A DNA stretch of 33,202 bases from Bacteroidota bacterium (GTDB lineage: Bacteria > Bacteroidota > Bacteroidia > Chitinophagales > Chitinophagaceae). Below are positions 1 through 33,202 of the stretch, one piece after another. How positions within the stretch are numbered: the first letter of the stretch is position 1; each line of letters opens with the position of its first letter. The stretch is from contig JAFDXI010000103.1 of the NCBI GenBank assembly GCA_018268035.1, positions 1-33,202 of the forward strand. The letters run 5' to 3'. Under the pieces are notes generated by a model. It was given only the letters and a program-made list of their open reading frames with translations. It ran no database searches and had not been told where the DNA came from. The position numbers were made by a program, and so were the translations under genes.

Positions 1-835
1 ATTAAAGTTACTTCCAGAGAATTCTGTGGACTTAATTGTAACTTCACCGCCTTATGCAGACCAGCGTAAAAGCACATACGGTGGCATTCACCCCGACAAA
101 TACGTTGAATGGTTTTTGCCAATTTCAGAGCAACTTTTGAGAGTTCTTAACCCAACAGGAACATTTATCCTAAATATTAAGGAAAAAGTCGTTGAAGGCG
201 AAAGAAGCACTTATGTAATGGAGCTTATAATCGCAATGAGAAAGCAAGGTTGGCTTTGGACAGAAGAATTTATTTGGCACAAAAAGAACTCTTATCCAGG
301 AAAATGGCCAAATCGTTTCAGGGACAGTTGGGAGCGACTTCTTCAATTCAACAAAGCCAAACATTTCAATATGTATCAGGAAGAAGTTATGGTTCCAATG
401 GGTGATTGGGCTAAAACACGACTTAAAAAACTTTCTGACACAGACAAAATACGTGACAATTCAAAAGTTGGAAGTGGTTTTGGCAAAAACATTTCCAATT
501 GGGTTGACAGAGACAAAGCATATCCAACAAATGTTTTGCATTTAGCGACAGAGTGCAATAACAAAAATCATAGTGCTGCATTTCCGCAAGAATTACCAGA
601 GTGGTTTATCAAACTCTTCACAAAAGAAAATGACACAGTGCTTGACCCATTTATGGGTTCGGGAACAACTTTAAGTGTTGCAAACAGAATGAAACGTAAC
701 TCAATAGGGATTGAGATTGTTCCCGAATACTATGAAATGGTAAGAAAGGAATTGAAACCTGTTGAATTTTATTTATTAGAGCCGAAAGTAAAATATGAAA
801 AAACTAAACCTGAAAGACGTATCGCAATACGTTGA
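1..835 (+). CDS. Type II DNA methyltransferase (N4-cytosine/N6-adenine class), 5' end cut by window
   Basis: This is the modification half of a restriction-modification system; it would transfer a methyl group from S-adenosylmethionine to a base in a short DNA site. The catalytic motif TSPPY lies at about 41-55 and the SAM-binding motif DPFMGSGTT near the C-terminus (about 643-670). That order, catalytic motif before SAM motif, is the beta class, and SPPY favours N4-cytosine methylation. The frame is open from base 2 and reads sensible protein before the first possible start (GTG at 26), so the true start is off the window. Its last 41 bases overlap the restriction enzyme gene, which implies coupled translation. 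The methylated site cannot be read from sequence. Class is well supported; exact base is inferred. Confidence 0.9.
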   Translation, partial: LKLLPENSVDLIVTSPPYADQRKSTYGGIHPDKYVEWFLPISEQLLRVLNPTGTFILNIKEKVVEGERSTYVMELIIAMRKQGWLWTEEFIWHKKNSYPGKWPNRFRDSWERLLQFNKAKHFNMYQEEVMVPMGDWAKTRLKKLSDTDKIRDNSKVGSGFGKNISNWVDRDKAYPTNVLHLATECNNKNHSAAFPQELPEWFIKLFTKENDTVLDPFMGSGTTLSVANRMKRNSIGIEIVPEYYEMVRKELKPVEFYLLEPKVKYEKTKPERRIAIR

Positions 836-1547
836 GCAAAACATAGGGACATTTCACCAAAAGCGTATTCAAAGTCTTGACGGATTAAAACTTACCCAAG
901 TTCTAAAACGCAAAAACCCTTACCTATTCAAAGCAAAATACGTTTTAACAGCCGAACAAATAATTCGTGGTATCGTTGATGCTCACATTTCTTCACATGA
1001 AGAAACCATTTTTGGAGATTGGCTTGAAGGGCTTGCAATTTTTATAAATGGTAAAGTTTACGGTGGCTACAAATCAGGTATTACAGGCATTGACTTGGAG
1101 TTTGACAATAACGGTGCGAGAAATATCGTAACCATAAAATCAGGTCCTAATTGGGGCAACAGTTCACAAATTGCAAAAATGGTTGCCGACTTCAAGACAG
1201 CAAAAAAGACTTTAAGAACAAGTAACTCTCAACTAAATGTAGTTGCAGTAAATGGTTGCTGCTATGGTCGTGACAACAATCCCGACAAAGGCGACTATTT
1301 CAAATATTGTGGGCAAAGTTTTTGGGCTTTCATCTCAGGCGACACAGAACTATACACAGAGATAATTGAGCCACTCGGACATAAAGCAAAAGAAAAGAAT
1401 GACGAATTTGTAAAATCGTATTCTCAAATGATAAACAAGTTTACAAGAGAATTTTCAAATGACTTTTGCAAGGACAACGGAGAAATAGATTGGGAAAAAT
1501 TGGTTCGTTATAACTCTGCGACAATTGACCCAAAGACGACAAAATAG
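795..1547 (+). CDS. PmeII-family type II restriction endonuclease
   Basis: A 250-residue protein that I recognise as the PmeII family of type II restriction enzymes, which cut DNA left unmethylated by the partner enzyme. Conserved blocks visible are LKRKNPYLFKAK (about 38-49), SSHEETIFGDWLEGLAIF (67-84), GIDLEF, IKSGPNWGNSSQI and NGCCYGRD. The acid in GIDLEF followed by IKSG is a plausible PD-(D/E)xK nuclease core, probably with the Glu of the SSHEET or GDWLEG block; this catalytic assignment is inference. The start at 795 lies inside the methyltransferase gene and opens with the expected N-terminus (MKKLNLKDVSQYVEQNIG). The length looks complete. The pair forms a compact two-gene module, a kind often spread by horizontal transfer. 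Confidence 0.85.
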   Translation: MKKLNLKDVSQYVEQNIGTFHQKRIQSLDGLKLTQVLKRKNPYLFKAKYVLTAEQIIRGIVDAHISSHEETIFGDWLEGLAIFINGKVYGGYKSGITGIDLEFDNNGARNIVTIKSGPNWGNSSQIAKMVADFKTAKKTLRTSNSQLNVVAVNGCCYGRDNNPDKGDYFKYCGQSFWAFISGDTELYTEIIEPLGHKAKEKNDEFVKSYSQMINKFTREFSNDFCKDNGEIDWEKLVRYNSATIDPKTTK

Positions 1548-1617
1548 AGAAGCCCAGCCGGTAACATTAAGCGGATTGAAAAAAGCCCCGATAATTAAGA
1601 TCCATCGAACAACATAG

Positions 1618-1650
1618 TAAAGCCCCGGCCTTTCACAAGCAGGGGCTTTA
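1618..1650. terminator. GC-rich hairpin between the R-M system and the M1 peptidase gene
   Basis: TAAAGCCCC at 1618-1626 and GGGGCTTTA at 1642-1650 form a perfect 9-bp stem with a 15-base loop. It sits between two convergent genes, as expected for a shared terminator. No long T tract follows on either strand, so termination is inferred from position and stem only. A second copy of AAAGCCCC at about 1582-1589 could pair with the same 3' arm. Confidence 0.45.
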
Positions 1651-1751
1651 AGCCGTTGCATGTCCCGCTGCATTGGGGGATTAAATGAAGTTCCAGTAAA
1701 GGAAAATCTATTTCTAAGTCTTCGCCAATACTCTGACCGATAGCTGCTACA

Positions 1752-3716
1752 TCACTCTCCCCACTCATTATTATTCCTGTTGGTATCTGGCAATTGATTA
1801 TCGGGATCAAGGATAACTTTTTGTATTTTATTTTTTGTTGCATAATGATAAACCCATGTGCCGCCTCTTTGCCAGATCTCTACAGGTAGCTTTATAGTTT
1901 CAGTGTTACCATCATCCTGCGTTATGCGCATGATCACCGGCAAGATCATCTGGCCATTATTTGTGATAGTAATTAATGAACCTTTAGCAGGATCGTTGTC
2001 AACATAAGTCACATTTGTGATAGCCTGGTCAAATTTCCACGTGGTGAAAAACCATTCTTTCCAAAACCAATTGAGGTCTTCACCGGCAGCATTGTTGATA
2101 CAATTAAAAAAATCATACGGTGTAGGATGTTTAAATGCCCAGGCTTCCACATATTTCCTGAAAGCATAATCAAACCTTTCTTTACCCACTACCACTGTCC
2201 GCAACAGGTTGAGCCCATACGCTGTCTTTCCGTAAAACTGGTAATGTTGTTTCATATCCATGGCATCACTCATCGTCATCAATGGATCTTTGTATGTCAT
2301 AAATTGCTCATAGTCGCGGGAAGCAAAAAATCCTTTTTCAAAATAGGCAGGTGCATTTACATATTCCCCGTTATTAAACAAATCCGTTGCGATATAATTG
2401 ACATAAGTATTCAGGCCTTCATCTAACCACATATACCTTCTTTCATTGCTGCCCACAATCATCGGGAACCAGTCATGCCCAATTTCATGCGCAATCAAAA
2501 ACCATAAGCTCGATTTTTTCTTTATATAATTATCAAAGATGATACCCGGGTATTCCATACCATCAACCAGTCCTGCACTGCTGATAGCATTGTGCCAGGG
2601 GTATTCAAATAAATCCTTTGAATAAATTTCCATGCTTGCTTTTAAATATTCTGTTGACCTGCCCCAGGCAGAATCTCCTGCACTTTCGATTGGGTAACAG
2701 GACATCGCCATTGCTTTATGCCTGGAGGGAAGATTGACCCTTGCAGCATCCCATATCATACTCTTGCCGGCAACCCAGGCCACATCCCTTGTATTTTTCA
2801 TGCTGAAATGCCAGGTGAGGTTTCCTTTGCCTGCATGATAAAAAGAAGGATCATTGATTTCATCCGGGCCAATGATCATAACAGTCTTATCACTGCTGGC
2901 TGCAGTTGCCAACCGGTTGATCACTTTGGGCGACAACACTTCAGCCGGGTTTTGCAAATCACCAGAGCCATAAACTATCATATTGGCTGGTGCAGTGATA
3001 TAATATTCATAGTCGCCATACTCGCAATAAAATTCACCAAGATCCAAATACGGTAAAGTATTCCAACCCACCTGGTCATCATACACACAAACACGCGGGT
3101 ACCATTGTGCAACCTGGTAAATAACACCATTTTTTGTGTATTGCCTGCCATACCTTCTGCCATTCTGTGGCATATAAAAACTGTATTGCATTTTGATGAT
3201 GATCTTATCACCTTTTGCTTTCACCGGTGTTTGCAACCGGAGCTGCATCCTGGTGTCGGTAATCACCGGGGTTATTGAATATGTATTTTGCCCCTGAATT
3301 ACAGTGACATTTTGCAGGTGATAGCCACCCGTTGTATTATCTTTTTCTGCAACAGCATCACTTGAATAAGCAGTTGTGGCTGTGGAACGGGAACCCGGCA
3401 AAAAAATATTTTGTTCTAACTCTAACCAGATATAGTCAAGGTCATCCGGGCTGTTGTTGGTATAAGTGATCGTAACATCTCCTTGAATGGAAGTGTCTTT
3501 TTCATCCAGGGTGGCATGGATGAGATAACCGGCGCTGTTTTGCCAATACTTTGGCCCGGGCACACCTTTCACAGAGCGGAATTCATTGCCCCTGGGTGGG
3601 TTAAAATTTTCTGTAAATAATTTATGCGGGTTGTAGGTTTCATTTTTTTGATTGTCCTGTGCAAAAAGCACAAAAGAAAAAGCAATAACTAAGCAAGACA
3701 AAAAAAACTTTTTCAT
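1752..3716 (-). CDS. Secreted M1-family zinc metallopeptidase (paralogue 1)
   Basis: A 654-residue exported aminopeptidase-like protein. The start at 3716 is preferred over one ten codons upstream because it puts a clean signal peptide (MKKFFLSCLVIAFSFVLFAQ) at the N-terminus. The M1 zinc site is intact: H410-E411-x-x-H414 followed 18 residues later by E433 (HEIGHDWFPM ... MWLDEG). GMEYP at about 386-390 is the counterpart of the GxMEN substrate-binding motif. The N-terminal 250 residues form the beta-sandwich domain usual for the family. A second M1 gene at 11624-13483 shares the layout and local sequence (PG-x-YWQNSA, TNNSPD/INNSPD), so they are paralogues. Substrate is unknown; general peptide scavenging in the periplasm or outside the cell is the likely role. 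Confidence 0.9.
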   Translation of the reverse strand: MKKFFLSCLVIAFSFVLFAQDNQKNETYNPHKLFTENFNPPRGNEFRSVKGVPGPKYWQNSAGYLIHATLDEKDTSIQGDVTITYTNNSPDDLDYIWLELEQNIFLPGSRSTATTAYSSDAVAEKDNTTGGYHLQNVTVIQGQNTYSITPVITDTRMQLRLQTPVKAKGDKIIIKMQYSFYMPQNGRRYGRQYTKNGVIYQVAQWYPRVCVYDDQVGWNTLPYLDLGEFYCEYGDYEYYITAPANMIVYGSGDLQNPAEVLSPKVINRLATAASSDKTVMIIGPDEINDPSFYHAGKGNLTWHFSMKNTRDVAWVAGKSMIWDAARVNLPSRHKAMAMSCYPIESAGDSAWGRSTEYLKASMEIYSKDLFEYPWHNAISSAGLVDGMEYPGIIFDNYIKKKSSLWFLIAHEIGHDWFPMIVGSNERRYMWLDEGLNTYVNYIATDLFNNGEYVNAPAYFEKGFFASRDYEQFMTYKDPLMTMSDAMDMKQHYQFYGKTAYGLNLLRTVVVGKERFDYAFRKYVEAWAFKHPTPYDFFNCINNAAGEDLNWFWKEWFFTTWKFDQAITNVTYVDNDPAKGSLITITNNGQMILPVIMRITQDDGNTETIKLPVEIWQRGGTWVYHYATKNKIQKVILDPDNQLPDTNRNNNEWGE

Positions 3717-3877
3717 AAGCGGTATTTTACCAAAGTTATTCAACAAATACTATTTGCTATTGTATTTTTCCAGATCCAAATTAAATGATGTATTGTGCAA
3801 CAGGAATGTACATTGATGATTAAATGCTATACAAAACATCAGCATAATCTTTTGAAAAAAAATGTTGTAAAGAGATT

Positions 3878-4387
3878 TTATAAAGTTGCTACAACAATTG
3901 AAGTAATAGTAGCCATATAATAATTAGCGCAATGAATGGTTGTTGCCAATAAGATATCCTGGTTTTTAAAACTGTCGAAATAACCGGAAGAAGTTATTTT
4001 ATATTCATAATTAAATTTATTCCATTTGAAATCCGGCTTCACAACTAATAGCTCAACATCATCTTTATTCAATAATACAAATGAATCTTTCAAAACACCC
4101 CTGTGCCTGAAAACAAAATCCTGCTCGGGGTTAGCAATGACAGAATGAATAACAATATTTCCATTCCAGTTCATTTTAAAATTCAGTATGGTGTTATCAT
4201 TTTCTTTTAATTCAATAGTTGTGCCCCAGAAACCTTTTGGTTCCATCTGGTAAAGATGATTGTTGTTCAACTCAAGTTTTGCTTTAAAAGAAAACCAGTT
4301 TTTATAAGTAAGCTTCCCGACAATATCTTCACCTTTCACAAAAACGAATGATAAAGTATCTGTAGATTTTACGATGTATTCAGTCAT
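3878..4387 (-). CDS. Uncharacterised 169-residue protein
   Basis: I do not recognise this gene with certainty. The protein has no signal peptide and is rich in alternating beta-strand patterns (LSFVFVKGEDIVGKLTY, TTIELKENDNTILNFKMNW, VELLVVKPDFKW). This is reminiscent of tubby/LURP-one-like barrels, but that likeness is only an impression. The last 25 residues are hydrophobic with small residues (ATITSIVVATL) and could be a membrane anchor. The ATG at 4387 gives a coherent start and there is a 161-base gap to the M1 peptidase downstream on the same strand. It is probably a real gene because the frame is long, has normal composition and no competing frame. Confidence 0.6.
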   Translation of the reverse strand: MTEYIVKSTDTLSFVFVKGEDIVGKLTYKNWFSFKAKLELNNNHLYQMEPKGFWGTTIELKENDNTILNFKMNWNGNIVIHSVIANPEQDFVFRHRGVLKDSFVLLNKDDVELLVVKPDFKWNKFNYEYKITSSGYFDSFKNQDILLATTIHCANYYMATITSIVVATL

Positions 4388-4719
4388 ATAGAGTTTGATT
4401 TTTGAGTTTGATGAAAGATAGTATTCTAGGCTTAATTCAATTATGCTGATTATTCATTTTCTTTTATATAACCTGTGGTAAAAAGTAAGCATGTGCCTGT
4501 CTTTAATTGAAATTATTACAACTTATTTCCTGCGATGATAAGTAAAATTTCAATATCATTTTCTGAACCATTATTTTCCAGAAAATATTTTTTATAAAAA
4601 TACTTTTTCCTCCTTAATTAATATTATTTTCGTTGATAAGGTTTTGTATTAGAAAAGAAAAAAATCATTTGAACATTAATACAATCCAGGTCGTAAATAA
4701 AAAATAAATCCAATAGAAT
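4388..4719. other. AT-rich divergent intergenic region
   Basis: This 332-base gap separates the minus-strand unknown gene from the plus-strand barrel gene and should carry both promoters. No exact TAnnTTTG box with a well-placed TTG was found. A perfect AT-only palindrome (TATTTTT, 3-base loop, AAAAATA) lies near 4585-4601. No coding sequence or RNA gene is evident. Confidence 0.5.
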
Positions 4720-6018
4720 ATGGGAATCAAAACCAGGACATGCTTTTTATTTGCTAGCGCTTTTTTCTTTATCCATTCATTACAGTCACAGGTCTTATCC
4801 AACAGAGGAGTAAATTTAAACATCAGGCAGCAGATCACTTTCAACGGATCAGACAACTGGGAAATGGGTGTGAGTTCAGGCCTTTCTTTTAGTTTAAAAA
4901 ATAATGAAGCCAATTTATTTCGTGGCTATGGTATCGGTACAAAAATGTTTGGCAAATATTATTTTGGAAAACTTGGTATTTCAGCTACCACCGGTTTATT
5001 ATCCGGCTCCATCAGCACAGATGCAATCAATAATTTCAGTAAAGAAAGGGAGCTTAACAAGGATGATATTCAAGTTGTAAAAGGCAACCCGCAAAATGGT
5101 TATTTTCTTGTTGGACCTTCATTGCGTTTTGGTGGCAGGTTTGCAGTGAATGCTGAATTGCAGGCTGGCCTGTTTATGAATAATCCAGGCACAGTGGACA
5201 TTTCAATGAAAGGCAGCGACCGAGCTATATATCGTTTTGATAACGGAGGTAAGAATATTTTCCCAGGTTTCTCAGGTAGCATTGGTATCAATTATTCAAT
5301 TGGTACTACAACCCGCATTTTTATCACTGCAGATTACCTGCAATCAAAAACTTCTATCAATTATCTTGATATGAAAAATGGTTTTGATATTGCAACGAAA
5401 TTGAATCGCGATGTGAAAATAATGTTTGCGGGAATCGGTGTTATTAAAACATTTGGATGCGGCCGCAAACAAATCGAAAAGAGATTGGCCGTTATAAAAA
5501 ATGAAGATAGCAACCTCAAAAATGATTATACGGATGAAAAGCAATCAGCACAAGATTATAAATCATCTCTTCCCGGTAAAATTTATTTCTCTATAGGTAC
5601 AAACGGCGCCATTGCGGGTGAGTTAAATACAGATGAAAAAAGTAATTCATCACCAGTTAAAAGTTATTTGATAATTGGAGATGATGGCACACTCACAGGC
5701 AAACTGAATGCGCAGGATTTTAATACTTGCAGGAACAACCATGTAAGAGGGATGGGTTTTACCACTCATTCGCAGAATAATTCATTAACTGATGCACAAT
5801 TAGCAAACGATAATAATGCACCAACATTAGGTAAGGTTTATTTTTCAGTCAGTGAGGACGGCGCCATTGCGGGTGAGTTAAATACAGATGAAAAAAGTAA
5901 TTCATCACCAGTTAAAAGTTATTTGATAATTGGAGATAATGGCACACTCACAGGCAAACTGAATGCGCAGGATTTTAATACCTGCAGGAACAACCATGTA
6001 AGAGGGAATGGAAAATAA
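4720..6018 (+). CDS. Outer-membrane barrel-like protein with a duplicated C-terminal module
   Basis: A 432-residue exported protein. The signal peptide is residues 1-23 (hydrophobic LFASAFFFIHSLQSQ). Residues about 25-250 show alternating beta-strands with aromatic and glycine-rich turns (GYGIGTKMFGKYYFGKLGI, GPSLRFGGRFAVNAELQAGL, GFSGSIGINYSIG) as in outer-membrane beta-barrel domains of Bacteroidota. After a polar linker come two copies of an about 58-residue module, roughly residues 287-345 and 372-430, with a period of 85 residues. Each contains GAIAGELNTDEKSN, YLIIGD and GTLTGKLNAQDF and ends in CRNNHVRG. The two copies are almost identical at DNA level, implying recent duplication. The function is unknown; the barrel assignment is by pattern only. 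Confidence 0.75.
   Translation: MGIKTRTCFLFASAFFFIHSLQSQVLSNRGVNLNIRQQITFNGSDNWEMGVSSGLSFSLKNNEANLFRGYGIGTKMFGKYYFGKLGISATTGLLSGSISTDAINNFSKERELNKDDIQVVKGNPQNGYFLVGPSLRFGGRFAVNAELQAGLFMNNPGTVDISMKGSDRAIYRFDNGGKNIFPGFSGSIGINYSIGTTTRIFITADYLQSKTSINYLDMKNGFDIATKLNRDVKIMFAGIGVIKTFGCGRKQIEKRLAVIKNEDSNLKNDYTDEKQSAQDYKSSLPGKIYFSIGTNGAIAGELNTDEKSNSSPVKSYLIIGDDGTLTGKLNAQDFNTCRNNHVRGMGFTTHSQNNSLTDAQLANDNNAPTLGKVYFSVSEDGAIAGELNTDEKSNSSPVKSYLIIGDNGTLTGKLNAQDFNTCRNNHVRGNGK
5603..5752 (+). repeat. Copy 1 of a 150-bp in-frame direct repeat
   Basis: This segment matches 5858-6007 with about two substitutions in 150 bases (GATGATGGC versus GATAATGGC, and ATACTTGC versus ATACCTGC). The offset is 255 bases, exactly 85 codons, so reading frame is kept. 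Outside these bounds the flanking copies diverge more strongly, although the protein module continues upstream (GKIYFS versus GKVYFS). Confidence 0.95.
5858..6007 (+). repeat. Copy 2 of a 150-bp in-frame direct repeat
   Basis: Second copy of the segment at 5603-5752, ending four codons before the stop codon of the barrel-protein gene. The near identity at DNA level suggests recent duplication or gene conversion rather than protein-level selection alone. Confidence 0.95.
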
Positions 6019-6096
6019 CAATGTGATTTTTATAAATTAGAATAGATGACTTAAAATCACTATTGTCCGGCTAAAATAACGCATTAATAATAAAAA

Positions 6097-6118
6097 GGGC
6101 AGTTCGTTAGAACCGCCC
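6097..6118. terminator. Hairpin downstream of the barrel-protein gene
   Basis: GGGCAGTTC and GAACCGCCC pair at 8 of 9 positions around a GTTA loop. It lies 79 bases past the stop codon of the upstream plus-strand gene. The T-rich tail is on the minus strand (rc of TAATAAAAA), not on the plus strand, so its direction of action is uncertain. Confidence 0.45.
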
Positions 6119-6256
6119 AATTAGTGCTATTCGATATATTATGCTATTTTTAGTAGGGCAACTATGATAGTTTTTATAAGGATATTTTTTTTCAGGATAA
6201 ACAAAATTTTATTGTAGAAAATATTTTGGTTTTTAAAAATTGTAATTGTACTTCTT

Positions 6257-6427
6257 GTGACAGAAATTGAGATTGATAAAAAGCGATATATCCTTTTGCA
6301 GGAAAAGGAATATGAATCATTACAGTTAAAAGCAGATTTAAAAATTCAATCAGCCAAAAAATTATCTCTTAAAGCAGGAAAGGCAAGAGCATATAAGCTC
6401 ATTGATAAATGGGGAAAAGAAAAGTAA
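6257..6427 (+). CDS. Small antitoxin of a type II toxin-antitoxin module (GTG start)
   Basis: A 56-codon gene starting with GTG at 6257 and ending with TAA at 6425-6427. It begins V/M-TEIEIDKKRYILLQEKEY, has a lysine-rich middle and ends AYKLIDKWGKEK. This pattern (IEIDKKRYxLLxEKEYE..., then a charged helix ending in WxKEK) is one I recognise from short Bacteroidota antitoxins that precede RelE/ParE-like toxins. No ATG is available upstream in frame, so GTG is the only reasonable start. The next gene begins 5 bases after the stop, as expected for an antitoxin-toxin operon in which the antitoxin binds and neutralises the toxin. Family identity is from memory of the pattern, not from a search. 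Confidence 0.7.
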   Translation: MTEIEIDKKRYILLQEKEYESLQLKADLKIQSAKKLSLKAGKARAYKLIDKWGKEK

Positions 6428-6432
6428 CAATT

Positions 6433-6750
6433 ATGGATTAAGCTTCAGATGCAGTAGCAGAAACTGCATTTTATATTGAAGGAAGGGATATGCCTGATAC
6501 TGCTAAGAAATTTGTTAATGCGGCATTCGAATTTTTTGATAAACTTTCAGATGACAATATTGAACATCGCTCCTGTAATTATCCATTATGGAAAAGTCTC
6601 AACTACCAGTGTATTAGCTGGAAAAAATATACAGTTACATACCTTCAGTTCAAAAATGAGATTGTTATTTGTGAATTTCGGCTTCAAAACTTTTGTATTG
6701 GTAATTACAAAAAACAATCCAGACATTATTGCCAATTGAGAAATCATTAA
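6433..6750 (+). pseudogene. RelE/ParE-like toxin with an in-frame stop at codon 3
   Basis: The ATG at 6433 lies 5 bases after the antitoxin stop, but the third codon (6439-6441) is TAA. Beyond it the frame stays open to 6750 and reads like a complete small toxin: SDAVAETAFYIEGRDMPDTA, then FEFFDKLSD, HRSCNYPLW and KKYTVTYLQFKNEIVICEF. The spacing of the helix, the HR...C block and the late beta-strands fits the RelE/ParE superfamily. Translation from the next ATG (6490, 86 codons) would lose about the first 19 residues, including part of the first helix, so the toxin is probably dead or weakened. A base error in the sequence is the main alternative. The plus-one frame at 6476-6739 is an overlapping shadow. 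Confidence 0.65.
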
Positions 6751-6955
6751 AAAAAAATTAAGCCGGCTTTTTGAATAACTAACAATCCATAAATTATTTT
6801 TTTGAATAAGGTTATTCAAGATGATTTTGAACAGGATTACTTATAAAGGTCTATTTATTTTCTATTTAGCAAAAATTGTGTCAAAGAAAATAATTGCAAT
6901 TATCATTTGTCTTTTGAAACAACATTCAAACAGGTGCACATTAATCTAAATGCAA

Positions 6956-6992
6956 AAAACCGCCTCAAAAATTTTTTTATTGAGACGGTTTT
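6956..6992 (-). terminator. Intrinsic terminator of the M28 peptidase gene
   Basis: AAAACCGCCTCAA (6956-6968) pairs with TTGAGACGGTTTT (6980-6992) at 12 of 13 positions. Read on the minus strand, the stem lies 14 bases after the peptidase stop codon and runs into a T-rich tail, so it fits a rho-independent terminator for that gene. Confidence 0.8.
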
Positions 6993-7005
6993 CTAAAAAT
7001 TAAAT

Positions 7006-8583
7006 TTAATCCAAACCACCTTTACGATTTGGTGATCTCATTTCTGGCCATTCAGTTTGTTTCCCTGTGAATGAGCTTACTGGTAATACAGATTTATCGC
7101 GGTTAAAGAATGAAGGATCTTCACTGGCCATATACGCTAAAATTGCAGTGAGGATAACGTTTTTCTGTATGTCATCAAAAACAAGTTTATCATAAGTATC
7201 AAGGTTAGTATGCCATGTGTTGCTGAAATAACCCCAACTCAGGCTTTCCAAAGAAAAACCCGGGGCGCCTGCAGCAACAAATGAGGCATTGTCTGTGCCA
7301 CCTCTGCTGGGTGTGCCAGGGAATGTGGTCTTGATATCTTTTTTCAGATCATTCGGTACGGCATCAAGCCATCTCTGCAGGTATTCATACGCATTTAAAA
7401 ATCCTTCACCTGAAATTTCTTCAATACGACCAGTGCCGTTGTCCTGGTTAAAAGAAGCCTGTAACCCTTTCATGATTTCAGGATGGTCTTCAGCAAATGC
7501 CCTGGAACCATTGAGACCTTCTTCTTCACTACCCCAGTTGCCTATCAAAATTGTTCGTTTAGGATTAGGATAAAACTGTTTCAATAAACGCATAGCTTCC
7601 ATCATTACCAAAGTGCCGGTTCCGTTATCAGTAGCGCCAGTGCCACCGTCCCATGAATCAAAATGTGCTGATAACAAAATGTACTCATTTGGTTTTTCAA
7701 CACCTTTAATTTCACCAATTGTGTTTAATGTAGGTTGTACACCTGTTTCTTTACTGTCTGTAAGAATGTTTAGTTTAACAGGTGTACCATCTTCCACAAG
7801 ACGATATACCAAACCATAATCTTCGAGAGAAATATCAACTGTAGGAATTGTTTTTGTATAAGCAGCAAAAATTTTATCAGCACCATATTCTTTACTCCAG
7901 TAGTTGGTGATGATGCCTGCTGCACCCGCTTTCTCTAAAGCTACCGGCAAGGTGCGTGTATTATAACTTGTCTTTGAAATTCTTTTTCTCCAGGCACTCG
8001 TTAATGAGTCACGTTCTGCATTCATTTTTTTTGTTGATTCCTCAAGACCATATTCTTTCCAGTCGGCATCAGGTCTGCCTGTTGGTTGCTGCATGCTTAT
8101 CATTACAAATTTTCCTTTCACATTGGGCAACCAGTTTACATAAGCTAAACTATCTGCAAGGTCTGGTAGGATGATAACATCTGCAGAGATCGTTTTACCT
8201 TTTGTAGAAGGGCACCAGGCTAATTGAGTGCCGGCAAGTGTTTTCACCCAGGGAGAGATCATGTCTATATGTGAGATGCCGCGATCCCATCCACGCCATT
8301 CGCCCCATTTTTCATTACGTGCGTCAATACCCCACGATTTATATTTGGCCAATGCCCAATCATTGGCCTGTTGCATTTTTGGAGTGCCAACTAACCTGGG
8401 GCCAATCTTATCTAATAATTCATGTGCCAGTTGTTTGAGTTGTGAATTGTTGTTTTCCTCATCCATCATTTTTTGAACGATGGGATCCAGATTTTGTTTT
8501 GGTGGAGGCTCAAAACGGGGCTGTGTGGTGCCGGTAGAAACAATTAAAAACAATAACGGAAATAAGATGAAAAGTTTTTTCAT
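7006..8583 (-). CDS. Secreted M28-family zinc peptidase (paralogue 1)
   Basis: A 525-residue exported protein with a signal peptide (MKKLFILFPLLFLIVSTG) and an M28 aminopeptidase/carboxypeptidase catalytic domain at the C-terminal half. The co-catalytic zinc ligands are visible: H307 (LSAHFDS), D319 (GATDNGTG), the E353-E355 cluster (GSEEEGLNGS), D381 (FNQDNGTG) and H458 (NTWHTNLDTYD). The region of about residues 120-290, between the N-terminal helix region and the zinc domain, fits an inserted PA (protease-associated) domain, which in relatives restricts substrate access. It acts in the periplasm or outside the cell on peptides; the exact substrate cannot be read. A strong hairpin terminator follows the stop codon. 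A second M28 enzyme lies at 19470-20939, but sequence similarity between them is limited to the catalytic motifs. Confidence 0.9.
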   Translation of the reverse strand: MKKLFILFPLLFLIVSTGTTQPRFEPPPKQNLDPIVQKMMDEENNNSQLKQLAHELLDKIGPRLVGTPKMQQANDWALAKYKSWGIDARNEKWGEWRGWDRGISHIDMISPWVKTLAGTQLAWCPSTKGKTISADVIILPDLADSLAYVNWLPNVKGKFVMISMQQPTGRPDADWKEYGLEESTKKMNAERDSLTSAWRKRISKTSYNTRTLPVALEKAGAAGIITNYWSKEYGADKIFAAYTKTIPTVDISLEDYGLVYRLVEDGTPVKLNILTDSKETGVQPTLNTIGEIKGVEKPNEYILLSAHFDSWDGGTGATDNGTGTLVMMEAMRLLKQFYPNPKRTILIGNWGSEEEGLNGSRAFAEDHPEIMKGLQASFNQDNGTGRIEEISGEGFLNAYEYLQRWLDAVPNDLKKDIKTTFPGTPSRGGTDNASFVAAGAPGFSLESLSWGYFSNTWHTNLDTYDKLVFDDIQKNVILTAILAYMASEDPSFFNRDKSVLPVSSFTGKQTEWPEMRSPNRKGGLD

Positions 8584-9088
8584 GTGACTTACATTTTAAA
8601 TGATTAATTGATACAGGTATTTTTTGCAGGAATCAATATGAACTTCGCCAAAATAATCATTTTGACTGAATTTTTTTATGATGATAGTAAAATTATAATT
8701 GCAGTTCCTTATTTAAGTTTTGCTGCCAATATACATTTTTATATTTGGGGTGAAAAAATAGAATGAAGAATGGCAAAAAAAATATTTTGATTGTGCAATA
8801 TTGTAATTAACTAAAGAAATAGTGTGTTTTTTAAACCCTTCTTTCACCATCCCGTTTGATTTGTTTTTTATATGAGGAGGAATTGCTCAATGAATAAAGA
8901 TGAATTTATCCTTTAATTCTAATCATTTATTATTGTCCCGAAAATGGGGAACACAAAAAAATAATCTGCTGCATATTTGTTGAAATCTGCTATTTTTAGC
9001 ATCAGGCATTTTTGTTGTGAAACATTGATTATCGTTTTGTTTCAGCAATGAAAATTTTATAGATTAATTGCAACCAAAATTTAAGAAC
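8584..9088. other. Divergent 505-base intergenic region with one good promoter-like site
   Basis: The gap lies between the divergent M28 and ankyrin genes. It carries a strong Bacteroidota-type promoter match on the plus strand at 8718-8747, listed separately, whose transcript would run about 330 bases before the ankyrin start. A perfect AGGAGG (8875-8880) precedes an 8-codon ORF (8890-8916). No convincing gene was found. Confidence 0.5.
8718..8747 (+). promoter_or_regulatory. Bacteroidota-type promoter candidate (TTG, 17 bases, TATATTTG)
   Basis: TTTTG at 8718-8722 is followed by 17 bases and then TATATTTG at 8740-8747, matching the -33 TTG and -7 TAnnTTTG elements known for this phylum. 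It points toward the ankyrin gene at 9089, implying a long leader of roughly 330 bases or an unrecognised short transcript. Confidence 0.5.
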
Positions 9089-9694
9089 ATGAAAAGTAGA
9101 TTTCTCTTAACAGCTTCCATTTTTAGTTGTTTACTGTTACTGCTTATTAAAAATTCATTTGCTCAAACGCCATTGGAAAAAGCATTGCAAAATAAAGACA
9201 CAGTTACAGCACTCAAATTAATCAAAAATGGAGAAAGCCCTAATGAAGCAAAAGCTCATGGTTCATTGCTCATTGATTATTGCCGTTATTCTGCAGAAGA
9301 CCCTATTGCATTTTTCTTACTCAGGAATGGTGCAAAGCCGGATGCTAACAGAACCGATGCAGGCCGCACTGCACTGCATGTTGCTGCAGCATATTATGGT
9401 TGTGAAACTTTATGCGGCGCTTTAATAAAAGCAGGGGCTGATGTGAATGCCCGCACCAATGATGGCGCTACGCCTTTGATGTTAGCTGCGCTTAACTGTA
9501 AATTAAGGTTGGTGAAATTCCTGGTTGAAAATGGCGCTGATCCCAAAGCAAAAGATAATGCAGGTAAGACTGCTTATGACTATGCATTAAAGGCTGATCC
9601 TTTCACTGACCTTCCTGAATACAGGGAGCAAATGAAAAAAGCCTGTGGTTTTGATAAGCCTGCAACAATTGAATATTTGAAAAGTAAATTGTAA
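9089..9694 (+). CDS. Secreted ankyrin-repeat protein
   Basis: A 201-residue exported protein. ATG at 9089 is chosen over an upstream TTG because it opens a standard signal peptide (MKSRFLLTASIFSCLLLLLIKNSFAQ). The mature part contains ankyrin repeats: a degenerate first one (PLEKALQNKDTVTALKLIKN), then GRTALHVAAAYYGCETLCGAL, DGATPLMLAALNCKLRLVKF and a last GKTAYDYALKADP capped by a C-terminal helix. The TPLMLAA and TALHVAA signatures are unmistakable. Ankyrin repeats mediate protein binding; a periplasmic partner is likely but not identified, and no neighbour in the same operon suggests one. Confidence 0.88.
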   Translation: MKSRFLLTASIFSCLLLLLIKNSFAQTPLEKALQNKDTVTALKLIKNGESPNEAKAHGSLLIDYCRYSAEDPIAFFLLRNGAKPDANRTDAGRTALHVAAAYYGCETLCGALIKAGADVNARTNDGATPLMLAALNCKLRLVKFLVENGADPKAKDNAGKTAYDYALKADPFTDLPEYREQMKKACGFDKPATIEYLKSKL

Positions 9695-9870
9695 CACTAT
9701 CAGTGTTATTCGAAAATGCAGTTAAGTTGTTTCTTGCAAATTGAAACAGGTGTGTTATCCTGTTTTCTTTTATGATAATTTTTTTCAGTTACTGCCTATT
9801 ACCATCTTATTAGTTTTTGTTTAGCATGGAGTAACGAAGCTCTCAAAGCTCAGGATGTTAAAAATATCTT

Positions 9871-9900
9871 ACTTTATGTAAAATAAACTTTACATAAAGT
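9871..9900. promoter_or_regulatory. Perfect 12-bp inverted repeat, operator candidate
   Basis: ACTTTATGTAAA, a 6-base spacer and TTTACATAAAGT form a perfect dyad just upstream of the membrane protein/XRE regulator pair. The symmetric design and position suggest the binding site of the dimeric XRE regulator encoded at 10402-10602; the link is inference. Confidence 0.6.
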
Positions 9901-9910
9901 AATAAATACA

Positions 9911-9931
9911 TTACATTCGTGAAAAATGTAA
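9911..9931. promoter_or_regulatory. Second dyad sharing the same half-site, overlapping a promoter-like box
   Basis: TTACATT and AATGTAA flank a 7-base spacer and repeat the core half-site of the dyad at 9871-9900. The sequence TACATTCG within it resembles a TAnnTTTG -7 box 23 bases before the ATG at 9936, so binding here would block transcription start. Confidence 0.45.
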
Positions 9932-9935
9932 AATC

Positions 9936-10412
9936 ATGAAAACCGGATTGTTATTACCACATAAGTTTAAACTTATTGGATGGTGCCTGTTGATACCTGC
10001 AACAATTGCCGGTATTTTTTTAAGCTTTACCAATTTTGATGCATTGCATATCAATAGCTGGACCTTTGCCATTTTCAATGACCAGGTTTTTGGCGAAAGC
10101 AAATCGTTTGGCTTTATAAAAACAAATATGACCAATACTATTGTCGGCTCTATTTTTATAATCGGTGCTATGTTTGTTGGTTTTTCAAAAGAGAAAAGAG
10201 AAGATGAATTTATTGCTAAGCTCAGGTTGTCTTCTTTGATGTGGGCTGTTTGGGTAAATTATTTTTTATTGTTGCTGAGTTTTTTGTTTGTTTATGGCAC
10301 TTCTTTCCTCAACATTATGTTGTATAATATGTTCACCGTTCTGATAATTTTCATAACAAGGTTTAATTACATTTTGTATAAAAACTCAAAACCTGTGGCT
10401 GATGAAAAATAA
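9936..10412 (+). CDS. Four-helix integral membrane protein paired with an XRE regulator
   Basis: A 158-residue protein with about four transmembrane segments: roughly 13-31 (LIGWCLLIPATIAGIFLSF), 67-83 (NTIVGSIFIIGAMFVGF), 102-121 (LMWAVWVNYFLLLLSFLFVY) and 125-145. No enzyme motif is visible. The gene overlaps the following XRE-type regulator by 11 bases, so the two are translationally coupled. Such membrane protein plus short HTH regulator pairs are common in Bacteroidota and Firmicutes. The regulator usually controls its own operon; the role of the membrane protein is not known. Two ATGTAAA-based dyads directly upstream are candidate operators. Confidence 0.75.
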   Translation: MKTGLLLPHKFKLIGWCLLIPATIAGIFLSFTNFDALHINSWTFAIFNDQVFGESKSFGFIKTNMTNTIVGSIFIIGAMFVGFSKEKREDEFIAKLRLSSLMWAVWVNYFLLLLSFLFVYGTSFLNIMLYNMFTVLIIFITRFNYILYKNSKPVADEK

Positions 10413-10602
10413 CATAAAAGTAGAAAGGGCAAGATTGAACCTGACACAGGAAGACCTGGCCAATAAGGTTGCAGTTAGCAGGCAAACGATCAATGCAATG
10501 GAAGCCAATAAATATGTGCCATCAACAGTGCTTGCTATGAAGATTGCAAAAGTTTTTAAGAAAACTGTTGAAGAAATATTTATACTTGAAAAAGGTGATT
10601 AG
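10402..10602 (+). CDS. Short XRE/Cro-type transcription regulator
   Basis: A 66-residue protein that is almost entirely a lambda-repressor-like helix-turn-helix domain: KVERARLNLTQEDLANKVAV, then SRQTINAMEANKYVPS (recognition helix), ending in AMKIAKVFKKTVEEIFIL. This is the compact YozG-like arrangement of one DNA-binding domain without a ligand domain. It overlaps the membrane protein gene by 11 bases. It likely binds DNA as a dimer and represses its own operon through the inverted repeats at 9871-9931; the target is inferred from position and symmetry. Family assignment is firm. Confidence 0.93.
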   Translation: MKNNIKVERARLNLTQEDLANKVAVSRQTINAMEANKYVPSTVLAMKIAKVFKKTVEEIFILEKGD

Positions 10603-10680
10603 TTTTTATGCTGCATGCCTGCAATAAACGAAAATAATTTTTTCACTGATCGGAAATTGAATGTTTATAGTTTGCTTTTA

Positions 10681-11574
10681 TTAATCAGCGCTTAACTGGC
10701 TCAATCTGTTTTTTATCTTTAAAATAAATACAGATGCGGCAACAAATGGGAAGGTCAATTGAATGATATTGTCTTTCAAAATCAACCCGGCAATACAAGC
10801 TAATACAACAGATAATAAAACCCAGACCCCGTCTTTGATTTTGGTACCTGCAAAAGCAATAGCACACAACACTGAATTATAACTCACCAAACCTGCTTGA
10901 ATATTTTCAGGAGTAACAGAAAAAGGAATTGAAATAAATACTGCTGCAATTGCACCTGCAAGGCCATAGAGCGCTGCAACCGGTGAACTGATAAAAACAG
11001 CTATGAAGAAAATTGCACCGGATAGAATATTTTCCTGGAAAATAACCTGGCCATACCCTCTGATTGCAAATCCAAAATCATTTTCATATTGAATAACAGA
11101 TTCCGGTGTATCTGCAATTAAAGCAGGATAGAAAAATTTGATTGAATAAATAATTACCCATGTAATTAAAACAAATGGAAGTGTAAAAACAATGAGATTT
11201 CTTCTGATAAAAAAATGAGCAATGATAGTTGAAAAAACAGCTCCAATAATTACTAAAAACCAGGTTATGGTTATTGGTTTCAAAAACAATAGGAGTGCAA
11301 CTCCAACTAATGCAGCATTAAATCCATAAAGCCCTTTATCAATATTTTCCTTATCGTATTTAAAAGCAATAGCTGATAAAGTTGCAATGCAAACGGCAAG
11401 TATTGCAGCTAAAACCATATTGATCGATCCTATAGCGATACCAACTAGAAACAAAAAACCTGTTATCGCATTTTCCTGAAGCATTATTTGCCCGGTGCCT
11501 TTGAGGACATGATTAAAAAATAATAGCCAATCATTCCATCCGGATTGCCGGGTGTTTTTTGCAACCATCATCAT
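10681..11574 (-). CDS. Urea transporter (UT family)
   Basis: A 297-residue hydrophobic protein with the internal duplication of urea transporters. The repeated signature is GTGQIMLQENAITG (about 26-39) and GYGQVIFQENILSG (173-186), each followed by GLYGFNAALVG (81-91) and GLVSYNSVLCAIA (228-240). About ten membrane helices can be drawn. The family forms a passive channel that lets urea cross the inner membrane. No urease or nickel genes are in the window, so the use of urea by this organism is not shown here; some family members also pass related small amides. The gene is convergent with the XRE regulator and sits 49 bases downstream of the second M1 peptidase, on the same strand, so the two may share a transcript. 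Confidence 0.88.
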   Translation of the reverse strand: MMMVAKNTRQSGWNDWLLFFNHVLKGTGQIMLQENAITGFLFLVGIAIGSINMVLAAILAVCIATLSAIAFKYDKENIDKGLYGFNAALVGVALLLFLKPITITWFLVIIGAVFSTIIAHFFIRRNLIVFTLPFVLITWVIIYSIKFFYPALIADTPESVIQYENDFGFAIRGYGQVIFQENILSGAIFFIAVFISSPVAALYGLAGAIAAVFISIPFSVTPENIQAGLVSYNSVLCAIAFAGTKIKDGVWVLLSVVLACIAGLILKDNIIQLTFPFVAASVFILKIKNRLSQLSAD

Positions 11575-11623
11575 TTGTTATAAAACTAATTAGGGGACCA
11601 TGATATTTTTACCGGTGAAAAAA

Positions 11624-13483
11624 TCAGGGATTCCATTCATTATTGCCTACATCACTATCAGCATCATGCACATCGCCCAAAACAATTTTTTCTATTTTCT
11701 TATCAGAAGTAAAATCCAGCGAAGTTGAACTGCTTTTTTCCCACACGGCAATACTTTGATTCAATGTTTGAATTGACCCGTCTGTGTAATAAATTGTAAG
11801 ATGTACCGGCACTGGTTTCGTGCCCTTCATTTGGATGGTAACAGTAGTTTTTTTGCCATTGCGCTTTACATTGCTGATGGCAAGGTCGGGCATGCCATCT
11901 TCATAAAACCATTTTTTCCAAAACCAGTTTAAGTTGATGCCACTACCCACATTCATACAATTAAAAAAGTCAAGCGGCATTGGATGTTTGCCGTGCCATT
12001 GTTCAATATAATAATGCAAGGCTTTTGTAAACAACTTATCTCCCAGCATTTCTTTTACATACAAATAACCCATCGCCGGTTTTGGGTATGAATTTAAGAA
12101 ATAAGTGTTGTCAGATATTTGGTTGCTCATGGCGGTGATTGGCATATCATCATCATCGCCTGCCAAAGCATTATATGGATACATGCCATAATCATCTGGA
12201 TCAATAGTTGAATCAATCATTGGTGATAACAACCATTCACCTATCGTTGCCCATCCTTCATCCATCCATGCATATTTTGTTTCGTTGATGCCCATGTAAA
12301 ATGGAAACATGGTATGAAATATTTCATGGTCTGTCAGTTCAATTTCATCTGCTTTATCTTCAAGTGGGTTATCATTCACCATCATCGGGTATTCCATTTG
12401 ATCCAACCCATCAAAAACAGTTTCATGCGGATAGGGGTAAGGCCAGGCTGGAAATGTATAACTCATCAATTCTACTGTCTTTCTTGCAAAATCTATAACG
12501 CGGAAATAATCTTTGTGTTCCGGGTTAAAGACTGCATCCACCCTTGTCCTTCTCTTAGTAGCAGGATCTACTTCAAGGCTACTCGCATACCAGATATAGT
12601 GGTCACTCGTCGCAAATACGAAGTCAGTTACACTGTCGGCGCTGAACTCCCAGGTATTGGTGGTATTTTGGGCAGTGATGTTTCCATTTTGCAGATCAGT
12701 TGTATCAATTATTTTAGTGATGCCATCATTTAATTCAGCAGACTGCATACGTTGTACTACCTGTGAGTTATATACTTTATCTGCATTCAGTAAATTACCG
12801 GTTGCGCAAACAATATAATCTTTTGGCACAGTGATGTTAACACGAAATGAGCAGAAGTCATTATACATTTCTGCAGTGCCAGTGTAAGGAATTTTGTTCC
12901 ATCCATCAATATCGTCATACACAGCGATGCGTGGGAAAAAGTAAGCAATGAAAGCGGAGGATTCATCCACCATTCCCGTTCTTTGATGTGATGTTTTGTT
13001 GAGGATATAGGAAAATGTGATGTTGAATTTTATTTGTTTTCCAGGTAATAAAGCAGGGACATGAACTACCATATTCGTACCCATGATACCAAGCTTGTCC
13101 TGCACTTGTTGAACACCATCAATTGACAGGTTTTCTATGCGCACACCATCAGTGAGATCACTTGCTTTCACTTCCTGGTCGCGTTGAGCGCCCCTTTGAT
13201 AGTAGTTTGGATATAGTTTAAACCAAACCTGGTGTAATGTATCAGGGCTGTTATTGATGTAAGTGATTGCTTCAGTGCCTGATAAAATTCCGCGCAATGG
13301 TGAGAAGCTGACATCAATGTTATAAGTGGCAGAATTTTGCCAATAATTTTTTCCTGGTGTCCCGTTAGTTGAACGGGTGCCTTTATCATAAGCAGCCTGA
13401 TAATTTCTTGCTACAGGTAATGTTTGTGCATGGATAGATGAAATAAAAAAGGCAAGGATAAAAACGGTAAATGCGGTTTTCAT
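11624..13483 (-). CDS. Secreted M1-family zinc metallopeptidase (paralogue 2)
   Basis: A 619-residue exported peptidase. The start at 13483 is chosen because it begins a signal peptide (MKTAFTVFILAFFISSIHAQ); an ATG nine codons upstream only adds a charged extension. The zinc motif is complete: H386-E387-x-x-H390 and E409 after 18 residues (HEIFHTMFPF ... AWMDEG). The GxMEN-like segment is DQMEYP at about 361-366. The mature N-terminus (PGKNYWQNSATYNIDV, TYINNSPDTLHQVW) is clearly related to the M1 protein at 1752-3716. The NEWNP ending parallels NEWGE in the paralogue. The urea transporter gene follows on the same strand 49 bases later. Substrate is unknown. Confidence 0.9.
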   Translation of the reverse strand: MKTAFTVFILAFFISSIHAQTLPVARNYQAAYDKGTRSTNGTPGKNYWQNSATYNIDVSFSPLRGILSGTEAITYINNSPDTLHQVWFKLYPNYYQRGAQRDQEVKASDLTDGVRIENLSIDGVQQVQDKLGIMGTNMVVHVPALLPGKQIKFNITFSYILNKTSHQRTGMVDESSAFIAYFFPRIAVYDDIDGWNKIPYTGTAEMYNDFCSFRVNITVPKDYIVCATGNLLNADKVYNSQVVQRMQSAELNDGITKIIDTTDLQNGNITAQNTTNTWEFSADSVTDFVFATSDHYIWYASSLEVDPATKRRTRVDAVFNPEHKDYFRVIDFARKTVELMSYTFPAWPYPYPHETVFDGLDQMEYPMMVNDNPLEDKADEIELTDHEIFHTMFPFYMGINETKYAWMDEGWATIGEWLLSPMIDSTIDPDDYGMYPYNALAGDDDDMPITAMSNQISDNTYFLNSYPKPAMGYLYVKEMLGDKLFTKALHYYIEQWHGKHPMPLDFFNCMNVGSGINLNWFWKKWFYEDGMPDLAISNVKRNGKKTTVTIQMKGTKPVPVHLTIYYTDGSIQTLNQSIAVWEKSSSTSLDFTSDKKIEKIVLGDVHDADSDVGNNEWNP

Positions 13484-13747
13484 TTGTTTAAATTTTTCTG
13501 ATAATAACAAAGGGGAATCTCATTTTTTCAATAGCTGCTCCTTCTCTGAAACAATAAAAATATAAAATGCCAAAGTATGGATTTAATATACATCAGAAAA
13601 TAAAATTTTCATAACCATTATTTCCGTGCTTGTATTTTTTGATTTCCCTGTTCATTCAATTATCAATATTTAAAGCAGTCATTAAGATTTGCAATATTTT
13701 GAAAACTCGGCCAGATGTATTACATTTCACTTTGAAACTGCCCCGGA

Positions 13748-14944
13748 ATGGAAAACACAATATTTAATTCGCCATTATTCGGAACCATCATTTGCCTTAT
13801 CCTAATTTATGCTTTATTAAGCCTGCTGGTGAGTACTGTAACTGAAGCTATCAACAGTTATTTTAAAGAGCGTGGTACACTTTTGTATAACACGATTTCC
13901 AATTTATTCAATGATGATATCAATATCAATTTCGGTCAGCTGCTTTATATGCACCCGATGATTAAAAACCTTAGAAAAAATAATTCCAGCATTCCGCAAT
14001 ACATCAGCGCTGCTATGTTTAGCAAAGCTTTGATTGACGTAATCAGCAATCATTCACGGGAATACGAGTTTGATAAAGTAGCGAAAAGTATTGCATTGAA
14101 AGAAGCGCGTACCACCATTTTTGAAAGGTTTGCAAATACTGTTTACCAGATGCAACACACCGATCTGAAATTATTGCTGATGAATATGGTGGAAAGAAGC
14201 ATTGACCAGTCAAAAAATTCAGGAACCAATCCTGATGCTTCGCATAATGAATTGGAGGCATTGCATAAGCAAATTCAGGATTGGTTTAACGACCAGATGG
14301 ACCGTACTTCTGGTTGGTATAAAACTTTTATGCGCACCAGGTTATTCTGGATTTCATTGATAGTAGCATTAATGTTGAATGTGGACAGCATCAATTTATT
14401 TCAAACGATTTACCGGACGCCGGGTTTAAGAGCACAATTATTGCCGGTTGCAGAAAGCCTTGCCGATAATTATGCTGCGCAGAAAGCCGATACAGGTTTG
14501 ACCGATTTGCAAAGAGCATACAATGCTGCAGGAAATTTAAAAATCAATACTGATTCTGTGAAAATAGATACCACATTAATTAATAATACGGCTAAGTTTA
14601 TTGCTCAGTTAAAACTTCTTGATTCACTCACCAAAAAATATGATACAACCAGGCAAAGAGCATTTGATAAAGCAACATCACAAATAGACCAGATCGCAGC
14701 TTTGGGAATTCCTATTGGATGGAAAGTAAACCAGGCACCGCTTACATGGTTTAAGAAATATAAACCTGTGAATGGCACTTATTTTGAAATGCATAAGCAC
14801 TTAACTTTCTGGAATTTTATTGCATACATTTTAGGAATTGTTATTACTGCTGTTTCATTGAGTTTTGGCGCTCCATTTTGGTTTGATCTTTTGATGAAAG
14901 CCGTTAACCTGCGCAGGGCAGGCACTAAACCACCAACCGGATAA
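13748..14944 (+). CDS. Membrane-anchored protein with large soluble region
   Basis: A 398-residue protein that I recognise only as a recurrent uncharacterised family. It has an N-terminal hydrophobic helix (about 12-33, IICLILIYALLSLLVSTVTEA), a helix around 195-212 (LFWISLIVALMLNVDSINLF) and a C-terminal helix (about 350-374, NFIAYILGIVITAVSLSFGAPFW) that ends with PFWFDLLMKAVNLRRAGTKPP. The segments between are charged and mostly helical, probably cytoplasmic or periplasmic. The amidohydrolase gene begins 11 bases after the stop, so the two are likely cotranscribed and may work together. No catalytic motif is visible. Confidence 0.7.
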   Translation: MENTIFNSPLFGTIICLILIYALLSLLVSTVTEAINSYFKERGTLLYNTISNLFNDDININFGQLLYMHPMIKNLRKNNSSIPQYISAAMFSKALIDVISNHSREYEFDKVAKSIALKEARTTIFERFANTVYQMQHTDLKLLLMNMVERSIDQSKNSGTNPDASHNELEALHKQIQDWFNDQMDRTSGWYKTFMRTRLFWISLIVALMLNVDSINLFQTIYRTPGLRAQLLPVAESLADNYAAQKADTGLTDLQRAYNAAGNLKINTDSVKIDTTLINNTAKFIAQLKLLDSLTKKYDTTRQRAFDKATSQIDQIAALGIPIGWKVNQAPLTWFKKYKPVNGTYFEMHKHLTFWNFIAYILGIVITAVSLSFGAPFWFDLLMKAVNLRRAGTKPPTG

Positions 14945-14955
14945 AAACTTTAAGT

Positions 14956-16236
14956 ATGAACAAATCATTCACCAATGCACATGCACATATTTTTACGGTA
15001 AATCATGCCCCAGATTATTTTTTAAAGACAGGCATTGGTAATGCTACCCTTGCTGAATGGGTTGACAGGTTTTTGCAGAAAGATGGTACCCGTTGGGCAA
15101 TGAAAGGCATTTTAAAATTTTACTTGCTCTTTGCGAGTAAAGACAAGCGCAGTGTCATACAACGGTATATCGAATTTGTTGAAATCGGGACTTCGGCAAA
15201 CCAGACTGACATTTATAAAATACTTGCAAAAAATTATACCAAGTTTGGTGATTTTAAAATAATAGTGTTGACACAGGTGTTGGATTATCTTGACTATGAA
15301 CGTCCTTCCAATCATATCCATATCCAGACACAGGTTGAAGAAGTGTGTGATATCAAACGTAATGCTTTGTTTCAAAAAAATATTTATCCTTTTTTAGGTG
15401 TGGATGCAAGGCAAACCGGTTTTGATTTATTGGAAGACTGGGCAAAAAAATATATCAATATTGACAAAGGTTTTTATGGAATAAAAATTTATCCTGCAGC
15501 AGGTTATTTCCCTTTTGATAAAAGGCTTGACTTATTGTGGGCCTGGGCAGAAGCCAATCAAATTCCGATCATGACGCATTGTACCCGTGGTGGCTCTTTT
15601 TATTTGGGGAGGTTTGAATCGTTGCTCAACATTGGTGCTTTGCAAGTACAAAGCCTTAATGAAAATGCACAATCAATGCCTTCCATCCGTTCAAGAATCA
15701 GCAATGTAATCAACGACCCATCTATTCATAAGAAAAATAAAGTCTGGTGTAATATTTTTGGTCATCCTGAAAATTATAAACCTGTTCTTGATAAATACCC
15801 CAAACTGAAAATCTGTCTCGCACATCTTGGCGGTTCCAATGAAGTATTGCGTGGTGCTGCAAATGCTACAAAGGATGATTTGAAATTAGGTGATGAATAT
15901 CCTGTTTACCTGAAAGATAATTGGTGTGAACAGGTGATTGAACTGATGAAGAAGTATGAAAATGTTTATTCTGATATTTCCTACACACTCAGCGACAAGA
16001 GGGCGCTTGCTTTGATTGTAGATATGTTCAGACAGGGAAATATGGTAGATGATTTTGGTAAGCCTTTAATCAATAAATTAATGTATGGTACTGATTTTTA
16101 TTTAACACAACAGGAACCAAAAGGTGATGAGCCTACATTGGAAAATATTTTTCTTACCAGTTTTAACCAGGATGAAATTCAAAAGATTGCTTTTGATAAT
16201 ACTACTGCATATTTATCATCCTCAATATTTACCTGA
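14956..16236 (+). CDS. Amidohydrolase-superfamily metal-dependent hydrolase
   Basis: A 426-residue soluble enzyme of the amidohydrolase (TIM barrel) superfamily, closest in feel to the Amidohydro_2 group. Metal-ligand candidates in order are H9 and H11 (NAHAHIF, the HxH on strand 1), the Lys in GIKIYPAAGYFP, the His of MTHCTRGGSF, the His of CLAHLGGSNE and the Asp of MYGTDFY near the end. These match the strand 1, 5, 6 and 8 positions of the fold. It probably hydrolyses a C-N or C-C bond in a small molecule, but the substrate cannot be deduced. It follows a membrane protein gene by 11 bases and its product may be tethered by that partner. Confidence 0.8.
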   Translation: MNKSFTNAHAHIFTVNHAPDYFLKTGIGNATLAEWVDRFLQKDGTRWAMKGILKFYLLFASKDKRSVIQRYIEFVEIGTSANQTDIYKILAKNYTKFGDFKIIVLTQVLDYLDYERPSNHIHIQTQVEEVCDIKRNALFQKNIYPFLGVDARQTGFDLLEDWAKKYINIDKGFYGIKIYPAAGYFPFDKRLDLLWAWAEANQIPIMTHCTRGGSFYLGRFESLLNIGALQVQSLNENAQSMPSIRSRISNVINDPSIHKKNKVWCNIFGHPENYKPVLDKYPKLKICLAHLGGSNEVLRGAANATKDDLKLGDEYPVYLKDNWCEQVIELMKKYENVYSDISYTLSDKRALALIVDMFRQGNMVDDFGKPLINKLMYGTDFYLTQQEPKGDEPTLENIFLTSFNQDEIQKIAFDNTTAYLSSSIFT

Positions 16237-16256
16237 TGTATCAAGCGGGAATAACC

Positions 16257-16284
16257 TTTTCATTTTTTATGAATGAAATGAAAA
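16257..16284. terminator. AT-rich inverted repeat between convergent genes
   Basis: TTTTCATTT and AAATGAAAA form a perfect 9-bp dyad with a 10-base loop between the amidohydrolase stop and the convergent cysS stop. Position suits a bidirectional terminator, but the stem contains only one G-C pair, so the call is weak. Confidence 0.3.
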
Positions 16285-16339
16285 TTCAGGAATGCAAATT
16301 CTCTTTAAAGATTGGTAAATTAAATAAGCTGTTTATTGA

Positions 16340-17848
16340 TTAGTTAATTACAAAACTCATGTTGCCATCTTTTTCATCTTTCAGTTGTATGCCGATAGCT
16401 TGTAAATCATTCCTGATGCGGTCACTGGTAGCATAATCTTTTTTAGCACGGGCATCTTTGCGCAATTGAATAAGCATATTAATAATACTTTCCATTTTGT
16501 TGTCGCCTGTTGTGATATTTAATTGCAATCCGAGAATATCTTCAATATACAGTTTCATATTTTCCTGTAATAATCTCAAGGTGTCAGCGTTTAAAGCATC
16601 GGCAGCAATGTGTTTGTCTTTAATACCGTTGATGATGGGAACCAGTTCAAACATATTCGCCAGAATTTTTGCTGTGCTGAAATCATCATTCATGAATTCT
16701 TCAAACTCAGACAGGAGCTTCTGCACTTTGTTGTCGAGGTTTTTATCTGTTGCCGGATGGTTGTTGCCTGGTGTTAATTTTTTCAGGTTAGTAAAAGCTT
16801 CGCTCAATCGTTTCAATCCTTTCTCACTTGCCTGTAAGGCTTCATTACTGAAATCGAGTGTGGAACGGTAATGGGTTTGTAAAATAAAAAACCGAATCAC
16901 CATCGGATGGTAAACCTGCTCCAGCAGTGGATGGCCACCATTGAACAACTGCGTCAATGTGATAACGTTGTTATAGCTTTTCCCCATTTTCCTGCCATTG
17001 ATTGTAATCATATTGTTATGTATCCAGTAATGTGCAGGCACTTTATGATTGCATACATTGCTTTGTGCAATCTCACATTCATGATGAGGAAATTGCAGGT
17101 CCATTCCGCCACCATGAATATCAAATTCCTCTCCGAGATATTTTGCACTCATGGCAGAACATTCAATGTGCCAACCGGGGAAACCTTCACCCCATGGGCT
17201 TTTCCATCGCATGATGTGTTCAGGTGGTGCATTTTTCCATAATGCAAAATCTGCTGTATTGCGCTTTTCCTCCTGGTTGTCAAGATCACGGGTGGTAGCA
17301 ATCATTTCATCCAACACCCTTCCGCTCAACATTCCATAAGGTTCACCTTTTTTAGTAAAATCAGTATTGTATTTTGTGACATCAAAATAAACAGAGCCAT
17401 TCACCACATAAGCATAACCATCTGATATAATTTTTTCAATCATCACGATTTGTTCAACGATGTGACCGGTAGCTGTAGGTTCAATTGACGGGTCAAGGTT
17501 GTTCAACTGCTTCATCGCCCAATGATAGAGATTGGTATATTTCTGTACCAGCTCCATTGGCTCCAGCTTCTCCAGCACTGCTTTATTTGAAATTTTATCT
17601 TCGGCAATGCGGCCTTCTTCTTCAAAATGTCCGGCATCAGTAATGTTGCGCACATAACGAACCTTGTATCCAAGATGCATGAGCCAGCGAAAAACAATAT
17701 CAAACGTAACATAAGGGCGTGCATGGCCCAAATGACTTTCTCCACTCACTGTTGGCCCGCAAACATAGAGCCCGACATGGCCGGGAGTTATTGGTGTGAA
17801 AATTTCTTTCTCTCTTTTTAATGAATTATATACTTTCAGTTCACTCAT
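16340..17848 (-). CDS. cysS: Cysteinyl-tRNA synthetase
   Basis: A 502-residue class I aminoacyl-tRNA synthetase that charges tRNA-Cys with cysteine. The signature motifs are present: [20 protein letters not shown] (HIGH motif as HLGH at 39-42) and the KMSKS loop as KMGKS (287-291, [10 protein letters not shown]). The zinc site that selects cysteine is complete: C30, C230 (HIECSAMS), H255 and E259 (FPHHECE). Length is normal for the family and the C-terminal helical anticodon-binding domain ends in [22 protein letters not shown] rather than KMSKS is a tolerated variant. The gene stands alone on the minus strand. Its product is what a cysteine attenuator such as that at 23897-24025 would sense indirectly through charged tRNA-Cys. 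Confidence 0.97.
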
Positions 17849-18176
17849 CTAATAATAAATATTTTTTAGGCAACCAGTCAACTGTTTATAAGGCATCTTC
17901 ATTTATAACCCATTTCTTACAATACTCTTCATTTGAAGTCAATTAAAGTTTTCTGATTTAATGCCTGCAAAAATCACAGCATTTTTTTGATTGAACAACA
18001 AAATTTGAGTTAATAGCATTTAAACTTTTTAATTCAACATTTTCCTCACACTATATTTAAATCTAAAACAAGGTGAAGATGCTAAAATTTTTCAGTAAAA
18101 ACTTAATATGACTTCATTGAGTGCCGAATTGAATCCAGTGAAGACAGGCTTAGTTTTCCCTCTCAAATTGAAAAAA
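17849..18176. other. Intergenic region between nhaA and cysS
   Basis: A 328-base AT-rich gap between two minus-strand genes, holding the end of the nhaA transcript and the cysS promoter. No hairpin with a T tract, TAnnTTTG box or coding frame longer than about ten codons was convincing. Confidence 0.4.
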
Positions 18177-19328
18177 TCAGCATTCTTCAACATGTTGTTC
18201 CCGCAGGGTAAATTTCAAAAAAAGAAAACCTATTATTCCTGAAAGGAGCGACGCAGTGAGGATAGCAATTTTAGATATATTGATGTTGGCTTCATCATCA
18301 AATGCCAATAAGGTGATGAAAATTGACATTGTAAATCCAATACCACCTAAACACCCCACACCAATAATATGTTTCCATTTGATATCACCGGGTAAAGTGC
18401 ATATCCCGGCCATAACACCTATAAATGAAAATAAAAAAATACCCAATGGCTTACCAATGGAAAGCCCGGTGATGATACCTAAGCTGTTCACATGCATAAA
18501 TCCATCCAGCCAGTCCGATGGAATTGCAATGCATGTATTGGCAATTGCGAAAAGCGGAAGAATTAAAAATGAAACAGGATTATGTAAAAAATGTTGAAGA
18601 ATATATGAAGGAGATTTTTCTCCACCATCACCAAAAGGTATAGTGAATGCGAGTAATACGCCGGCGATTGTTGCATGGATGCCGGAGTGTAGCATGAAAT
18701 ACCACATCAAAAGACCACCAATTAAATAGGGGATGAGGTTGCGGACTTTCAGCTTATTCAAAATAATTAAAACAACAAAAATACCCAATGCAATTGCGAG
18801 GTTGATAAAAGAAATGGAAGTGGTATAAAATACAGCGATGATGATGATAGCGCCTAAATCATCAATGACTGCGAGGGCAGTAAGGAATACTTTTAATGAA
18901 GCAGGCACACGGTTGCCAAGCAATGATAAAATACCAATCGCAAATGCGATATCTGTTGCTGTGGGTATGGCAACGCCATGTTGAGTGGGTGTCTGATAAT
19001 TAAACACCATGTAAATAATTGCTGGCATAGCCATACCGCCAATTGCTGCAATAATCGGAAGCGAGGCATTTCTAATATTGGATAATTCTCCTATGTAAAT
19101 TTCTCTTTCCAGCTCCAGACCGATGAGCAAAAAGAATATTGCCATAAGGCCATCATTGATCCATTCTGTGATACTATGGCCGTTGATTTGATGTTCCCAG
19201 AAATCAATATATTGATGTTGCAATGTGGTATTGGAAATAATGAGTGAAATAACTGTTGCAATTAATAACACCAATCCACCTGCCTTTTCACTGTTGAAAA
19301 ATTCCTTAAAGAGTTTTGTTTGTATCAT
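18177..19328 (-). CDS. nhaA: Na+/H+ antiporter NhaA
   Basis: A 383-residue inner-membrane antiporter that exports sodium in exchange for protons, used for pH and sodium homeostasis. The diagnostic segments are IPTATDIAFAIGILSLLG with D126 (counterpart of E. coli D133) and LAVIDDLGAIIIIA with D156-D157 (counterparts of D163 and D164, the ion-binding pair). The N-terminal FFNSEKAGGLVLL and the block NDGLMAIFFLLIGLELERE are also typical. Twelve helices are plausible and the length is normal. The gene is divergent from the secreted M28 peptidase gene, with 141 bases between the two starts. Confidence 0.96.
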   Translation of the reverse strand: MIQTKLFKEFFNSEKAGGLVLLIATVISLIISNTTLQHQYIDFWEHQINGHSITEWINDGLMAIFFLLIGLELEREIYIGELSNIRNASLPIIAAIGGMAMPAIIYMVFNYQTPTQHGVAIPTATDIAFAIGILSLLGNRVPASLKVFLTALAVIDDLGAIIIIAVFYTTSISFINLAIALGIFVVLIILNKLKVRNLIPYLIGGLLMWYFMLHSGIHATIAGVLLAFTIPFGDGGEKSPSYILQHFLHNPVSFLILPLFAIANTCIAIPSDWLDGFMHVNSLGIITGLSIGKPLGIFLFSFIGVMAGICTLPGDIKWKHIIGVGCLGGIGFTMSIFITLLAFDDEANINISKIAILTASLLSGIIGFLFLKFTLREQHVEEC

Positions 19329-19469
19329 CTTGTGGCCAAAATACTTTATTTATTTGGAAAACATTTTGAGATTTTTAATCTTATTCTCGACATACTGCCA
19401 TTCATAATCTTTACTTTGTTGCTTTGCATATTTTTCTGCATTTTAGCAATTCTATATCAAAAAAATCAA

Positions 19470-20939
19470 ATGAAGAAACTCATCATGCTTGGCTGTATTT
19501 TTTGCAGCATCCAGCTTTCGGCACAAAATAAAAAAGCAGAAAAATTTGCAGCAATTATTACGCCCGAAGCATTAAAAGATAAACTGACAATTATTGCTGG
19601 TGCCGGGATGGAAGGCCGCGAAACTGCAACAGAAGGGCAACGTAAGGCAGCTGCATTTATTGAAGATTATTTTAAAAAAATAAAGTTACTGCCAGGTGTT
19701 TCTGGGCATTATCAAATGAGCTTCCCAGTGTTACAGGATTCTATTGAAAATACAACACTGGCAGTGAATGGTAAACCATTAAAGGTGGTAGATGATTATG
19801 CACCGGGCAGTGGTTTTCCTGCAGGTGATTGGACGGTAAATGAAATAGTTTTTTTAGGTTCGGAAGCTAAAGACTCTTTACAATCAAACAATATTGAAGT
19901 AAAAGATAAATGGGTGATGATTGTTCCTGATGCAGCAGCATCGTTTCGTGTATTGATGCAGGATATTCGTTCGATTTCACAATCAGGCGCAGCAGGATTG
20001 ATGATAGTAAGTAATGATTTTCCTTACAAAAGATATTCAGCAATTGGCAGGATGTATATTCCCCAGGCATCAACTTCACAGACGATAACACCATTGATGT
20101 ATATTTCAAAATCAACTGCTGCAGAAATTTTAAAAACAGATACTGCGTCAGTGAATGCATCTTTTGCAAAAAATACTTATCCTGTAAATATGCAGGTTGG
20201 TTTGCAGAAAGCAACTAAACATTTGCAAAGTTCAAACGTGATTGGTGTGTTGCCAGGCACAGATAAAAAAGGTGAATATGTTTTTGTTACAGCACATTAT
20301 GACCACCTCGGCAAACATGGTGATGTTATTTATTACGGCGCTGATGATGATGGCAGTGGCACTACAAGTGTTTTGCAAATTGCAACTGCTTTTGCTAAGG
20401 CAAGGGATAAAGGTTATTCGCCAAGAAGAACAATTGTTTTCATGACAGTTTCAGGTGAAGAGAAAGGTTTATGGGGCAGTGAATATTATACTAACCATCC
20501 GATATTTTCCCTCGATTCCACATCTGTGGACCTGAATATAGACATGATTGGAAGAATTGATCCGGAACGTACTTATGGCGATTCTACCAATTATGTTTAT
20601 ACAATCGGTGAAGATAAACTGAGCAGTGATTTGATGAAGATTTCAGACAGTGTGAATAATGCCTGTTGCAAATTGGAACTTGATCGGAAATTTAATGATC
20701 CGAATGATCCCAATCGTTTTTATTATCGCAGCGACCATTTCAATTTTGCCAGCAAGGGTGTACCGATTATATTTTATTTCAATGGCACTCATGCCGATTA
20801 TCACAGGCCTACTGACACAGTGGATAAAATCAATTTTGATTTGATGGCTAAAAGGGCAAAGCTTGTTTTTAATACTGCATGGGATATGGCCAACCGCAAT
20901 GACATGCTGAAACGTGATATACCTTTGACACAGCAATAA
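19470..20939 (+). CDS. Secreted M28-family zinc peptidase (paralogue 2)
   Basis: A 489-residue exported peptidase. The frame is open 50 codons upstream, but the ATG at 19470 begins a signal peptide (MKKLIMLGCIFCSIQLSAQ) and is the natural start. The M28 zinc-site residues can be followed: H276 (VTAHYDHLG), D292-D293 (GADDDGSG), E330-E331 (VSGEEKGLWGSEYY), D358 (LNIDMIGRID) and H445 (HADYHRPTDT). Residues about 100-240 form a PA-like insert. coaE starts 14 bases after the stop, so the two genes may be cotranscribed. Substrate is unknown; a periplasmic or secreted aminopeptidase role is likely. Confidence 0.9.
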   Translation: MKKLIMLGCIFCSIQLSAQNKKAEKFAAIITPEALKDKLTIIAGAGMEGRETATEGQRKAAAFIEDYFKKIKLLPGVSGHYQMSFPVLQDSIENTTLAVNGKPLKVVDDYAPGSGFPAGDWTVNEIVFLGSEAKDSLQSNNIEVKDKWVMIVPDAAASFRVLMQDIRSISQSGAAGLMIVSNDFPYKRYSAIGRMYIPQASTSQTITPLMYISKSTAAEILKTDTASVNASFAKNTYPVNMQVGLQKATKHLQSSNVIGVLPGTDKKGEYVFVTAHYDHLGKHGDVIYYGADDDGSGTTSVLQIATAFAKARDKGYSPRRTIVFMTVSGEEKGLWGSEYYTNHPIFSLDSTSVDLNIDMIGRIDPERTYGDSTNYVYTIGEDKLSSDLMKISDSVNNACCKLELDRKFNDPNDPNRFYYRSDHFNFASKGVPIIFYFNGTHADYHRPTDTVDKINFDLMAKRAKLVFNTAWDMANRNDMLKRDIPLTQQ

Positions 20940-20953
20940 TATTTTTGGAAGCT

Positions 20954-21541
20954 ATGCTAAAAATTGGATTGACAGGTGGTATGGGTAGTGGCAAAACAAC
21001 AGTGTCTCAAATATTTTCTGTATTGGGTATCCCGGTTTTTTATGCAGATGATATTGCCAAACAATTGATGAATGAAGATGAAGGTTTGAAGAAAAAAATA
21101 ATTCAGTTGTTTGGTGAAAATGCTTACCAGGATAATAAACTGAACAGGAAATTTATTTCAGGTATAGTTTTTAATGACAGGTTTAAACTGGAACAACTCA
21201 ATGCTATTGTCCATCCTGTAACGATTGCCACTGCTGAGCAATGGATTAAAAAACAAACTTCACCTTATATCATTAAAGAAGCGGCCTTAATGTTTGAATC
21301 TGCTGCTGCTGTTCACCTAGATTATGTGATTGGCGTATATGCGCCGCAACACCTGCGTTTGCAAAGAGTGATGCAACGTGACGATATGCAAAGGGATGAT
21401 GTGATGGCAAGAATGAATAATCAAATTGATGAAGCCATCAAAATGAAGTTGTGCGATTTTGTTATTGTCAATGATGAACAACAGGCAGTGCTGCCACAGG
21501 TTCTTTACTTGCATAAAAAATTGCTCACCTTATCTGCTTAA
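20954..21541 (+). CDS. coaE: Dephospho-CoA kinase
   Basis: A 195-residue kinase for the last step of coenzyme A synthesis, phosphorylating the 3'-hydroxyl of dephospho-CoA with ATP. The start at ATG 20954 gives MLKIGLTGGMGSGKTTVS, with the P-loop GGMGSGKT at residues 8-15. Other family features are FYADDIAKQLM (the substrate-binding DxxA region), LNAIVHPV, the lid-region segment RLQRVMQRDDMQRDDVMARM and the C-terminal DFVIVNDE. Length is normal for the family. It sits 14 bases after an M28 peptidase gene and 32 bases before a secreted esterase gene, so all three may form one transcript. Confidence 0.95.
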   Translation: MLKIGLTGGMGSGKTTVSQIFSVLGIPVFYADDIAKQLMNEDEGLKKKIIQLFGENAYQDNKLNRKFISGIVFNDRFKLEQLNAIVHPVTIATAEQWIKKQTSPYIIKEAALMFESAAAVHLDYVIGVYAPQHLRLQRVMQRDDMQRDDVMARMNNQIDEAIKMKLCDFVIVNDEQQAVLPQVLYLHKKLLTLSA

Positions 21542-21573
21542 TAAGTGTTATGTATTGATGTTTTGATATAAAT

Positions 21574-22722
21574 ATGTTGAATATGCGGAAAATAATTTTT
21601 GTTGTTGGTTTAGTGTTTTTTTCATTTTACTCCCATGCACAATATATAGTCAGGATCATTGTTAACAACATTGGGGCAAAAGCCAATGAAGAAGTGTATA
21701 TAGCTGGTAATTTCAATGGATGGAATCCACAAGATAAAAATTCAAAACTCAATCCTTTTGGTGGCAACAGGCGCATCATAGTATTGGATATTGATACAGG
21801 TTTTTATGAATTTAAATTTACACGCGGCAGTTGGGATAAAGTAGAAACTACAGTAACAGGAGATGATATCGAAAACAGGACAGTAACTGTGCATGGCGAT
21901 ACCACCATTGAATGTACAATTGCAGGGTGGAAAGATGATGCACCACAAAAACCCAAACCCAATACGGCAACAGCGAATGTATATATTATGGATTATGCTT
22001 TTTATATGCCACAGTTAAACCGTTACAGGAAAATCTGGATTTATCTTCCGCCGTCATATAAGACAAGTAAAAACAAAATCTATCCTGTTTTATACATGCA
22101 GGATGCACAGAATTTATTCAATGAACGCACTGCAGCATTTGGAATAGAATGGGGAGTTGATGAATGCCTTGATACGCTGGAGCCAAAACTGCACAAAGAG
22201 TGTATTGTTGTGGGTATTGATAACGGAGGTGAAAAAAGAATGAATGAATACAATCCTTATGATGATGCAAAGTATGGAAAAGGAGAGGGGAAACAGTACC
22301 TCGATTTTATTGTTCAAACATTAAAACCACATATAGACAGTAATTACAGGGTGATGAAAGATGCAGCGCATACTTTTATTGCCGGTAGTAGTATGGGTGG
22401 TCTAATATCCATGTATGCGATGATACAATATCCTGATGTTTTTGGCGGGGCAGGTATTTTCTCACCGTCGTTTTGGATAGCACCAAAAATATTTACTGAT
22501 GCTGCCAATATAATCTGGCAAAAAAAATTATATTTCTATTTCTATGCCGGCGAAAAGGAAAGCCTTTCCATGGTGAGGGATATGAAGAAAATGTTTGACA
22601 TTGTTCATTCTAAAAATTGTTGCGATATGCAGTTCATCACATTTCCATTAGGACAACATAATGAAAAATACTGGCGGCAGGAGTTCCCAGATTTTTATAG
22701 CTGGATTATACAAAAGCAATAA
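21574..22722 (+). CDS. Secreted esterase with N-terminal glycogen-binding-like domain
   Basis: A 382-residue exported protein. The signal peptide is MRKIIFVVGLVFFSFYSHAQ, starting at the ATG of 21583; an ATG three codons earlier (21574) is also possible. Residues about 25-120 look like an E-set/CBM48-type domain (VYIAGNFNGWNP, FYEFKFTRGSWDKVE). Residues about 135-382 form an alpha/beta hydrolase of the putative esterase (Esterase D, PF00756-type) family: the nucleophile elbow is GSSMGG with S273, and the catalytic His is in GQHNEKYW near the end. Relatives cleave ester-linked groups such as ferulate or acyl-siderophore bonds; the substrate here is not evident, though the CBM48-like domain hints at a carbohydrate. 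It may be cotranscribed with coaE upstream. Confidence 0.85.
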   Translation: MLNMRKIIFVVGLVFFSFYSHAQYIVRIIVNNIGAKANEEVYIAGNFNGWNPQDKNSKLNPFGGNRRIIVLDIDTGFYEFKFTRGSWDKVETTVTGDDIENRTVTVHGDTTIECTIAGWKDDAPQKPKPNTATANVYIMDYAFYMPQLNRYRKIWIYLPPSYKTSKNKIYPVLYMQDAQNLFNERTAAFGIEWGVDECLDTLEPKLHKECIVVGIDNGGEKRMNEYNPYDDAKYGKGEGKQYLDFIVQTLKPHIDSNYRVMKDAAHTFIAGSSMGGLISMYAMIQYPDVFGGAGIFSPSFWIAPKIFTDAANIIWQKKLYFYFYAGEKESLSMVRDMKKMFDIVHSKNCCDMQFITFPLGQHNEKYWRQEFPDFYSWIIQKQ

Positions 22723-22841
22723 TGATGTTAATGTTTTCAGGAAGAAAAAATTAGCAGTAAAATATTTATGAACTCTAAAAATGCAGGAGAAAGCAATGGT
22801 TATTGTTTTTCGAAAAGATACTTAATGAAGTCAAAAAAAAT

Positions 22842-22865
22842 TTGGTTTAAAAATTGGTTTAAAAA
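22842..22865 (+). repeat. Two perfect tandem copies of a 12-bp unit
   Basis: TTGGTTTAAAAA occurs at 22842-22853 and again directly at 22854-22865, upstream of the MlaE-type permease promoter region. It may be a simple slippage product or a pair of binding sites; there is no further evidence. Confidence 0.8.
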
Positions 22866-22893
22866 ATAGAATGCAGGTTATGATATCAGTTAA

Positions 22894-22901
22894 TACATTT
22901 G
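22894..22901 (+). promoter_or_regulatory. TACATTTG -7 box upstream of the MlaE-type permease
   Basis: TACATTTG matches the Bacteroidota -7 consensus TAnnTTTG and lies 19 bases before the ATG at 22920, so transcription would start about 10 bases upstream of the gene. No clear -33 TTG at the usual distance was seen. Confidence 0.5.
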
Positions 22902-22919
22902 CAACAATAAGTTTTTGAT

Positions 22920-23663
22920 ATGATTGGTAAATTACTAACCAACATTGGACGATATCTTTTGATGCTGAAGGGCATGTTTACCCGGCCGGAAAATGCAAAA
23001 ATGTATTGGAGGGAATTCATGCACCAGGCAGCAGAAATAGGTTTTGGTTCGTTGCCCATAGTGGTTATTATTTCTATTTTCCTTGGTGCAGTAACCACAG
23101 TGCAGACAGCCTATCAATTGGTAAGCCCACTGATACCCAAATCAACCATTTCACAGATAACAAGAGATACAATTATCCTGGAACTTTCACCAACACTCAC
23201 CTGTATTGTATTGGCTGGTGTGGTGGGCAGTAAGATTGCCAGTGAATTGGGCAACATGCGGGTGAGTGAACAAATTGATGCAATAGAAATTATGGGCATC
23301 AATACACGAAACTATCTCATCTTTCCAAAAATCGCCGGAGCATTTTTAGTGATACCGGCGCTTATCATTATTTCTATGACACTTGCTATTTGGGGCGGCC
23401 GCACAGCAGGTGCTTTATCAGGGATACTTTCCGCTCAGACATTTGATATTGGATTGCGTCAAAGCCTGAACCTGCACAATGTTTCTTTTGCATTGTATAA
23501 AGCTTACACATACTCATTTATCATCAGCAGCGTAGGCGCTTATTTTGGATATTTTGTCAAAGGAGGTTCATTCGAAATTGGCCGTGCCAGCACCACTGCT
23601 GTTGTGGTGAGTTGTATCCTCATCTTATTTGCAGATTATATCCTGGCTTCCTTGTTATTGTAA
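22920..23663 (+). CDS. MlaE/YrbE-type ABC transporter permease
   Basis: A 247-residue inner-membrane permease of the MlaE (YrbE, DUF140) family, which moves phospholipids between the inner and outer membranes. Typical segments are GSLPIVVIISIFLGAVTTVQ, ELSPTLTCIVLAGVVGSKIASELGNM, RVSEQIDAIEIMGIN and the late GAYFGYFVKGGSFEIGRAST block. Five to six helices are present and the length is normal. The MlaF-type ATPase and MlaD substrate-binding partners usually lie next to it, but here no ATPase gene follows: the next 360 bases lead into cysH. The gene stands alone on its own promoter, so its partners must be elsewhere if it is functional. Confidence 0.92.
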   Translation: MIGKLLTNIGRYLLMLKGMFTRPENAKMYWREFMHQAAEIGFGSLPIVVIISIFLGAVTTVQTAYQLVSPLIPKSTISQITRDTIILELSPTLTCIVLAGVVGSKIASELGNMRVSEQIDAIEIMGINTRNYLIFPKIAGAFLVIPALIIISMTLAIWGGRTAGALSGILSAQTFDIGLRQSLNLHNVSFALYKAYTYSFIISSVGAYFGYFVKGGSFEIGRASTTAVVVSCILILFADYILASLLL

Positions 23664-23870
23664 AAAAGACAATTAATATTTTGTGTTTTTTTTCTAAAAT
23701 GTTTTTTTAATAAAAAGGTAACAATGTTGTGCAGTATTTTGGGTTGTATCACTTGTGCTGTTATCTTTTGTGGAAATGAACTCAAAGATGATTTTCTGTT
23801 TCATTTATCATCAAACTCTCATTTTTAAAATCTATAGTCATAAAATTTATTTTTTTGAATAACATCTTTC

Positions 23871-23878
23871 TATATTTG
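23871..23878 (+). promoter_or_regulatory. TATATTTG -7 box of the cysH leader transcript
   Basis: An exact TAnnTTTG match 19 bases before the leader-peptide ATG. A TTTG at 23854-23857 lies upstream, but the 13-base spacing is shorter than usual, so the -33 element is uncertain. Transcription would start near 23885 and give a short 5' leader before the uORF. Confidence 0.55.
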
Positions 23879-23896
23879 ATGCCGGAAATAAAAAAT

Positions 23897-23968
23897 ATGT
23901 ATAGCCTTTCTTCATTTTATTGTTGTATGTGTGTTATAATCTCTTGCAGGAAGGATATACTATTGTAA
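23897..23968 (+). CDS. Cys-rich leader peptide (23 codons) upstream of cysH
   Basis: A short ORF from ATG 23897 to TAA 23966-23968. Cys codons are at positions 9, 10, 12 and 17 (Tyr-Cys-Cys-Met-Cys..., then Ser-Cys-Arg-Lys-Asp), so 4 of 23 residues are cysteine in a genome region where Cys is scarce. It begins about 12 bases after the expected transcription start, is followed by alternative RNA hairpins and a terminator, and precedes a sulfate assimilation gene. The layout fits a ribosome-stalling leader that senses charged tRNA-Cys, by analogy with amino acid attenuators such as trpL and hisL. A role for the peptide itself is not implied. The ORF is read directly; its function is inferred. 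Confidence 0.7.
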   Translation: MYSLSSFYCCMCVIISCRKDILL

Positions 23969-24002
23969 TCAAATAATCATCGAGTCAATAAATATAGCCT
24001 TC
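23950..24002 (+). promoter_or_regulatory. Antiterminator pairing of the cysH attenuator
   Basis: GAAGGATATA (23950-23959, in the last part of the leader ORF) can pair with TATAGCCTTC (23993-24002) at 9 of 10 positions, with one A-G mismatch. The 3' half is the same strand that makes the terminator stem, so the two structures exclude each other. A ribosome stalled at Cys codons 9-12 would leave the 5' half free and allow this pairing; a ribosome reaching the stop codon would cover it. Confidence 0.6.
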
Positions 24003-24025
24003 TACATCAGGAAGGCTTTTTTTTT
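23996..24025 (+). terminator. Intrinsic terminator directly upstream of cysH
   Basis: AGCCTTC (23996-24002) and GAAGGCT (24011-24017) form a 7-bp stem with an 8-base loop, followed by nine consecutive T (24017-24025). It lies only 31 bases before the cysH ATG and after the leader ORF, so it fits an attenuator rather than the terminator of the upstream permease gene. Confidence 0.85.
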
Positions 24026-24056
24026 GATTAAGATTAATCATAGAAAAAATTTTGTT

Positions 24057-24719
24057 ATGACTGTTGAACAAATTGCTGATAAGATAAAACTGTATAAACA
24101 ACTTGGTTTAAAGCTGTTCACTACATCATCTTTTCAAACCCACAGCGTGGTGTTGTTGCACATCCTGAGTAAAATTGATAACAGCATCCCGGTATATTTT
24201 ATGCATACCGGTTATCATTTTCCTGAAACATTAAAATACAGGGATGATATAGCAAAACTTTTTGACCTTAATGTGATCAGTGTGTTTTCTTCTACTGCAA
24301 AAATCAACCAGCGAGACAGTAATGGCAGGTTGTTATTTGCCAGCGACCCAGATTTGTGTTGCCATTTAAATAAAGTTGTTCCTCTTGAACCAATACTGGC
24401 ACAATTTGATGTTTGGATAAATGGTGTGCGGGCTGATCAGGGCGAGGTAAGAAAAAATTTTAAGGTTGAAGAAAATGCAAAATTCGGTACCATAAGGTTT
24501 CATCCGATGCTTGACTGGACAGGCAAAATGATTTATGCATACCTGCGTGAAAATAATATTCCGCATCATCCGCTGGAAGATAAAGGTTACTTCAGTATTG
24601 GCTGTGAGCCCTGCACCCGTAAATGGGATACCAGCAATATGGAATCACGTGATGGCAGGTGGTATGGTTTGAAAAAATCTGAATGTGGTTTGAATACAGA
24701 ACTTGTAGAAAAAAAATAA
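24057..24719 (+). CDS. cysH: Assimilatory APS/PAPS reductase
   Basis: A 220-residue enzyme that reduces adenylylsulfate (APS) or its 3'-phosphate to sulfite, an early step from sulfate to cysteine. ATG 24057 is chosen over a TTG eleven codons upstream that lies in the terminator T tract. The four [4Fe-4S] ligands typical of APS reductases are present: C101-C102 (DLCCHLNKVVPL) and C183-x-x-C186 (GCEPCTR). The catalytic cysteine is C210 in the usual ECGLN tail. FTTSSFQTHSVVLLH is the PP-loop-like nucleotide site, and VRADQGEVR is typical. The iron-sulfur cysteines favour APS over PAPS as substrate. Expression is probably controlled by the Cys-leader attenuator just upstream. No other sulfur genes are in the window. 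Confidence 0.93.
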   Translation: MTVEQIADKIKLYKQLGLKLFTTSSFQTHSVVLLHILSKIDNSIPVYFMHTGYHFPETLKYRDDIAKLFDLNVISVFSSTAKINQRDSNGRLLFASDPDLCCHLNKVVPLEPILAQFDVWINGVRADQGEVRKNFKVEENAKFGTIRFHPMLDWTGKMIYAYLRENNIPHHPLEDKGYFSIGCEPCTRKWDTSNMESRDGRWYGLKKSECGLNTELVEKK

Positions 24720-24791
24720 ATTGAAACAAGCATCCGGAAAGAAAAATATCAGGGAAATAAAATTTTTAAGAAAATTTATCTGCAAAAAACA

Positions 24792-25715
24792 ATGAATATT
24801 CTCATTACCGGCGGCGCCGGTTATATAGGCACAGAACTCATTTATGAGTTAAGTGAATTAAATGAAGTTGAAAAAATTATTGTGTATGACAACCTCAGCA
24901 GGGGGAATTATAATTTGTTTATAGGCCATAAAGTAACAAATTCAAAAGTGAATTTTATACAGGGTGAGTTATTGGATACTCGCAGGCTTCGCAATGCATT
25001 AAAAAATATAGATGTGGTTTTTCATCTTGCTGCAAAAGTAACAACACCCTTTGCCAATATTGATGGCCATATTTATGAACAAACCAATCACTGGGGTACT
25101 GCAGAACTGACTTATGCTTTGGAAGAAAACGATGTGCAACAATTAGTCTTTTTAAGCAGTACAGGAGTGTATGGCAATACCACTTCAACTGTGACCGAAG
25201 ATTCTTTGCCTCAACCGGATAGCTTTTATTCAATATCTAAATTCAGGGCAGAAAGGCATATACAACGTTTATCGGATAGAATGAAAACAGTTATCATACG
25301 CCTGGGCAATGTGTATGGTTATAGCAAGAGCATGCGTTTTGATGCAGTCATCAACCGTTTTATGTTTGATGCACATTTCAACAACAGGATAACAATTAAT
25401 GGTACTGGCAGCCAACACAGGTCTTTTATTCATATTGATAAAACCACAGCAGTGTTAGCCAAACTGCTTAATTCAGATATACCTTCGGGTATTTATAATT
25501 TAACTGATAAAACACTCAGTATCCTTGATATAGTGGAAGTAATGAAAAATATTTATCCCGATCTGGAATCTTTTTTTATCAACCAAAATTATACAGGTCA
25601 TAATCTTGAAGTGGAGCGGCAATCAAAATTATTGCAGTATATACCATTACCGGAATCTGATCTTGGAGAAGAATTGAAAACATTCAGAACTAAATTCACT
25701 TTTTATTCTGCTTAA
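24792..25715 (+). CDS. NAD-dependent epimerase/dehydratase (extended SDR)
   Basis: A 307-residue protein of the nucleotide-sugar epimerase/dehydratase family. The Rossmann motif TGGAGYIG opens the protein (residues 6-13), followed by VVFHLAAKV, the catalytic Ser-Thr region FLSSTGVYG (about 120-128) and Y146-x-x-x-K150 (FYSISK). The C-terminal SFIHIDKTTAVLAK and IYNLTD segments are typical. It uses NAD(P) to alter a sugar bound to a nucleotide, but the exact sugar is not evident. It starts 72 bases after cysH on the same strand, so it may be read from the same attenuated transcript, although no link with sulfur metabolism is obvious. Confidence 0.88.
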   Translation: MNILITGGAGYIGTELIYELSELNEVEKIIVYDNLSRGNYNLFIGHKVTNSKVNFIQGELLDTRRLRNALKNIDVVFHLAAKVTTPFANIDGHIYEQTNHWGTAELTYALEENDVQQLVFLSSTGVYGNTTSTVTEDSLPQPDSFYSISKFRAERHIQRLSDRMKTVIIRLGNVYGYSKSMRFDAVINRFMFDAHFNNRITINGTGSQHRSFIHIDKTTAVLAKLLNSDIPSGIYNLTDKTLSILDIVEVMKNIYPDLESFFINQNYTGHNLEVERQSKLLQYIPLPESDLGEELKTFRTKFTFYSA

Positions 25716-25731
25716 AAAAACGGAATAAATA

Positions 25732-26289
25732 TTATTGCTTTCCAGACCCCCTGATAAAAGTAAAAATCGTACCTGCATAAAGTATAATCCCGGCAATAAT
25801 AAAACGGGAACCTGTTTCTTTTTGCTGAGCAATATTATATGAACTACACAACAATAAATCATAAACAGTTAGTGTAATTCCTGTTGCAATCAGCATAGAA
25901 GACAACATGCCAAGGAAAATAATTTTAACTTCAAATAAAGTGCTTTGTAAAATAGGGATCATGAATAATCCTGCTAACAGCATATTGACATGCATGGCTC
26001 TGTTAAATGATGTATTGATAACTGCAAGGTCAATTGAGTGTGGCAACATCCAGAAAATAAATGAAAACATGATAAAGATGAGCAAAGTAATTCCAACTGT
26101 GAAGCTGATATGAAAATACTTTGAAAACCAAAACCCGGCAAAAATTCCTAATGCAAGCATAGCGGGTAATTGAAGGAGTTGGTGCCGTAACATGGTTTCA
26201 GAAAACCATTCATTCATCGGGTAAGAAATGACCCAGGATAAACCTAAGATCAACAGGATAATAATTATATTGCTTCTTTTGTTAAGCAC
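25732..26289 (-). CDS. Multi-pass membrane protein at the end of the oxidase operon
   Basis: A 185-residue protein with about five to six hydrophobic segments and no signal peptide. Its first 60 residues contain MNEWFSETMLRHQLLQLPAML, and a central SFNRAMHVNMLLAGLFMIP, with conserved-looking His residues in membrane context. This is reminiscent of CtaG-like copper or oxidase assembly proteins, but the match is only by eye and I do not assign it. The start at 26289 overlaps the end of the SCO gene by 25 bases, implying translational coupling in the order subunit II, subunit I, SCO, this gene. Assembly or accessory function in the oxidase is the best inference from context. Confidence 0.65.
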   Translation of the reverse strand: MLNKRSNIIIILLILGLSWVISYPMNEWFSETMLRHQLLQLPAMLALGIFAGFWFSKYFHISFTVGITLLIFIMFSFIFWMLPHSIDLAVINTSFNRAMHVNMLLAGLFMIPILQSTLFEVKIIFLGMLSSMLIATGITLTVYDLLLCSSYNIAQQKETGSRFIIAGIILYAGTIFTFIRGSGKQ

Positions 26290-26894
26290 GAATTGATTTG
26301 TTGTGCAATCGTATTATTACTTTCTCTGGCCGGGTCGAATACTTTTACAATTTTTCCATCCGGTCCAATGAGGAATAAATATATAGAATGATTGATGATA
26401 CCTGTTTCCGGAACTGAATATTTCCATATCCCAACATTGTGCAGGAAACTGTTGAAATTTGATTGAGTATAATTGTATGGTAAAGCAAAATTCCAACCAT
26501 CAATATTTTTTCCAAAATAGGTTCGGTATTTTTTTATTTTATTGATGCCATCATGTTCCAAATCAAAACTAACAGTAACAAATTCAAGTTTTGAGGGTAC
26601 TGTTCTGCTATCAAACTGGTGATATATCTGTTCAATCTGGTTATTTACTTTATGACAGACAGACGGGCAATCGAGGTAAACAAAATTTACCAATACATAA
26701 TTATGTTTATCAGTCAGATGAAAAACTTTTCCATCCTGATTTATCAAAGCTATGTCTGGGAAAGTCCTTGGTATATTTCCTGCTGCATTAAGCGTATAAG
26801 AAAAAATGGTGAATGATGAAAAACCCAGCGTCCATTTCCAGATTACTGCAATGCAGATGGCGAGAGCACACAATGGAATCAAAATCTTTTTCAC
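26265..26894 (-). CDS. SCO1/SenC-family copper chaperone
   Basis: A 209-residue membrane-anchored thioredoxin-fold protein that delivers copper to the CuA centre of oxidase subunit II. An N-terminal anchor (ILIPLCALAICIAVIW) precedes the fold. The copper site is C76-P-S-V-C80 (LDCPSVCHK) with H169 in INHSIYLFLIGPDG, all present. The start is a GTG at 26894 (MKKILIPLC); another GTG three codons upstream is possible, and no ATG fits. Its place directly after oxidase subunit I, and the intact CuA site in subunit II, match the expected job. The downstream membrane protein overlaps it by 25 bases. Confidence 0.92.
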   Translation of the reverse strand: MKKILIPLCALAICIAVIWKWTLGFSSFTIFSYTLNAAGNIPRTFPDIALINQDGKVFHLTDKHNYVLVNFVYLDCPSVCHKVNNQIEQIYHQFDSRTVPSKLEFVTVSFDLEHDGINKIKKYRTYFGKNIDGWNFALPYNYTQSNFNSFLHNVGIWKYSVPETGIINHSIYLFLIGPDGKIVKVFDPARESNNTIAQQINSCLTKEAI

Positions 26895-26937
26895 ACACAA
26901 CACTTTTAAATAAATAAAACAAATCCTTTTGTTTAAG

Positions 26938-28452
26938 TCACACTGATTTTATTAATGAAGCATTTTTCTGTTTGCTCAATTTTATAATTATAGCAAAATA
27001 CATGATGAAAAGACCAATGAGAAGCAGGATAATAAATAGTGCAGCGATTTCAGCAAGTAATGCACCGGTGTGATGGACTGATACAATAGGGATGCCCTTA
27101 TAGTCTGCATATCTTCTTGGAATGCTATTTAATCCGCCTGAATAAAACATACCGATAAAACAATGAATAGAAATTACAAAAAGCCAGAAACCAAATTTTG
27201 CGGTTTTATCTTTTTCCTGTTCTTCTTTTGTATGTGATAGATAAAAAATCAATCCAAGAATAAAAAGAACAACACCACCCAGCATATAAGTATGAAAATG
27301 AGCTGGCACCCAAAGTGTATTATGCAATACTGAGTTTACAGCAATTGTAGAATCAACTACTGCAGAAAATCCACCAATGGCCCAGCCCGCAACACCTATC
27401 AGAAAACAAACCGGTATGACTCCCCATTTTATTTTGGAATGATAGATTTGAGAAATCACACCAAACATGGTAATGGCTGTTGCCGGTATGGCACTGGAGT
27501 ATGAAACAATTTGACCTATATATTGAAAAGCGCTCGGTTGTGCAAAATCCATGTAGAGATGATGAAAGTATGCAAAGAGAATGAAAATGAAAGTGGCATT
27601 CCAGGAATATACAAGCACCTTATCTGTTTTCCATTCACGCCCTGTATATTCCGGGAGCAGTGCATATACCCAGCCTACACAACAATATAAAGTGATATTG
27701 ACGAGTGTATGACCAAAAAACATAACCATGTTTTTCATCAACAGTGGATTAAAATGTAATGCCGGCTCTAACAATTGCATCAGATACATGAACAACATAG
27801 CAGCTCCAATTAAAAATGCACACAAACCCGGCACCAGGCTGATAGTGGTAATCATTACAATTGGCGGCAAATCCCTTTCTCCTTCTTTTCTTTTTCTTAA
27901 ATATTGCCAACCCATTAAATTGGAAAATCCACCAAACTCTTTTGACATGGCACTTACAAGATGTATAATTCCAGACAGCCAGGCAACGCCCATAATTATC
28001 AATGAAACGATTGCCAAACCGGTGGACCATGCCGGCCAGTTAACACCAATAAATGGCAATGGGTATAACATATACCAGCCCGGGCCAAATTTTCCGATAA
28101 GTGTTGCAATTGCTAATCCGATAACGCCAATTAAAACAAGTGTGTAAACAAAATAGCCAACACTGATATTTAGTTTTGCCTGTCGGGTTCCAACAAGATA
28201 CCACAAGCCTGCAAAAGAAAAAGTAAATAATAAACCGGCCATGCCCAGACCATGTAATGTCATTAATGTATAAAAAGTATCAGCGCCTAAATTGATGTCT
28301 TCCCCCTGGTTGAGCCGCATCAGAAGGCCCAGAATGATGAGTAATGGAAAAACAACCATGAAAGTAATGCTCCAGATAATAACAAGTTTTCTTTGTCTTT
28401 TTATTTCAACAGGACTTATTTGTAACATGTTTGAAAATTTTTTATTTGACAT
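26938..28452 (-). CDS. Heme-copper oxidase subunit I, class-B-like, lacking the active-site Tyr
   Basis: A 504-residue protein with about 12 to 14 membrane helices. Metal ligands are complete: H67 (TLHGLG) and H387 for the low-spin heme, H385 for the high-spin heme (VPAHFHTYM), and H248 (FFGHTLVN), H297 and H298 (AYFHHLY) for CuB. In A- and B-type oxidases the residue four after the first CuB His is the Tyr cross-linked to it (HPxVY); here it is N252 (HTLVN). The C-family position (Tyr six before the HH pair) is also not Tyr. Loss of this Tyr is typical of NO reductases in the superfamily. The start at 28452 overlaps subunit II by 11 bases; an inner ATG at 28428 is possible. It could be a terminal oxidase of unusual type or an NO reductase. 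Confidence 0.9.
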   Translation of the reverse strand: MSNKKFSNMLQISPVEIKRQRKLVIIWSITFMVVFPLLIILGLLMRLNQGEDINLGADTFYTLMTLHGLGMAGLLFTFSFAGLWYLVGTRQAKLNISVGYFVYTLVLIGVIGLAIATLIGKFGPGWYMLYPLPFIGVNWPAWSTGLAIVSLIIMGVAWLSGIIHLVSAMSKEFGGFSNLMGWQYLRKRKEGERDLPPIVMITTISLVPGLCAFLIGAAMLFMYLMQLLEPALHFNPLLMKNMVMFFGHTLVNITLYCCVGWVYALLPEYTGREWKTDKVLVYSWNATFIFILFAYFHHLYMDFAQPSAFQYIGQIVSYSSAIPATAITMFGVISQIYHSKIKWGVIPVCFLIGVAGWAIGGFSAVVDSTIAVNSVLHNTLWVPAHFHTYMLGGVVLFILGLIFYLSHTKEEQEKDKTAKFGFWLFVISIHCFIGMFYSGGLNSIPRRYADYKGIPIVSVHHTGALLAEIAALFIILLLIGLFIMYFAIIIKLSKQKNASLIKSV

Positions 28453-29023
28453 GAATGGTACCAACCATAATAGCATGAGCTATCCCACAGTATTCGAGGC
28501 AGAGGATATGATAATCTCCAGGCTCTGGAAATTTATATTCAAGAGCATTTTGGTAATCTGGCATTGCCTGCGTTTGTGCCACTAAAACACCATTAGTATT
28601 ATAGATGGCAAAATCGTGGTTTACATCAGATGATGTTACCAAAAATTTTATGAGCTTATTGGAAGGCAATGTTATCTCGCTTCCGCCTTCCATCTGCAAA
28701 GGTGTCTTATCAGAAATGCCGGGAGCAAACTTCCAAGCCCATTGCATGCCAACAACAGACACTGTCTCATCAGGCCGGCTCTGAAATTGTGGATATGGTA
28801 AAAATCCAAGTGTAATAATCAAGCCTGCTATAACACAAAAGACCAGCGCAAAGAAATATCGCGCCCTCATTTTATATACCTTATGTTTTGCTGAAACTTT
28901 ATCCTCTGCAGGGGAGGAGGAATAAAACAAATAAATGACAACTAACACCACAATTGCACCTGCAATAAATGAAATGATGGCAGCAGATGTTTGAATAGTT
29001 AGAAAATTGATGAATAAAATCAT
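28442..29023 (-). CDS. Heme-copper oxidase subunit II with CuA centre
   Basis: A 193-residue protein anchored by two helices (about 13-34 and 57-75) with a periplasmic cupredoxin domain. The CuA site is complete: H136 (SSDVNHDF), then C175-x3-C179-x3-H183-x2-M186 (CLEYCGIAHAIM), with E177 between the cysteines. It accepts electrons from cytochrome c and passes them to subunit I. VVGMQWAWKFAPG (about 90-102) is the usual aromatic electron-entry patch. It heads the operon, is followed by subunit I with an 11-base overlap, and is matched by a SCO copper chaperone further down. An intact CuA excludes quinol use. Confidence 0.93.
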   Translation of the reverse strand: MILFINFLTIQTSAAIISFIAGAIVVLVVIYLFYSSSPAEDKVSAKHKVYKMRARYFFALVFCVIAGLIITLGFLPYPQFQSRPDETVSVVGMQWAWKFAPGISDKTPLQMEGGSEITLPSNKLIKFLVTSSDVNHDFAIYNTNGVLVAQTQAMPDYQNALEYKFPEPGDYHILCLEYCGIAHAIMVGTIHVK

Positions 29024-29629
29024 AGATTTAGTTTTATTTTTTTCAAAATAAAATAACCAGGCAGTAGGCGCTCTATAAGATACAATTCGAATTATTCTTT
29101 TGAGGAAAAAGGTTTTACTAAACTATCAATTGAGAGATTTTCACAAATAACCTGATAATTGCAATTTCAAGTCAGACAATTGATGTGAAACCGGGATGCA
29201 AAATCAAAAGTAGGAAGTTTTTTCAATTTAAAAAAAGATAAATTTGTCTTTTATTGTTCTCCAAATTTATGATTGTGCATTGGGAATGGTTTAACAATAA
29301 TGTCTTTACACTTATCTGCAGTTACTGCATAAAAAATTGTTTCAACTTCGTAATTTTTTATTGGTAATAACTATTGCAATGACAGTCATTTTTTATTTTA
29401 TAGAGAAGCGCAGAGTTTTTTGATGTTTAAATTGAAATAATCAATAAAAAATCATTTAGGGAAAATGAAATGACTGTTGCCCGGTATAGATATGGAATTT
29501 TTTTTCAACTGGAAGTTCTTGAAGAATAACCAGCAATACTGGTTGAGCCGGCCTTGCATTTGTAGTTTTTACATCCGATTTTAAAAACAGCTATCTTATT
29601 CAATACTCCTATTTTTGCAAATAAACTGC
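29024..29629. other. Divergent 606-base regulatory region
   Basis: The largest non-coding gap between genes, lying between the start of the oxidase operon and the start of the PAP2 gene. It holds a 13-base palindrome (29378-29390), listed separately. No FNR or CRP-like TTGAT-N4-ATCAA site with correct spacing, no exact TAnnTTTG box and no convincing ORF were found. Confidence 0.5.
29378..29390. promoter_or_regulatory. 13-bp palindrome with a distal inverted copy
   Basis: AATGAC, A, GTCATT is a perfect dyad. The strand ACAGTCATT (29382-29390) also has a perfect inverted copy, AATGACTGT, at 29469-29477. Both lie between the divergent oxidase and PAP2 genes. Binding by a dimeric regulator is possible but not shown. 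Confidence 0.35.
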
Positions 29630-30466
29630 ATGAATCAATCTGTTATAGATAACTATTCCAGAGTTAAAATTTCGCTGCTTTATTTACCAATTGTTTTATT
29701 GATGCTCATAGCTATTTTTCTGTACTCGCAGGATGCGTTGAATATAGATGGTTATCGCAGCATTCAGGCACATTCCTTTTTTTACCTTAATCAAAAGTTA
29801 TCACAATTTCCTGCCCTTATCTACAATCTAACACAAGTAGGAGATGGGTTCGTACTTTTTTCGCTAATCAGTATTTTAACAATATATGCTGCGGAAACAA
29901 TAGGAACCATAATTAATGCGCTACTTGCCACTGCATTAATTACTAATTTATTTAAATGGTTGTTTGGTGTGCCAAGGCCTGCGGCTACTTTCGATAATGA
30001 TAAATTTGTAATAATCGGCCAAACTTTGCGTGGACATAATAGTTTGCCTTCTGGCCATTCCCTCACCATTTTTGCCATATTTACTGTATTGTTGATAGGG
30101 TTTATGCCCAAACAAAAAATTTATAAAATACTTTGGTGTATTTGTATAGTAGTAGTTGGCTTATTAATAGCTTCTACCCGTGTAGGAGTTGGTGCACATT
30201 ACCCGCTGGATGTTCTCACCGGAAGTATTTTAGGATATATTGCTGGCCTGATAGGTATTTACTTAAACAGAAAATACCGCATTTGGGCATGGATGAGCCA
30301 AATAAAATATTATCCTTTTTTTATCGTTGTGCTCCTTGTGTGTGCTATTGTAATGGCAACTAAAATTATAAATGAACCATTGTTCATTTATTTCATGGCT
30401 CTTGTCAGCACTCTCATTTCTTTGTTTTATATTATCCGTTTGTATGCTCAGTATATTAAAAAATAA
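29630..30466 (+). CDS. PAP2-family membrane phosphatase
   Basis: A 278-residue membrane protein with the three PAP2 motifs: K109-x6-R116-P117 (KWLFGVPRP), P-S-G-H (140-143, SLPSGHSLT) and S/T-R184-x5-H190-x3-D194 (TRVGVGAHYPLD). About six helices surround them. It removes phosphate from a lipid or polyprenyl pyrophosphate at the periplasmic face. ATG 29630 is preferred over a TTG five codons earlier. The EptA-like gene overlaps its last 23 bases, which suggests that the phosphatase works on lipid A or on its phosphorylated precursors; LpxE- and LpxT-like enzymes use the same fold. Undecaprenyl pyrophosphate recycling is the main alternative. Confidence 0.9.
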   Translation: MNQSVIDNYSRVKISLLYLPIVLLMLIAIFLYSQDALNIDGYRSIQAHSFFYLNQKLSQFPALIYNLTQVGDGFVLFSLISILTIYAAETIGTIINALLATALITNLFKWLFGVPRPAATFDNDKFVIIGQTLRGHNSLPSGHSLTIFAIFTVLLIGFMPKQKIYKILWCICIVVVGLLIASTRVGVGAHYPLDVLTGSILGYIAGLIGIYLNRKYRIWAWMSQIKYYPFFIVVLLVCAIVMATKIINEPLFIYFMALVSTLISLFYIIRLYAQYIKK

Positions 30467-31985
30467 GCTTAACTTCAGTTTGACACGCTTTTCAGTTATC
30501 ATCAGTGTGCTCACTTTTTTATTGTTTCATTTCCCATTTTATACTTTCGTTTTTAAAAATCACGAAATACATGGTTTCGGCGACATAGCATTTATCACCT
30601 CTTTGATGATTGCCATGTTGGTGGCTAACTTTTTTACGGTCTATCTGATTTTTTACCTGTCACTGTATTTTGGAAAAGCTTTGTTTGCCATAACTTTTAT
30701 TATTAGCGCTACATCTGTTTATTTTATCAATGCTTATGGTATTATTATAGATGAAAGCATGGTTGGCAATGTATTGAATACAAATTATCAGGAATCGAGC
30801 AGTTTCATATCTATCAAACTATTGCTCTTTGTATTGCTAATGGGTGTCATACCTGCTATTTTTATTATAAAAGCTAAAATTCAAATGCCAACTTTTAAAC
30901 GTTTTTTAGCCACCATTTCCCTCACTTTGTTGTTTTTGATTGTTATGATATTTGTCAATTCAACCAACTGGCTGTGGATTGATAGAAACTCAAAAACGTT
31001 AGGCGGATTAACAATGCCCTGGTCATATTCAGTGAACTTATCACTGTTTTATGTTCATAAATCACAAAAAAATAAAAAAGAAATCCTGCTGCCCGATGCC
31101 ACTATCACTGATACCAGCAAAGCTGTTGTGGTGCTGGTGATAGGCGAATCATCAAGAATGGCCAATTATTCTTTGTATGGTTACGATAAAAATACCAATC
31201 CACTGCTTTCCAAAACTCCTAATGTTCATGCCTTCAAAGCAACTTCCTGTGGAACTTATACTATAGCAGGTGTGAAATGTATTTTGGAATATAAAAACAC
31301 AAGTAAGCTGTATGAAATCCTACCTAACTATTTATACAGAAATGGAGCAGATGTTATATGGCGCACTACTAACTCGGGTGAGCCGCCCCTGCATATAAAA
31401 AAATATGAAACCAAACAGCAATTAACAGACGAATGCAAAGGTGAAAATTGCCAGTATGATGAAGTGTTGTTGACGAACTTAAAAGAAGATATTCTGAACT
31501 GTAAAAAAAATAAAGTACTTGTAATATTGCATACCAGCACCAGTCATGGACCCTTGTACAGTCAGCGATATCCGCCCCGGTTTGCCACCTTTTTGCCTGT
31601 TTGCAATAGTGTGGAATTGGCTGATTGTTCTCATCAGGAACTGCTCAATGCGTATGACAATACAATTGTTTATACTGATTATTTATTGCACCAGGTAATC
31701 GAAGATTTACAACAATTGAAAGGTTATAAAAGCTCCATGATTTTTGTTTCGGACCATGGAGAATCGCTGGGAGAAAAAAATCTGTATATGCATGGTTTGC
31801 CACTTAGCATGGCGCCGAAAGAACAATATGAAATTCCTTTTATTGTATGGGACTCCGATAGCAGTGAACATCTAAAACCCAGCCCCGATACTGTACTAAC
31901 ACAGCATAATGTGTTTCATAGTGTCTTACATTTTCTTGGGTTCAAAAGCCCTATTTATGATGAGTCTATGAATATTTTTAAATAA
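30444..31985 (+). CDS. EptA-like lipid A phosphoethanolamine transferase
   Basis: A 513-residue inner-membrane enzyme with five N-terminal helices (about 1-185) and a periplasmic sulfatase-fold domain. Catalytic features are E235 (VIGESSRMANYSLYGY), the nucleophile candidate T271 (TSCGTYTIAGVKCI), H368 (STSHGPLYSQRYP), D437-H438 (VSDHGESLGEKNLYMHG) and H450. EptA-type enzymes transfer phosphoethanolamine from phosphatidylethanolamine to lipid A, which lowers negative charge and gives resistance to cationic peptides. The ATG at 30444 starts 23 bases inside the PAP2 gene; a longer frame opens at 30372 but would overlap PAP2 by 95 bases. Translational coupling with PAP2 is likely. Lipid A specificity is inferred from family. 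Confidence 0.9.
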   Translation: MLSILKNKLNFSLTRFSVIISVLTFLLFHFPFYTFVFKNHEIHGFGDIAFITSLMIAMLVANFFTVYLIFYLSLYFGKALFAITFIISATSVYFINAYGIIIDESMVGNVLNTNYQESSSFISIKLLLFVLLMGVIPAIFIIKAKIQMPTFKRFLATISLTLLFLIVMIFVNSTNWLWIDRNSKTLGGLTMPWSYSVNLSLFYVHKSQKNKKEILLPDATITDTSKAVVVLVIGESSRMANYSLYGYDKNTNPLLSKTPNVHAFKATSCGTYTIAGVKCILEYKNTSKLYEILPNYLYRNGADVIWRTTNSGEPPLHIKKYETKQQLTDECKGENCQYDEVLLTNLKEDILNCKKNKVLVILHTSTSHGPLYSQRYPPRFATFLPVCNSVELADCSHQELLNAYDNTIVYTDYLLHQVIEDLQQLKGYKSSMIFVSDHGESLGEKNLYMHGLPLSMAPKEQYEIPFIVWDSDSSEHLKPSPDTVLTQHNVFHSVLHFLGFKSPIYDESMNIFK

Positions 31986-32312
31986 GACTTAGGGTATGTA
32001 GTTTGAACATTGTTTTCAAAAAAAATTTCTTCCTGAAATAGGATGGCCAGTAATCAAGTGACAATGGAATTGAAAGAACATATTTTTGTTGTGAGTGTAT
32101 TTTGAATGTGAAAAGATTTATTGAATAGCTGAATTATTTTTTTTCGGGCCATCTGAAATCCTGAAATTGAATTTTTTTGAAATTGTATTATCGTAAGTTC
32201 TTTAAAACCTTTGACAAAAAATGTTTAGCATTGAATGTGTGCGTTGTGAATAGATAACTCAAGATAAAATATTCATTTTTCCCCGCAGAATAGAAATATA
32301 AAAAATGTTGAA
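31986..32312. other. Convergent intergenic gap with no feature
   Basis: A 327-base AT-rich stretch between the EptA-like gene and the convergent multicopper oxidase gene. No strong hairpin with a T tract, repeat or open frame was found. Confidence 0.4.
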
Positions 32313-33202
32313 TTAATAATTTAGTAACACACCCGCTCCAAATCCCATATCACTATCATAATGTGTACGGATGCTCAGGTTTCTGGTGATGATGTATTTC
32401 AGGTCTGCCATATATTCCAGATCGGTATTAACCATAAAACCTGCACGTAATCTTTTTGAAACCGGGATATCTTCTCTCATTAATTGTAACCGTACAATAC
32501 CATCCTGGTATAATTCTGCCTGGAAGATAGTGAGCATAGGTAATGTATAATCAAACCCGATGCTGAAAGCACCGCGTTTGTCTTTTTCATTTTTCTGGCC
32601 AAAAAGATTTTTAGCATGTTCATCAATTCCCATCTTCCTGTACCGCCAGTCAAAACCAATAAAAGGCATAAACCATTGGTTCTTTCCCACATATCTTCCA
32701 AGGTGTGTTTCGGTTTCATAACCATGCATATCATTATACCCCAATCTCCATTCCATGCCTATGCTCCATCTTGTGTTTTGCAACATCCACATTCCATCAT
32801 TACCATTAAATGCAAAATCATTTTGAACCATAAAGTGCGGCATATTGCTTTCCCGCTGCAGCATTTTATAATCCTTCGCTTTGTTTTGCAAATAAGGGTT
32901 TTGATAATCACCTACTGAAAAAACCCTGTTCATTCCTGCCATCATGTGATACAAAATATGACAATGAAAAAACCAGTCACCTTCTTCGTTGGCGAGAAAT
33001 TCAAGGGTATCTGCTTCCATCGGCATGATGTCGAGCACACTTTTGAGTGGTGCAAAATCCCCCTGTCCATTCAATAGCCTGAAGTCAAAACCATGCAGAT
33101 GCATCGGATGGCGCATCATTGAGTTGTTGTACAAAATGATGCGTAAAATCTCTCCCCGCTTCACCGGAATTTTATCTGTTTCAGCAAGCACTTTATTGTC
33201 CA
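32313..33202 (-). CDS. Multicopper oxidase, C-terminal part with barrel-like extension (5' end off window)
   Basis: The C-terminal 296 codons of a larger gene that begins outside the window; the frame remains open at the edge. The first about 80 residues are the third cupredoxin domain of a multicopper oxidase of the CopA type: MRHPMHLHGFDF (HxH, type 2/3 copper) and FHCHILYHMMAGMNRV (HCH-x3-H-x4-M, type 1 and type 3 copper). After about residue 100 comes an extra region of some 190 residues with alternating strands and aromatic residues (WSIGMEWRLGYNDMH, FMPFIGFDWRYRKMG, GAFSIGFDYTLPM) that ends GFGAGVLLNY. It resembles an outer-membrane barrel or CopB-like domain. Copper detoxification, by oxidising Cu(I), is the likely role. 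Confidence 0.85.
   Translation of the reverse strand, partial: DNKVLAETDKIPVKRGEILRIILYNNSMMRHPMHLHGFDFRLLNGQGDFAPLKSVLDIMPMEADTLEFLANEEGDWFFHCHILYHMMAGMNRVFSVGDYQNPYLQNKAKDYKMLQRESNMPHFMVQNDFAFNGNDGMWMLQNTRWSIGMEWRLGYNDMHGYETETHLGRYVGKNQWFMPFIGFDWRYRKMGIDEHAKNLFGQKNEKDKRGAFSIGFDYTLPMLTIFQAELYQDGIVRLQLMREDIPVSKRLRAGFMVNTDLEYMADLKYIITRNLSIRTHYDSDMGFGAGVLLNY

Follow-up and report, generated by a model that had tools for sequence, protein, structure and literature searches.

A 23-codon, cysteine-containing leader upstream of cysH in a Parafilimonas genome (Bacteroidota; Chitinophagaceae) is very likely a transcription attenuator through which the translating ribosome senses the supply of charged tRNA-Cys. 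The reading draws on the parts of this leader, found in a stretch of 33,202 nucleotides (hereafter the window), on their conservation in related genomes, on covariation in the terminator and on the behaviour of the RNA in folding calculations. To our knowledge, the regulation of sulfur assimilation in Bacteroidota has been little described.

Results

An earlier note on this DNA, made from the letters alone, had proposed a cysteine attenuator at 23871-24059. Re-checking the sequence of this region located every element that it had described, namely a -7 box, a 23-codon ORF with its Cys codons, a stem, nine T and a competing pairing. All elements lie on the plus strand. The box TATATTTG (23871..23878), verified directly in the sequence, fits TAnnTTTG, which we take to be the Bacteroidota-type -7 consensus, and on this basis we call it a putative promoter box. 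The same box stands 6-18 nt upstream of the leader ATG in all nine Parafilimonas leaders for which upstream sequence is available, so the predicted 5' UTR is short or nearly absent; a TTG 15-25 nt upstream of the box is present in only two of the nine. The leader-peptide ORF (23897..23968; MYSLSSFYCCMCVIISCRKDILL, then a stop codon), which is conserved in four related loci (L033-L036), has Cys at codons 9, 10, 12 and 17. The candidate sensor codons are Cys9, Cys10, Met11 and Cys12 (TGT TGT ATG TGT, 23921..23932), and the Cys17 codon is at 23945-23947.

In the minimum-energy fold, the window leader forms two main hairpins. The first, absent from the earlier description, lies inside the ORF and pairs 23905-23911 with 23948-23954; adding it completes a four-segment attenuator, with the pairings 1:2, 2:3 and 3:4 of the classical layout. 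Segment 1 (23905..23911), recognized from this fold and from the conservation of the 1:2 helix, is the partner of segment 2 when no ribosome covers it. Segment 2 (23948..23959) pairs, according to folding, either with segment 1 or, as antiterminator, with segment 3 (23993..24003), which is at once the 5' arm of the terminator and the 3' arm of the antiterminator. In the 2:3 pairing, GAAGGATATA (23950-23959) can pair with TATAGCCTTC (23993-24002) through five and four pairs flanking one A.G mismatch. Segment 4 and the U-run (24010..24025) make up the 3' arm and tail of an intrinsic terminator, supported by the sequence, by the minimum-energy fold and by the conservation of the helix. The terminator arms are 23996-24003 and 24010-24017 and contain the AGCCTTC/GAAGGCT stem first noticed; the nine T (24017-24025) end 31 bases upstream of the ATG of cysH (24057). 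The candidate regulated gene, cysH (24057..24719), encodes a (P)APS reductase by profile matches to NCBIfam NF002537 (222 bits, cut-off 154) and TIGR00434 (177 bits, cut-off 165) and to Pfam PF01507; its CC and CxxC motifs presumably indicate the iron-sulfur APS reductase type. A cysS-like ORF, named by eye, lies elsewhere in the window (16340-17848, minus strand).

The window leader folds better than its dinucleotide shuffles (z = -2.8; 3 of 200 shuffles equal it). Under a loose rule (ATG ORFs of 6-45 codons on both strands, with at least three Cys making up at least 12%), 23 of the 828 small ORFs in the window are Cys-rich, nested starts being counted apart, and the window leader, with its two nested starts, is the only one among them that has a terminator in the next 75 nt. 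A Cys-rich ORF alone is not rare in the window; an ORF together with a terminator is. Conservation, more than the ORF alone, which is modest evidence by itself, makes the case for a putative attenuator. The 23 Cys-rich ORFs could be taken to mean that a short Cys-containing ORF happens to lie next to an ordinary terminator; this is exceedingly improbable, given that the arrangement is conserved in the genus, that a covariance model finds the leader again before sulfite reductase and that the counts across the class lie far above those of shuffles.

The Cys codons and alternative helices, on whose conservation the proposal depended, recur as it had supposed. Eight genomes of Parafilimonas are in the set and six have a matching cysH; leader and terminator are found upstream of it in five of the six, the window included, and also before a sulfite-reductase operon in five genomes. 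The remaining cysH genome, G107, has a cysH of the window type, with no leader upstream and no covariance-model match. The four other cysH leaders are MYNPSSICCCMCNMIFQKKEILL (L004/L033), MNNLSSMCCCMCNISFRRRIMLL (L005/L034, P. terrae), MYNPSSICCCMCNLILQKKETIL (L006/L035) and MYNPSLICCCMCNMISREKENLL (L008/L036), where L033-L036 denote the same genomes as L004, L005, L006 and L008; in L005 and L008 the gene upstream of the leader differs from that in the window. Over the ten leaders known from both positions, Cys9 and Cys12 are invariant and Cys17 is confined to the window leader, which agrees with the earlier choice of the early cluster as the sensor, while the residues behind the motif and the length of the ORF (19-26 codons) vary. 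The invariance of Cys9 and Cys12 might also be read at the level of protein, since short Cys-rich peptides can bind metal: the peptide itself would then sense a metal or thiol, and its Cys would matter as residues and not as codons. We consider this highly unlikely, because what follows the motif is variable in sequence and length, because both candidate regulated units belong to sulfate assimilation, and because leaders built in a comparable way exist for His before hisG and for Thr/Ile before thrA.

Several observations on cysH loci stand apart from the leader. In L008/L036, the frame of cysH continues at its 3' end into transposase-like sequence (a 382-aa ORF, named by eye), which reflects an insertion or an assembly chimera. 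A contig titled as a Bifidobacterium breve MAG (L039) carries a cysH 67% identical to that of the window and is probably a mislabelled bin. An element that recurs upstream of cysH in L009 and L011-L014, GTGCGACGCAA, has no Rfam match at cut-off. In other genera, an operator-like palindrome, CTAC-N7-GTAG, lies about 50 nt upstream of window-type cysH at four of six loci (L009-L012), and none is present in the six Parafilimonas cysH loci; it looks as if a repressor did the work of the attenuator in those genera.

A covariance model built from the five cysH leaders was run on 394 genomes of the family Chitinophagaceae; in this and the later model search eight candidates per genome were scored under strict filters, so that absence elsewhere is no proof. 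Below E = 1e-6, the model returned ten matches, the five training leaders and five new ones, all in six of the eight Parafilimonas genomes and in no other genus. Four of the new matches are in G331, G178, G007 and G304, and the fifth is a further locus of the window's own genome (G000:C123:6-152); all five lie upstream of one operon, cobA/cysG-C - cysJ - cysI - cysG-N, which encodes uroporphyrinogen-III C-methyltransferase, a CysJ-like flavoprotein, the CysI sulfite-reductase hemoprotein and the CysG N-terminal siroheme synthase. Families were assigned by profile search on the own-genome copy, where the CysJ match (533 bits) is below the model cut-off (668), and by ORF likeness at the other four loci; four of the five loci extend through all four genes, the contig of L120 (G304) ending within cysJ. 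A terminator stands behind each of the five leaders (MFNPSSMCCCMCNISLRGR, MYNPSSICCCMCCCISLRGRKLYCN, MFNPSSLCCCMCYISTGKELVLR, MYNPSFICCCMCMEPLRRRKLYCYC and MYNLSSMCCMCCMSQLRRGLYCCYLT). The window genome thus has two copies of one device, and with the same device upstream of cysH and of the siroheme/sulfite-reductase operon, two steps of sulfate assimilation would share one cysteine sensor. At E 0.1, 170 of the 394 genomes matched; four matches inspected beyond the ten strongest (L122-L125) have no Cys uORF, and G230 has a second, weak match (E 0.0096).

In the alignment of the ten leaders, pairing reaches 97.8% in the terminator helix, where five of nine pairs show two-sided changes, and 91.1% in the 1:2 helix, where one pair does; pairs of the terminator covary. 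The covariation score of both helices is higher than that of any of the 500 shuffles or the six slid versions, in a test that favours structure because the alignment was fitted to the covariance model; the number of pair types shows no excess over shuffles (257/500). Taken leader by leader, the real pairing of the window is equalled by 47 of 500 shuffles for 2:3 and by 33 of 500 for 1:2, and in L121 that of 1:2 is equalled by 102 of 500.

At equilibrium, the full-length RNA shows no switch: the terminator wins in all five cysH leaders whatever the position of the ribosome, so the switch must be kinetic. The kinetic test used transcripts cut before segment 4, with a ribosome whose footprint reaches from 15 nt before the A site to 12 nt past it. 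With the ribosome on the first two Cys codons, 2:3 forms with P 0.98-1.00 in all ten leaders, in line with the claim that a stall on the early Cys codons frees the antiterminator. The companion claim, that a ribosome at the stop codon suppresses the antiterminator, holds in eight leaders (P 0.00-0.33) but fails in L118 and L120, which keep the 2:3 pairing (0.97-1.00). A stall at Cys12 gives P of at most 0.49 in seven of the ten leaders, and a stall at Cys17 of the window leader, which had been predicted to cover segment 2, abolishes 2:3; the first cluster codons are therefore the likely sensor. In the absence of a ribosome, P for 2:3 is 0.71-0.99 in seven leaders (0.92 in the window) and 0.02-0.45 in L033, L117 and L119; the 1:2 hairpin is well paired over the ten leaders, yet the ribosome-free cut transcript favours 2:3 in seven of them. 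As modelled here, folding tells a ribosome on Cys apart from one that has reached the stop codon; in seven of the ten leaders, however, it does not tell it apart from the ribosome-free state, and for those seven it points to read-through of an untranslated leader. Variants of the footprint, computed for a ribosome whose A site holds the second Cys codon, indicate that switching depends on the ribosome footprint assumed: with 18 nt upstream, P for 2:3 at the stop codon is at most 0.37 in nine leaders and L120 is without a switch; with 12 nt, the window leader switches poorly (0.56/0.18) and L034, L036, L118 and L120 are without a switch.

A second covariance model, built from the ten leaders and run on 395 genomes of the class Bacteroidia, gave 26 weak matches outside the window genome. 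Among them were three Cys leaders upstream of sulfite reductase in other families (L169, L170 and L173), one His leader, one Thr/Ile leader, two few-Cys uORFs by a thioesterase-like gene and 19 others. The His leader (MNTLAINMHHHHYFCA, then stop; L178) and the Thr/Ile leader (MYNSTIIITIIITTGRNLAEE, then stop; L185) are each followed by a terminator and, by eye, by hisG and thrA, respectively. At L166 and L168, which belong to two genomes, acyl-CoA-thioesterase-like genes, also named by eye, lie behind uORFs with two or three Cys (MCRCAHSLQGEDMS and MNFLKHNCILCYKWVIQSGRV, each ending in a stop codon) and a terminator.

We then surveyed sulfite-reductase genes directly, with the protein of L170 (nitrite/sulfite reductase domains, from G610) as query against 295 class genomes. 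Matches were obtained in 77 genomes and 66 upstream regions were analysed, the 11 omitted, which include that of the window's genome, being CysI-type matches of partial length or distant likeness. By the class rule (an ATG uORF of 6-45 codons in which three Cys stand side by side or three Cys make up a share of at least 12%), 26 of the 66 regions have a Cys-rich uORF, compared with a mean of 2.32 and a maximum of 8 in 100 rounds of dinucleotide shuffling, so under this loose rule chance would account for about two of the 26; the other 40 regions have none by the rule. A run of three Cys occurs in the uORFs of 18 regions (shuffles: mean 0.17, maximum 2), and a three-run of any other residue in at most two. 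Related genomes are not independent, and these shuffle statistics ignore kinship. The 26 uORFs, three of which (in G424, G602 and G610) were first found by the covariance model, span 16 family codes, and 24 of them, from 15 family codes, have a terminator behind (for example MCMCMCMCCCMRGDSGDLYSS, MCCMMCCCPRGMEMSC and MCYMCCCCMRMRKGYVDR). Both Cys codons, TGT and TGC, are used within 24 of the 26, which argues that the amino acid is kept and not a DNA repeat. Among the 23 leaders that could be folded (L253, which contains N, was excluded), 20 pair segment 3 upstream more when the ribosome is on Cys than when it is on the stop codon, with a mean P of 0.78 on Cys, 0.53 on stop, 0.54 for shuffled and 0.73 for free RNA, so that here too folding sets Cys apart from stop but not from the ribosome-free state; at least 95 of 100 shuffles fall below the real leader in 16 of these 23 remote leaders, and seven fall short. 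Left uncounted are L206, L208, L211, L213, L216, L218 and L221, where a terminator and a short ORF with one or two Cys codons are seen by eye; the upstream pieces of the CysI-type matches L255-L259 yielded one weak candidate.

A tRNA- or metabolite-binding RNA, such as a T-box or a SAM-type riboswitch, could also control a terminator placed, as here, with its leader before a sulfur gene, the ORF then being there by chance. We give this next to no weight. In 2.1 kb around the window leader, at E up to 1, Rfam yields only Phe_leader (25 bits; cut-off 55), and at cut-off it yields nothing in 13 related loci, a set that covers all but one of the five second copies and three of the 26 leaders at sulfite reductase; moreover, the conserved part is the ORF with its Cys codons, and no conserved RNA core was found outside it.

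The other cysH type of Chitinophagaceae (30-36% identical; 237 matched genomes) is associated with uORFs of another design. We examined 58 of these 237 genomes, the 18 best matches and 40 chosen mostly one per genus. Eighteen have a uORF with three Cys in a row in the 300 nt upstream of cysH (100 shuffle rounds: mean 0.21, maximum 2; next residue Leu, with 6), for example MQHFLHKYRISRQCCC, MLFASTSLNQFPCCCC and MFSNSFIKCMQPCCCC, each followed by a stop codon; in some loci cysH lies close behind another gene, so the 300 nt there are no promoter region. In all 18 (L023, L024, L026, L029, L031, L049, L057, L059, L061, L062, L067, L069, L071, L072, L073, L075, L080 and L081) the last Cys is at most two codons from the stop, at 36-134 nt upstream of cysH, and none has a terminator behind the uORF; the family thus includes a design that does without one. 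In mycobacteria, polycysteine leader peptides were reportedly described by Canestrari in 2020. By analogy, the window leader might act on translation, with a ribosome speed that depends on Cys altering access to the start of cysH and with an incidental terminator. The 18 terminator-free uORFs near cysH are in keeping with such an action, but we think it unlikely for the window, where the Cys cluster sits halfway along the ORF, away from the stop, and where, as behind all ten Parafilimonas leaders, there is a terminator whose helix carries the two-sided changes described above.

A palindrome of the form CTAC-N(5-8)-GTAG was considered as a mark of the polycysteine uORFs and rejected, being present in 4 of the 18 loci with a uORF and in 6 of the 40 without. 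At L024, L029 and L031 a cysD-like ORF, named by eye, lies downstream of cysH. For cysH at class level, we took 30 of 128 matched genomes, 28 of them with 350 nt upstream; the loose rule gives a Cys-rich uORF in four, of which two are Chitinophagaceae and one of these was already counted (L135 = L075). The sulfite-reductase locus L117 of Parafilimonas has both designs in tandem: a polycysteine uORF (MQTTTSMRCMCCCC, then stop; 5901-5945, minus strand) stands behind the Cys attenuator, 67 nt upstream of a cobA-like gene.

Discussion

Returning to attenuation, the scheme that we favour for the window leader is as follows. RNA polymerase would start just behind TATATTTG, and a ribosome would load almost immediately on the 23-codon leader. 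When cysteine is ample, the ribosome would reach the stop codon and cover segment 2, so that 3:4 would form and transcription would stop before cysH. When cysteine is scarce, the ribosome would stall at the early Cys cluster and cover segment 1, leaving segment 2 free for the emerging segment 3; with 2:3 formed, there would be no terminator and cysH would be transcribed. The scheme thus predicts use of the promoter, translation of the leader, stalling, termination and a cysteine response. Since relatives have the same arrangement before cysH and sulfite-reductase genes, the leader probably turns on sulfur assimilation at cysteine shortage.

The classical trp, his, phe and thr attenuators consist of a leader peptide with regulatory codons and of segments that pair as 1:2, 2:3 and 3:4, and the Parafilimonas leaders share this construction. 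They have an ORF with codons for the end product behind a putative promoter, a terminator recognizable by sequence in ten of ten, genes of the pathway of the sensed amino acid downstream, and an antiterminator that by folding forms in ten of ten with the ribosome at Cys and is suppressed at the stop codon in eight of ten (nine of ten with the 18-nt footprint). They differ in the amino acid, which would be cysteine, and in the -7 box 6-18 nt from the ATG, with its predicted short or near-absent 5' UTR.

The excerpts of PMC8632094 considered here describe one candidate class of cysteine attenuators with an intrinsic terminator, uORFC-8-2, found before cysS in Rhodobacterales, which combines a tandem-Cys uORF with the terminator and for which stalling at uncharged tRNA-Cys is proposed to lead to read-through. 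Tandem Cys codons, intrinsic terminator and proposed tRNA-Cys stalling are, on the evidence of these excerpts, common to both. According to the same excerpts, however, uORFC-8-2 belongs to Alphaproteobacteria and to a tRNA synthetase gene, with tandem Cys usually at codons 14 and 15; the Parafilimonas leaders belong to Bacteroidota and to sulfate-assimilation genes, have their Cys at codons 8-12 and stand before two operons of a single genome, and the window leader is followed by cysH instead of cysS. In the sections consulted, actinobacterial cys operons have leader peptides with Cys runs and no conserved terminators (PMC1262725), and in Mycobacterium smegmatis a Cys uORF regulates downstream translation by cysteine availability (PMC9031893). 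As far as those sections go, the window leader resembles these in having a Cys-codon uORF upstream of cys genes, but is unlike them in that theirs have the Cys run near the stop and no conserved terminator, whereas the window has Cys at codons 9-12 of 23 and a terminator; the second Chitinophagaceae design, with its 18 of 58 uORFs, is the one that resembles the actinobacterial leaders and has the polycysteine form of the mycobacterial ones. Within the same phylum, the portion of PMC9723704 at hand reports leader-peptide attenuation before amino-acid biosynthesis operons in Flavobacterium psychrophilum, with pheA and hisG among the conserved 5' elements, a likeness to our leaders; that section names neither a cysteine nor a sulfite-reductase case. 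No Cys attenuator in Bacteroidota was found in the portions of PMC7366714, PMC2965389 and PMC4833913 considered, nor among the literature matches listed, so that an earlier report may exist.

Judged from sequence, the arrangement is real and probably widespread and its mechanism of a known kind, with a predicted response to cysteine. What seems to be new is the pathway sensed in Bacteroidota, the control that two operons would have in common and the extent of the distribution. Beyond Parafilimonas, it is rather likely, though less so than the reading of the window leader itself, that Cys-codon attenuation is a general, uncatalogued control of sulfur in the class Bacteroidia and comes in two designs. 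In this view, one is the leader with a terminator, which stands before sulfite reductase in Parafilimonas and in 24 regions from 15 further family codes and, in Parafilimonas, before cysH too; the other is the polycysteine uORF that lacks a terminator and precedes cysH in other Chitinophagaceae. A lineage may exchange one of these designs for the other or for a palindromic operator.

A cysteine sensor that works through codons, placed upstream of the genes for APS/PAPS reductase and sulfite reductase, would offer a direct, testable mechanism for their control and would add leader peptides that are missing from Rfam. Bacteroidota mostly lack Shine-Dalgarno initiation, and an attenuator of this kind would also bear on how ribosome and RNA polymerase are coupled in such a phylum.
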